A stretch of 64,000 nt of DNA from contig NC_087393.1 in assembly GCF_963675165.1 (NCBI RefSeq), positions 2,919,502 through 2,983,501 of the forward strand, written 5' to 3'. The notes under the pieces are model-generated. The model had not been told where the DNA came from. It searched no databases and worked only from the letters and a program-made list of their open reading frames with translations. Shown here piece after piece: positions 1 through 64,000 of this stretch. This DNA is from Halichondria panicea. Taxonomy: Eukaryota > Porifera > Demospongiae > Suberitida > Halichondriidae. Position 1 is the first letter of the stretch. Every line of letters starts with the position of its first letter. The position numbers and the translations under genes are program-made.

Positions 1-344
1 GCTGATTAGCGGCTAGCTATAAATGCGTCCTACTGTATAGAATGCATACGCTTCTTGTCATTCTTTATTTCCTTTAATTTTGTCAATCTTCGATCTGATT
101 GGTCAGGTCGGAATTCTGACCTGGCCAAAAAAGTTATGACCAAAGTGCTCAGACGGACTTTCCAAGTGCGGCTGATTCATGAGACAATGCATGCATATGC
201 TATGATAGCTAGCTATAGCTCCAGCAAGAAAAGTGAGAGACAAGCTACTGAGGCTACTTTTAGAGTGAGAAGGACTGCACATTTCAACTTCATGACTGAC
301 CACTTTATGCTATGGTCTGACATATGTCAGTCACTTGAAAAACG

Positions 345-566
345 TCACTGGGACCGGATGCCAATATAAATGTATAAATTTTTCTTAAGGAAGTTCTTCC
401 ATACGACAATGGGATCCGTTGGATCAGCACCAACCACATAATATAACAAACCCGGGTCCATTGACAATACAATTGTTGCAAGGGCTTTGTTCTTTCTCCC
501 CACAAACTTCGCCAAGGCACCTTTGTCTACAGGTGCCGCTTCTATAAGCTTTAGAGCTGGGCCCAT
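345..566 (-). pseudogene. Ty1/Copia gag (UBN2-type) fragment
   Basis: A 73-codon open stretch on the minus strand contains ALATIVLSMDPGLLYYVV followed by DPTDPIVVWKNF, the signature of Copia-type gag polyproteins (UBN2 family: short hydrophobic helix, DP-D-P, then VW). Only this part of gag is present. No protease, integrase or reverse transcriptase of the same element is visible nearby, and the frame decays towards the left. It is a truncated, non-functional remnant. The assignment is from motif memory, not from a search. Confidence 0.7.
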
Positions 567-639
567 AACCTGTTAGAATTCAGTTTATCAATCAGAATCG
601 ACAAGACTAAAATATGCGAGGGGTCCGCAACGGGCCAAA

Positions 640-790
640 ATTCTGTACGAGATTCTGGAATCTTAAAGATTCTAACGAGATTCCATTCAAGATTCCAAGA
701 TTCCTGAGATTCCATTCAAGATTTCTAGAAGATTTCAAGATTCCATTCAAGATTCCAAGATTCCAAGATTCCAGAAAGATTCCTACAAGA
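640..790. repeat. Short tandem repeat of GATTCCAAGATTCC units
   Basis: About 150 bases consist of degenerate repeats of a 7 to 20 base motif (GATTCCA, GATTCCATTCAA, GATTTCAAGATTCC). The phase drifts, as in a decayed minisatellite. Open frames on both strands here are by-products of the repeat. Confidence 0.85.
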
Positions 791-805
791 CTTTTGGCTA
801 GTCCT

Positions 806-894
806 GGGCGTGGCCTTTCAGAAGGTTGTGGGCCACGCCCTGATCTAGTCGATTGCCGCCGCCCTCCTTCCGGGCAACGGTAGAAGGCGGCGGC
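806..894. repeat. Pair of GC-rich inverted repeats
   Basis: Two hairpin-forming inverted repeats stand next to each other in otherwise AT-rich DNA. GGGCGTGGCC (806-815) pairs with GGCCACGCCC (831-840). GCCGCCGCCCTCCTTC (855-870) pairs with GAAGGCGGCGGC (883-894). They could be the end of an inverted-repeat element whose partner is not recognised. No function is claimed. Confidence 0.7.
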
Positions 895-1114
895 GCCTGA
901 CTTGCCCTGATCCACAAAGCTAGAACATGTACTAGATCCATAGCCATAGGCAGGCTAGACTATAGACATCTAGTATGAGCACTTATTATGATCAATATAA
1001 AATAATTATAAAGACTATACTTGTTGACTATAAAGTCATTGATTCTAACTACTTTATCGACACTTGGTGCAATATCATAATCCTTTCTTTTTTACTTTGG
1101 CGGTGTTGATGCAT

Positions 1115-1417
1115 CTACCAATCTTCACATCTGTCACAGCCTACCATTCCTTGGCCGTCATCTGCACATCGACAGTAGCAATAGACAGGGATTTTCAAAG
1201 TGCGTGCAGGTCCTGGTCTTTTTGTTTGGAAGACAGTAAAGAGATCCATTGTTTTTGTAGTGAAACACTTGTACAAGTGGTCCCTCATTTTCTGCTGGTC
1301 GGAACATGGATCTAGTCCATGTGCAATGCTGGTATATACAATATGCAGCTGCAAACAGTGCACAGTCATTTGGTTTGGGAGAGCTTTGTCCCTCGCTTTG
1401 TCCATCCTGTGATGCAT
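1115..1417 (-). pseudogene. Ulp1 protease C-terminus plus PHD finger, Ginger-like remnant
   Basis: Read on the minus strand, one frame gives NDCALFAAAYCIYQH, the cysteine-nucleophile segment of a C48/Ulp1 protease. After a frame change the other gives KMRDHLYKCFTTKTMDLF followed by YCYCRCADDGQGMVGCDRC, the first half of a PHD finger. The same order (NCGLFAIAAAYHAL, then KMRPHLVRCFENEKL, then YCPC..MVQCDTC) occurs in the intact Ginger1 protein at 50457-51013, so this is a diverged, frameshifted remnant of a related transposase. The PHD is cut off after its fourth zinc ligand. The histidine and aspartate region of the protease is not recognisable; tandem repeats occupy that side. Confidence 0.7.
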
Positions 1418-1955
1418 AATTACAATTTTTCATGTACACTGGTATACTGCAGGTCAGACTCACCGGCACAATAAGCTCACTACCATTAAGATGAGAAGAG
1501 GAGCCTTGTCCCTCGCTTCGTCCATCCTGTGATGCATATACAAACTTTCATGAGAACAATTATTACGGGTACTGCATACCACCATAAACTCACTCTCATT
1601 AAGAGTGGACAGTTTGGACTTGGAGCCTTGTCCCTCGCTTCATCCGTCCTGTGATGCATAGATCTATATAATTATAATTATGCAACTTTCAACTATAAAT
1701 TATTACGCTGGTACTGCATCAGACTCACTCAACCATAAGCTCACTCTCGGCATTAAGAGTGGGCAGTTTGGAGCTGATTTTGGGAGAACTTTGTCATCAC
1801 TTTGCTGTTCAGCCTGCATATATACAAATTTTCATGACTTAATAATAATAATTATTATGCTGGTTAAACTCACCTTAATCTCTTTAGGAATCGTCTATAA
1901 TCTGCACACAGAGCTGCGGATTCTCATGGAGAGAGAGATGTAAATAGCAGCTGAG
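1381..1955. repeat. Four diverged tandem repeats, about 120-170 bp each
   Basis: Four copies begin with GAGC(T/C)TTGTCCCTCGCTT or a variant (near 1381, 1501, 1623 and 1785) and continue through CCTGTGATGCAT, an A/T-rich stretch and ACCATAA(A/G)CTCACT. Copy length varies through AT-rich insertions. The first copy overlaps the Ulp1 remnant, so the array probably arose by duplication of the segment next to it. Confidence 0.7.
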
Positions 1956-2249
1956 CATGCAACCGTAGCCTCGATAATCGGCCTGGTCTCGAGAAGTCCA
2001 CAATAGAATGACTGAGAGTGTACTTTTCAAACATGCTCTAGCAAAGAAGAGACTTTGTCTAGCTTCTGTAAGATGAAAAGTATACTATTGCACGTAGTAC
2101 ATGCTCCTCAAAAATCAGACCTTAACTAGCATAAAATCGAAAGTTGTATTCCTAGCCATAAAAAAACGACAAAATGCAGTATTTCGAGCATAGTCATGCA
2201 GGTACATGCACAACAAATTTCAGATCTTAACTCAAAGAAATAAGCTACA

Positions 2250-2335
2250 GTAGAACCTCGATTATCCGGACACCTTGGTTCCAGAAGCAGGCCGGATAAG
2301 TGAATATGTTAGCCTAAGTTGAGTTGACTGCACTA
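2250..2335. repeat. pogo/Tigger-like terminal sequence (single end)
   Basis: The string CAGTAGAACCTCGATTATCC followed by GGACACC matches the terminal inverted repeat style of Tigger/pogo elements (CAGTAGA.CCTCG.T.ATCCGG). Related sequence occurs at 19940-20295 and 34231-34510. Only one end is recognised here. Confidence 0.5.
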
Positions 2336-2617
2336 TAGTGCTGTGCAACCTTTTCTTATAGCGGCTGTTCGCCTAAAACTTTACTGGAATGTCCCTTTTT
2401 ACTGGGTGTGGTCTCACAGACTGGGCGTGTTATGTCTCGAGAAAACACAACTTTCTTATTTTGAGCGAGTTACCCGGCAAAATAGCCTAGTTTAAAGGGC
2501 GTAACGCGGATAGTTTTCGAGGTTTTACTGCAGATTCAATGTAAAATGATCACGTGAACTGCTTCCGTTACCAATCCCTCTTCCTCTTCATGATATAGCA
2601 TACTAACGTTACATAGT

Positions 2618-3600
2618 GGCAGCGGTGGGATACAAGGAGGTCCAAGAAACAGTGTAGACTACAGCTATAAGCCGTAGACACCGAATACTAAGAAAGACAA
2701 TGGCTGCTGGTGGTTACATGCTACCACCACCCACAGCGTTGGAAATACACGATGCACAAGCCAGAGAGCGGTGGAGAAGATTCAAGGCAGCCTGGAGCAA
2801 CTACTCTATAGCCACGACATTGAACACCAAATATGAGTCAGTCCAGGTGGCTACACTGTTGACAGTGATTGGCGAGGAAGCACGAGAGATCTACTCGATG
2901 TTCACCTGGGACACTGATGGTGATTCAACGCTCATAAACTGAGTGTTAGAAAAATTCCAGGCGTACTGCGAACCATACCAATCGAGCGATATAAGTTTAA
3001 CCGCAGAACACAAGAAGCCACAGAAGCATACGATCACTACCGGACAGTATTGAGGAGGTTTGTCAGCTGAGTGTACAATAACACCAAACGAAATACTGAG
3101 AGATCGTTTGGTCTTTGGCATACGAGATGCCAAGGTGCGTGAGAGACTACTACGAGAGTTGAATCTCACTTTACAAAAAACTGATGAAATTTGCCGAGCA
3201 GCCAAAAGTACATCACAACAACTGAAGCTAGTAGAACCTCAAGAGATAGCAATACACTCAGTCAGAAAAACAACGGAGGTGGATGTGTGGACGAAAACAC
3301 TCATTCCGTACAAAAGACCTATATAGCATTTGGTAAGACCTGTAACAAATGCCACAAGCCAAATGAAGTGTCGCTCTATCAGACAAGTGGAAGAACAATA
3401 CAGTGAAGACAAAGTTTACCACACAAGTGCTCTAGCACATGATCCCGACGAGAGTGTAAACTTCATGGCGGTTTCAAGCTGACATAGGAGCCTAGTGCAA
3501 TGTAATATATACCAGTGGACGTGTACAAGTAAGTCGCAAAAGACCCATACCTAAAGAACATCACAAAAACCACAGGCAAGATAGTATAGCCTATGGCGGT
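2618..3600 (+). pseudogene. Ty3/Gypsy gag remnant
   Basis: An open frame from 2700 starts MAAGGYMLPPPTALEIHD and runs 80 codons to a stop, continuing in broken frames. From about 3084 the protein reads EILRDRLVFGIRDAKVRERL and then TDEICRAAKSTSQQLK, the classic capsid C-terminus of Ty3/Gypsy gag. Before it, TGGCAGCGGTGGGAT at about 2619 sits where a primer-binding site would be, so the 5' LTR may end near 2618. A clean CCHC knuckle was not located. Stops and frame changes make it non-functional. Confidence 0.8.
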
Positions 3601-4008
3601 TCGACTCTCCCAGTGGTTGGAAAGATAATCCTTAGTGTTCGAAGGGGAGAAGCGAAGCACCGTATAGACTGTAAGCTAGTAGACGGAATTCAGATGCAAC
3701 AGAAAGCGTGCATAGGTATGAACGTGGTTACGTACCTAGACAATGATTCATTGAACAAACCAAATACGGGTGGAGCCTCTGTATATGCAGTAAACACCGG
3801 AAAACAACCTGTTACACAAACGGAACTGATCGAACTGTACCCCCAAGTGTTTAAGGAAGGAGAGTACCACATACGGATTGAAGTACAAAGAGAACATTAC
3901 GCCCTACCAACAATTGAGGAAATTGCAACACGCTTATATGGAGCAAAGTGTTTTGTTCAGGGCTGTACTACTATAAATATAGCTGGAACAACCCATGTAG
4001 TAGATTAG
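3601..4008 (+). pseudogene. Ty3/Gypsy pol remnant: protease end fused to start of reverse transcriptase
   Basis: The frame contains STLPVVGKIILSVRRGEAKH and the following strand typical of the retropepsin C-terminus, then a linker and TELIELYPQVFKEGEYHIRI, the conserved stretch before reverse transcriptase. PTIEEIATRLYGAKCF is the first conserved RT block (normally PTIEE...L.GAK.F). The rest of RT, RNase H and most of the integrase are missing. The element has lost its central pol region between here and 4639. Confidence 0.75.
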
Positions 4009-4364
4009 AAACGCATCACATGCACCAATGTAGGTAGAGAATAAGAGTCTGTCTGGCAAGTCTGCTCGAGATTCTGAGATAGCTAATGGGAATGCATCGG
4101 TTGGTACAATCCTACTTACGATTTTCATTATTAGTCAGGAGATCATTTGCTAAGCTTTATTTTGGACCTCAAGATCATTTTTTCAGCGTTCAAGCCAATC
4201 AAGTGAGCATACATAACAACATAAGCTTTCCGTGGTACTTTATAGTTTGGATGGTGTATTTTGAAAGTTAGGGTGAGTTGTTTGCAGGCCGCGCAGACTC
4301 AATACCTTCTTAGGAAAATACCGGGCTACTTCTCATGCAAATACAGGCTCTACTCCTAGTGAAT

Positions 4365-4625
4365 TATTATGCCTAGAGGCGTAGCCGCACGAGGGATACG
4401 GTAAAGCTGACTGTGTGTGTGTCTGTGTGTGTGTGTCTGTTCCAGCTGTAACTGCTCAACGGTTGCAATGCGACGAAAACTAACAGCTTCTATAGGCTTC
4501 TAGCCACGTTCTCTTGGATTTTAATTCGTGGATTAGCAAACTAAAGCTTCTTTCTCGAGTTATGGCTAGTTTGACTCACATTGAAGGCTGTTGCAGTCTC
4601 TTTAGAATCTTTCATTTCTATAGCA
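4365..4625 (+). repeat. Dispersed repeat family R1, copy 1
   Basis: This copy starts near GCGTAGCCGCACGAGGGATA, passes through a (TG)n run and CAGCTGTAACTGCTCAACGG, and continues to GTGGATTAGCAAACTAAAGC and GGCTGTTGCAGTCTCTT. Copies with the same order are at 12510-12800 and 42465-42850 (plus) and 16905-17125 and 18955-19285 (minus). It interrupts the Gypsy remnant, so it inserted later. No protein is encoded; it is probably a non-autonomous transposon. Confidence 0.8.
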
Positions 4626-4638
4626 AACAGTACGAAAT

Positions 4639-4910
4639 TTGCTGAAACCTGAAATTGAGATCACTGTCCAAAACAAACAACTCCAGCAAAATGACAAGCA
4701 TATTCTAAACTTAGAATATTTGAAGAAGGTGCTAGCTAGGAAATGGATGTCTGGAGAAATTGTTCGTGTATTAGGACCAGCGATGTTTAAGGTTAAACTC
4801 ACTAAGAGTTTTTCACAAGTGAAATAGACACTAGCTCCAGAAGTATACCTGAGGCACCTCCTAATAACTCACCTCCTATGCACATGTACAAGGAAAACGT
4901 ACCCACAACG
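4639..4910 (+). pseudogene. Ty3/Gypsy integrase C-terminal fragment
   Basis: The translated string ARKWMSGEIVRVLGPAMFKV resembles the chromatin-facing SH3-like end of Gypsy integrases (RKW.PG.I....GP..Y.V). After a stop it continues as APEVYLRHLL, matching the W.RH.DHL ending. This is the 3' end of the same element as the gag and pol remnants upstream. Confidence 0.6.
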
Positions 4911-4960
4911 AGACCCGGTGACCGGTTGAACGACTTATGTATGGTTAAACTTATAAGCGA

Positions 4961-5185
4961 ATGTGGTAACCTGATGTATTATGTTACCACAATAATTATG
5001 GACTAAGAACTATCTTAGATAGCTTATGATTTATCGTAAACAGTAACTGTCACCCTCTGTGTCAGTTGTATATAGTCCTTATTTAGTAGCGTTCTAGAAA
5101 CTTCTCCTGTGGTTTTTTTTGTTGTTGTATAAATAGCCTGTGTGTATTTTGTGCATCAGAGTTCTTAATAATTTCTACGACATCA
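4961..5185 (+). repeat. Probable partial 3' LTR of the Gypsy remnant
   Basis: Downstream of the integrase remnant a segment begins TGTGGTAACCTGATG and soon gives GTTACCACA, a short inverted repeat. It carries a TATA-like TATAAATAG at about 5130, as expected of an LTR promoter. Its right border is unclear and no matching 5' LTR was found by eye before 2618. Confidence 0.4.
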
Positions 5186-6010
5186 CATCTACTGATTCTT
5201 ACTTTCCCCTACACGGAGGCGCTCCTCCTCTTCACCCCCAACCGGGGACCCCCCTCGGGACTATACTTGCTGGCAGCTGCTGCAAAAATTCAACCCCCGG
5301 CTGTCCTATACCTGCACACTTTCGGCACCGACGACCTCAAACCGACTGGGCGCCCTGCCCCCCTTAAGACTACCCATCTCAGGCATCTCGATCGGTCTGG
5401 GTGGAAAAAATTTCCCCCATGACTGCTTTAATGGTTCAACGCTTTCCAGAGAAACACCGGAGTGAAGTGGCCACTTTCGCATGCACGAGTCATGTCCACA
5501 GCCTCACCGCTGGCGGGAAGTTGCTCAGAATATTAACTCATTCTCTATAATTATGAATTAAGTTGTTGTGTTCGTTACGAGATCTAGCTCCTTATGTAAA
5601 TTCATTTTGGTACATACCATCCAATAATTATATACGAATAGGGTCCCCCAAACACTGTGTGCTTAATGTTATAACCACGGGGGGCCCCTCTCAGGACTCC
5701 ACCAAAATCTAACCACAGTCACATCACCCTCGACCTCTAGTGCGACAGAGTCCAGGGGGCATGTGACACCAACTTAGACTCGGTACTGTTAAAATGTTAA
5801 TAATATCTGCGCTCCCGGTATGACACTCTAGTTATTGCAACACTCTTGCGACTATAATTATAGTTCACCAGTTTAACTGGTGTTAACAGCATTAATAAAT
5901 AACTAAAAGCACATGTGTAGATCAATAATTTTTTCACAGTAATTTTGCATGTCCTTGTTTTAATCATCTAGAATGCCAGAGGGGAAACTGCCCCCCCCCC
6001 AACATTCATT
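5186..6010. other. Intergenic stretch without recognised gene
   Basis: No conserved coding signal was recognised. The stretch contains C-rich low-complexity DNA (5220-5410), a poly-C run near 5990 and AT-rich DNA. The 75-codon open frame at 5140-5367 is proline-rich, compositional and not convincing. Confidence 0.5.
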
Positions 6011-6016
6011 TTTATT
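6011..6016 (-). promoter_or_regulatory. Poly(A) signal AATAAA of VPS16
   Basis: TTTATT on the plus strand is AATAAA on the minus strand, about 60 bases past the VPS16 stop codon and well placed for 3' end formation. Confidence 0.6.
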
Positions 6017-6077
6017 AACCTTACACTATAATAATCACACACACACAGTGTTTTCAAATATAAAAGGTTATCACTTT

Positions 6078-9000
6078 CTATTTGTAACCCAATCTGACTT
6101 TCAGATTTTTAATGTGTTCCACTAGTTCATGCTGCCTGGCTGCCTTGATAAGTACATTCTCCAGTTGGTCAATCCTTTTGTTTTGAAAAGCGGTATCAGC
6201 AGCCTTCTGGAGGTCTCTGGAGAATGTTACACCAAAATAATAACATTAATATAATAATCACAGCTTGCTTGTAAAACTTACTCAATCTTCATGTACATGT
6301 CAAAACGGTTCTCAGGAGCAATACGACCAACATATTTGCTAGCCTCTCTACGGTTTCCATGTTTCAGGCATGCCTCGGCAAATGGCTGTAACACAGTCAA
6401 CACTGATTGAGGTGATTATGTTCTATGGCTCACCTCATAGCTTATAGGTGACTTCTTTTGCTTAGAAAATTTCTCAAGCTCATCATATTCTCCGATAACA
6501 GCCAGTCCTCTAACTTTAGCCCACCAATACCTGTGCAGGATCCATAATCTGTTTTTTCCATACACAAAAAAGCCTTACAGCTGGTCGGACATTTTGAATT
6601 CTTTGCGAAGTTGCTCAGCAATTCTTGGTTGCCTGTTCTTGATACACTGTAATTGAGGATTATATGTAATGTACGTGCGTGCACACAGTAAATCTGTCAT
6701 GATATCATTACGTCACATAATCTAGGTGGCCTATGTTATAGAAACAGTTGTACAGAACATTTCAGTGATGATTAATTTTTGCCTCAGGGCATACGGCGAT
6801 CTGTTTCTGTGCTCGGTTAACCATAGACACAACTGTAGTAACCACATCTATGCTCTGGTACAACACTTTGGTTACTAGTGGGATGGTTTCAGGCCCATCT
6901 GTGTACATTCAATGTAAAAGCATCACGTGAACTTCCCCCGTTGCCAATCCCTTTCTCTTCTATCTATGGTCAAATAATGTTTTTAAGCCATAGAATTTTA
7001 TAATAGCTACAACTTCTCTATGATTGCAATGGAGTACAGCTAAGTGATTCTATAAGCTTCTAGCAATGCTACCGTATAGCAGGTAATTTTCGTGGTTCAG
7101 CAATATTGAGACATTTCGTGGGTATTTTCGTGGTTGCTGCTTGGATTGTAGGTAAAGGTAGGCAAGGTCGCGAGTAAAATTTGTGGTCAGACCTCCAACC
7201 ACGAAAACCACGAATATTACCCGCTATACGGTATTTGTTTTTGTTAGCATAGTCTTCCTTTGATCTTAGTATACAAAAAACTAAGTTCTTTGTTTAGTTA
7301 ATGGTGTGTTCTAGTTGGGGTGGTGAGGGCAAGATATCACAACAGCACTGACTTGTATCTCTGCTTCTGAGCAAAATTGGCAAAACAATATTTGACTGTC
7401 CTTAAATGAAAGCACCGCAGGTGCTGATGCCTCAGTGGAGATGCCAAAGCTACATAACATAAAGCTTAATTTTATACACGTGATGAACATTGTTTAATTT
7501 GCATGCTGCATGCAAACTCAAAGAGTGGGCAATGATCGACAACCATGATTGTTGTTAAAAATCATCGATGCCAAAGTTCAAGTCTAAAATTATTAAATGG
7601 CTGCTGATAATGGCTGCCACATGCGCACCGAGGCATAAATAGTATTAAGTTTACGGACACAAAAACTAGGCTAGAAATTGACTGTAAGAGAGACCTTAAG
7701 AGAGACCTTAATGAGCTAAGGTCAAGTAGTTCCAGCCTCTTCAGTGTGAGCTCAGTAAGAAAACAGAGGAGGTTGGATATGCGTCACAATGTGCATGCGC
7801 GGAGAATGAAGATATACGGAAACGTACTACCACCCTAGCTTAGAAAGACTGCAACTGATCGTAGCACTCTATACTAGTAAATACTCAGTGACACTAGAAA
7901 GTGAGTAGCATAGTCATACTAGAAGCAGCAAAGTTTGAGTTGTTGCTGCACCTCCCTTTGAAGTAGCAGGTATAGAGCAAATATAGAGCAAACAGGACTA
8001 ATACAAGTGCAAGAGTTTGGTAAACATGGCAAACTGACCTCTGTACTTATCAAAAAAAGGATTGAGGTACATGTACCCAAGATGATAGGGCAAAACCACT
8101 CAGCAGAGCAGACGACTTGTGTCTTCGATGTCCGACTCTTACCACACCGTTGAGTAGCAATAGTCTATGGACAAGTTTTGCTACGCACTCTTCTGAAAAG
8201 CCTTTAATGTAAGGTTAGCCTTCCCTGTGTACCTACAATTCTAACATGTTTGCATTAATTTTGCTGCATGCACAGAGAGGTAAATTGATCGATCATGATT
8301 GTTTATGCCAGAAGTCTAAAATTAATGGCTGCTGAGCCTTTGCAGCTCTTCTCACTCTTGCAGCTACCAATAGCTAGCATTATAGTGCAGAGCTAACTAT
8401 ACTCGGTAGAGTAGCAACACTTCATGGCATGGACAAGTTTTGCTTCGCACTCTTCTGAAAGGCTGCAAAGGTATCATTATTCTTCAAATCTACGAATAAA
8501 AAAAACTGGACTTGAAGCCTATAGAAACTCCTACTTGCACTACATCGAACCTTGAGCAGCAGACACACAGGACACACACACAAATACACTGCCGTATACC
8601 TCGCTTGCGCATAAGGCAAAAAATGTGCCAATACCATTGTGTAGGTGAATGAACTAGAGCACTGAAGTGCAAACCCTCGGCTGGTGACATGATTATAAAG
8701 AAACCAGAAGAACTAGGTAGTTGTATGACTGAGCTGTCAGCACAGCACTACAGACTAGGGAACTGAAACATTTGAGAACAGAGTTTTAGTTGTACATAGA
8801 TATTCGTACCATGATGTGCTCCGACACTAAGGAATATCCATTGAAATTCTCAGGATACTCCAGGGTACAAATCCCGGTACATTGGCTGTGGTCAGCCTAA
8901 AGCCCGGAGCCACTCTTTTATAGAACACTACTGTGACACACCAGTCTGCCCTAAGACCCCCAAGTTTTCAGTATTTGCAAGACAAGACAGGAAATACATA

Positions 9001-12000
9001 CCACAAGTATTTTAATGGTATTCATAAGGATGACATCACAAAAACATTGTTTTAATGAAATTCATAATTATATAATGAGATTCATAATGATGCACCCTAC
9101 AACTCTGTCAGATTGTAGTGAAGGGTGATTTTTTCTGAATTTCCAAAGCTCATAACACAGACCATTTACTGAACTAGAACTTGTTACTAGGAGATAAATT
9201 AGTTCAATATGGAATGTATTGACTCAGCAAGTTTGGACTGGATTGAGATAGTGTGAACAGCTTGCGCACACTCTCAAAGTTAGCTCATTCTGAATAATCT
9301 CTGTGGTTGGTGAAACTCATGGCTGCATATCTCCAGATGTGAATGGAACCAGAGACTGCCTAAAGGATCAACTAGTGCATCTGATGCATGTGCATGCTTA
9401 GCAGCAAGCTAGAAGGCTTGAAGTCATTCATGAAGTGTTCTATGCTATTGCCAAGTTGTGTATTTATTTCAAAGTTTGTGTAACTGCTTTGCAAACACCA
9501 TTCATTTGTATGGCATTTACCTTGAATATGTTGTAATTTAGATCCTTTTGATTTGATCAACCAATTTTTAGCTTGCTACGTTGATGGTGAACAGCTTGCT
9601 CAAACTCTCGAACTTTCCGCAATCGTTTTCACAACTTAATGCCAGTTTGACCCAAATTCATATTTTAAAGTGTTTATCGTATGTTAAACTGTCTTCTTAT
9701 TACATATTTCAACTTAGATAGCTCTAAAAACCTTTACTTTTATCAGAAACAAAGAAAAACTGTTCTCATTAATATATTCATGAGGCAACTTATAGCACTT
9801 CCTGTCTTACAACATTTGGGGTCTTAGGGCAGACTGCACTTGGATCACATTGTGAAGATCAATTCTTCAGTATCCAATCAGATTCACTAAAACTACCGAC
9901 CACATTGGAACTGGGTTGTCTGCAGTTGTAAATGTGGTTTGTCAAGTGCAAGCACACTCACACAAAAGAGTGTTTACTACTACTCAGTTGTAAATGGGTT
10001 GCTTCTATAGTGTGTTCTCCTGTATGTGGATATCTGTGTGAAATGTTATTGTACTACCTCGTGCAGTTGTATGTATTCCCTCGGGGGAATACATGAAACT
10101 GCCCTCGGTAGTACGAATCCAATACACCCTTGATATCCATGGTACAACTATTACTAGCCTCCTTCACCGGCCTTGGAAAGAAGGCCTGCTATCGACTGCT
10201 TGCGCATGTGCCAAATTATTGGATTTTTTCCCCGTAAATATTTCTATAATACTATAATATTGGATTTTTTCCCGTAAATATTCCTATAATACTGGATTAC
10301 ATCAGAGAAAATATCCTAAAAGTCATACACAGAGCTATATAGCTAGCTAGCTAGAAACAGAGCTGTGTAGGTTTGTTGTACTGCTATTTTCTTCTGATAG
10401 AATCAGTAGCAGTAGTATAGTAGACTTTCACCAAAGTTAGTGTTAAATGGGCGTGGCCTGTCCATATAGGCTCTTATCAGCCGTCACTCTTTTCAGACGA
10501 TCGTCATCCACACTGTTGCAGTCTCTAAGGGTAGCTATCAGGGAATGCTATCCGATGGGCTAGAAACCTTCAATCGAACTTTCTATCTACTTCCTTCAAT
10601 CCACTTCGTTTTACTGAGCATAAACGATGTTATCCAAAGCCCCCAGATACCGGGGGGATATTAGCGCAAGCAGTCGATACCAGGCCCAACTTCTCTAGCG
10701 GGAAGTGCGGCCTGGGATCGAGGCTAAACTATTACATGCACTGTGCATGGACTAGGATCACATGCAGCAAAGAAGCCTGGAGTCTCAGACACTGGCATGT
10801 AGGACAGTGCACTCTGGGAGCTTGTCTCTTATACTCTGATACAGACTGTAATGGAGTCTCACATCAGCATGCTCTCCAGTCATTGCCCACACATCCACCT
10901 CATTGTGAGACAGGACATAGCCAATCCAGAGAAGTATGCATGGCTCCTGGAGTAGGATCCCAGAGTCAGCTAACAGACACAACATCCAGCCACAATTAAT
11001 TCTAGCTTTCTATTGTTCTCCATTGTTCCTGCATGGTACGGGATCACTTCAGCTGTAAATATGAGGAGTACCTCGAATAAAGGCCGTGTGTAGCTAGCTA
11101 GCTAGCTGCCAAGCTTCTTATCGCATTTATACAACAACGAAGCTTTAATATCGCAATCTGCCACATTTAATAACTTGCTGTTTGGAGGCTATACATGCTG
11201 TAAACGCAGTGCTAAGGCATCCAGGTGAGTAGATTCACATGTCACACATAAACAAACCAACCGACTACTATACCTGCGGCCGCCCACGCGCGCCTTGGGT
11301 AATAATTATAAGCTACAACATATCCAAATAATTCTTGCACATGAACTTCATGTTCATGACGTTGTAACGGATTGGAGCTATGCTCTTGTCTGATATATGT
11401 CATGATCGATGCATATAAGTGAAACAACACGTTTGTATGGGCACTCCCCTTCATGTACTCCTGAACTTAAAATGGCTGACTCCAAGGAAAAGCTTTCAGT
11501 AGCCTGTTTTAACTTTTGTGCAACCCTGCATATAGTCAAGTAGCTAATCTATCTATTAAAAGTGTCTATTCGAGCGATAAAATGACTACTGCGTTTCAAC
11601 TGGACGGACTTCCAGCTCATTCTAGCCAGGGATACAAAAGAAAGGGGATTGGAAACGACAATTTTTGCGTGAAACACTCCACGTTATAGGGCGTGGCTAA
11701 AACTACAAAGGATTATATTTATAGTCAGCATGCTCATTACCTGTCTTGACTGCTCTACAATGTGCTGTACATAGAAACAGTGAAATTGATCATTTTAATG
11801 TTAAAAAGTAAAGAGAAGTTAGCTCTAAAAAGTCGACTAAGCCATGCAGCCACTATTACTAGACAAGTAAATGCTATGCAAGAAGAAATAGCCTTTACTA
11901 TGAAGTCATAGGAGGGACAGGCCCGTGGTGTGTCTAAAAGTATACTAAAGCAGTTTGAAGGACTATACTGCAAACGTTTATGAACAGTACAGCTTATTTA

Positions 12001-15000
12001 TAGCATGAAGCCATTCTATGTAGCACTTAGATACATAATAACCAAGTCGAGCAATGTCCTTTGCTGTTTTGGCTTCACAGGAGGGACAGAGAAAAGTTGA
12101 AATAGAGTAATTCAAGCTAAACTCAAAAAAATTGGAAACAGAGTAAAGACAACGGACTTAGAGCTTGTCAGTGGTATAAGCTTACTTCTCTCAAGTATCT
12201 CCCAGGCCCTGAGTGATCTCTAGTGGATAGGAGAGCTAGAAACCAGGGATACAAAACCGTAGCGCAGTCCTCCATGTAATTATTTGCGAGTGCAATTAAT
12301 TACACGGAGTGCTTCACTGGATGTCAGTCCTTTTACATAGGGCGTGGGCGGTCGTTTCCAATCCCCTTTCTTTTGTATCCCTGTTCTAGCTGCTCAAGAT
12401 CACTGCTAGGAGCATAGGAGTGTCTACTACGCGGATTCTGTCGTCCTGCTAACTTTGCCATTATATCTGCTAACATTATTAATTGTACTAAATGATACTC
12501 ACTATTATTAGATCAAGCGGGCGGGCGGGTGTGTCTGTTCCAGCTGTAACTGCTGAACGGTTGCAATGTGACGAACACTAACAGCCTTCTAGCCACATTC
12601 TCTTGGATTTTGATTCGTGGATTAGCAAACTAAAGCTTCTTTCTCGAGTTATGGCTAGTTTGACTCACATTTAAGGCTGTACGTTGCAGTCTCTTTCATA
12701 GCATCATCTGTTCGCACAAAGTTTCTATAAGTTAGCCTTGCACTAAAGCGCTAGCTTTTTGTTAGCTACAAGAGTCAGAAAAGAGCTGTTAAAGCAGCTA
12801 GCTATAGTAGTAGCCATTTGTGAACTTGATCTCTTTGTAGACACACTCCTTATTCCTGTGGATGTAATGCGCATGCGCGCTCATCTCCCACGTGTGAGAG
12901 AATCCAGATCCCTGGCAGAAGATTACTTCTTTTTCTTGTGTAGTCCATGGTAAGCCACACAACACGACAATGATACCCATTTAATAGAAGCATGTAACAA
13001 AAGTCTGATAACAATTGATGCATGTAACACACATTTTTTCTTCTCAGTTATATATTACAGACTGCATGTGAAATTAAGGTTTACTCCCGCTACGTTCTTC
13101 TATCGTTGAAGATTATTCATCAAGCCAGATCCTACATGTATAATGACTTTAGAATTCAGGGCTGCATTGAGGGGGGGGGGGGGCGAGGGGCTAGGATCTG
13201 GCAGATTCATTTGTACTGCTATAATTCTGATGTACGGAAGCCCGTAGGGGCCATTCAGTTCCACTCTAAGATTCCACTCTAGAATGCACTTCCACTCTGA
13301 AATTCCACTCTGGAATGCACTTCCATTCTAAAATTCCACTCTGAACTTCCATTCTGGAGTGCACTTCCATTGTGCCAATCACATGATATCACGCGTCGGC
13401 CTCATCTTGTACCAAGATCGTGTCTACCAGTGACTAAACTGCTCTGATAAATCGTTTGTGAGTATGGTATATATTACTGTGTGTGTGTATAGTATTTATT
13501 AGGGACTCTGCAGTTGAGAATGCATGGTGCATGTTTTTTATGACCTCCCACATGCAAGTATAGTTATATTATTTAAATTACTATTCTGTAGCAATTAAGG
13601 GCTACTGAAATTCAGCGTTGTATATCCTTAAAGGAGTGTGCATGGGAGTATAGTGTCCTCAATGCAGGATAAAGTCCCGCCCACCAGCTCTGCCCTCTTT
13701 GATGTTCAACCAGAGTGGAGCCTGGAGGTATAAGACCGCAAAGGTCAAATTGACATCATCTGGTCTGTACGCGTATACGTGTTCAGGCACTTAGTAACAG
13801 AACTGGCAGCTATGAATATTAAAACTACAGCTAGAAATTTAGCGTTTATTGTAACATTTATATCAATGTGTGCATGTGTTGGAGACAGATCATTAGCATT
13901 CATGTCCCCAATGCTGTCACGTATAACAGTGGTTGTTTGATTGTGTCCTAACTATTTTTCAGAATAATTATTACAAGCAGTAGCTGTTGGGGATTAACAA
14001 AATAAATAACACAGGCCGGATTAGCTTGTAAGAATACCCATGCATGCACTCTCAAAATATTAACTTCACTATAGCCATTTTTCACACTGGATGGAGACAA
14101 TAACACAATGGAATTTCAGAATGGAAATGCATTCTAGAATGGAATTTCAGAATGGAAGTGCATTCTAGAGTGGAATTGCAGAGTGGAAGTGCATTCCAGA
14201 GTGGAATTTTAGAATGGAAGTGCACTCCAGAATGGAATTTCAGAGTGGAAGTGCATTCTAGATTGGAATCTTAGAGTGGAACTGAATGGCCCCTACGGGC
14301 TTCCGTACTGATGACTTCGCCCCTCCTACATTTTTAAATTGCCCAATTTGCCCCCCCCCCTGATCCAAAATCCTGGATGCAGCCCTGGAATTCAATTCTG
14401 TCAACAATTGCTATCAACAAAATAATAATGTAACATTTCCTCTTCACTCTAGCTTGTCATACTTGTGTGTAAAACGCCACATCTCAAGTGGCTGAACAAC
14501 CGCACTCAAATACATGCATTGTGCAAGCACGTGGGGTAGAATTTCTGATTGTACCCTGTCTGCCTTAGCCATACATGGTCATGTCAAACCACACAGTTTA
14601 CATTACTACAAAGACAACAACGAATTTATATGGTGTGTATACCGTATAGCGGGTAATTTTTGGGGGACAAAATATTCGTGGTTCAGCAATATTGAGACAC
14701 TTCGTGGGTAATATTTTCGTGGTTGGAGCCTTGCACTACAGGTAAAGGTAGGCAAGGTCGCTTCATTCGTGGGTAAAATATTCGTGGTCAGACCTCCAAC
14801 CACGAATATTTTGCCCCACGAAAATTACACGCTATACGGTAGTAGGTGCTTACTCCCCTTTATGCACTCCTGATGAAGCACAAAAATAACATACAGCCCC
14901 CTCCCTGGCATGCATAGTTTCCAACTTTTTTTTTTTAAGGTACTAAGACTCAACAAGAAGAGGGCTAAGCCTCACACAGTTTACATTACTACAAAGACAA

Positions 15001-18000
15001 CAACGAATTTATATGGTGTGTATAGTAGGTGCTTACTCCCCTTTATGCACTCCTGATGAAGCACAAAAATAACATACAGCCTCCTGGCATGCATAGTTTT
15101 TTTTAAAGGTACTAAGACTCAACAAGAAGAGGGCTAAGCCTCCATGGGTCCATGGGAATGGTTTTGATACATTTTAGCCGCAGCAAGGGACGTCGAATGC
15201 ACAACGCTTGGACCTAGGAAGCTCCTAAGCATCTATAGAATACGACTTGTTGCTTAACTATCGCTGTAAAATCCAGCATAGTGCTGCAGTATGCATCAAA
15301 TCGTGCTGCGGTCGGTCACGTGGTATAAGCCACATCTACGAGGAGGATATGCATCCACATAATTTTATCCTCCACACCGTGGTTGTGACTAAATATTGCT
15401 CAACCACGAATGTTTTGCTCCCCGGCTATACGGAATTTACGGTAGCACTACAATTTCTAGAAACATCAAGGGGAAGGCAAAGTTGATTGAATTTATCTCT
15501 GTCCACTCTCTATCTAAGATCTTACCTCATAGATGGTCACATAGAGAGACTCTCCGGTCACCCTAATTCCACACTTCCTACTTATCTCTGCCTGTTCCTT
15601 ACTGAGTTTTCCCTGTTCTTCAGCTACCTGCATGGATATGAAATTAGTATTGCATGGTAGACATGTACAAATAAAATACCCTTAAATGAAACATGTGCTG
15701 GCCATCTTTGTACTCCTTAACAGCTCCTTCTAGAGAACTTCGCTGCTGCTCTGGATCCTAACCGTAAGTAGTTGAAAACATGTGAAAGAACATGCATGCA
15801 CTCAAGAACCTTTTGCCTGAAACTCTGTGCAAATTGCAAACATCCAGCCTCCAAAAAGTCACTCTCTTGACGATGTAAGTTCAGCAACTGCTCCTGGTCG
15901 ACTTCTTTGCAGAGCTGTTGATTCATTTATATAAAGCAACTTGAATTAACGGAAATCACCTTTCTATACAAAGCAGCAGCAACCGGTCGATGATGAAACA
16001 ACTGGAGGTACTTATCCATTTGCGAGTGGTAGCGCTTGTACTTGAGCTCATCCAGAACCTTGAACACTTGAGCAAAATAAATATATTCTCAGTTAATCGG
16101 ATAACCGTTTTATACATTAAGCAGGCATAATATTTGGCTAACATCCGTTAATTAGTAGACATATAATTAAGGCCACGCCTCCCAATCATGTGTCTGTGGG
16201 CGGTCCATACAGTAGTGAACGTACTGAGTTGTGGGTCTCCACTCTCCACAGCCTTGTCCAGTGCTATATCCACTTTGTCCATTTCCATTAACATCGGGAC
16301 TTGATCCCGGGCATGAACTTCATGGTCCAGTAACTGAATGATAGACAAATACTGAAAGCACCACAGAGGCTGATGCCCCTCCTCGGTGGAGGAGCCAAAG
16401 CTTCTATGAAGTTTAACATTTCTTGTCCAAAAAAAAGGGGTGGATCTGCAGAGTTCGCAAGGGATGCTTCTGACAGTACAGTCACCGTACCGCGTAGACA
16501 GAGGAGGCTGGAACCACTGACCGTAGCTAATTAAGGTTACTAATTGGATTTCTCCAAACTTCTCTTGCAGACTACTTCAAGCCTAGTTTTTAGAATCTGT
16601 AACAAGTTTAAAACGGTATTTTGCAGGGGGGGGGGGTGGTAAAATTATATTTTTGCCAATAGAAGCAGAGATACAGTCTCAAAGCCAGCTGTGCGGTGAC
16701 ACGCCACTCATGATATTGAGACTAGTACAAGAGCAAAACTTTTGCTGCTTCTGAGCAAAATTGAAAAAAATAAAATATGACCCCCCCCCCCCGAAAAATA
16801 ATTACAGACACTAAAACTATAGCTTGAAGTAGTTTGCAAGATAAGTTTGGATAAATCCAATTTGTGATTTTAATTAGCTAATTAGGTCTAGCCTCCTCTG
16901 CCGCGTAGACATGCAGCTTTGCAGCTCTTTTGTAGCTGCAGCTAGCGCTTTAGTGCAAGGCTAACTCATAAGTTGAATAGAAAGTTTATGTGAACAGATG
17001 ATGCTATGAAAGATTCTGAAGAGACTGCAACAGCCTTCACTGTGAGTCAAACTAGCGAGAAAGAGTTTAGTTTGCTAATCCACAATTAAAATCCAAGCTG
17101 TTAGTTTTCGTCACATTGCAAGATTAAGTGTAAGAGCATTTACAGCTTATACAACACGGGGGAAACAATGTTTCATGAATTATGACCAAGTGCTGCAAGA
17201 CATTCAGAGCCCCCCTAATATACCATTCTCATGCCTCCTAATGTAAAGGCTAAAAGGGAGTGGCCTCCAGTGTCTAAGTTGCAAACTTGATTCAGATCTA
17301 GCCTCGTTCCCAGGCCTTACTTTTTCTTGCTGTTGTCACTGTTCATCCATAAATCATAGAGAGACATAGTGAGGCAGCAAAGAAAGAAATGGGCGTACAG
17401 TTAAGAAAAAGTAAGGCCTGGTTTGGGAAATCGCGTGATCCACAAGGATTTTTATGAACGTGGGCGATATGTAGCCCACAATCGTGACGTAAGGTATTCT
17501 CCCACGCATTCAGAGTTTTAATAAGACTGTACTGAGACAACCACCAAGCTGTGCTGCAAGTCAGATCAGAGAACCAGCGTGGCCAGCTCTGGTGGCAGTA
17601 GCTACCTGCTATATGATAATGATGACTAAGCTATTCTTGATCTAACCTGTATAGACTATAGCATGTAGAAAGGCACAAGAAAAGGTGATAGTAGTCTGAT
17701 AGAATAGGATAGAATCTGAACACACAATCTAGACTAGTAGATCATCTAGCTAAGCCTAAGGTATAGCTAGCTCTAGTGCTTGCAAACTTCCAGTTCCAAG
17801 TCCATGTCCAGCTTGCTGCAGGCAAAGTTTTATTAGTCATAGATCTCTGCGTGGGCAGTCCAACATCTCTAGCTCAGCATGCCCACGCTCATTTTCACCC
17901 TTCTACCACCCTTCTACCCTCACGCGACTTCCCGATACAGGCTCTCCTTTTTCCTAACTTTACGTCTATTTCTTTCTTTATTCCTCCAATTAATACCGTA

Positions 18001-19213
18001 TTTTATCTCATTGAACGATTAATACAGTATTTTATCTTATTGAACGATTGTGATAAAGAACAGAAAAAGGAGAGCCTGTGTAGAGGCTAATTCAGATCAG
18101 CCTCCCTCCCTAAATAGCTGTTGTCAGCCAATATTTGAGGTCAAAGTTCTTTTTTTGCTGACACTGCACAGAGGAGGTAGGACAGGTCGTTAATAAGGGT
18201 ATCGTACAAGGGTTTGATTCTTTTATGATAGTTTGCTCACGTGCGACAGCCATGTGGCTATAGAACATGGCTTAGAAGTGATCACAAGTGAATTAGAAAT
18301 GAACAGCCAACAGAGCTGGCTAGAGATTAATTCGGCTGCAGCACAAACAGTGGGGCCAAACACTAGTCCTTTGCTTAAAGTCAGTTTTGAGGGGTGCAAT
18401 TAAGTGTGCCTACTGGCCGGTGTCTTCCGAGGCTTCGCATGTGAGCAAACACTGATGTAATGTGCAAAAATGCAATTAATATACCCTCATTAGTGACCTA
18501 ATGAGACCTGCCCTACGTCCTTTGGACATTGCATTAATTACTGCATGACTATTAAAAACAGGATATATGACATCATCAAAATAATGATAATGTAGGCCTC
18601 CCTGCTTACTTGGAATGCCATTGCAGCCTTTTCAGAAGAGCACGTAGCCAAAGTTGTTTACCGAGTGTTGCTACTCTACTTAGTAGTTAGCTCTGCACTA
18701 GAACGCTAGCTATTGGTAGCTGCAAGAGTGAGAAGAGAGCTGCAAGGCTCTGCTAATGCAGCCATTAGACTTGAACTTTTGGCATCAATCGTTTTAACAA
18801 CAATAATGGTCGATCGTTACCCACTCTCTGAGTTTTTGCATGCAGTAAAATTAAATTGTTTATCATGTGTACTAGTAGGCTAGCTTTATGTTGTGTAGCT
18901 TTGGCATCTCCACCGAGGCATCAGCACCTGCGGTGCTTTCATTGCTAGCTGTTTTAACAGATCTTTTCTGACTCTTGTAGCTAACAAAAAGCTAGCGCTT
19001 TAGTGCAACGCTAACTCATGTGTTGAATAGAAAGTTTGTGCGAACAGATGATGCTAGGAAAGATTCTGAAGAGACTGCAACAGCCTTCAATGTGAGTCAA
19101 ACTAGCCATAACTCGAGAAAGAAGATTTGGTTTGCTAATCCACGAATCGAAATCCAAGAGAACGTTGCTAGAAGCCTATAGAAGCTGTTAGTTTTCGTCG
19201 CATTGCAACCGTT

Positions 19214-19247
<34 letters not shown>

Positions 19248-22200
19248 CAGCTTTACCGTATCCCTCGTGCGGCTACGCTTCGAGGCATAAAAACAACACA
19301 CATTGTAAAAGACAGCAGTGCATATACAACATTGTACATGTACGTTGATGTAGACTACAAACCTATGGGAATGCCCATTTTTCTGAAGACAGTACAAAAT
19401 GAAAGCACCAAAGGTGCTGATGCCTCGGTGGAGATGCCAAAGCTACATAACATAAAGCTACTAATAGCACATTATTAATTTTGCTGCATGCAAAAACTCT
19501 GAGTGGGTAATGATCGACCATGATTGTTGTTAAAAACGATCGATGCCAAAAGTTCAAGTCTAAAATTAATGGCTGCATAATAGCAGAGCCTTGCAGCTCT
19601 CTTCTCACTCTTGCAGCTAGCGTTCTAGTGCTAACTACTCGGTAAACAAGTTTGGCTACGTGCTCTTCTGAAAAGGCTGCAATGGCATTCCAAGTAAGCA
19701 AAACTAGGCATAACTCGAGAACGAAGCATTATTTTGCAAATCCACGAATTAAAATCCAAGTAAACATGACTAGAAGCCTATAGAAACTCTTACTTGCACT
19801 TGATTCATCCTTGAGCAGCTGTAGCAGTCTACACACACACACACAAACACACTACCGTATACCTCGCTTGCGCATGCGCACCGAGGCATAAATATCACAT
19901 TCACTTCAAAGGTTACGATAGGTTTCATAGCTAAGAATACAGCAAATTCTTGTTAATCCGGTAACCCTTGGGACAGTGCAGCATAGCGAGGTGGCTGTAT
20001 TTCAGGAAATAGCCGCAGTTTAAAAACGACCTTACCTCGACAAATGAATTATTTTGTAATCTAATTTTATTTGCCAAACCCCACCCAAAACGTCATATCC
20101 GGCCGTAATAAACGTATAAAATTACATTGAAAACTTTAGGGCAGCCAGCACTGGCCAGTATACGGAATAGTGAGTGGTATTTCAGGGTGAGTTTTGTGAA
20201 GTAAACATGTAGCTAGGATTCCGTGCCAAACCAAATGGCAGGTATATCGAGGTGGCCGTAATTCAGAGAGCCGAAATAGCGAGAGTCTACTGTATTGAAC
20301 TTCTTCACAACTGAAGCATGCGAGGTTAGGTTAGGTACTGATATGCTTATGCTACACATTTTGACATGGACATGGTGTGGCTATTAAATACGGCAATTCA
20401 CACGCACCATAGCAGCGAGAGGTTTCCTTCCACCAGCCTTGGAGGCTCTGGCAATCTCAGCAAATGACACTACCACTTTGCTTCCATTGAACTTGTCAAT
20501 AATCTGCCTGGCAACTTCATCATCAGATAAGGAGACATCTTGAATCTATACATGTACATGTATGTACACCTAATTATTATGAGGAGATCAATAGACAAAT
20601 ATCAGACAGAATGAATTGAGAACAGGCAAGACAACTCTTTGGTCCTGATAAAATTCTTTTCTGCAGTCTTACTTCAGCCATGGCTAAATATTTGTACTAA
20701 ATGGTGGTTGTCCCTAGCTTGGGTGTTCAGCCTCCTACACAGGCCATGCAGCCACCGGCCTTAAGAAAAAAGAAATTCTTGGTGACCATGCAGAGCTCTA
20801 TTGATCAGTAGCAGAAGTAGCCATGGGGACGAGGCTAAGTAAGACACATCATGATGCAAATGACTTGCATACAAATTATAAGCACTGTATCAGAGTAGGT
20901 CCGACATGCATGCACGAATCACTACAACTTCAGTGCATTTCCAGCAAAAGCATTTCTGGTCATGTTGAAAACATGCAGAGGCCAGTATACTGAACTTGTA
21001 GCGATTCGTGCATGCATGTTGGACCTCTGGCACTGTATAATTATAATACCACAGTGTTCTCACCTTTCGCAAAGCCCACTCTTTGAGTATCTTCACCTCT
21101 CCATTTGCAGGAGGAATTTTGAGGTACTTGCATATTTCCATTGCCAGTGGATACAAACCTCGGTTGATCAATCTAATGGCATGTACATGTATACAGCTGT
21201 AACTGAAACCATACATATATACTGAAACAAAAATATAATTCAATCAGCATAAATCGATGGCACCAACCTGTCAATGAGAACCCCAGTGGACAGTCGATAG
21301 TATCTACACATTAGGTTTAAGGGGCCATAACATAAAATTATACCGTATAATCGCCAAATTTCCGAGCCAGATACTTTTTACGCCGTTTGACCTAAATCTA
21401 TGTCGTGAAATTTGGGTTCATTGTTCCACTTGGTAGTGAATCCCCGAAAACTCACGAAATGTACCATACATCTACTGTATTCGAGGATACACGAACATTT
21501 ATAACCGTAAATTTAATATCGCATGCATGCATGCTGCAAAAAGGCTGCTACTCCACGAACATTAAATCTGCAAAAAACCTTTCTAAAAGGATTTCCGCAA
21601 AAATGCATACCCTCGAAATATACCCGCTATACGGTATACACATGTATATGTGGCACTGACGTACATACGTGTACAATTACTGTATGAAAAATTAATAATG
21701 AAGGATACTGTCTGAAGGTGATAGGGATCCCAATGCTTGATTGTCTAACACTGTTCAAGACCCTGAGCTGATGGCACATTTCAACAAACTCATTCACAAC
21801 ATCACTGGGGATGTCTGGACCGAGGAAACCTTTTCCAAAGTTCGAGCTCTAAAATAAAAATGTTATGAGAACAGATTAGAGGCACCTTTAAATTAACAAT
21901 TCTGTAGATTGTACGTGGTTGGTGAAGTTATAAAAAAAGGACAGGGCTAAAACCATCACTGGGTGTGCATGACCATATACATGTACGTACACGTAAAACG
22001 ACCGTAACATTAATAAGTCAATATCTCTAGGGGTTACATGACACAAAGAGGCCCTCCTGCAACCTTGAGGAGACTTTGTTGAATAGGCGGCTGGAACTCC
22101 TCTCCAGCAGCTTTGATACACTGCATCACAGCCTCCGGTAGACGGTCCTTGACGAATCTAATATACTCATCTGCCTTGTGACTCTCATCTCCCTAATATA

Positions 22201-24629
22201 CCCACAGTGTACACAATGTAGAGAACCAATCTACATGTACAGAGAAAATTACCTCATATTCTTTGTAGGCATCATTGAGAAGTGCACCTACCTCCATCGA
22301 GCCAATGCGCAGTACAGCCAAAGATGGAGCTATATAATTATATTCACAGTAAAAATGGTGCTGATAAATAATTAAGGCTCTAGCTGTTTTACAACCTTAC
22401 ATGTAACTCGATGCATGAATTCACAGGCTGAATTGGTTAGAATCCTCACGCCATCGATCTCTGAAAGGAGAAAACAAGGCTCCTGGAGGTGGTATCTACA
22501 TAATAGTGAAGGACACACACGTTGCAAACACTTGAATGTACATGTACGACTTGTATAATTATAAACAAATGAACATTAAGTCAAATGTTCAAATTATTTT
22601 GTGCCTTAAAGTTATAAGCTGCATCATTATTTTATAGTTCTATAAAATAAAAGATGCAGCTGTCAGTGTACAGTTTGATTTACGTGTGTCATTATATATT
22701 AGGACATAGTTAGTAAAAATACGTACTGCGTTCACAGCATCAGTGTGTCATTATATATTAGGACATAGTTAGTAAAAATACGTACTGCGTTCACAGCATC
22801 ATAATTAGGATACTTGCACCAGTGTTTGTCAAATCCTTTCACAAACATCAACTGATCCATAACAAGCACAAAGAAATCTTTTCCACCCCTACAGAAAAGT
22901 TTTACAGTGTAGGACACAGTGCAGTGATGTACTCTTGCACTTGCATTATTGTTCCATTTAAGTAATTACCATTGCAGCTGAAGAACTCTCGACCTCGACT
23001 GAAGGTCAAATTCCGTCTCACACACCTACGTACAACCAAAGAAAGTCCTCCGTTAGACACATACATCAGTAACATGTAATATAAAAGAACAGTGATTGAA
23101 TTACTACAGCTAACAGCATACTTTAAAATCGGAGGAGCCACCCCACAGATATCCGTCCTGATCAACTAGAGCCACTGCTTTGCCGTTTGGAGACACTGCC
23201 AACTCAACCCAGCATAGAGAACCACCCTTCTTACAGTTTATTGTCTGGCACATAATTATAGTGTATGGATATCACTACATACAGTCGATTAATACCTGCA
23301 ACACTGCCTCATAGGGATCAAGTACAAACAGTCGATCATGAATGGCTACGGTCACAGACACTTGGTTGCCCACAGGAAGGACAGCCCAACAGTTGGGCTT
23401 GCTTGTGGATGCTACATTATTGTACCAAAGAGCCAAAAAATACGGGTTAGGACATACTTGCCTCCTAATCAGGCTAATGTGAATGCTTGGTATACAGCTG
23501 TGATGACTCTGTATTCTACAGTATACAACACTATAGGTACACCTACAAGGAATATCGGCTAGTTTCTTGACACGAATGTCATCTTTTGAGCGATCAGAAT
23601 CTGCCACAAGAAAAAATTGATACTTGTTGGTCATCACAGCAAATCCTGCACTCCCCTCCAAGGTATGGAAGAACTTGCACTCCAGTACACGGTCATCACG
23701 AATCTCCTACAGTCATTTACACATAATTATAATATTTTTATATATCTCTCGTCGCAGAGGGTATGAGCTCACCTAAAGATAGTAATTATTACACACAAAT
23801 GTATATAATGTAAATGCTCAAATTCAGTTGTAAAGGCTTGACAAATTAATGATCAGAGCCCTACATAGCCATGTAAAATAAATCGTTCACTACATTGGTC
23901 TCGAACAAAGGAAGCAGAGCCTTGCATGGCCACTACAATTATGGCCAAGACTTCTGCTTATGACATGCGTGTATTGTTGATCACTTACCCGTGCAAGAAT
24001 CCGAGCATATAGGTGCTTCCCGTATATGTTGTAAACTACCATGTTTCCATCTTCTAGTATGCACACAACATGTTCAGAACTCGTCCATCCGAGCCCAATA
24101 ATGTTTCCACCACCCCACTATGTAAAAAAAGACTGATTATCCCAAATGGGTTCTAATAATTATGTGCTACAATTAAGATAAAGTGTAGTCACACTGAACA
24201 TTACAGAGAAACACACTAATACCACATCTTGATTCCACATACCGGTATAGTTGAGATAACCTTCCCAGCTTGAGTATAGATGGTAATAACCGGCTTGGAC
24301 ACCCCCTGTTTTTTCGAAACCACTCTGGGAAAAATGGCTAAAAGAACAGCATGTTTACGATCACACCCATGGCTATTTTACCTATTGGACCTCCATAAGG
24401 AGAAATTGAAACATGATTCTCTGCTAAATTTACTTGCCAGTCCAAGTTGTAGTTCAGGTATTTCCTGGGTTAAGATACATACATGTATTTAAAACGGCAT
24501 GATGGTCTCAGTTTCCAGAATCCCTGGCCCTGTGGACCTCATAACTTACTTTACATAAATGTCGCCCAGTGGTGTCCAGTCAACCGTAGCAGAACTCTGA
24601 ATTTCAGCCACTGTTGCACCTTTGTCCAT
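6078..24629 (-). CDS. VPS16: VPS16, core subunit of CORVET/HOPS tethering complexes (25 exons)
   Basis: Conserved vacuolar sorting protein that scaffolds the class C core and binds VPS33 in endosome and lysosome fusion. Exons (minus, 5' to 3'): 24629-24550, 24464-24382, 24337-24243, 24117-23989, 23706-23547, 23411-23296, 23244-23122, 23025-22970, 22888-22814, 22495-22401, 22329-22253, 22192-22064, 21848-21709, 21303-21268, 21172-21064, 20545-20408, 16333-16225, 16066-15960, 15914-15810, 15757-15680, 15627-15526, 6646-6579, 6530-6434, 6385-6282, 6216-6078. All introns are GT-AG and the exons sum to 2550 nt, giving 849 aa (human about 839). N-terminal beta-propeller half: WTPLGDIYVK, SPYGGPI, EIDGVRILTNSACEFMHRV. 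C-terminal helical half from about residue 370: KADEYIRF, LYPLAMEICKYLKIP, KAVESGD, DELEKFSKQKKSPISY. The last residues LKVRLGYK precede TAG. Introns 16 and 21 are 4.1 and 8.9 kb and full of repeats; most others are 40-400 bp. Boundaries were chosen by hand from frame and consensus. Confidence 0.96.
7070..7233. mobile_element. Short TIR element, ACCGTATAGC family, copy 1
   Basis: ACCGTATAGC at the left and GCTATACGGT at the right form perfect 10-bp ends. Longer imperfect inversion follows through GGTAATTTTCGTGG and CCACGAATATTACC. It lies in VPS16 intron 21. A copy at 14642-14839 shows TA target duplication by comparison with an empty site. Confidence 0.85.
7400..7640. repeat. Dispersed repeat family R2, partial copy
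   Basis: The copy contains GAAAGCACCGCAGGTGCTGA, TGCCTCAGTGGAGATGCC, AAAGCTACATAACATAAAGC and GATCGAC..ATGATTGTTG, in the same order as at 19395-19890. Other R2 pieces: 8255-8620, 18605-18960, 44560-44770, 60855-61065. No coding capacity is seen. Confidence 0.75.
8255..8620. repeat. Dispersed repeat family R2, second copy
   Basis: It carries GCTGCATGCA, GATCGATCATGATTGTT, TTAATGGCTGCTGAG, CTAGCATT.TAGTGCAGAGCT, CTTCTGAAA, then CTATAGAAACTCCTACTTGC, an ACACAC stretch and GCCGTATACCTCGCTTGCGC, which is the R2 terminal motif. The minus-strand open frames here (8422-8690) come from the repeat. Confidence 0.75.
8700..10150. other. VPS16 intron 21 interior, no recognised feature
   Basis: AT-rich unique-looking intronic DNA. 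TTCATAATTATATAATGAGATTCATAATGATG near 9059 is a local repeat, and GGGGTCTTAGGGCAGACTG near 9820 is nearly the reverse complement of a string near 8945, so an old inverted-repeat element may span about 8940-9840. No coding signal was found. Confidence 0.4.
10155..10726. mobile_element. Non-autonomous Mutator-like element with 9-bp target duplication
   Basis: Ends are TAGCCTC at left and GAGGCTA at right. Internal inverted segments share GGCCTG.TATCGACTGC and TTGCGC. The nine bases before the left end (10146-10154, AACTATTAC) are repeated exactly after the right end (10727-10735). A perfect 9-bp duplication with long imperfect TIRs is the hallmark of Mutator-like elements. No transposase is encoded. 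It lies in VPS16 intron 21. Confidence 0.85.
11627..12383. mobile_element. TIR element with CAGGGATACAAAAG ends
   Basis: CAGGGATACAAAAGAAAGGG, continuing through GATTGGAAACGAC, is inverted at the right end. TTCTAGC occurs directly outside both ends (11620-11626 and 12384-12390), a 7-bp target duplication. The CAGGG start resembles hAT-type ends, but hAT elements duplicate 8 bp, so the class is left open. The interior is non-coding and contains a further partial end (CAGGGATACAAAA near 12243). Confidence 0.8.
12510..12800 (+). repeat. Dispersed repeat family R1, copy 2
   Basis: Same order as copy 1: a GTGTCTGTTCCAGCTG segment, TGCTGAACGGTTGCAATGTG, GATTCGTGGATTAGCAAACT, then GAGTTATGGCTAGTTTGACT and GCACTAAAGCGCTAGC, followed by CTACAAGAGTCAGAAAAGAG. 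It lies in VPS16 intron 21. Confidence 0.8.
13152..14393. mobile_element. Outer inverted-repeat element, interrupted by a second element
   Basis: GAATTCAGGGCTGCAT (13152-13167) is inverted as ATGCAGCCCTGGAATTC (14377-14393). A poly-G run and GGGGC follow inside the left end, and a matching GCCCC and poly-C run precede the right end. The element at 13233-14307 sits inside it, so this outer one is older. Confidence 0.65.
13233..14307. mobile_element. TIR element with long ends built from tandem sub-repeats
   Basis: The ends TACGGAAGCCCGTAGGGGCC are exactly inverted at the right. Each arm continues as tandem copies of a unit of about 30 bp alternating ATTCCACTCTAGAATGCA and CTTCCACTCTGAA, about 140 bp on the left and 200 bp on the right. 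CTGATG directly abuts both ends (13227-13232 and 14308-14313), a 6-bp target duplication. The core is non-coding, about 720 bp. It does not match a class I can name from memory. Confidence 0.88.
14590..15141. repeat. Local tandem duplication, one copy interrupted by a TIR element
   Basis: The first copy starts CACACAGTTTACATTACTAC at 14590 and the second at 14973. Both continue through GAATTTATATGGTGTGTATA, GTAGGTGCTTACTCCCCTTT, ATGCACTCCTGATGAAGCAC and CAACAAGAAGAGGGCTAAGC. The first copy is split by 198 bp at 14642-14839; the second is uninterrupted. Confidence 0.92.
14642..14839. mobile_element. Short TIR element, ACCGTATAGC family, copy 2, TA target duplication
   Basis: Ends are CCGTATAGC and GCTATACGG. 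TA flanks both sides, and the uninterrupted duplicate at 15023-15024 has one TA at the same point, so the insertion and its TA duplication are shown directly. TA targeting suggests mobilisation by a Tc1/mariner-type transposase. It is non-coding. Confidence 0.93.
16499..16900. mobile_element. TIR element CAGAGGAGGCT with 9-bp target duplication
   Basis: CAGAGGAGGCT at left and AGCCTCCTCTG at right continue into long imperfect inversion (AATTGGATTTCTCCAAACTT against AAGTTTGGATAAATCCAATT, and GACTACTTCAAGC). CCGCGTAGA occurs directly outside both ends (16490-16498 and 16901-16909). The core has facing poly-G and poly-C runs. It lies in VPS16 intron 16. Confidence 0.85.
16905..17125 (-). repeat. 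Dispersed repeat family R1, copy 3
   Basis: This is the reverse-complement orientation of the R1 order: GCTAGCGCTTTAGTGCAAGG, GAACAGATGATGCTATGAAA, GAAGAGACTGCAACAGCCTT, GTGAGTCAAACTAGCGAGAA, then GTTAGTTTTCGTCACATTGC. It lacks the dinucleotide end. Confidence 0.75.
17303..17545. mobile_element. Inverted-repeat element with TAGCCTCG end
   Basis: TAGCCTCGTTCCCAGGCCTT followed by ACTTTTTC is mirrored by GAAAAAGTAAGGCCTGG near 17406. The following segment (GATCCACAAGGATTTTTATG, then CGATTGTGGG-type sequence and CGTGACGTAAGGTATTC) recurs inverted at 45533-45698, again ending GGGAACGAGGCTAG. It shares the TAGCCTCG terminus with the 9-bp-duplicating elements, but its borders and target duplication are not resolved. 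Confidence 0.5.
18605..19890. repeat. Composite of R2, R1 and R2 repeats with a CA microsatellite
   Basis: Three pieces lie end to end: R2 (18605-18960), R1 in minus orientation (18955-19285) including a pure CA run at about 19215-19245, and a fuller R2 (19395-19890) ending GTATACCTCGCTTGCGCATG. The R1 and R2 ends share the motif ACCGTAT.CCTCG...GCG...CGAGGCATAAA, so both are probably mobilised by the same source. The open frames at 19188-19701 are by-products. Confidence 0.75.
19940..20295. repeat. pogo/Tigger-like non-autonomous element, copy 1
   Basis: The copy begins with CTTGTTAATCCGGTAACCC and contains GTGGCTGTATTTCAGGAAAT, AAACGACCTTACCTCG, CATATCCGGCCGTAATA, AAATTACATTGAAAAC and CAGCCAGCACTGGCC, and ends near GAGAGTCTACTGTA, the inverse of the start motif. 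A second copy is at 34231-34510. Confidence 0.7.
21342..21635. mobile_element. Short TIR element, ACCGTATA family, copy 3
   Basis: ACCGTATAATCGCCAAATTT at left and CGAAATATACCCGCTATACG followed by GT at right form imperfect TIRs, flanked by TA. It lies in the short VPS16 intron between exons 13 and 14, which it lengthens to about 400 bp. Confidence 0.75.
22684..22801. repeat. 59-bp perfect tandem duplication in VPS16 intron 9
   Basis: Two identical 59-bp units (GTGTGTCATTATATATTAGG ... TTCACAGCATCA) are adjacent, starting 12 bases inside the intron from the exon 9 donor at 22813. The identity implies a recent event. It contains GT-rich donor-like strings, but using them would put a stop in frame. 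Confidence 0.95.
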
Positions 24630-25418
24630 GCTATATATATAGCGCTATACTTAACTTGACGGCTACTTGTTATTTTCCAAAATCAACTTCCAGCAAAAAA
24701 TGGAAAAAAGGTGTGTTTACATATAAAAAGGGGCGTGATTAGGTATGTCTGCCGTTTTGAGTGTGGGATTGGCTTAGGAGTGGACAGGGTCAAAAGGTCA
24801 CTAATGAATCATCACGTGAGCTTATGTTTTGTGCAGTAAATTTGCAACTTTTACGGGTTGTGATAAAGCAGGGAATGAGAAATGAGGAAATGAGAAATAA
24901 AGAAATGAGGAAATGAGGAAATAAGAAATAGGAAATGAGGAAATGAAGAAATAAGAAATAGTATAATATATTTATGGTTATAATCATCGCCATGGCATTA
25001 ATTTTCATCACAATAATTATGACATTGTTATAATAATAATTATTATATAGATGCACAAAAGTAATGACTGATATCAGCCAAGAAGCTAGTAGGTGACTAA
25101 GTATTTAGTTCTCAAATATATTATAGTGGCACCTCCACACAGTACAGGTTGTCAGCATTAAATTTTACCATCGCTTCAGATGGCACAGTGAGCTTTCTTC
25201 ATTAAAGGTAGCATCAGCTTTCACTAGGCATTGCTTGTGAGAATGGTAACGGGAATTGCTTTCTTCACCCTGTAGCGAGATTGGATATGATACCAGTACT
25301 GTACAGTGTACTAATGTCATTACTTCCTGCAGCTTTACGACAGGACTGGCAGATTAGAATTTGCTTGGTTTGACAAACAGTTTTGGAAGTTTCTTTGCCG
25401 TTACTTACATGTAGATGT
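24630..25418. other. VPS16 5' flank and low-complexity DNA
   Basis: The first bases left of the start codon on the coding strand (24630-24660) are AT-rich with no clear TATA. Further on, 24868-24960 is a purine-rich GAAATGAG / GAAATAAG tandem tract and 24960-25050 is AT-rich. The 88-codon minus-strand frame there is compositional. No gene was recognised. Confidence 0.5.
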
Positions 25419-25583
25419 TGACTTCTTTCAGAGTTAATAATGACTTGTTCTCTCTGTTATTTTTATTGCCATAGTTTGGAGGCAACAAAAGTAGAGGCAA
25501 AGTGATGCATTCCAATGACGTAGCGTGTCACGGATAGCTTCAAATTTTCTACCGTTGCCAATCCTTCCCTTCCTATATCTTTG
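25419..25583. repeat. 165-bp segment identical to 55047-55211
   Basis: The segment from TGACTTCTTTCAGAG to CCTATATCTTTG is identical by eye over all 165 bases to 55047-55211, in the same orientation. Here it adjoins the 3' side of a minus-strand Gypsy pol remnant, so it may be part of that element's LTR or 3' region. Confidence 0.9.
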
Positions 25584-25599
25584 GTCCAGTCCATTGACT

Positions 25600-26900
25600 A
25601 TCACTTGCCCACTGGATTGTGAAATCGGTGAAGGTATTGCCACGCATAGGTAAATTGTTTGAGACTGTGGGAGTGTAGGACAGTATATGTAAGTCCGTTA
25701 CGTAGGTAGATCTGATGTCTGAACCATGCCAGGCACACAAGTAGATAGAGGTAGAGAGTGTCACACCGTGTACCAGAGGAACATAAGTTCTGTGTGGTGG
25801 CAGAGCACCAGGATTTCGAATTTCCGAGCCACAGCATGCTGATCATGACCAATCTTTTGCGCGAACTTTCTGAGCCAGGTTCGGGATAGCTAGGTCAAGC
25901 TTAGAGCGAGGTCGGCGATTCAGTAGTAGCTCAGATGGGGAGATGGAGTGCGGCGTCATTCTGTACTGAAACAGAAACTGAGATAGGTTGTCTCTGAGTG
26001 GGGCTTTCTTCGTGTAAGCCTTGAAGGTTTGGACGGCCAATCCATTTGTTGAGGGGTGGTATGGTGCTGAGGAAGTGTGTCGAATTCCTTGTGTTTTTAC
26101 AAAGTCCTTGAATTCAGCACTGGTGAATACTGATCCGTTGTCTGACACGAGCAATTCAGGTATGCCGTGAGTCGCGGAGGGTAGTAGCATGCCGTACAGC
26201 TTTCACCTCCATACACTTCGAGTGGGCATCTACTACAACGTGTCCGAGAAGAGGGCCAGCGTAGTCGATGTGCAGCCTAGTCCAGGGGGGTTGAATCGGT
26301 GCCACTGGAGGGAGTTTCCTGGTTCGCTGGCAGGCCTCACACAGCTTGACTTTCTCTTCGAGTGCTTTGTCCATTCCGGGCCACCATACAAAACATCGGG
26401 CGAAACTCTTCATTTTCGAGATGCCCGGGTGTCCTTCATGAAGTTCCTCTCTCCCTTCCTGGAGGTGGGATAACTTCCCCACATGACACAGCCATCGTGG
26501 AGGCTAAGTTGAGTGTGTCGTTGCTGGTAGGGTTTGAGTTCTGCGTCAGTGTCGTCTTTCCAGCCAGAAGCAAGCATACGGCGAACTCAAGAGAGGACCG
26601 GATCCTTCTCTGTCCAGGATGTGATTTCTTTTGCCGTGACTGGTAGGGATTCCAGCATGCTGATAGCCAGGATATTCTCTCCAGGGGTCGGTAGCACATT
26701 CTGGGAGGCGGAGACGACTGAAGACATCAGCATTGGCATGGTCTGGTCCTGGCTTGTACTCGATCGTGTAGCAATACAGCTCATCAAAATTTCCCCAAGT
26801 TGTTTTTGAGAACATACAAACTCAGCAAGTTTCCCCACATTCCTCGATCCGTTCCTTGTGTCCAACTCGATGGACAGTACGTACTGGAGCAATGCAAGCT
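25600..26900 (-). pseudogene. Ty3/Gypsy pol remnant: RNase H end and integrase
   Basis: Read on the minus strand from 26900, frames give the end of RNase H (YTIEYKPGPDHANADVFSRL), then HPGISKMKSFARCFVWWPGM and CEACQRTRK, the integrase zinc finger, then RLHIDYAGPLLG with the first catalytic Asp and ELLVSDNGSVFTSAEF with the second. The third block reads YHPSTNGLAVQTFKAY, where three residues including the usual catalytic Glu appear missing. MTPHSISPSELLLNRRPRSKLDL follows in two short blocks typical of the core end. Frames change at least three times, so it is dead. It has no introns. Confidence 0.88.
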
Positions 26901-27019
26901 ATTGTGACAAACTATAAAACATTGCAGTTAACGATGGAACAATCATCACATGGGTCAGATGACTGTTCAAGACGTGCCAGTGGGGTTTTGGCTCTAATGG
27001 ATACTACTTTGGGCTAAAA

Positions 27020-27738
27020 TTGTCTATTCTAATATTCAGCATGACCCTTCAAAGTATCAACACACCTGCTAATGATGGTTTCTTTGCTGTTGAAGTTTGT
27101 ATCAAAGCCCTTCAAAGAATCCGTACTGATGAACTGTTTCTTAAATTTTTTGAAATGGTTCGCAACGAAGCAGCCGATAAGTGTGATCCTCCGGTTTTAC
27201 CCAGAAAGAGACAAATCCCTAGAAGAATTGATGATGGTGCCTGTTTTTCCTACTATTGAAGATCTGTACAGAAAAGAATACTATCAGGCTATTGATTGCG
27301 TTAAGGGAGAGCTTTCTTTTTGTGAGAAACATAGAAAAAATGTTGATTAACAGTGCAAATGGCAAGTCATATTCGTTCCCTAACACATTTAAGGAGATTT
27401 ATGATAAAGACATCGACATGGAGAAGCTTTCTTTACAACTTCAGTTGCTACCTGACGCAATGAAAGGTTCTCCAACTAAAATTAAGGAAGTAACAAGAAT
27501 TCGAACTATTTGTGACATCCTGAATGACCAGCCTGGAGTAAAAAATTTCTTGTCAGAAGTACATAAAGTTCTCAGGATATATTACACCATTCCAGTTACT
27601 ACTGCATCTGCTGAAAGAAGTTTCTCAGCCCTTAAACGGATCAAGACGTATTTAAGGAACTCAATAACTCAGCATAGACTGAACCATTGCATGTTACTTC
27701 ATGTACATCGTCAACAGACAGATGAATTAGATCGATAG
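27020..27738 (+). pseudogene. hAT transposase C-terminal half (ZMYM1-like group)
   Basis: Three overlapping frames contain hAT pieces. The last, 27256-27738, carries IYYTIPVTTASAERSFSALK followed by RIKTYLRNS..QHRLNHCMLLHVH, the hAT C-terminal dimerisation region (normally P.T.A..ERSFS.L..IK..LR). The preceding frame, LPRKRQIPRR, fits the usual linker. The DNA-binding BED or TTF domain and the catalytic Asp region are absent, and frames shift twice. It is a 5'-truncated remnant. Confidence 0.88.
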
Positions 27739-28149
27739 CTAAAGAATTTGTAAGCAGAAATGAACGAAGAATAGCTGACGTTTCTAAATGATTATATTTT
27801 TGTGAGGAATTTTTATGAATGCTGTATAATTATCAGAGCTAATAAGCTTGTAGCTAGGCCGTAGCTAATTATGATGTCATAATGAGGAGGTATGGCTTCC
27901 TGTCTAAAAAATTCCGGCGCGGACCACCCAAGTGGCCCCCCAACTTTTGAACTGTTCCTACTCCACTGATCTATATTTATAGACTCTATTTTTAGACTGT
28001 GGATCTCAGATAAGTATGTGTTTTTTTCTGATTTTATTAAAATGATCATGAGACCGATAGACACTTAAGGCTGTTGCTAGTCTAGCCTATCAAGAAGCTC
28101 CAGTGAAACTGACTGAACAAAGCCGGTGGACAGCAAGCAAATAAACTAG

Positions 28150-28850
28150 AAGATATGACATCAGGAGATGATCAGGCCAGACCCAATGGCAGAGATGCTA
28201 CAATTGTTGATGGAAGACCGCAGAAGACACGATGAAGAAGTTGCGGAGGAGCGTGCCGAGGAACAAATCCGTGATACAGACGAAAGGCGAGAAATTGAGA
28301 GTCAAAGACAGATTGAACTGTTTCAAGGACTGCTCACATGAATACAGAGAGGCATACCTCATATGAACGCACCTGACTGGACAGGCCTATGCTGCAATGC
28401 CTACAGACGACTACGAAACAGTGAAAAAAACGATTTTGATACGATACGATATCACGAAAGAAAATTATCGACATCGATTCCGAACCGCAACACGAAAAAC
28501 GGGCGAGAGCAGTCGAGAACTGGCTCAATGACCTGGCGAGCAAATGGCTGAAACCGTAGACGAAGTTCGAAATTTAATTGTAATGGAACAAGTGATCGAT
28601 ATGTTACCGTTGGAGGTACGGGACAAGACAACCTGGCACGACTTGCTGACGACTAATCACTCGGAAGACGAATGGAGTCGAATAGACCACAAGCTGGTCT
28701 AAAATTTTGCCATACATGTGGGAAGCAAGGACATTTGTCGAAAGACTGTAGAAACAAAACACCGGGGAAACCAAACCCCAAAACAGTGGAGTCAAGAAAG
28801 ACATAGAATGTAGGGGCGAATAGATTACCAAGATAAGAAAACAGAAGTCC
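28150..28850 (+). pseudogene. Gypsy (Gmr1-like) gag remnant with SCAN-like capsid and CCHC knuckle
   Basis: In changing frames: a charged coiled coil (EEVAEERAEEQIRDTDERRE), then YRHRFRTATRKTGES, RELAQ and VRNLIVMEQVIDMLPLEVR. The last block matches the C-terminal half of SCAN domains (E.ILELLVLEQFL.ILP.E). Near 28709 CHTCGKQGHLSKDC is a perfect CCHC zinc knuckle. SCAN domains derive from Gmr1-type Gypsy capsids, and the order here (coiled coil, SCAN-like, knuckle) fits a gag rather than a host zinc-finger gene. Stops and frameshifts throughout. Confidence 0.75.
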
Positions 28851-29399
28851 AAGCCAAACCTAGTGTCGTAAAAACTGGAGGGATAATATCACATAATGCT
28901 CAAGAACTCTCATTTGAAAGGCCCCGAAGAAAGTGCAGGGATTGGCCGTGGTGACGAGAACAGCGAGAACAGCGAGAAGAAGAGGAAATGACTGCCCAAA
29001 AAGAAAAAGAGTCGGGCGCCCATTCAAAAACACTTGAAGAAGTTGAGATGCAATTGCCAGTCAAGGAAACTGTAGACAGCGAGAGTGAGTCAAAAGTTGG
29101 AAACTGTAGACAGCGAGAGCGAGTCATTGGAAATTATTGGCCTAAGTGACGTGCCCTTTCAAGATTTGGAGGATGATTTGGAGGATGAACTGTTTGTCCC
29201 AAGTCGAAACAGAGAGACGCTCACAAGAAAGGAGAAACGCCCTTTCGAAAAATGCAAAAATATGCAGTCGGAATTGCACCCATTGGACATTTCACTCTCT
29301 AAATTCAGCAAACCTTAAAACAGTGTCGAAGGCAGCCCATCAACAGCAGGGGTAGGGTTCTTTCAAAATGATGGCCTACCCCCCAAACAAGGGGCAGAC

Positions 29400-29800
29400 G
29401 GAGTGGAAGTGGAGCAACTGGAGCAACTGGTAGCATTGCCGAGAAGAAGTACTGAAATTGGCCCACAGCGTAGACCACATGGGCAAAGAGAAGACAATTC
29501 TGCAACGATTTTTTACTGCAAAGGATGTCTTACATGCCAAAAATCTACACAAAGCAGAACCAAACGAGCACCGCTCATCCACTATTCAGGAGCGATGGAC
29601 ATTGTTGGTCCACGCAAACGCTATATTCTTGATTACGCGACCCGATACCCTGAGGCTATATCTCACGAGTTGGAATACCAGAGGAAATACTGACTGACCA
29701 AGGAAGTAATTTTACTTCAACACTTCTAACGGAGATTTATCGGATGCTCCATGTACACCCCTTCGTACCACACCATACCATCCCCAAACTAGAGGTAGGC
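29400..29800 (+). pseudogene. Gypsy integrase remnant, probably same element
   Basis: In broken frames: CKGCLTCQKSTQSRTKRAPL (end of the integrase zinc finger), MDIVGPRKRYILDYATRYPE (first catalytic Asp; several residues deleted after VGP), then LTDQGSNFTSTLLTEIYRML (second Asp) and TTPYHPQTRG. The catalytic Glu region is absent. It lies about 550 bp after the SCAN-like gag in the same orientation, so most of pol has been deleted between them. Confidence 0.78.
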
Positions 29801-30289
29801 TATGTTGTGAACTTGCTACAGTTTCCAGCTAGATGCAACTGACCTAGCCATTATTGCTTAAGACTATCCCAGAGAAGTTTCATGGGTAGTTGCACAAAAG
29901 CAAGAGCTGAGTTGTAGATATTTAGCTTCAAGGATGTCCTAAAACGATTGGATTTGCATCTTTTGCTCTGAGAACTGAATCCATGTCAGTCTGGATCTCT
30001 CTCCTTCTTGCTGTCGCTTCTCTCTTAATAGTGAGCTGTGGTTTTCACATTATTGTAACCACACTGTGGTCATCAACCATGAATAATACTAGGGATACAC
30101 TGGAGTGCAACCTCGCTACGCACTATTAGCCTCAAATCCAATTAGCCTCGAATCCAAGGCCAATTTAATTGTCTTGGGATCGAGGCTAATTGTAATAATT
30201 GTTGAAACAGCACATGGAAAAAGGAATTGTTAAATGTTAATAGTTGTAGCTTGATCCTGGTTTCAGGAGGGAAGTAGTAGTGCTGATCT

Positions 30290-30905
30290 TGTTCGACAAT
30301 GGCTTTGATTAAATCGTTGTAAACAACAACCGTAACAAACGTGGTTATCTGGCTCCAGTTTAGCCATCTGATTAAAAGGGCAACGAGCACTACATTTTGA
30401 GCATTCGACGATGTCATCTTTAACTTACCTTTACAGTAAGTGCAAGCATTGAACTTTTCGAACTTCTTGACAGCAATGACGGTAGCACCCATGAGTGAAA
30501 GTTCATTAGATTCGGTTAGACATTCATCAACATCGTCAAGTTTAGTTACGGACGAACCATTAATTTTGCTGGCATGGAAACAGAATACTCGCCTCTGACA
30601 GTTAGCTTAGTTATGTAATAGCTCTCACCTATTTCCAATGAACCTATTGCTTCTAGTGAGAACCTGAGGAGTAGTAATCTTGACTTTGACATTGATTTGT
30701 CAAATTCTTTGATAGTTGATAGCTCCTTTAGTAAAATTGTTTTTGCTCCAATGGCGTCAATGTCGGTGATATGGAACTGTTTCGACGAGGTAGTAACTTG
30801 ACTGTAGCGTTGAACTACAACTTCAAGCTTCTTTGTGTATTTGTTAACTTTGATATCAACGTTTTTCAGCAATATCGGGACTTTCTTGTCTTGTTGCATC
30901 AAGGG
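30290..30905 (-). pseudogene. OB-fold protein fragment resembling RPA large subunit
   Basis: The 118-codon frame 30902-30546 (minus) gives VPILLKNVDIKVNKYTKKLE then VVVQRYSQVTTSSKQFHI, and ends LEIGESYYITKLTVRG, the pattern of a nucleic-acid-binding OB fold (a late GK.Y...V.V strand). After a break, KLDDVDECL leads to FNACTYCKGKL and, in a shifted frame, VECSKCSARCPFNQMAKLEP, a CxxC..CxxC zinc site as in the C-terminal OB fold of RPA70. The parent gene is not identified; RPA-like domains occur in transposon-borne proteins, so a mobile origin is plausible. Stops mark it as broken. Confidence 0.4.
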
Positions 30906-31253
30906 TTGAATACATTTGCAGCGACGTCCAGTCTTGCACCTGGCTGAGAGTTAGATGTAGAAGCGCTTCTCCAGTGATAGGTTGCAGACGTTCAATACTG
31001 ATGTTCAATACTGACGTTGCTAGGTTAGCAGTCATCCCTGATTTTATTATGCCGGGAAACCACCCTTAGGGCAGGAGAGTCTACAGAGATCCACAACCAC
31101 ACGATAGCGGGGTGCAGATGGGCTGCCAGTTGTACCCAAGAACTAGAGAATGCTCCCTTGTGCAGCGCAAAGCTCTATGGGCAGCGAAGTGAGCCACCCC
31201 TTTCTCTTGGGCAAGGGTCATAAAGCGCTTTTGCGAGTGTGTTAGGGATTCAC

Positions 31254-32650
31254 TCAGGTGACTGTTTGGAATGTTCTCTTCTCTGAGTGTGCACCTCGTG
31301 GGTCTATTATCTCTGCTGAGTAGTGAGGGTCTTGCCGTAGTATTGCCTCGGTCAGGGGCGCGGTTATTTTGGTGGAGGAGAGAAACTCAGTGTCAGTGGA
31401 GACGGCCAATGCGATGCCACCAAGTCTGGCAGGCAGAACCAGGAGGTTACGCTCGATGTCGTTTGGGGGGCTTAGGCAATGGCCGAGATTCGGCATTGTA
31501 CGAGTGAGAAATGACCATTTGCTGCTCATTCCGTGGCTCGAGTTCGTCAGCCCAGCCCTGACTCTTTAGTACCAAGGGCTGCTCCAAGGTAGGGTCTGCC
31601 TTCTGAGGTGACGTTCACGTAGAATCAAGACAATTCACCTTCGAGAGAAGCCAGGTTTTGCTCGGGTTGGGGACTATGATATTAATTTGATCCCACCATA
31701 GTCCCAGCCCTGAAGCATCATCTGCATACCAGACTTGATTTACATTTTCTTGATCAAGGGAACCGGCATCACCAATGGGTCTCCTTGAGTGGTTCCTTCC
31801 TTACTGATGAGAGTGTCCCCATCAAGGAACAACTCAGACGGAGTGTTAATGAGGCAGAGGTCTGCAGAAGCAGACTTAAAGGAGGTGCATAGACGTCTCC
31901 CAGCAGCGCCACTGGTATTCAAGGCGGCAGATGTGGCATCTAGTGATTTGAAAAGAACTGGATGAACATGATTACATCGGGGTAAGGCCTGGAGAGTGTT
32001 TATCAATGAGAGTTCACCTTTTTCTGAATTGTGACAATTTCATCCAGCTGGAGAGTTCCCTGCTCAGATAGTAGACGAGCATCAGGTTAGCAAAGGAATG
32101 AGGGAGAGTTGCTCTTTCTTGAGTGGTGGTGTGATGCGGATACGGTGTTGTATTGTTCTTCCTTCTTCATTTAGGTATCCCTCTCGCCAGGTGTCCAAGC
32201 GCCTAGTGAGGCAAGAGGTATGATCTTTTTGTTGATTTACGAAAAGGCTTGCATGAGTGCAAAGGAGATCGACAAAGGACATTTCCATGGGGGACCTTGA
32301 AAACGTTCGTCCGTCCTCCAATGTACTGCTTCGGTGAATGCAGAAGGTCAGACAAAGGTCAGACAGCCCCCAAGTAAACACGGGGGGGGGATAAATTGAG
32401 GGAGTACCGTTTCCGCAAAATTGCATCCCCCGGCCTGGGCAGGGGAGTGTGAAGGAGATTCTGGGAGGCTTAGTGGGAGGTTGGCTGATTGAGACGGAGT
32501 AATGTTTGGCACAATGAGAGGTTGCACAGGTATGTCATTCGAAGCTGTCGGTGGTAAGGGCAGCGGGATTAGCACAGTTTCCCAGTCACTGTACATGTGG
32601 AAAACAGTTTTGACATGCTCTGGGTACTTGAGGCCTGGGTCAGGCACTGA
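31254..32650 (-). pseudogene. Reverse transcriptase remnant (EGTTQGDP family), copy 1
   Basis: On the minus strand: SELFLDGDTLISKEGTTQGD (RT block with the GTTQGDP loop) near 31800, QVWYADDASGLGLWW (catalytic YADD) near 31730, and LLVLPARLGGIALAVS near 31430, the thumb-side LPVRLGG motif. The homologous segments of 39590-40675 are in the same order. Frames are broken throughout. The family is a retroelement RT that I cannot place in a named clade; a non-LTR type is most likely. The 99-codon frame 32647-32348 upstream is proline-rich and may be its gag-like region. Confidence 0.75.
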
Positions 32651-33814
32651 TAACCATTCATTGCTAATGTAGATGATGTAGTGTTAATGAGATTCATAAT
32701 GTTTATTAATGTTATTCATTGCAAGTGAAGTCACATGTCCAAGGTACTTGCTTAGGTAGCTGCTGAAACTATTCTCCAATATCTTTAGCAACAAGGGCTT
32801 ACACGAATCTTTGCAACACACCAGTAAAAGCGTAGAGCGTTACGCGTTCCTTATATGGATTTTGTGTACACACTGTGGTCTGTTTTACTACTTAAATGTG
32901 TGAGCATTTCCATATAAGGAACCACAGTGCTCAATACTTTTATTCATGTGTTGCAAAGATTATGCAAACTCCAGTAAGAGTACTTGTTTAGGCCCTTAAA
33001 AGATAGAGTAGGTTGTCATGATTATGTTTCCAGCTGGGGAAATTAATATATGCCTTAGCTATGCTGGCTTCTTTAGCCACTCTAGAGGTAGGCTATGTTG
33101 TGTATCTCAAGAATGCACAGCTGGATCCTAGTACTTAGCTATGAGATGTTCATCTAGCCTTGTTTTTGAAGCTTGATCTTAGCTTCTTCGTGTACGCATT
33201 AGGTTTTGTAGTTCTTCTTACAAAACTGCCATGACGCCATCACCATTTATGGAACAAATTAGCATAATTGAATTAAGCTAATTAAACATTGAGCTTCATT
33301 TTGAATCATCATACACTGTATATTGCAAATAATACAGCATAGTGTAAATTTTGGTATTTAAAGGCTAGACCCGGGCCTTAATTACCCAAGAGTCTCTTGA
33401 CACACACACAGTTCAGACAGCGTCCCGTACGGTTGCATTTGCAGCACGTAATTCGAGTGTTTGACTGCTCCTTGGTTAGTCAGTTCAGTTCAGTATGCTT
33501 TCAGTACTAGTTTACGGCCAATAATTTTGCGGTTTTAATCGAGGCTTACTTCCAACGTACTCTATCTATGGTATGACTATGCTACTCGCTTTCTAGCCTT
33601 CTGGCTTTAGCTGTAGGTTTCCGTATATATCTTTTCTTTTTTCTCCGTGCACGCACATTCCTCTGTTGAAATATGACCAACCTGCTCTGTAGTCGACTGT
33701 ATGACCTTTGGTTGAGTTGCCTATAATACACAATCCCATGCCCACTTCTGCTTCTTATTAATTGTTGGTCACGTTAAACATAAACAACACAATAATTATT
33801 GTACAATAGTTTAG
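32651..33814. other. Spacer between the RT remnant and the PRPF31 3' end
   Basis: No coding signal recognised. GAATCTTTGCAACACACCAG and GTTCCTTATATGG near 32808-32856 are inverted near 32910-32965, suggesting an old palindromic element of about 160 bp. The rest is AT-rich. Confidence 0.45.
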
Positions 33815-36800
33815 TTAGATGGTTGGCTTTTGGCTTCGAAATCCCGCTGCGGATGAAAAGTACTTCTGGTTAGCCTATAGGGGAAGAAAGAAATAGACAC
33901 AACAGTCATGTAACAAGGGCATTTACCTCTTGAAGTCGTTTTTCAGCTGCCATCGGGTTAACAATTTCTAGCCCCTAGTAAAGAATGTTATACTAACTAT
34001 GTCACGTTACACAAGAGACTACTAACTTGCAAAGGAGTAAACGCAACGCTAGAAGCTGTTCCAGAAGTAGTACCCCTTACAGATGATTTTCCTCCAAACA
34101 CTTGTGCCTTCTGTATTTGTCTCTGCAACACAGACAGCAGGTAAAAGTAGTAGATAGTAATAGGGGTAGGCAATTATTATGCTGACTTTTTTGTGTAATA
34201 ATGACATCATCATGTGTAATACGTAACTACAGTAGACTCTCGTTAATCCGGTCACCAAGGGTGACCATGCAGCTTGGCCGGAATAGAGGTGGCTGTAGCT
34301 CACGAAATAGCCGCGGCTTAAAACGACCTTACCTCGAATCTAATGACTACTTTTGCAGGATAATGAATGTTCTCTATTTAAGTGTAATCCAAACCGTCAT
34401 ATCCGGCCGTAATATAATTATGTATAAAATTACATTGAAAACCTTGTTTGGGGTAGCCAGCACTGGCCGGTTAACGGAATAGCGAGTGGCCGTACTTAAG
34501 GGTGAGTTGAAGATGTGGCTTAACCACCAGTACCCTAAAAGCAGGGGGAGCGCACTGGTAATTCGAACAATCCATTCATCCAGCACCCCCCTCTCTCAAA
34601 TCTTGGCTACGCCCCTGGCCTGGTACCTATTGCAGGGGTGGTAGTGCGCATGCGCTTCAAATTATCCAGAATATGGGTAATTGTACTAAAACCTTAGTAA
34701 ATTATACCGGAAGTTAGTCCGTTTACTTTCCGTAATACTTTATCTCTATGACTAAGTTCTGTGAAGCTGTGGCTTATGCCGTCTATTGCGTTGATCTAGA
34801 AGGCTTGAACACTAGTTTTAAGACAGAAGATGCTCTCATCTACGTCTAGGATAGTCCTGGTCGTCTTCGCAAGTAGCAGTTTGAGGCACCATACACTTCG
34901 GTAAGACATCCTGACCCTACAACCATCATAGAGGTAGATGAGAGCCTCTTCTGGCTTCAGACTAGTGTGAAAGCCTTCTGGAACAACACAATAGAGAGCT
35001 AAGCTGATGTACAAAGATAGAAAATAGATGGGAGAAGAAAAAAGGGGATTTCCCAGATTCTGGAGAATAAACTAACGCATGTGCACTATCACCATGCAAT
35101 AGGTACCAGGCCATACTTTAATTGGCCTGGAATCGAGGCTAGCTAACACTAAGACTATAAAATCACATGAAATCAAGACAAATACAGCTGTAAGAGGCGG
35201 CTTACCCCCCAATATCAGCACAAAGCATCCGGCCTAAATGGTCGTCTCTTATAGCAGAGTTTTTCGAGCAGCTAAGTAAACGCTATCGTTCCAACTAATT
35301 AAAGGAGAAAAATGCTTAACCGCACCTGGAAAATTGCAGTAAATTGTGACGTCATCCATATCCGTTTCCAATCCCTCTAATAGACCTTTTTACTTAACTC
35401 AATGGAATGTGCTGACATTGCAATTAGTTTCCAATAACTCAATGGGGGACGGAAGTGCTGTTGCCACGCCCATTTTACTATCAAATGTGCATGAAAATGA
35501 TCACTTTAGTTGCAACTGCATTCTGTACTGACTGACATGTGTTTGATCTATTTATGCAAGACTGCATTGCAAAATTGAAGTTTTAGCTATTGAATGATGC
35601 ATGAGTGATTGTTAGCAAGCGCTCAGGAGAGGAGCTACCTGAACCCTCTGTGACCTTCCATGCAGTTTGCAAAACCAGCACGCAAATCAATAAAAAATTA
35701 ATGTTTATTTCTTTCATAACGCTAACTAAAAACTACTCTCTTAGGTGAATAGCTAGAATATAGTTCAGTATGCAGCTAACAAGCTAAATCTGGAATGCTG
35801 AGCTCAACTGGATCTTCAAGTAAGCTTTGAAGTAGAGTCAGGTAGGGGGGGTGCTCAAGCACCCAAAGCACCTCCCCTGCCTACGCCAATGTACATACCG
35901 AGGAGCCTACTGTAGACCTACATTATATGAGGCCGCATTTCAGGGCGAGTTTTGTGCAGCTAGCCAAACAAAATGGATTAACTACTTGCATACCAGGCTC
36001 TTCTCAGGCAAGAAACGAGGCTCCTACAAGTCAACGCTTACACTGGATTGCATATACAATGTGCATTGTACATAGTTCTACATTGATACATTTATACACC
36101 AAATAACTACAAATCAACGTGTTACAGGTTAGTCTGAAACCATGCAGCACAGCATACATTCACCTACCTGGAGTCTCTTGGAAATGGAGACTTGTGTCTT
36201 TTTGTCCACTGTGGGACCTCTCACTGGCCCAGTCCCACCACCTTTTCCTAGTTGCCCCGTAGTGAAGCCCAAGTCTTCCTGGTAGGCATCTTCTTGAATC
36301 TGAATCCACATGATAGAAGTACACATTAAAGGAACAAGTGATTTTCACAACACTTGAGTTAGCCGCACCTCTCCGAACGTCATTCTGTTAGCTTGCTTTC
36401 TCATTTCTGACTGGGCATACCTTTCTTTTTGTTTTCTCACACTGTCATTACAATTAAATGCATGGCTAAAGTAAAACAGATTTAAATCAACTCACCGTCG
36501 CCCTCCCCGTTTCTTTCTAGGGAGGTCATCTGGTTTAGGGAGGGGTTTGGGTGCTTTAACATGTGGAGGCTCCAAAATTTTATTAAACTTCATTCTTACT
36601 TCTGTAGCAAGCCCTATATTCGCAGAAACATCATATAAAAAGTAGCCATGCACATATCTAATTGATTTACTGGGCAAAACTTACTTTCGCCAATACTTCC
36701 ATCTGGACTTTCATGAAAACTATCTACCCTTGCAGCTAGTGTCGACTTAGCTGCTAGTAGTCTAGCTGCTTTCCTTCGAGCATCCTTCAAAAAATATTAT

Positions 36801-39800
36801 TACAATTAATACTTCAACGTTATCAACTTACTTGTGGCATATTTTGTACCATCTCCGAGTAGTAAATCACACCAGTATGAGGAAGAACACTAGCCGTTGA
36901 GAATCCAGCCAAAGTTTTCTTTTGGGCACCAACTACCTAATTATATTCAAAAGTGGTTTCAAAAAACTGCAATCAGATAGTTGTACACGTTTGCATGCTC
37001 TTCAAAACACTCACAAGGATGTTGCATGCCGGCATCTTGGACAAGGATGTAAGGCCACCAGCAATACCTATCAAGTACGTACATGTATATCAATGATATT
37101 AATACAATAATTATACTAACCCATTAACTTTGCTGCAACTGTGGGTCCAACTATTCGAGACAAATTAGGAGCCACCAAAGACATTCGAGACTCAACGTAT
37201 GCAAGGATCTTAATCTTATATGAGTTGATTTCAAGAGCCTGAGGAACAAACCATTCACACCATGCTGATAATAGCCACACCTTTACCATTTCACAAGCTT
37301 CAAGAATCTTTTGTAACTCGCCTTCTTCTAATCGGTGTCTGTGAGTGTGCAATCAGAAAATAAGTTGGATGCTGTTTGAACAAACCATAGATGAGTAGAG
37401 AGGGATTGGAAACGGAAGTACCCTCAAAGTACCATCCGTGTATCTCTGCGGTTTTAATCGAGGCTTACTTTTAACACGAGGGCTAAACATCAATAATTCA
37501 TGAGAATTGTTTGCTCTCTGTAAGGTCCACGAGCAGTTCTGCTGCTAAACATCAACTTTCATCTCATACTTGAGGTCATTTGGGACACAGGACACTATTT
37601 AGTTACACAGCCTTATAGCTATATTAAAGTAATATAGGAACACAAGCATGAAAAAGCGCTCTGTGTACCTCTAGCTATACTTCATGACAATTGAGATTTT
37701 ATTTTTTCGTTTCCAATTGATACCTACTATCAGAGGGCATGTGATTCAGTATAATGGGGGTAGCTCTGAGATGTATGCATTGGACACAATAGTTATAAAG
37801 AGATACACGGATGTAGACTTCATTGTAAAACATCACATGAATCACTTCCGTTTCCAATACCTCTCTACTCTATCTATGAACAAACTAAATAGTAAGACTG
37901 GTAATATTGGATTGGGATTGGCTGGCAGAAATTTCCCCCACTGGATACAGTACCTCTGACAACACTACTCGCCACCACTGACATGCACTACAGTTATACA
38001 TGAGGCCGCCAGCGGGTATAAGTAGCCCTTTGGTTGTTTGTCTGTTTGTCTGTTTGTAATTTGTGAGTCTGCTTACCTGGATGCATATAGCACTGCGGTT
38101 ACAGCATGGATAACCTTCACACAACAAGTTATTAGTTTTAACAATGGCAGATTTCGATGTTAAAGCTTCTAAAAGCGAACAAAAGCTAAGAAGCTAAGAA
38201 GAGCACATTGGCTAGCTCTACACGCGACCTTTACTCGATGTACATTTACATAATTATTTGCAGCAGAAGTGATCCTTTACCGGTCCTAGCTTTTTTTATT
38301 TTATAACCATCAGATCTATTTATTTATGTCATCTATTTATTTATGTCAACAGCCGAGGGTTAGTACTTTAGTGCTATATATAGCTATAGTAATTATAGTA
38401 ATGGTTCCAGGGTTCTGCCCAGGATTACTTGAGTGGTGGCTAGACCAGACTCACAACTTTCCACTTTAAATGATTTTGTGTCTGCAGCATGAGCAGCAAC
38501 TAGGACAGCAATACTTACGTGTGAAGCTAAAGTAACTGTGAGATACATAAAATATACAGAAATAACAAAATTTCCCGTAAAGTTTTTCACTGTGAACCGA
38601 TAAGTCATTGTACTTTTGACCAATAGTACTGCAGACTCAGCACACTATAAATATGTGCATGCTGAGAACAGCTACAGCTGTAGCTATAATATGCGCATGT
38701 TCTGACAACGGCAAATTGTGTATCTGTGTTATATAGATCTATGATTCTGAGAGCACAGGTATAACACAACAAATAACCGAGTAGTCTGATGCACGGGATT
38801 AGATACAACTTCCCTGTGCCAGCTGTACACCTGTAACAATTATTATCCTGAGTAGTGTAGGATTGTTGTGGTCTTTGACTGTGGTGTACACATGAAGGTG
38901 AAACATATCTATGAGTGAACGTTCAGCAAAGAGCTGGCTGTACAAACTAACATGAGGAGCAAGGAGATATTATCACTTTTTGCTGGACCCAAATTACAAG
39001 GCTATAGTAATACTGTGAACAATCCTTGGTAAGTAAGCTACTCTGACCTGTTGTAAGCGTGCCTGTGTAGCCTCAGAAGTTTCCAACAAATTACAAGGCT
39101 ATAGTATACTGTCAGTGTGAACAATCCTTGGTGTAAGCTACCCTGACCTGTTGTAAGCGTGCCTGTGTGGCCTCAGAAGTTTCCATCTGAGCTGGTCTGC
39201 CGTAGTGCTGTGTTGTCTAAAGGTGCCTGTGCTACTTCAGAAATCTCCATCTGAGCTGCTCTGACCTGCAGTAGTGTTTGGTCTCTGTGTTGTCCTGTTG
39301 AGCTAGCAGAGGTTTCACAAAACACAAGACTTGAAGTGACCTATCCTTGATGCAACATGGCAAGTGACCTCCTGCAGGCGTGCCTGTGTGATCTCAGCTC
39401 AGAAGGTCCCCATCTGAGCTGCTTTGACCTGCTGCCTGTGGCCTCAAGAGTCTCTGTGTCTTGTCTGAGCCTTCGTTCCTGAGTTGTGCCCATGCGCAGC
39501 ATTTGACGTAAAAGTCGGTAAAGGTTGGTAAAGCAATACTCACACTTCTACACCCTGACATTATGGCCGCCTCCGGACCGCTTCAAGCCTGTGGAGGCCA
39601 AGAAAGTGGCTGTGAGGCTACCATCCACGCCATGCGTCTCGCATTTAAAGAAGACAACACAGAGGGGCCCTACTGGTAGACGCAACAAACGCATTCAATA
39701 CTATCAACAGACAAACGGCACTACATAACATCAGTGTCATCTGCCCATCGCTGTCTTTCATTTTGCACAACACATACCAGCCCCCCCCCCATAAGATGCG

Positions 39801-42800
39801 TGATACCTGGAAGTGGAGAGATATCTTCGTCCGAGGGTACAACGCAAGGAGACCCTCTCGCCATGGCGATGTACGCCCTTGCAGTTAGGCCACTAATAGA
39901 CCATCTACAGTCAAGTACTCGCACAGTGAAGCAGGCTTGGTACGCCGACGATGCCACTGGAATAGGCTCCTGCAGCAAACTACGGATATTGTGGAACAAC
40001 TTACTAGAACACGGAAAAGGCTTCGGATACCATCCTAACGCCAGCAACCTTGTTGTGAAAGATAACCAGCTTGAAAAAGCGAAGAAAGCATTTGCAGGCA
40101 CAAATGTAAACATGACAACAGAAGGAAAACGCCACCTGGGTGCTGCCATTGGGAGTAGTGAATTCAAGGAGCTCTATGTGCGAGAAAAAGTAAAAACGTG
40201 GACCGGAAGTCATCCAATTGGCAAAGATTGCAACAACACAGCCGCATGCAGCCTACGCGGGTTTTACTCACGGCCTCTCAAGTAGATGGACATATGTACA
40301 AAGAACAATCCCTGACATCAAACATCTGTTCCAACCACTCGAAGATGCAATCCATCAAATATTCATCCCTTCGCTAACGGGCCGCCCTCCATGTTCAAAA
40401 CCAATCAGATATCTACTAGCCCTGCCGGTGAGACTCGGAGGTATGGGCCTAATAAATCCCACAGATATGTCAAACATTAACTTCCAGGCCTCAGAAAAGA
40501 TGACCGCACCACTTGTAGAGATCATGTTGTCCCAAGACCAGACAATAGATGTTGATGCAACAAATATTTCAGGAAGTCGATCCTCAAAGAACCACCCAAT
40601 CAAAGACCACATGGACATAAACATAGCCTGCTCTGAGGGCAATGTTCCCCAGCCCAGCAGCGGCGAAGAATAAACTTTTTAAACTTTTCATTTATTTCTA
40701 CATTACAAATTTCTACCATTACATGTGTGTTGTATTTTATTTGTAAAGGGTCACGATTACAAAAAACAAATATCGTGCCGGTCCATGACAGACAGACAGA
40801 CAGACAAAAAATTAATTGTAACGTTTATCACAAGGAAGGGACTCGCTTCACTCGCCCCAATTAATGTGACGTACATGCGTTCATGTACATTACTACAGAA
40901 TACATACCCTTGAGTGGTGGAAGCTGTCACAGACACTACCATAATTGTTGCAGCTGGAAGTACTTCACTCAGGTCAGCTCTCGTTACTTCTAACTCGTTC
41001 TGTAACAGCTACATGATTGAACACCAAAAGTAAAGTTGAGCTACAAAACTTAGCTCAATCATCAATACCTTAACTGTTTGTATATACTCCAATGGAGTAT
41101 GAACAAGTGATTCCAGCTCAGGAAATCTCTTGGAGTATTTATCTTTTATGAACTTGTGAATAGTAGCTATATCAATAAAAACTAGTTATTCTTTGATTAC
41201 AGAGATACATGTAGTCTTGGATCTCTAATCACAAAACATATGGCTTACTGGTCTCATTATCAATCTCAACTGCCATGTTGTTGGAATCAACTATCAACTG
41301 ATACTCAGGATCAGCTTCCACAGGTCCCACCACTGTAAAATGAAATCCGTAATACATGTAGATGAATACAAAAGCGTAAACTGGCTCACCATTGCTCTGC
41401 CTTGGATTCTCCAGAAAACAATCAATATTTCCCATCATATTCATTAACTGGGTGGTAGATAATACGATAACTGTAGTAAATACATAGAAAAGCCTGCTAA
41501 CATTGGAAAAGCAACAAAAAGCGTGGAAACAAGCAGCCGTATGTCAATTTAATACAATGTCATTAACAAATGGCACTTCAGCGAATGCAAAACTATCTGT
41601 ACATGCATATTCATGACGTTGCAGCGGGACTTAGCATACAGCAGAGAAACACGTGTTTGTTTCCACACTCTTTGGTACTTTCCCGGCCAATCATAGTAAA
41701 TAATTTATTCAGATTGCAAATGCAATATGCCATTGCTATATACTTCGCTCATTAGCCTTTATACTACTATACCAGGAAGGTAAGATCACACACAGCTAAG
41801 TAGATCTTGAGACTGAGAGGCCAGTTGAGTTTGAGCTTTGTTAAGCCACGCATATTCAACTTTCTAAATTCGCTCTTTTGGTAAGAATCACCCTAATTGA
41901 AGAATCATTCTAGATCCACAATTCTTTTACATCTTCAAAGAAGCACCATTTCCAGTTAATTTTGTGTGTGTGCTATAATTAGAACCTTTACAGTATAGGA
42001 CTATAGTTGTTCTCTGCATATACATCTTCAAGGGCAAACAGATCCACACAGAGAAAGTTATAATTATGCTGATCTTGGTCCAGCAAGGAGTATAGTCTAA
42101 CTATAGCAAATAATTAAAAACTTGCTTTTTTCACTAAAATTAATAGTCAACATGTGGCATTTAGCTACTGCGCATGCTCAAAGTCTTCATTATGGGTGGG
42201 CGTATAATCGAGTCAAAATACCCTTGAGCAAGAAGTTCGAAGCAAAAGAGGGGATGGGCATATTTTCGCGAGGGTACATGTACGGTATTTGAGTTCCCTT
42301 GTAATTTTAGATTCTGCCTGCATGCAGCAAAACAAAAATGTTATCATGATATAATGTGTATATAAAAGCTATAATGTTATGTAGCTTTGGCACGTCTACC
42401 GCGGCATCAGCACATGCAGAGCTTTGGCACCTCCCGAGGCATCAGCACATGCAGTGCTTTCAGTATGCCTCAAGGTGTAGCCGCGAGAGGGATACAGTAA
42501 AGCTGACTGTGTGTGTTTGTGTGTGTATTCCAGCTGTAACTGATCAACGGTTGCAATGCGACGAAAAGTAACAGCTTCTATAGACTTCTGGCCACGTTCT
42601 CTTGGATTTTGGTTCGTGGATTAGCAATTAACTAAAGCTTCTTTCTCGAGTTATGGCTAGTTTGATTCACATTGAAGGCTGTTGCAGTCTCTTCAGAATC
42701 TTTCATAGCATCATCTGTTCGCACAAACTTTCTATTCAACATAATTATGAGTTAACCTTGCACTAAAGCGCTAGTTTTTGTTAACTACAAGAGTCAGAAA

Positions 42801-45800
42801 GAGCTGCCAAAGAAGCTAGCTATTATATAGTAGCCATTATTAATGTTTATGAACTTGCAAACACCCTTATTCCTGGATGTAATGGGCATGCGCGCTCAAT
42901 ACGTGTAAGAGAATCCATTTTGAACCCCAGATCCTGGCAAAATCAATTTTCTTCTTTGTTGTGAGGTCCTGGTAAGTCACAAACCTGATAACTCTTTTTA
43001 GACTGCTTGTTATAGATACCTTAATGTTTCTATTATAGACGGGTAGTAATTTTAGCGTTTTCAGATTATTCTCTGTTTTTATGGTACTAATTTTGCGGAT
43101 TTGTTATGATTATGATGTACAAGTATGAGTTTCAAGGTTGAATGGAAAGTTTGGAGTTAGATACAGATGAAAAAAGGGCTAGCTTGCTTAGGATACTCTC
43201 AAAAGTACATTACATTATACAAAAGTACATTAGAAATATATATATATTTTTTTAAGATTCATAATTTTTTATTTGCGTTTTATTATTAGCGCGTACTTAA
43301 TTTAGCGTTAATTACTAAAATTCGCTAAAATTAGTACCCGTTTGACAATAAGGTACTATACTTTCTGTGATTGAATTCTGTGATTAAGTATTATTTAGAA
43401 CACACCTAGCCAAGATTAAGTGTTTTAATCTGTGTGCCGAGGATGGCCTCGAGGTTAACGTGGTGCTCGAGGCGCAGCCGAGAGCATTACGTAACCGAGA
43501 GGCCATCCGAGTGCACCAGATTAAAACACGTGACTTGGCTAGGTGTGTTCTAAAGGATTTAGTGCTGTCACGTGAGCTCTAGCCTCGTGGCAGCTATGTC
43601 ACGTGAGCTCTAGCCTCGCGGCAGCTAAATCTAGCTACATTTTAAATCAGTTGCTGGTGGCTAGCTAGCTAGCTAGACGTAATAGCAAGTTTTAGTAGGT
43701 TTGTAGATCCAGTAACTGATGCAAAGGAGAAGGAGATACTATCTAAAGCTATCTGGACTGACTGGGCATGTTCTCGACTTATTTCTCATGCTGACCAACA
43801 GTCCCGATCCCACTATACTACTGGATATGCCTCCAGCTGATCTGGCTTACTGGATGGGAAACTTTGTGCGCAAACTATATGGCAATGAGTGTCTGGTTTG
43901 CTCTTTTGGAAAGCTATGATATTCGAAGCACCTTTGATGAAACGATTATATGGATCTGGCTTAGGTACAGGTATGTACATCTTCGAAGCAAGCTGAGCCT
44001 ATTTCTTCAGACGAAAAAACGATGCTATGATCAAGTCAGCAATTTGGTACACATGAAACAAGTCGAAACAATAACATTCAACTTTCTAATACTTTTCAGC
44101 TTTGCTTCAATCTGCTTGTATTATTATTATATTATGATGACATTCAGATTCAATCTGCTTGTATTATGGTTGTTTGATAAAAAGTGTGCATTAACAAACC
44201 AACTTAAAGCACACTTAACCAACTTAGAGCACACTTAAGTGTAGATTAAAGTTATTTAATCCATGGTCACCTGACTGCTTTCAGATAAGCTGATTGGCTG
44301 GAGATCATGTGATCAGCACTAAACTCTTTTTAGACTGCTTGTTAGAGATACTATTTTCTGCAATGTGCTCTATTATCGATTAATTTTGATGAGTACATTA
44401 TTTTCGATTTGTATTACTCGTTACTGTGTTTCAATAACACTTCACTTTTCTTTCAATAACACTTATTTCGTCAATTTGAAATCACATTGCAAATTATTTA
44501 CCTCTTCTATAACACTTAATACTTTGAGCAAAAGCAAAAACATGGCGAGAGGCATTAGCAAGCGCACGCTTGCAACATTTGTTCAAGTAGACATAACTCG
44601 AGAATCAAGTGTTATTTTGCAAATCCACAAATTAAAATTCAAGAAAATATGACTAGAAGCCTATAGAAACTCTTCCTTGCACTTCATTGATCCTTGACTG
44701 TAGCAGTATACACACACACAGACACACACACACACACAACACACACACACCGTATACCTCGCTTGCGCATCACCTATGTACTTTCATCCCCACAAAAAGA
44801 CACACCTTTTCACTTCCTGATAATTGTGCTACTGCAGAGATGGAGTCATTCTCATCTTTCAAAAGATCCAGTGATGCTTCTATTGACTCTACAATTTCAG
44901 TATCACCCTATACGAGAAAAATGCAATCACATGTATGCAGTAAAGCCACTTACACCGCAAAAAACCACCTGACAATGAATAATTTACATAATTATAACTT
45001 CACAATAAGGGTCAGAAAGAATTAAACTTTGGCTCATGGCCTCTCATCGCGAAACGATTATAAAAAGGTGCTGCCTATACGGAGAATCAGTGATGTTTGT
45101 GAGGAACAATCGACTATTGCATGTAAAGTACGTAGCCCTCAAATAAAAGTTTCTGTTCCATACCGTTCAATGGTGTTAAAACGTTCGCGTAGATAAGAAT
45201 GACAAGAAGCGCATCATACAGTATGGACGCATTTATAGTTAGCGCTAAGCCAGCCTAACTGTGGCTACTGTTAGCCAGTCAAGGAGCTATATTGACTGCA
45301 CTAGTGCTGTGCAAACTTTTTCGTGTTCATTTAGCAACGTTCTTGGAGCAAATTAACTAAACAAAACTTCATAGCTGCTATATCAAGCGTTCGTGGTCGA
45401 CCTTTTACATGCGTTGGTAAATTCTTTTGGTTTTGACACTGACGTAATGACAATTAACATTCCATGGACTAAAGTGCTCAGACGGTACTTCTAAGGAGCG
45501 GCTGACTCATGAGACTAAGTAGCTTGGTGGTAGAATACCTTACGTCACGATTGTGGGGTACATATCGCCCACATTTATAAAAATCCTTGTGGATCAAGAT
45601 TTTAACTGTACGCCCATTTCATTCTTTGCTGCCTCATTTCGGCTACCTTCTAAGTTAATACTGCATCTATGACAACAGCAAGGCCTGGGAACGAGGCTAG
45701 GATAGAAACGAGGCTAAGATAGCGTCATGTGGCAGTTATACAGTTTGATGTTTTATATGTTACTTGTGCAACGACATGGGTTCTATGTTGTGCTTTGGAG

Positions 45801-47108
45801 TGGGAATAATGAAACTTTTTAGGCTGCTAATTTGAGCATAAAAGAATAGAATAATAGGTAATATCTCGTGATATAATTATCTCGAACATAATCTACCAAC
45901 CCCTATCCAAGGTTTGACAGAGGAGCCAACACTCAGAGTGTTTTCACCAAGCTATCATAGATCAGTTGTACAAGTAGCAATTAAGTAGCCTCGACTTAAG
46001 GCCACGTTACTGTAACAAAATTACCCAAGTGCCAGCAAAAAATTTTTATTTGGCGCTCAATTGAAGTTAAATAAAAATGATTTTGTGGACTTGGACTTGG
46101 CGCTTTCTATCACCGTAAGACTTCTAATTAAGGCGGCACTTTATCTTACGAAGCCGGAGGTCACTTCTTTTAGAGGTTGAAAAATTATGTTGAAGACGTT
46201 GGTGTCAATTAGAGGATCGCATTTAAATGGAGGTAGCTCTTACTCAGTCTACTTGCCTCGATTTCTAGCCGCTGAAAAACGTGTATTTTCTAAAATCAAT
46301 GCTAGGGTGTGGCTCTAATTTAATACGCGATTAAAAAATTGTCAATGCAACTGTCACTACTTTATAGGTCAAAATTGCATAAGTTCGAGGGTGTCGCATA
46401 ATTGGAGGGTTGCAGCATTTATAATAGCAAGAAAGCCCGTTTTTTGCATTACGTAATGTATTACGTAATGCAATAATGTCATAATAAAGATCAATAATGG
46501 AATAATAGACAAATCCATGAGGTGAGCTAATGAGCTGAGGGAGTAGGAGGGGAAACTAAAGTTAAAGTTGCAGTGGCCTTATAGTAATTACTCGTGCCTA
46601 ACATAACTGATTAAACGTTTATTGGTAAACTTTTGTAATTGACATAATAATGGATAATGGTAAAAATAATAGACAGCTAGTCCTCATCAAAATTTCAAAA
46701 TTTTCTAACAGGAAACTAAAGTCAAAAAGTTGCAGTGGCCTAACCTGGCCAGTCCATTTCCTAAAAGAAAGAATAGCCTCGAGACCAGGCCGTTCGTTGT
46801 CTGAAAGAACGCCTGGTCAAGTTCCAATGTACAACTTGTCTATTAAATTGGTCCAAGAATTTCCTGGACCGATAATTGCCCACACAAGGTGTATTACCCA
46901 TGAATATCATTATAATGCTGTAAAACGCTGACTCAGCTAGACGAGTTGTACATTGGAACTTGACCAGGCGTTCTTTCAGATAACGAACGGCTAGCTGGTC
47001 TCGAGGCTAAAGAAAGAAGGGGCTACTTACCTTTGGATCCTCTTCATCTTCAATTGTGTCATCACCTGCCTCATCCAGATCAGCTAGCAATTCTTCTGCA
47101 AGTGACAT
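33815..47108 (-). CDS. PRPF31: PRPF31 (Prp31), U4/U6 snRNP splicing factor (17 exons)
   Basis: Nuclear protein that binds the U4 snRNA k-turn with SNU13 and joins U4/U6 to U5 in the tri-snRNP. Exons (minus, 5' to 3'): 47108-47031, 44907-44806, 41447-41390, 41332-41249, 41166-41069, 40999-40908, 37338-37287, 37238-37121, 37067-37015, 36936-36832, 36784-36685, 36613-36496, 36441-36369, 36299-36168, 34122-34027, 33974-33927, 33874-33815. All introns are GT-AG and the sum is 1467 nt, 488 aa (human 499). Start MSLAEELLADLDE is conserved. NOSIC/Nop region from about residue 80: VGPVEADPEYQLIVDSNN, ATIMVVSVTASTTQG, YVESRMSLVAPNLS, GGLTSLSKMPACNI. Prp31 C-terminal domain: DLPRKKRGGRR, RKQANRMTFGE, EDAYQEDLGF, LEIVNP, ANQKYFSS. 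The last residues (AAGFRSQKPTI) differ from vertebrates. Exon 2 (44806-44907) is the least conserved. Large introns 1, 2, 6 and 14 carry mobile elements. Confidence 0.96.
34231..34510. repeat. pogo/Tigger-like non-autonomous element, copy 2
   Basis: It begins CAGTAGACTCTCGTTAATCC then GGTCACC and contains GTGGCTGTAGCTCACGAAAT, AAACGACCTTACCTCGAATC, GTCATATCCGGCCGTAATA and CAGCCAGCACTGGCCGG, matching 19940-20295 segment by segment. It lies in PRPF31 intron 14. Confidence 0.75.
34617..35146. mobile_element. Inverted-repeat element with GGCCTGGTACCTATTGCA ends
   Basis: GGCCTGGTACCTATTGCA (34617-34634) is inverted as TGCAATAGGTACCAGGCC (35094-35112). The right side continues to TGGCCTGGAATCGAGGCTAG, the terminus of the TAGCCTCGA family. 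Inside, 34800-34985 is itself a long imperfect hairpin (GATGCTCTCATCTAC against GTAGATGAGAGCCTC). It lies in PRPF31 intron 14. Confidence 0.65.
36930..37120. other. Cluster of short PRPF31 introns
   Basis: Here introns are only about 48-80 bases (for example 37239-37286, 48 nt) with GT-AG ends, in contrast to the multi-kilobase introns nearby. This shows the ancestral compact structure of the gene. Confidence 0.7.
37384..37883. mobile_element. TIR element near CATAGATGAGTAGAGAGG
   Basis: CATAGATGAGTAGAGAGGGA then TTGGAAACGGAAGT (from 37386) is inverted as ACTTCCGTTTCCAATACCTC then TCTACTCTATCTATG (to 37878). The motif CACGTGAAC.TCCGTT.CCAATCC near 2550, 6915 and 52570 looks like single ends of the same family. 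It lies in PRPF31 intron 6. Confidence 0.65.
39010..39475. repeat. Degenerate tandem repeats, about 60-110 bp units
   Basis: Five or more copies of a unit containing CTGACCTG.TGTAAGCGTGC, CTGTGTGGCCTCAGAAGTTT and CCATCTGAGCTG follow one another, with the first two copies most alike (CAAATTACAAGGCTATAGTA ... AACAATCCTTGGT). It lies in PRPF31 intron 6 directly before the reverse transcriptase remnant. Confidence 0.75.
39590..40675 (+). pseudogene. Reverse transcriptase remnant (EGTTQGDP family), copy 2
   Basis: In successive frames: HAMRLAFKEDNTEGPLLVDA then TNAFNTINRQTALHNIS (palm block A with the catalytic Asp), SSSEGTTQGDPLAMAMYALA (block B), VKQAWYADDATGIGS (block C, YADD), HPNASNLVVK (block D), RHLGAAIGSSEFKE and LLALPVRLGGMGLINP. 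At least two frame changes (near 39780 and 40180) break it. The remnant ends at GAAGAATAAAC, where AATAAA (40669-40674) may be its own poly(A) signal. It lies on the opposite strand to PRPF31, in intron 6. Unclassified retroelement, probably non-LTR. Confidence 0.85.
42465..42850 (+). repeat. Dispersed repeat family R1, copy 5
   Basis: The longest plus-strand copy: CTCAAGGTGTAGCCGCGAGA, GGGATACAGTAAAGCTGACT, a GT run, ACGGTTGCAATGCGACGAAA, GAGTTATGGCTAGTTTGATT, TCATCTGTTCGCACAAACTT and GCACTAAAGCGCTAG. It lies in PRPF31 intron 2. Confidence 0.8.
43394..43554. mobile_element. 161-bp palindromic element
   Basis: TTTAGAACACACCTAGCCAA at left is exactly inverted as TTGGCTAGGTGTGTTCTAAA at right. 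The inversion continues inward with minor mismatches (GTGTTTTAATCTG, GGATGGCCTC). It forms one almost complete hairpin with no room for coding. It lies in PRPF31 intron 2. Confidence 0.88.
43719..43919 (+). pseudogene. Crypton/KIAA1958-like N-terminal fragment
   Basis: The frame contains LLDMPPADLAYWMGNFVRKL, the conserved N-terminal segment of the family that includes Crypton-derived ZMYM/QRICH1/KIAA1958 proteins (PPADLA.WMGKFV.EVRK). The following conserved stretch and the tyrosine recombinase are not seen. It is a short remnant in PRPF31 intron 2. Confidence 0.55.
44560..44770. repeat. Repeat family R2, copy with CA microsatellite
   Basis: ACATAACTCGAGAATCAAGT, AAATCCACAAATTAAAATTC, GACTAGAAGCCTATAGAAAC, a CA run (44708-44750) and CCGTATACCTCGCTTGCGCA follow in the R2 order. 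Open frames crossing the CA run are not genes. Confidence 0.75.
45533..45710. repeat. Inverted copy of the 17303-17545 element
   Basis: It carries GAATACCTTACGTCACGATT, TATCGCCCACATTTATAAAA, ATCCTTGTGGATCA, GTACGCCCATTTCATTCTTT and AAGGCCTGGGAACGAGGCTA, the reverse complement of the order at 17303-17545. It lies in PRPF31 intron 1. Confidence 0.65.
46774..47009. mobile_element. Non-autonomous Mutator-like element, TAGCCTCGA ends
   Basis: TAGCCTCGAGACCAGGCCGT at left is inverted at right (..CTGGTCTCGAGGCTA), with inversion over about 65 bp through AAGAACGCCTGGTCAAGTTC then CAATGTACAACT. AAGAAAGAA stands directly outside both ends (46765-46773 and 47010-47018), a 9-bp duplication, though purine-rich. 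It lies in PRPF31 intron 1, only 21 bases from the exon 1 donor. Confidence 0.82.
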
Positions 47109-47262
47109 TATTTGTCAATCGAATCGCGTCTGATGAGCCAAAGCAGACTAGACATGTGCCGGCACTTCTTGATCTTGTCCACTTCAGAGGGAGTTGGGCG
47201 GAGTCCAACCAACGTTATCTGTCTAGTTGGGCGGAGTCAAAAGGTCAAACATTCACTGCACT
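47109..47262 (-). promoter_or_regulatory. Short 5' flank of PRPF31, bounded by a transposon
   Basis: Only 158 bases separate the PRPF31 ATG from the Ginger1 terminus. The stretch contains two copies of TTGGGCGGAGTC (about 47193 and 47227), a possible GC-box-like upstream element. No TATA box is evident. The core promoter must lie here or within the transposon end. Confidence 0.4.
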
Positions 47263-47266
47263 CCGG
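47263..47266. other. CCGG target-site duplication, left
   Basis: CCGG directly precedes the TGTCA terminus of the Ginger1 element; the partner copy is at 51631-51634. CCGG-specific 4-bp duplication is the known preference of Ginger1 elements. Confidence 0.85.
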
Positions 47267-47345
47267 TGTCAGAGCCCGGTGGGAGTGACTCCCCGGTCAT
47301 TCCTGCCTAAGGTGTGGGTGACTCCCCCAGGAATAAATGACTCCC
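47267..47345. repeat. Left terminal region of Ginger1
   Basis: TGTCA followed by two subterminal motifs (GTGACTCCCCGGTCATTCCT and GGTGACTCCCCCAGGAATAA). Related motifs, inverted, fill 51440-51630. Confidence 0.8.
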
Positions 47346-47684
47346 TTATGCGCATGTTTGTTCCCGCCAATGTTGCCATCAATGTAAGTATAATTATAAT
47401 AGCAAGAGTACATTCATGCACTCCTCATAGACATATAGTAGAGAATGAAGAGCCATGCAGGATGAAGAGCAAGGTTAGTAGTAGCATGCAAGGTAGCAAT
47501 GAAGCAAGTGTTCATCCTGTAGTAGACAGCAAGTGACAGCTGGAATGTAGACCTATAAATGTGTGAAGAGCAAAGTTGCAAGGTTAATTGTTCTATCCTG
47601 TAGTTGACAGCAAGTGACAGCTAGATCTATAGTATAAAACCAGTGATCGTTCACAGTCATGTCATTTGAAGAAGGCAGCAAGAA

Positions 47685-50600
47685 ATGGAGAATTTACAAG
47701 AGATTGAAAACTATTTACGAAAAGGAGAATACCCTCCTACTATTAACAGCAAAACAGAGAAGGCAAACTTTAGAAGAAAATGCAGGCAGAACTTTAAGTT
47801 TGAAAATGGTAGCCTCTATTACAAGAAGCACACCAAAGCTGCTGATGCAGCTGACTGGAGGATATGTGTGCGCAGCGATGAGGAGAAATCAAGAATCCTC
47901 GAAGATTGCCATGCAGGTATAATAATTATTATGGCTTTGGTAAAATGATAATAGTAGGTAATAGAGCATGTATGTATGCTTGTAATCTATTATACGCATG
48001 CATGCAGGAACAGCTGGTGGCCACTTTGGAAGAGATAGAACTATAGACAAGATATGTTCTAGATTCTACTGGAAGTCGATGGTGGAGGAGATCCGAGAGT
48101 ATGTAAAGAACTGCAGCCAGTGCCAGAGAATGAACCCAGCATTTGTAAAGGCAAATGCCAAACTCCATCCGATATCTGTACAACCCAAAGTCTGGTATCA
48201 GGTATGTATATACTATAATTTTTATGGCATTGCATAATAATTATTTGTTTTGAGCACAATCATATATTAATTATAATTATGTAATTCACTTTATAGGTTG
48301 GCATAGACTTGATAGGACCTTTGCCGATTACACCCAATGGCAGCAAATATGTGGTAACATTGGTCGATTATTTTAGCAAATGGGCTGAAGCAGCCCCACT
48401 CCCTGACAAAACTGCATTTGGAGTGGCAATGTTCCTGTACAACTTGTTTTGTCGGTAAGCTATGCATGTGTGTGAAATTGTAATCACATGCATCTCTACA
48501 CATAATTATAATAACACGTATTTAATGATTATGGTTATACATGCACGCAGGTTTGGGTTTTGTGAGGTGCTGATATCGGACCAAGGCCGTGAGTTTGTTA
48601 ATCAGGTCAACACAGAGCTTTTTCGATTCACTGGAACAGAGCACAGGGTCACTTCAGCTTACCACCCACAAACCAACGGGCTAACTGAACGTTTCAATCA
48701 AACACTTCAAACAGCACTACTCAAATATGTGAATGACTCACAGACCGACTGGGACTACCACTTGCCCGCTATTCTCTTTGCTTACAGGACGAGTAAGCAA
48801 AAGGCAACGAAGTATTCACCTTTCGAGTTGATGTTCTGTCGGTGAGTTGTTCATTATTATAATAATTACATGATAATCTGGCATGCATGCATTATTATTA
48901 TAACATTCCACATGCAGGAAACCTGTACTCCCTATTCAACTGGAGTTAGGCAGCGAGGGTGAACTTGAGCAGAGCTGGGACATTAGTGCCATTATGACCC
49001 ATGCTCGAGCTGTTACAAAGTTAAAGGATGATATCCACAGCAAAGCCAAGAAGAACATTGACAATGCCCAAGAAAAGGACAAGATGTACTATGATCGGAA
49101 GCATGCAGACAAGAGGGTGAGCAGGCTATATCATTGTATGAGCGTACCATGGCTATTTTCATTACTCGTTTAATGTCATAGCCATGTCATTTTTCTAGGT
49201 GTTTAAGACTGGGAGTTTGGTCTGGCTGAGGAATTCAGCCAGGGAATGTAAGAAGGGAGACAAGCTGAAGCCTCGGTGGTTAGGCCCATACACGGTGGTG
49301 GAGTGTTTGGACAAGGGAGTCTTTAAGATTGCCAACCCTAAGACTGGAAAGACCTTAAAAAAGGCTGTTAACCAACAGCGGTTAAAGCATTACCATGGCT
49401 CAGACTCCGAAAAACCTCTCTTGGATCAACATAGTTCTCTCTCGGATCCTTCCGAATTATCAGACAACCATCACGATGAATCTCTCGATCAGTTTAATCC
49501 TTCTTTGATGAGTACTCCTGTGAAAGACCCAAGCAAGGTATAATGCATGTGTATCTAGATTTTGAAGCTAATTATAATTACATTACATTTCTCTTTACGA
49601 TATTAATTTAATGTTTCTTTATAATTATGCACTCCATTTTTAGAAGCTGTGGGATAAAAATTGTGATTTTCCCTCTTCTCACAAGCCAGACGCCCCCTCC
49701 TCTCACAAGCCAGCCGCTCCCTCCTCTCACAAGCCAGACGCTCCCTCCTCTCACAAGCCAGCCGCTCCCTCCTCTCACAAGCCAGACGCCCCCTCCTCTC
49801 ACAAGCCAGCCGCTCCCTCCTCTCACAAGCCAGACGTCCCCTCCTCTCACAAGCCAGCCGCTCCCTCCTCTCACAAGCCAGACGTCCCCTCCTCTCACAA
49901 GCCAGATGCTCACTCCTCTCGCAAGCGAGACGCCCCCTTCTCTCAGGTTAAGACTGCATCCTCTATGGAGCCACCTTTGAAGAAGCAAAGGACTACTCAG
50001 TCTGTAACAAGAAAGGTATAATATAGTTATATATTTGTTAACAGGAGCTATCGTTAATTGCAATTATTATTAATAATTATGTGCATGCACACTATAAACC
50101 GTTCATTATAATTATTGTGTGCACATTCGACAGAATTCAAGCTACTGGGTGAAGGATTTGGACCTGAGGACGGGAGACAAGGATATAGTTTTTGCTGAGA
50201 GCGGGATGCTTTCTGACCGTCATATGTATGCTGCGCACAAACTGATGAGAATGCAATTTCCAAATATTGAAGGCTGCTATTCTACTCTTCTGGTTCAGAA
50301 GATGTCCTTTCCTGCAGTCACTAGTAGTGAAGCCACAGGTATAATTTCTACTTAAATTAATAGTAGTATTATTATTGTATTGGTATAATTATACCTCATC
50401 CTCATCCTTGGCCGTATAATTATAATATAATTATATCATATATATATCCTATACAGCCGTGCAGATATTCTTTGTAACAGAGAGGCATCACTGGATTGCG
50501 ACAGCACTCATCAAGGGGGAACTTTTCCTCTTTGATAGCTGCTTCCAATATGGGAAAGACCTGGAGCCAAGTGCTGAGCTGCAAATTACACAGATATATA

Positions 50601-51013
50601 AGCCTTTAATAGCGCACAATGGGCTGTTACTATCTGTGGCCTCCATTCAACAGCAGAGCAGTGGCAGTAACAACTGTGGTTTGTTTGCAATTGCCGCTGC
50701 ATACCACGCATTGCAAGGAGACAATCTGGATACCATCACCCTAAATGAAGACAAAATGAGGCCACATCTTGTGCGTTGCTTTGAAAATGAGAAACTCAGA
50801 AGATTTCCAAAGTCAAAAGATATTAGTAGCGGCAAGAGACCAGAAAGATTTTCCAGCATAGTATTTACGATATACTGCCCTTGTCTCCGTCCTGACTGTT
50901 ATGATGAAATGGTCCAGTGCGATACGTGTAATGTGTGGTATCATTATAAATGTGTTCGTATTAAAGTATCTCCTCTTGGAGATTGGTTTTGTCCTACTTG
51001 TAGATCTAGATAG
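47685..51013 (+). CDS. Ginger1 transposase: integrase + Ulp1 protease + PHD finger (9 exons)
   Basis: Exons: 47685-47916, 48008-48201, 48297-48454, 48551-48841, 48918-49116, 49199-49537, 49644-50015, 50134-50338, 50457-51013. All introns are GT-AG and 70-130 nt, and the sum is 2547 nt, 848 aa with no stop. Residues 1-75: LRKGEYPPTINSKTEKANFR and NGSLYYKK (YPYY-like N-terminus). About 75-120: HHCC zinc finger ending CSQCQR. Core: D146 in GIDLIGP, D205 in ISDQGREF, E241 in NGLTERFN, exactly DD35E. GPY motif in PRWLGPYTVVE near 385. Residues 480-565: about a dozen PSSHKP(A/D) repeats. Ulp1/C48 protease: H675 (HHWIATAL), D690 (FDSC), Q728-730, C737 (NNCGLFA). PHD finger from about 805: YCPC, QCDTC, WYHYKC, WFCPTC. 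Start is the first Met; an in-frame stop lies 18 bases upstream. Expected role: nuclear DDE transposase cutting at CCGG. The protease may process SUMO or a similar modifier (inference). Confidence 0.92.
49672..49940 (+). repeat. 24-bp coding minisatellite (PSSHKP repeats)
   Basis: About eleven copies of a 24-base unit (CCCTCCTCTCACAAGCCAGA CGCT and the GCCGCT variant) alternate in exon 7 of the transposase. Each encodes eight residues, P-S-S-H-K-P-(A/D)-(A/V). The alternation of D and A types shows that 48-bp dimers were amplified. Antisense frames here are artefacts. Confidence 0.95.
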
Positions 51014-51440
51014 AATTTTTTTAGCATTTCGTTATCTTCCACTAGCTGTTTTTGTTTATACACTGTTAATTTGCACTGTTGTTTTGTTTGTTTTTCATGC
51101 ACTGTAGATCTATTTGTTATTTTGATGGATGTTGTTGTATTATAAGTTTTGCTTTACAGTGACCGTGAGACGTGTGAAAATGTGAACAGAGTGTACAATG
51201 TAGTATAAGTACTATAGGTACTAATAGCTAGACTGAACCAGTTTACAGTATATAAGGAACAGCTGTAATATAGTCGTACTATGTATTAAACAGGTCTCTC
51301 ACAGATAGCATGCATGCATGCAGTCCTGATATAACAGTCTTGAGCTTGATTGTATAGTCACACTGTGACAGGTTTTGAGGATGCATGTACTTAGTATAGC
51401 CCCTGAAGTCTCTTTAGCTCTATGGATCAGTGTTCGTATA
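51014..51440 (+). other. 3' untranslated part of the Ginger1 element
   Basis: Non-coding DNA between the transposase stop and the right terminal repeats, AT-rich with pyrimidine runs (51020-51130). ATTAAA near 51286 could serve as a weak poly(A) signal. Confidence 0.4.
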
Positions 51441-51550
51441 TAAATTTCGGGGGAGTCATTTTTTCCAGGGGGGGATCATTCGTGACTAGGAGTCAGTGAC
51501 CGGGGGAGTCATTTATTCCTAGGCGTGAGTGACCGGGAGTCACTGGTGTG

Positions 51551-51582
<32 letters not shown>

Positions 51583-51630
51583 CCTAGGTAGGAGTGACCG
51601 GGAGTCATTATTTAGGGGAGTCATATGACA
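51440..51630. repeat. Right terminal region of Ginger1, with GT microsatellite
   Basis: Several copies of GGGAGTCA(T/C) and GAGTGACCGGGAGTCA stand in tandem, split by a pure GT/GC run at 51545-51582. The outermost bases TATGACA with the following CCGGTGTCATA form an 18-bp perfect palindrome centred on the target duplication. Confidence 0.85.
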
Positions 51631-51634
51631 CCGG
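51631..51634. other. CCGG target-site duplication, right
   Basis: CCGG directly follows the right TGACA end and matches 47263-47266. Confidence 0.85.
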
Positions 51635-51639
51635 TGTCA

Positions 51640-51775
51640 TAAAATTTTAGGCCCCCCCAGGCCCTAGAATTTGAAAATTTTGGGCCCCCTGGGCCTAGAA
51701 TGTTAACAGTTTAGGCCCCCCAGGAGGTCCAATCTGTTAAAATTCTAGGCCCCCTCTTCTGCTATCCTTTTCTGC
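51640..51775. repeat. Short tandem repeats TTTAGGCCCCCCAGG
   Basis: Four degenerate copies of a unit of about 35 bases (AAAATTTTAGGCCCCC..CCAGGCC) follow the Ginger1 right flank. Non-coding. Confidence 0.7.
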
Positions 51776-51785
51776 ACGATAGAAC

Positions 51786-52542
51786 TAGCCTCGACTCAAG
51801 GCCGCTTGAAAAAGGCGGCCTGGTATACCTTGTATGCGCATGCGTGTATATTACCCCAAAAGGGGGTAATCCGTGTATTTGTGGATACTGTCAGTAAAAT
51901 AAACCGTATACTATTCATATTCTGATTTTACAGTCCGTTACATAGAATATTGTGCAAAGATGACCGAGTTCTTACACCCTTTATTGTATCAAGCCAAGTC
52001 TCTACTTAACGACACCCTACACTGTAAGGCTACAGATGTTATAGGAAAGGCATGATGTGTTCCTGTGGGTCCCCTGATGAGGCTGTGGTAATATAGACCA
52101 GGCAAGTCTTCTGCTACTAAATGTTGCCTTTATGTTCGACAAGAAGTCATTGCTGAAGATAAAGAAGCTAATGATTACTCCTGAAAGCTTTTCATAAGCT
52201 TTAACTCGACACTCAGGAAGTTATTCACTCAAGATCTACTGATGTATTAAAGAGTCCACCACTCTTCCTAGCTGGCAGCTCTAGCTGTCTGGGAGGCTTT
52301 CTTGAACTGTCTCTTTGATAAACAGAGCTAGAAGAAGCAACACTGCTGCAGCATAATTATTCTACTTTGATTAGTGTCTCTGAAAGCTGCCATTGTGGTC
52401 ACATTGTCATACGTATTATTCCCTTTTGTAACTTTGTCCGTTTTTTTACAATTTGTATGATGAAATTGTTGTCAATTATTTAGCGCATGCGCATACAAGG
52501 TATACCAGGCCGCCTTTTTCAAGCGGCCTTGAGTCGAGGCTA
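51786..52542. mobile_element. Non-autonomous Mutator-like element with perfect long TIRs
   Basis: TAGCCTCGACTCAAGGCCGC starts a terminal repeat of about 59 bp (through GGCGGCCTGGTATACC and TATGCGCATGCG) that is perfectly inverted at the right end. The flanks are GATAGAAC (51778-51785) and GATATAGAAC (52543-52552), consistent with a target duplication altered by a 2-bp TA change. It shares TAGCCTC ends with 10155-10726 and 46774-47009. No transposase inside. Confidence 0.85.
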
Positions 52543-52549
52543 GATATAG

Positions 52550-53480
52550 AACCAAAGAGGGAAGCGGAAGTGTTCACGTGATCATTTTACATGTGTTTCT
52601 GCAGTTTTGTAATGAAACCATCCGTGACTCGCCTGTTTTCCTGCCGCGAAAAGCAGAAAAAGTCTGTTGTGGTCTTCCTTTAGTGCTTCCTTTAGTGCCT
52701 CATGACCTCTCATGGTGTTACACTGATGTTGTGCTTTATTTAGAGTTAGATTATCTTGCCAGTTTGTGAAACAAAGACTTTTTACTACAGAAAAACTCAA
52801 GGTTTGATCCCTTTTTAAGAAACAGTACTCATCCATATTACTGGTTGTATGTATGTAGGTTGATCTACTGAAAGGCAAAAATCGCCTATTCATACTATTT
52901 AGAATGTGTTGTAGTGTTGCGTATGGCTTATTTCATCTGACGTTTTATGCTCCCTTTTTAAGAAACACACATGCTTTTAAAATTATACTGACTTCATGAG
53001 AGTGTTTATCAATGTCAGGTCCATCAACTGGCACAGGTTTTGTGCTTTAAATTTTTGTCAGTTGCAGAAAATATGACTGGAGGTGTAAGGCCTGATTATC
53101 GGCTTATATAGTAAGAAACAGAACTGGGATAGAAAGCTCCAGGTCAGTGCCACAGTGTTTTACTAACTCATTCATATGCCCCCCCCCTCCCCACATACAC
53201 AGTCATACTATTAGATCTTCATCGTACTATCAGTATGCTGGAAGAAATTTATGAAGCTGAAGAAGGAAGAATTGATTGACTATTTTGGGCTACATATTAA
53301 AAAACGAAATGAAAGACTTTGTTACATGCAAAAGACCTGTACAGTTGTATAGCACCAGCTCTACCTCATGCAGTAGCAGCAGTAGCAGTTCAGTTTAACT
53401 TTATATGACTTGTGAAATGTTGATAATTTATTAAAATTTGGTTACAGATAATGGCTACAGTACTATCACTCTATCTATAT
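52550..53480. other. Spacer, no recognised gene
   Basis: AAGCGGAAGTGTTCACGTGA near 52563 is a single end of the family seen at 37384-37883 and near 6915. The 103-codon minus frame (52582-52893) shows no recognised domain. Nothing else seen. Confidence 0.4.
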
Positions 53481-53482
53481 TA

Positions 53483-53988
53483 TCCGACTAGAAAAACATT
53501 TGCAATGTGAAAAATTGCTAGGATTGGCCAGGGGAACCACAAAAAAGCGTGGAAACAAGAATGGAAACATTGGTAGTTTTCCCATGTTTTCCCAGCCACC
53601 CAGCCAATATGCCACGCAATTTTTACTGGTGGAGTGATGACCAATCCCTATATATTTATCCATTTTGGAATGTGTGGGCACATGATCATGATGATTTGTG
53701 ATGAATTGATGTTCCTAATACATGCAGTGTTGAGCACAGGTATACACACAGTCCATCCATGCGTAGTATAACATGCATGCACGGACCGTACTGGTGACCT
53801 GCATGAAATGATGTGGTGGATCTGGAACACAGTCTATTATTTAATATACTATGTATTGTACATGTTCATGACGTTGTAACGGATTGGAGTTATGCTCTCG
53901 TCTGATTTCTTGTTTCCACGCTTTTTTGTGGTTCCCCTGGCCAATCCTAGCAATTTTTCACATTGCAAATAATGTTTTTCTAGTCGGA
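53483..53988. mobile_element. TIR element with about 80-bp inverted ends
   Basis: TCCGACTAGAAAAACATTTG then CAATGTGAAAAATTGCTAGG, ATTGGCCAGGGGAACCACAA and AAAAGCGTGGAAACAAGAA is inverted almost perfectly at 53908-53988 (one indel). Internal TGACGTTGTAACGGATTGGA also occurs near 11357, and related sequence (AAAAGCGTGGAAACAAGCAG, TTTGTTTCCACAC) near 41515-41700. No clear target duplication was found. Confidence 0.88.
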
Positions 53989-54381
53989 TTCCCTTTCTTT
54001 TTCAGTACAGTTTACGTATCATGACATGCATAAGTGGAATGTCAAGAGGCAGTACAGAAGTTCAAGAGAAGAGAAGACAGGACTAATCAGATATCTTCTC
54101 AAATATCTCTGGACTAATAATTAGAGTAATAATTATTGCTTGATATGTTGAATTTGTATCAGTATTAAATGATAGCCATTTTAAGAGCATAATATCTAGC
54201 CAGTGCATATATCATGCCTGTCAGACAAAGGGAGCTAGAGCTGAACAGTGTGATTAATTAAAAGCAACACCTCAGGCTCTGGAAAAGCACTGCTGCACTG
54301 ATTCAAGTTAGGCGCAGGGTTTATTAGCCACGCCTATCTATTATTAATTGGCCACAACGCAATTGCTGTGAGTCATTAAAG

Positions 54382-56803
54382 ATGGCGGAATTGTCTAGGT
54401 AAGAGAAATAGAGGTAAGAGAAATAGAGACTGAGAGGTCATCTGCCTCGTGGAAGCAATCGCAAATCTGAAGAAGCGCTTTGTAATCCAGGTTGTAGTCG
54501 TTTGGAAACCCTGTGCAGAATGTCCTGGAGATGGCTGTACTTGGAGCAAATGCTGGGCAAGAAACTTACTTACTCACTTACTTACTTACTTACTTACTTA
54601 GTCAGTCAGACAAAGAGCGGTGAAATGTCGAAATAGTGCAATTTTTAAAATGACAATATTCATTTATTAAAATGTTCATGGATTATGAAATGAGAGATAC
54701 AAAGAGAGAAAAGGCTAAATAAACTATCTGTATAGCCAGTTCCTTGATGTGGCCTTTCCCTGCAGAGATAGAACAGTTTGAACATGAGTCAAAATAATTG
54801 AAATATTGCTAAACACGGGCAAACCCACTGCCAATCCTATGTAAAACCTACTGGTTTTACTAATCTAGTTCTTGTGCATACAAGCCCAGAGCTTGTATCA
54901 AATGTGAGAATGGACATGAACACAAGCAGTATTGTCTAAGTATTAAAGTGTTGTTTCTGAGCTTCTCTCTTTCTTGTTGACTTTGAGAATCCCTCTCAGT
55001 ATTTAACATGAGGCAGATTCTTGGGATGACTTGCATCTGTCATCAATGACTTCTTTCAGAGTTAATAATGACTTGTTCTCTCTGTTATTTTTATTGCCAT
55101 AGTTTGGAGGCAACAAAAGTAGAGGCAAAGTGATGCATTCCAATGACGTAGCGTGTCACGGATAGCTTCAAATTTTCTACCGTTGCCAATCCTTCCCTTC
55201 CTATATCTTTGATAGAACGAAGTCAAAGAGATATAATAATATGGTAAGGTTAGCTCTATTAGTTGACAAAGCATCAAAGAGACTGCATGCATGCAAAGAC
55301 TCTGTATCAAAGTAGCAAGAATTCAAAGTGAAGGAAGATTTACCTTTCAAGTTACTCTAGCCTCGAGTTACTCATGCTTATACCTATAAGAGTTAAATGC
55401 TTTGATGCAGCTCTGCAATGTTGGATCTTCCTGTAAGACAATCGATGTTGTGCATAGCTATCGCCATAATTATTTGCAACTTCGTGCTTACTTTCTCAGC
55501 CAAATTTCAGGACAAAACATGGCGGCGTTATCCCCAAGCGGCTGGCTGCCAAAGGAGGCAAAATTTTGTGAATTCATAATAATTATAAAGTATAAAGCAC
55601 ACAATTTTCAGTGCAAAGACATGTTTGTGGCTACCATATATTGCACTGCATTATATGGCATAATGCACTGGAGTAGTGAATATTTTTAAAGTAACAATTT
55701 AATGGATTATATGCACTTGCACTGTGTGTAAATGCAGTAGATTTCTTTAAGAGATATCCATTTGGGACTTATGCCGCACCATCCCACCCAATACTCAGTT
55801 GGTCCCTTTTATAGGCTACTACCTTTACAACTACTAGTGGGAAGAAAACCTAAAAAAATGAATTCAGCAAAACTAATGAATACACTAAATTCCTTCAAAA
55901 CACATGTCGTTTATATGACCAGTCAGACGAGTTTAACGTCATTGGGCAACAAGTTAGTTATTGCAGGCGCCCTCGTGCAACATGCCATACCGTAAACGTT
56001 GAAATTTTCGACGCATCAAAATTTCGCACTTTCTGCACTAGGCCCACAATTCTTAAATTTCGTGCGCATAAATTTTCGTCCGTTATATTAACGTAGGTGT
56101 GGCTACCACGTACACGTACACCCACGTATATATTTAATTTCGTGCATTGAGTCCAAGGACGAAAAAACCAAGGACGAAAAAAATGGACGAAAAAAACGAA
56201 ATTAAACACCCGTCGAAAATTTCAACGTTTACGGTATATTGCACTGGATGACATAATGCCCTCGGGGCCTGCGGCCCTCAGGCATTTAATTGCTCCAGTG
56301 CAATATATGGCATGTTGCACTCTGGCTGGGCAATAACTAATACATATTATATCTGTCCTCCTGACACAGTACTTGGAGCGTATTTACCAGGAACTAGAGG
56401 CAAAGGTGTGTGAAGCTACAGAACAGTATGTAGCTCTACAAGATGAAGTATGAAAGGCTGGAGTACTGATAATAGCCCTTGTCAAAAGGACCTGGGCAAA
56501 GAAGGAACCTATCCCAGATCCTGGACAACTCACAGCAATACTTCTGACATGGCAAAATTGAAAAATCCTACAGATCCCTTCATGTTATCAGAAGGAATGT
56601 TTTAGTCCAAGTCATAATAAAGAAGAAGAAGCTATATAGATTGCCCTGGCACAATCACACTATCCAAACTAGAAGAGCAAGGGCAACCAATTAATTTTTA
56701 TCCTCAGATAATTACAGAAGAACTACAGCAGAACTACAGACTCGCCTTACAAGACCTCACGTTCGACCTAGTCGAGTGTCTCAAATTACAGCAGACAGTG
56801 TAG
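54382..56803 (+). CDS. Putative 70-aa coiled-coil protein, four exons
   Basis: ATG at 54382 has a good context (AAAGATGGCGG). Proposed exons: 54382-54398 (17 nt, MAELS), 55411-55432 (22-nt microexon), 56370-56447, 56708-56803, all GT-AG, total 213 nt. The joined protein begins MAELSSSAMLDLP, continues YLERIYQELEAKVCEATEQY (amphipathic helix) and EELQQNYRLALQDLTFDLVE, and ends CLKLQQTV before TAG. Heptad-like spacing and lack of repeats argue for a small host gene, perhaps a subunit of a multiprotein complex. The family is not recognised. The microexon is inferred only because it links the frames; exons 3 and 4 are the best supported. Nested transposons occupy the last large intron. Confidence 0.42.
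54562..54602. repeat. CTTA microsatellite
   Basis: About nine tetranucleotide units ACTT/CTTA in tandem, followed by AGTCAGTCAGAC. Confidence 0.9.
55047..55211. repeat. 165-bp segment identical to 25419-25583
   Basis: Second copy of the segment that adjoins the Gypsy pol remnant at 25600-26900. Here it stands alone, as a solo fragment would. Confidence 0.9.
55954..56340. mobile_element. Outer inverted-repeat element TTAGTTATTGC
   Basis: TTAGTTATTGC..GCCCTCGTGCAACATGCCATA at left is mirrored by TATGGCATGTTGCACTCTGG and GCAATAACTAA at right. A further hairpin (ATATTGCACTGGA against TCCAGTGCAATAT) lies at 56236-56306. The element at 55989-56235 is inserted within it. Confidence 0.75.
55989..56235. 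mobile_element. Inner TIR element ACCGTAAACGTTGAAATTTT
   Basis: TACCGTAAACGTTGAAATTT then TCGACG is inverted at the right as CGTCGAAAATTTCAACGTTT then ACGGTA. TA at each border fits TA-target duplication. The core is AT-rich with GACGAAAAAA repeats. Confidence 0.88.
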
Positions 56804-56929
56804 ACCTGAGTGCTTATCTGCAATTAAATTATTATTTCCGTATCCACTATATAGAGCTGGTTCTACTGCCAGAAAGTTTCCAAAAGGAGCAGAACCTCTA
56901 CAATATACTACGGTGGCCCTGAGCGCTAC

Positions 56930-57058
56930 TCTAGTTGGTAGTTCGTACTTGATAGTTCAAACGCGTAGTTGGTAGTTCGCAGTTCGCAGTTGCTACTTGA
57001 TAGTTCAAATGCGTAGTTGGTAGTTCGCAGTTGCTACTTGATAGTTCAAATGCGTATC
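56930..57058. repeat. Tandem repeats of about 45 bp (TAGTTGGTAGTTCGCAGTT)
   Basis: Three units: TAGTTGGTAGTTCG, then CAGTTGCTACTTGATAGTTC, then AAATGCG. The last two are nearly identical. It directly precedes the CACTA remnant, where subterminal repeats are often found, but a link is unproven. Confidence 0.85.
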
Positions 57059-57130
57059 GAGCAAAAGCTTGCAAAATTTCGCTACTTTAGCCGAACAACA
57101 AAGTAGGGAATCACAGTAGGGAATCACAGT

Positions 57131-58398
57131 TTGGATGTCGCTATTCAGTGTTGTTTGAGGTTGCCATATTTTGATGCCCCTAGAATGCTCATCATAGATC
57201 CAATGCACAACTTATTTTTAGGAACTAACTATCTGAAGACGGTATTCATTGAAAACGGATTAATAGCGGACACCATGTTCAACACAATTCAACAACGTAT
57301 CAATGCTGCTGTAATACCTACAGGAATTGGCCGAGTACCACACAAGATTCGATCTGGATTTTCAGCTTTTACTGCTGATCAATGGAAGAACTGGGTACTA
57401 TACTATTCTTTACTTGTTCTTCATGATATTCTAGATAAAGAACATCTTGAATGCTGGCGCCACTTTGTGCTAGCTTGCAGAAATCTTTGTTGCAAGGAGC
57501 TATCTTTACATCAACTACAGCTCGGTCATAGTCTCCTCTTACAGTTCTGCAAACGAACGGAACGTCTCTATGGAAAACACTGCACTTGCATATGCATTTG
57601 AAATCATGTATTCAAGACTATGGACCACTGCATGGTTTCTGGCTGTATGCATTTGAACGACTCCTTGGAAGCATTCCTAATAATAATCGCTCCATTGAAG
57701 TTCAGCGCTTCCTTCATGATAATAGTGTGCTTTGTGCCCAGTGTCCGAGTGAGTTCAGTGAATCATTTGCTCCAGAATTAGCAAAGCTACGGTCTAATCA
57801 ATCTGATTTTGTTGGGTCTCTAGCGGATACTTTAGTACAAGTCTCTTCAGACGGGAGAGGTGATAACAGCGCATTTAGTTCACAATGGACTGTTCCACAT
57901 GATGTTGTTTTGTCTTCTTTTCGCTCGAAACACATAATAAATAGTTCTTTAAATGGCTATTTGCAAATCCTGTATGCAAAATTGTCTACATCCTCAGTAG
58001 AAGTACCTAGTGCTGGCTGGAAGTACTCGTCTGTAAATATGAAAAGCAAACAATTAGGTTGCTCTAAAAGTCGATCGAGTTCTTCTTCAATAGTGCTTGC
58101 TTTATGGAAAACTGATTTGTTTGGACAACCTTCTCTGTTAGATGTCGATGATGTTGAACAACACCTGGTTAATCAATCTGAAATACTACGTGCTGCTAGA
58201 ATTAACTCCATCATTCTTCCAATTGAAGAGAAAACCCACCTTTTAGTTTCATTATCGTGGTTCAAGTTCCATCGTGTCATGTTTAAGTTGGGCAAACCAC
58301 TTACTGTTTGGTGTCCTGATTTGTTCGAAGCTGAAGGCATTCATAGCACTGTACCCATTCAGTTTATCAAGAATCGGACTGTCTCAATAGTTTCATAA
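57131..58398 (+). pseudogene. CACTA/EnSpm transposase, C-terminal half with DUF4218-like region
   Basis: The first frame (57131-57601) reads LRLPYFDAPRMLIIDPMHNL then FLGT, a hallmark block of EnSpm/CACTA transposases with a catalytic Asp. It continues IPTGIGRVPHKIRSGFSAFT and ADQWKNWVLYYSLLVLHDIL. After a frameshift near 57590 the second frame gives MHLKSCIQDYGPLHGFWLYA then FERLLGSI, the DUF4218 block with the likely catalytic Glu, and runs 250 further codons to TAA at 58398. The N-terminal third is missing and the junction is shifted, so it is probably dead. AATAAA follows at 58493-58498. Confidence 0.9.
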
Positions 58399-58762
58399 AT
58401 AGGTTAACATGAAGAGTCGTTGCTAACTGTTTGTTCATGTATTGACTTTTAGACTTTTAAGTTGTTGTTTCAATCATGCAAGAAATGTTTATAATAAAAC
58501 TATTAGGTAACTATCTTTATGTCAAAATGTGTAGGACCTATTATAGGAAAGCTTACTGAAATGTTGAAGGAAATGTGAAATATCACTCAGCTAATGAGTG
58601 TCTATGAAGGACACATGATTGAAACGTGGAAGGAAATTTGAACATTTCATCCTGTATGAAATTGTAAGGACATGTCGTGTTTTAGCATGTAAAGTCAACT
58701 ATAAGTCCACTACATCAATCCTACATCAATCCTACACTGTGAACAATAAGGAAATTCCACAG

Positions 58763-58925
58763 TGGTGTGTGTGTATGTGTATGCCAGTGTGTATGTGTAT
58801 GTCTGCGTGTGCGTGTGTGTGTGTGTGTCTGTGTGTGTGTCTGTGTGTGTGTGCGTGCGTATGTGTGTGTGCCCCGTGTGTGTGTGTGCCCCTGTGTTGT
58901 GTGCGTGTGCTGTGTGTGTGTGCGT
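58763..58925. repeat. Imperfect GT microsatellite
   Basis: About 160 bases of GT-rich repeats interrupted by CC, AT and GC. All six frames are open here, which explains several spurious long frames of alternating Val/Cys or His/Thr. Confidence 0.95.
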
Positions 58926-59096
58926 GCACAAAGATGATTTCCCGGAAGTAAACACTGTAGTAAAAGACACCATGTGGGAGCTTTCTGCCAAAGGGCGCGA
59001 AACAACTTCTCTAATATTCGAATTTTCTGAGCGCTTGCTAAACATGGTACATGCAGGGTGTTCACAAATGGGAATGAGTATGCAGCTGCTCAGCTG

Positions 59097-59249
59097 CCCA
59101 GACAAGTAAGGTGTAAAGACTACACAACAAGAGAGGCACTGACTTGCCCTCTCCACTTGCTGGTGGTAATAAAATTTATGCCCAGACAAGAAGGTGTAAA
59201 GACTACACAAGAAGAGAGGCACTGACTTGCCCTCTCCACTTGCTGGTGT
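59097..59249. repeat. 84-bp tandem duplication
   Basis: CCCAGACAAG(T)AAGGTGTAA, AGACTACACAA(C/G)AAGAGAG and GCACTGACTTGCCCTCTCCA then CTTGCTGGTG occur twice, starting at 59097 and 59181, with two or three differences. Confidence 0.92.
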
Positions 59250-59536
59250 ACACGTTAAGCTCGCACAATGTCATGCGGTTCAGGAACAAGCACATACATC
59301 TTGCCATACTAGGTCTGCTGCAAGCGCAGGCCTTCCCGTCTTCCTGTATAATTATGATGGTGTGTTGGAGTACCTTGAGAGTCACAACCGTACCAGGGTG
59401 AAAACAGCAGGGTGGAGCTGAGAACACAAAACGCCAAACCGGACAGGACACCTACGGCGAAGAGGACAAGAGAGAATTTAGAAAGGGAATGTCTGTTCAA
59501 CTATTACTCTAAACTTATTGATCACTGTCTTTGACC

Positions 59537-59705
59537 GTATATTTCGAGGGTATAAATTTTCGCGGTTTTCGCGGAATGAGCCTGTACCGCGAAAATTTAT
59601 AATAGTAGGCGTGTTCAGTATTATGGATTCGAGGCTAACGGTGCATGTTGATGTGGCGCCAAAAGGCTGGAACAAAAATAAAATCCGCGAAATTTATAAG
59701 TTAGC
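59537..59705. repeat. Inverted-repeat element with CGCGGTTTTCGCGG core
   Basis: ACCGTATATTTCGAGGGTAT then AAATTTTCGCGG is followed by CCGCGAAAATTTATAA and later CCGCGAAATTTATAAG. It resembles the ACCGTATA family at 21342-21635 but lacks a clear right end. Confidence 0.45.
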
Positions 59706-60006
59706 CCTGTGATTTGTTTGGTCAGAAAGTTCATTATAAAAAAATTAATCATTTATTTTGGTCACTTTCAATATCAGTGAGCATGGTGATAGTACCAATG
59801 TGATTCCTTTAGATAGCAGGGCTGGTAGTTGGTAGCGTAGTTGGTAGCATAGTGACTTCCCGGTGGGATGTTGAAAATTAACCAACCAAGCAATCTGGTT
59901 GGCGGGCTTAAGGTGATTGGTATAGTCCGTTTCGCAAAGTTTTTAATTTTAATTCTACCTTTCAAACATGAATTCGAAGCGAGCCTTCCAAGTAAAACCT
60001 CCATAA

Positions 60007-60110
60007 ATGGGAGTTAATCTCCCCGATGTGGAACAAGTAAAAGCAAGACCTATATAGGGGGTTAATCTCCCCGATGTGGAACAAGTAAAAGCCAACATTC
60101 AGAGACCTAT
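60007..60110. repeat. Tandem duplication GTTAATCTCCCCGATGTGG
   Basis: GTTAATCTCCCCGATGTGGA then ACAAGTAAAAGC occurs at about 60012 and 60061, with AGACCTATATA after each. Confidence 0.85.
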
Positions 60111-60133
60111 ATATCAGTGAAGTATTTTTGGAG

Positions 60134-60273
60134 ATGACCTTCAATACCAATCTTCAACATGGTCTAGTTACAAACACCACAATACAGCTTGTGGCTTGTA
60201 CACCTAATGGAGCAGTCAATTTTGTGTCCGATGTTTACGTGGATGTTGAGCTCACCCATGTATATTGCCTAAG
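60134..60273 (+). pseudogene. PIF/Harbinger-type DDE_Tnp_4 fragment
   Basis: Two frames together give TWSSYKHHNTA and then LVACTPNGAVNFVSDVYVD, closely resembling the DDE_Tnp_4 block (ATWSNYKHHNT.K.L.G.TP.GAVSFVS..Y.G). A 1-base shift separates the halves, and the second ends at a GT. Only this piece of the transposase is present. Confidence 0.65.
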
Positions 60274-60854
60274 GTAAGAATAATTATAGACCCAAGTTAT
60301 ACACAGTGGACAGTGGATACCAAACCTAAACGCTAGGTTTCGTTCATTGACTGGTTGATTGGGTCAAGTTTTTTCCGTCTCTTACTCTTACTCTACTATG
60401 GGCCAAGAAATTTAAAAAAGGACATGAGCCCAGTATAAAATTGTACTCTTTGTCTGCGAGACGGAAATACTCTTTTTTGGAATAATTTTTCTCGGAAAGT
60501 TTCTCACAATTTTCTCTCAATTTTCTTGAGTCTCAAGATGCTCAATTCTAGCATAATTACATTACATTAGAATCACAGCACCAGACGCATGTGATGCCTC
60601 AAAGCTTGGAGACTGCAGGACAAGTTGCATCAAACTTCAGTTTACGTTTCTGTACTATTTAAATGAGTTGTACTGCTGTATTGTACTGCTGTATTATAGC
60701 AGTACAGCACGTCGAGCAATATCAGATTGCAGAATTCTACCGGACTGCGTTCTTACAGCTTTCTGATTGGTCTTATTATTCAATAAAATTGTTGAGGGTG
60801 GTGCTTTATAAATGAAAGCAAGGTGCAAAGACTATAGCTAGCTTAGCTAGCTAA

Positions 60855-61065
60855 CATCTAACATTTGCACGAGGTGCAATAGTCTGAATAGAGTGGGAAA
60901 TGATGGACATTGTCAGCTCTTGCAGCTACCAATAGCTAGCGTTCTAGTGCAGAGCTAACAAAACTAGACCTAGCGAAGCAGCCAAGAAAACGTTATACTC
61001 GAAGCCATTGATCGTCTACACACAGACACACTACTCGCTTGCGCATGCACACCGACCGTATTCTG
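60855..61065. repeat. Repeat family R2, short copy
   Basis: GCTCTTGCAGCTACCAATAG, CTAGCGTTCTAGTGCAGAGC, ACACACTACTCGCTTGCGCA and TGCACACCGACCGTATT follow the R2 order. Confidence 0.7.
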
Positions 61066-61189
61066 TAATATCACATGGGTAGGACAATTGTATGTTACCA
61101 CTTACTCTTGGTTTGTTAATTGAGTCAGGGTAAGCCATGAACGTATAAACTTGTGCATTTTTGATTAGTATACCTGCAGTGTATCGATA

Positions 61190-61860
61190 AAGTCAGATGA
61201 AAATCAATCAGTGATTCGAAGGCTTGTCAAGGAAGTTCGAGACTCAGAGGAACTCACTTGGAAAGACGAACTCCATCAACTGAACATTGAACCGTTCCAA
61301 TCACCTACGGGACCTACTGTAACGATACCCGACAACGTGTTTCAGCTGTATTTTGATATATGTTTACAGGAAACAATAATAGGTGAGAGCAACAAGCCTA
61401 CATTTGATAATTATCTGTAATAACTGCAATTAATATGCTTACAGAAGCAGCGTATCGATTCTATAAGACAAAAGGAAGAGTCCCTGAAAAGAACAGGCAA
61501 AGATGTCATCTAGTAAAACCTTTTCTCAAAGTAATATTCATAGGACACTATAAGTTATATATTATATATAGTTATATATAACATTACCCAATAAAAAGCC
61601 CTATTCATCATGTACTGATTAACAGATGATTGTTTCGATGCTGTGGATTTCGAAGAATTGGATGAAGGTGACGACAACCCGCTTAGAACGATGAAACTGG
61701 ACTTAGCCAAGGTCCACACACTTGTCGTCGTTCATACATGTATGTTTAATATCACTATAGGATTTGAATTTAAAGAAGATGAGTCAACCAATTCTAATCT
61801 CAATTCTAATCTTGATTCCAGTCAGAAGGTAAGAATGGTGCTGGCGCTAAAATAATATTG
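61190..61860 (+). pseudogene. Unassigned coding-like segments, possible transposase N-terminus
   Basis: The frame 61211-61420 reads IRRLVKEVRDSEELTWKDEL, then PFQSPTGPTVTIPDNVFQLY then FDICLQETII. A possible donor at 61380 and acceptor at 61446 link it to EAAYRFYKTKGRVPEKNRQR. A third piece is acidic (FEELDEGDDNPL). The P.GPT....N.F.LFFD..L...I pattern resembles the N-terminal region of piggyBac transposases, and the acidic part would suit the N-terminus of the CACTA copy that follows. The origin is undecided. Confidence 0.35.
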
Positions 61861-61914
61861 AGGTGTCACTTAGTTTCGGCAAAAGTGATGATTACGTATG
61901 CTTCTATTTTTCAG

Positions 61915-63060
61915 AAAATGACAGTGATGAAGATGAAGTGTGGGAGGACAATGATAGTGAGAACGATGATGATGGTTTGTTGCCTATTCTTGAGCCCTAC
62001 TAACCTGGTTCCTTTAAGAATGTTTAGCTTCCCGATGTAGCACTAAACTCGCTGCTAAAATTTCTCTACGCCTTCTTGGTCGCTATGAGTTTGTTGGAGG
62101 CATGGTAACAATGTTCCCGAAAAGCCTGCATCATCTACGGAATTTCTTCAAACTAACGGAGGAATTTACAAGTCTGCCGAAAGTGTTGCTACAGTGTTCA
62201 TACAATGGAGTCTTGTGTGGAGCACCATGTCACTAGTAACACCATGTCACTAGTAAGCTTAGTAAGCTTTGTTCTTATCACACCCATCCAAATTGTCGTT
62301 CTGACTGCCTCTTGAAAACAGTTAAATTGTTGGGTAATAAAGACAAACTGTATCCGTTCAAGGTTTTCTGCTACTTGGGTTTCCGTCCTAATTTGTGTGA
62401 CCATTGGCGCTCTAGAACAAATATTGACAGCACATTTACGATGGACAACTGTGGAAGGACTTTCAACATCAAAATGGCCAGCCATGTTGCCATATACCAA
62501 TCTTCTGTTGGAGCTATATATCTGACTGTTATGAACTATCAAGAGCGATGGAGAATGTTATTCTGTTAGGGATTATTCCTGGGCCACGAAGAGAATACCT
62601 TAGACCGTTTGTCAAAGAAATGCTGCAGTGTACAATACTGGTGTTATGATGGCTGTAAAATGTATTCTTTTTGGTGTAGCTCTTGTGGATTATTGGGGCA
62701 CTCCGCTGGTGCTAAAAATGTTTCCTGGTTCAGTTGGATTCGATAGAAACAACTGGAAATTGAGAACTAAGTCTGATCACCGAGTAAACTTATAAAAAGC
62801 AAAAACTAAGACGATGAGTGTAGGTACAGCATTTTACTGGATGTTGGTGATAGATCCCAGTGTGGAGTTCGAGCAATGTCCTTGATCTTTCTAAAAAAGT
62901 AGTTCGTGAAAAGATACAAAATACGATAGACAGTCCATCAGTTACTGGGCGAATTCCACGCAAAATTCAAACCGCTGATCAGTACAAGAACTGGGTTACC
63001 ATATATTCTGTGCGCGACACTTATTCTTTGCCTCACTTTAACTTAGTTGGTTTATTCTTG
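61915..63060 (+). pseudogene. CACTA/EnSpm transposase, second copy, heavily decayed
   Basis: Broken frames in order: ENDSDEDEVWEDNDSENDDD (acidic), LHHLRNFFKLTEEFTSLPKV, KLYPFKVFCYLGFRPNLCDH then WRSRTN (62350-62420), SSVGAIYLTVMNYQER (62500-62550), a CGLLGHSAGAKNVSWFSW block, RNNWKLRTKSDHR, and RIPRKIQTADQYKNWVTIYS (62950-63010). The last matches RVPHKIRSGFSAFTADQWKN of the copy at 57131, and the earlier blocks supply the N-terminal part missing there. The DPMHN block appears deleted. Non-functional. Confidence 0.85.
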
Positions 63061-63064
63061 TCTA

Positions 63065-63376
63065 CCTTTGAACTTTATCATTGCTTCATCTAGCTGTGGC
63101 TGGGATTCAAATTGGGCAGAAATTAGATCAAGCAGCTCACGAGCTTTGAAAAGCTTGTCGTGCCCCGGCTGCCCTCTAGGTACCTGATGATCTAATCTTA
63201 TGCGCGACACAAAACCAACGCGGGTGCTTAGTAGTCCAGTACAGGTCTAACTGAGGTAGTTTACAATCCCTAAGCATTCCAATGAAGGCTTTCATGTCCT
63301 CAATGGTCCATGGCCTACTGTGCTGGCTAAGGTTTTGTCTGCATCTGGCGGTTAGTTTCATGTCGCCACACTTCAT
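63065..63376 (-). pseudogene. piggyBac transposase fragment
   Basis: On the minus strand, PWTIEDMKAFIGMLRDCKLP then QLDLYWTTKHP fits the piggyBac block (W...T.EEMKAFIGLLI..G..KLP....YW). After a frame change, HDKLFKARELLDLISAQFES and LDEAMIKFKG match the catalytic-Asp block (DKLFKVRP.LD.I......SIDEAMI.FKGR). Both ends are truncated, the left one against the CACTA copy. Confidence 0.8.
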
Positions 63377-64000
63377 TCGTAAAATACCGGTAAAAAAGGT
63401 CAGATGCAGACATGCTGGTATCTACAGGCACAGATCGACCAGCCACAATACTTTATTGTTCTGTACGTTAAGTATACATTGTAGCCGTAAGTTAGGAGCA
63501 TTAAATATAAAAACTCCACGACGTTGTCTTCACAAAGCCCATGGCTTCACAAAGCCCATGGAGTGGTAGAGCTATATTTTCCTATAAGTGCATGCTACAT
63601 CTGGTGTTCTTGCATCTCCTTACCACAGAGCAGACAAGGTGGACAGACCAGGACTGCCTATTTTCGGAGGATTTATTCAATCAGGGTTCTGCCTGTGGTG
63701 CGTACGATAATGCACTTCGCTACCAAGAAACGAACAGCTTACCAACCAGCCTCTAAAATTTCTTCAAGGTGTACTGGTTGTAGTAGCAAAGCCTCTACTG
63801 CACTTGTGGAACAGAACATCAGTCAAGACTCTCGTCAACAATAAGCATGTATTAATTGTGATAATTATTGTGCGTACCAGTTCCTTGTATAAGTCAAAGT
63901 TTGCCATGTGAAAGTCTGCACTAAGAGGCTACTATTTGAGAGCGGCTTTTATCGCACTGAAGATGAGGATTAATTTTAGAGGCTACTATTTGAGTGCGGG
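63377..64000. other. Right edge of the window, no gene recognised
   Basis: CACAAAGCCCATGG is tandemly repeated at about 63531 and 63547. GAGGCTACTATTTGAG occurs at about 63928 and 63980 as a short direct repeat of the type found near transposon ends. The 106-codon frame at 63524-63844 shows no recognised domain. Confidence 0.45.

Follow-up and report, generated by a model that had tools for sequence, protein, structure and literature searches.

The window, as we call the whole stretch of DNA analysed here, comprises 64,000 nt of Halichondria panicea (GCF_963675165.1, NC_087393.1, positions 2,919,502 to 2,983,501, forward strand). The locus at positions 47263..51634 raises the question of whether a Ginger1 transposon, described in the initial annotation as complete and apparently intact, is indeed intact, and whether its open gene reflects transposition or selection on the protein. 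We give a probability of about 0.88 to the reading that it is one autonomous-type Ginger1 cut-and-paste DNA transposon that duplicated a CCGG target, with one nine-exon gene for a transposase composed of an integrase, an Ulp1-type protease and a PHD finger, and that the window copy would now serve poorly as a substrate while remaining a possible source of transposase. Its anatomy, target duplication, open frame and kinship, together with the very recent spread of sister copies, are documented below.

Anatomy of the element and its transposase

Ginger1 elements were defined by Bao, Kapitonov and Jurka in 2010 (PMC2836005) as having TGTNR ends and 4-bp duplications of CCGG or CCGT/ACGG. The window element is flanked by CCGG at 47263..47266 and 51631..51634, and the tips TGTCA and TGACA were confirmed at 47267 and 51630, the former fitting TGTNR. 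The 5' terminal and subterminal region (47267..47346, plus strand) carries GACTCCC and CCGG repeats, which recur inverted in the 3' region (51470..51630, minus strand), where a GT-repeat expansion is also found. A chance origin of these features is excluded, as 20 other long copies from the H. panicea assembly can be aligned to it, with reading frame and splice sites conserved in 12. The Ginger1 identity proposed at the outset was upheld.

The gene lies on the plus strand, and its nine GT-AG-linked exons, with 848 codons and no stop, were found in the window sequence just as described. Exon 1 (47685..47916) encodes the start of the H2C2 zinc finger and, upstream of it, the region expected for the YPYY motif, where YPP (residue 16) and YY (residues 45-46) align with homologs. 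While exon 1 agrees with the NCBI protein of LOC135348618 (isoform X3), a gene model that represents a transposon gene of this family, the same protein implies that exon 2 (48008..48201, H2C2) uses an alternative AG and starts 6 nt further downstream; with the acceptor shifted accordingly, its sequence is exactly that obtained by splicing the gene in six sister copies. Exon 3 (48297..48454) encodes integrase core sequence with the first catalytic residue, D146, and exon 4 (48551..48841) the catalytic residues D205 and E241, separated by 35 residues, in accordance with the DD35E spacing previously noted. Exon 5 (48918..49116) is followed by exon 6 (49199..49537), with a GPY/F motif (GPYT, residue 387) and an SH3-like domain whose Pfam match, SH3_Tf2-1, lies under the curated cut-off. 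Pfam scored Integrase_H2C2 at E 5e-20 and rve at E 1e-9. Exon 7 (49644..50015) contains an in-frame 24-bp coding repeat (SSHKPD/AAP), modelled with low structural confidence; it is 372 nt long here and ranges from 237 to 492 nt among 20 copies including the window's, without the rearranged copy L026 (179 nt), with repeat copy number differing between copies.

The Ulp1-like domain starts in exon 8 (50134..50338), and its catalytic residues lie in exon 9 (50457..51013, stop at 51011-51013). The four active-site residues reported earlier were located at H675, D690, Q730 and C737, and they are conserved in 28, 27, 26 and 30 rows, respectively, of a 32-row alignment whose counts include misaligned rows. 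Pfam sequence profiles did not score this domain in the window protein, and the Ulp1 region found no match when its sequence was compared with PDB; the assignment is thus based on the fold, as comparison of the predicted structure returned Ulp1 for that region, and on the catalytic residues. As modelled, the protein does have a C-terminal Ulp1 domain, where Ginger1 transposases carry either OTU or Ulp1. Moreover, Pfam detected a PHD finger, which is encoded in exon 9 after the Ulp1 catalytic residues. PHD fingers that read H3K4me3 do so through an aromatic cage of Y, M and W, as in ING proteins, and the finger found here carries Y, M and W aligned to ING4/Yng2. Among the 15 PHD rows with both halves aligned, the NCBI protein being one of the 15 (P0031, P0043 and P0053, aligned over one half, were left out), an aromatic residue (Y/F) together with M and W is kept in 10 and is absent as a set in 5. 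From this resemblance of residues we infer that the finger may read histone tails; no PHD chain appeared among the 50 fold matches listed, nor in a further fold comparison with queries other than the PHD finger alone. Many of the best protein matches carry Ulp1, OTU or PHD domains, and when the C-terminal part of the NCBI protein served as query, only two H. panicea proteins matched.

In the mechanism that we propose, the integrase would bind the inverted ends of about 100 bp and join them to CCGG, the Ulp1 domain, as modelled, would strip SUMO-like tags, and the PHD finger would dock on histone H3 tails. The PHD finger, the alternative exon 2 acceptor, the copy-variable repeat in exon 7 and a second Ginger1 family at the 3' CCGG had been overlooked in the initial annotation.

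Damaged tips, sister copies and rival explanations

Alignment with the 20 other copies did not bear out the description of a complete element with readable ends. At the 5' tip of the window copy, 13 bp are missing after TGTCAGAG (between 47274 and 47275), and at the 3' tip 8 bp are missing before ATGACA (between 51624 and 51625), even though TGTCA/TGACA and the CCGG duplication are retained. In the one sister copy tested (L011), the terminal inverted repeat spans 93/102 bp, with 79 of 88 aligned columns identical, within the approximately 40-270 bp of Ginger1, whereas that of the window copy fails to align from the tips, its best alignment starting at 5' position 20 and 3' position 120.

A search for near-identical copies had been suggested in the initial annotation. 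Twelve of the 20 long copies show an identity of 99.7% or more, each of them with an open frame and the exon-intron layout of the window element. Exact 4-bp duplications flank 11 of these young copies (the exception being L017), and 17 of the 18 copies having both ends (L021, L026 and L027 are without one end). Because of these near-identical open copies, the exact duplications and a paralogous empty site found for one older copy (L022), the family looks as if it moved very recently. The window copy has 19 private substitutions over 3,723 shared columns, compared with 0-4 in the young copies, and each of its tips is single in the genome, with no second occurrence at up to 1 mismatch; it is therefore not one of the young copies. 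Hence, the recent or current activity that had been suggested holds for the family and not for this copy, which is best viewed as an older, probably immobile one, with a readable gene and both tips short of bases. With its tips internally deleted, it would now be a poor substrate, yet it may still provide transposase.

It is possible, albeit unlikely, that the window copy is still mobile, the losses being tolerated since TGTCAGAG/ATGACA at the very ends and the subterminal repeats are still there. In agreement with this, the copy retains an open frame, an undamaged CCGG duplication and its outermost 6-8 bp, and a 17-bp loss slightly further inward, between direct repeats, is found in L010, L023, L025 and L028, of which L010 is young. 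Nevertheless, no other copy in the assembly has these tips at up to 1 mismatch, the 12 young copies all carry the standard 3' tip and, over the first 21 bases, the standard 5' tip (with one substitution in L020), and the sole other copy read with a similar, not identical, 5' loss is the old and broken L027. Much less probable is that the host took over the gene and that selection at this site keeps the frame. The GIN1 gene of vertebrates is a transposon gene taken over by its hosts, and the open frame, the low replacement/silent ratio of the window copy versus the young copies (0.32) and the annotation of sister copies by NCBI as ordinary genes would fit such an origin. However, the 13 private coding changes of the window copy (9 replacement and 4 silent) look neutral (P = 0.27 against neutrality, with low power), and the element has a target duplication, transposon ends, albeit damaged, and 12 close open copies elsewhere. 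The selection proposed for this protein is thus not supported on the window branch, while selection did act on the transposing lineage, since the young copies, represented by L011, show 6 replacement and 7 silent changes (P = 0.008).

That the near-identical copies reflect segmental duplication or assembly redundancy instead of transposition is highly improbable. Several tips of the second Ginger1 family on one contig (C1) do have identical flanks, indicating duplicated blocks there, but the 50 bp on either side of each of the 12 young copies are different at every site when compared by eye, their duplications vary (CCGG, ACGG, CCCA), and the older copy L022 has an empty site. Finally, Ty3 and foamy-virus integrases match the whole length of the integrase body (model residues 1-425), as would be expected of a remnant of a Gypsy/Ty3 LTR retrotransposon; we consider this origin barely conceivable, as the ends are inverted and not direct, Pfam found neither reverse transcriptase nor RNase H in the protein, and the 12 young copies keep their exon-intron layout, while copying from spliced RNA would lose the introns.

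Target sites and a second Ginger1 family

Among the 17 exact duplications, 15 are CCGG, CCGT or ACGG, as in Ginger1, and the other two are TCGG and CCCA. Assignment to Ginger2/Tdd was rejected, as the targets are mostly of CCGG type and not AT-rich RTATAY, and GPY is present where Ginger2/Tdd has no GPY/F. Targeting of CpG islands through the PHD finger was likewise rejected: CpG observed/expected was 0.52 around 15 insertions, lower than the 0.61 around 62 CCGG sites taken as background (P = 0.08, in the wrong direction), with the three copies next to the second family (window, L010 and L017) and the three lacking one end omitted. Histone reading would still be compatible with this result. 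Avoidance of CCGG inside the element is not a general rule either: the body of L011 contains none against 3.2 expected under a first-order model, but the long copies of the second family contain CCGG.

The second Ginger1 family in the same genome has the tips TGTCATAAAATTTTRGGCC, two long copies (L057 and L058) and derivatives of 982-1350 bp (L037, L038 and L043-L056). It resembles the window's family in its TGTCAT ends and in the CCGG duplications of 16/16 derivatives, which were chosen by their CCGG pattern, and differs in tip and subterminal sequence. As five proteins searched against the 16 derivatives gave no match at E 1e-3, its coding kinship is taken from L057 and L058, which encode a Ginger1-type transposase with 44-69% amino-acid identity to the window or NCBI protein in aligned stretches; the match of L058 to window residues 110-391 is interrupted only near the window's intron 3 and continues without a break where introns 2, 4 and 5 would lie. 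In the window, the end of an old copy of this family (51635..51785, plus strand; tip TGTCATAAAATTTTAGGCC) directly follows the right CCGG, which is common to its tip, and another piece lies at 55201-55621.

Second-family sequence adjoins ends of the window's family in 3 of 21 copies, which is more frequent than expected by chance. The probability of this adjacency is 8e-6 if all CCGG sites are equal, 3e-5 for ACCGG/CCGGT, and 0.012 on the assumption that ACCGGT is what is actually targeted, a value for which the window provides just 5 sites. At second-family targets, A does not precede CCGG more often than elsewhere (22/57 distinct flanks versus 42/128 in the window, P = 0.50). Both families might preferentially insert at their own or each other's ends, through the CCGG of the tip duplication and of the subterminal repeats, with end recognition helping target choice and self-nesting going beyond CCGG alone. 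We regard this idea as tentative and rather doubtful, because the adjacency reaches just 0.012 with ACCGGT as target.

Comparison with known systems

Ginger1 itself is already known, and the window element adds a sponge member to it. We found no literature on Ginger transposons in sponges, although a Repbase sponge entry could exist, and the titles and abstract openings of the literature on H. panicea genome assembly and transposable elements contain no report of this element. Searches likewise found no literature on palindromic tetranucleotide insertions in sponge genomes, or joining transposase, PHD finger, H3K4me3 and DNA-transposon integration sites. The excision mechanism of Ginger1 is stated to be unknown in PMC2836005. 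Here, a common shore sponge has 12 nearly identical copies with open frames, and standard and damaged tips, as well as the short derivatives of the second family, are also available for comparison; with these, excision, target choice and the roles of the Ulp1 and PHD domains become testable.

The integrase body is alike in Ty3/Gypsy elements and foamy viruses, but those are reverse-transcribing elements or viruses, while the window protein, which yielded no reverse transcriptase, has Ulp1 and PHD domains after the integrase. Another sponge, Ephydatia muelleri, has the best non-Halichondria matches, the proteins P0003 and P0004 (53% and 51% identical where matched); both combine an integrase with Ulp1, and P0003 also has a PHD finger. 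Compared with the Ginger1 elements described in PMC2836005, the window element differs in having eight introns (0-4 in Table 1 of that work), a sponge host (Hydra, Aplysia, Branchiostoma and Acyrthosiphon there) and a coding repeat of 24 bp that lies between integrase and protease and varies in copy number. Nevertheless, its family shares with them, and especially with Ginger1-9_HM of Hydra, the ends, the duplications, H2C2, DDE, GPY/F, probably YPYY, and the C-terminal Ulp1 and PHD domains (PMC2836005).

Kinship, gene model and open frame of the window copy

A genome search with the first kilobase of the element returned at least 57 matches, including many short end pieces, and the 20 longest other copies (L009-L028) were retrieved, 17 of which have both ends present. 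Twelve of these (L010-L020 and L024, the young copies) share pairwise identities of at least 99.7% over ungapped alignment columns, with zero differences among L011, L013 and L017, and likewise between L014 and L016. The nine-exon frame is open in all 12 (856-874 codons), and in the remaining eight copies (L009, L021, L022, L023 and L025-L028) frameshifts or truncation have disrupted it. The window copy (47263-51634) is 98.4-98.6% identical to the young copies and 99.0-99.3% identical to L009, L021, L022 and L023; a tree of all copies except L026 sets it outside the young group, alongside L009, L021 and the L022/L023 pair, with branch supports of 68-93. Over 3,723 columns shared by all copies except L026 and L027, private substitutions number 19 in the window copy, 0-4 in the young copies, 10 in L025, 12 in L021, 14 in L009 and 72 in L028, while L022 and L023, which form a close pair, have three and four.

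The top protein match was P0001 (LOC135348618 isoform X3, Halichondria panicea), whose sequence is exactly that encoded by six spliced copies (L011, L013, L015, L017, L019 and L020) given an exon-2 acceptor 6 nt further downstream. This identity supports all eight introns predicted in the nine-exon model of the initial annotation, P0001 being itself an NCBI gene model, and adds an alternative exon-2 acceptor. Two NCBI gene models of H. panicea, LOC135348618 (P0001) and LOC135332020 (P0002), match this first Ginger1 family.

Compared with L011, the window copy has 13 silent and 16 replacement changes, with a ratio of 0.32 outside exon 7 (49644-50015). Codons private to the window copy, relative to L009, L011, L021, L022, L023 and L025, hold 9 replacement and 4 silent changes (P = 0.27 against neutral), and those private to the young lineage, represented by L011 and compared with the window copy, L009, L021, L022, L023, L027 and L028 (L025 being left out), hold 6 and 7, respectively (P = 0.008). 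The window copy thus owes its open frame to limited age, rather than to demonstrated selection on this copy.

Tips, target sites and proposed transposition

The element had been described as a complete Ginger1 transposon with TGTCA ends, nine exons, 848 codons, a DD35E spacing and the Ulp1 active-site residues; it is a Ginger1 copy, but not a complete one, as alignment with the other copies showed that 13 bp are missing from its 5' tip and 8 bp from its 3' tip. Among the other copies, 19 have a 5' end, and 17 of these show the standard start (TGTCAGAGGAATGAATGACTC; in L020 with one substitution); in four of the 17 (L010, L023, L025 and L028), 17 bp are missing immediately inside it. The 5' tip of L021 carries a 3-bp insertion, and in L027, an old and broken copy, the 5' loss starts at the same point as in the window copy. 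At the 3' end, the standard sequence is present in every one of the 17 other copies that have this end, with one substitution in L025. Allowing up to two mismatches, the genome holds 73 occurrences of the standard tip, and each window-type tip was found, at up to one mismatch, in the window alone. Moreover, the inverted ends of L011 align over 93/102 bp from the tip, and in the same comparison those of the window copy do not align from the tip. From the lost bases, the rarity of the tips and the non-aligning ends, we infer that the window copy would be a poor transposition substrate.

The reported CCGG flanks were borne out, with exact 4-bp duplications in 17 of the 18 copies with both ends, window copy included (CCGG in 10, ACGG in three, CCGT in two, TCGG in one and CCCA in one); L017 alone among the 18 lacks one. 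An empty site for L022 is provided by an inverted paralog about 0.5 kb away, uninterrupted, with a single CCGT and identical except for a 3-bp gap.

Most likely, the transposase, made from spliced mRNA, would bind the inverted ends, and a foamy-virus/Ty3-like intasome would join them to CCGG with a 4-bp stagger; the ends, the duplication length and the target were observed in the copies themselves. Excision would be part of the same process, and the Ulp1 and PHD domains would most likely modulate SUMO state and chromatin docking, through predicted Ulp1 activity and histone docking. By sequence, the PHD finger most resembles Yng2/ING4; Y, M and W are conserved where it aligns with those proteins, and these residues may form an H3K4me3 cage. 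CpG content around insertions gave no support to promoter targeting.

Palindromic insertions, coding repeat and nested elements

Indels were counted in the window copy, L009, L010 and L021-L028 against L011, outside exon 7 and the ends. Among insertions relative to L011, a comparison that does not fix the true direction of change, all 14 of four bases were palindromic (TGCA/CATG, AATT, AGCT and the like; P ~4e-14 under uniform 4-mers), as were all 14 of two bases (TA/AT), several of them in AT runs; for deletions, the counts were four of five and two of six, respectively. Many palindromic insertions have the shape XY to XY-rc(XY)-XY (TG to TGCATG), and several reading frames are disrupted by them. 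Palindromes made up only 7 of the 17 four-base indels, and 12 of the 29 two-base indels, in the second Ginger1 family of this genome. The insertions look like a signature of excision footprints or snap-back repair, possibly a genome-wide one.

Exon 7 holds a 24-bp coding minisatellite (SSHKPD/AAP), whose copy number differs between near-identical transposons with the frame kept; the exon is 444 nt long in 10 of the young copies and 396 nt long in the other two. At about element position 100, L025 carries a 62-bp hairpin insertion, flanked on each side by a short target repeat (ATGTTTGTTCT); it may be a minute foldback element. L026 holds another DNA transposon at about position 4030, a 1,269-bp insertion whose ends are inverted (CATAGATACTGTACACTCCGTGGATGTGAAAC) and whose target duplication is apparently 7 bp long (GTACAAT).

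The 3' CCGG of the window copy doubles as the CCGG of a second-family tip (TGTCATAAAATTTTAGGCC), and second-family sequence lies at 51635-51785 and 55201-55621. This tip with CCGG occurs 257 times with up to two mismatches; a search without the CCGG anchor found 167 tips, and of the 100 listed 88 have CCGG, or 57 of 69 when each distinct 10-base flank among those listed is counted once. Two long copies, L057 and L058, code for a Ginger1 transposase that is 44-69% identical to the window protein or P0001 over the aligned stretches, and sixteen derivatives of 982-1350 bp, a sample chosen by CCGG pattern, have CCGG on both sides. The family includes non-autonomous copies of about 1 kb with CCGG duplications, and at L041 and L042 its copies stand head-to-head with one CCGG in common.

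Second-family tips adjoin three of the 21 first-family copies (the window copy, L010 and L017), as well as a fragment at L039, and second-family insertions in the subterminal repeats of the first were seen from both sides at L038 and from one side at L040. Eight of the 100 tips listed adjoin a TGACA tip, some being two sides of one junction, and three lie within GACTCCCGG, in a list that samples only a portion of the genome and in which some blocks are duplicated. Adjacency of the families is far above chance against all CCGG sites, but against ACCGGT sites P = 0.012 only.

Comparison with known Ginger1 elements

The features of the first family match the Ginger1 definition of Bao and colleagues (PMC2836005), in agreement with the initial assignment. 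Ginger1-9_HM, described therein, has Ulp1 and PHD domains, as the first family does. In contrast to the Ginger1 elements described there, the family has eight introns, a sponge host and a coding repeat.
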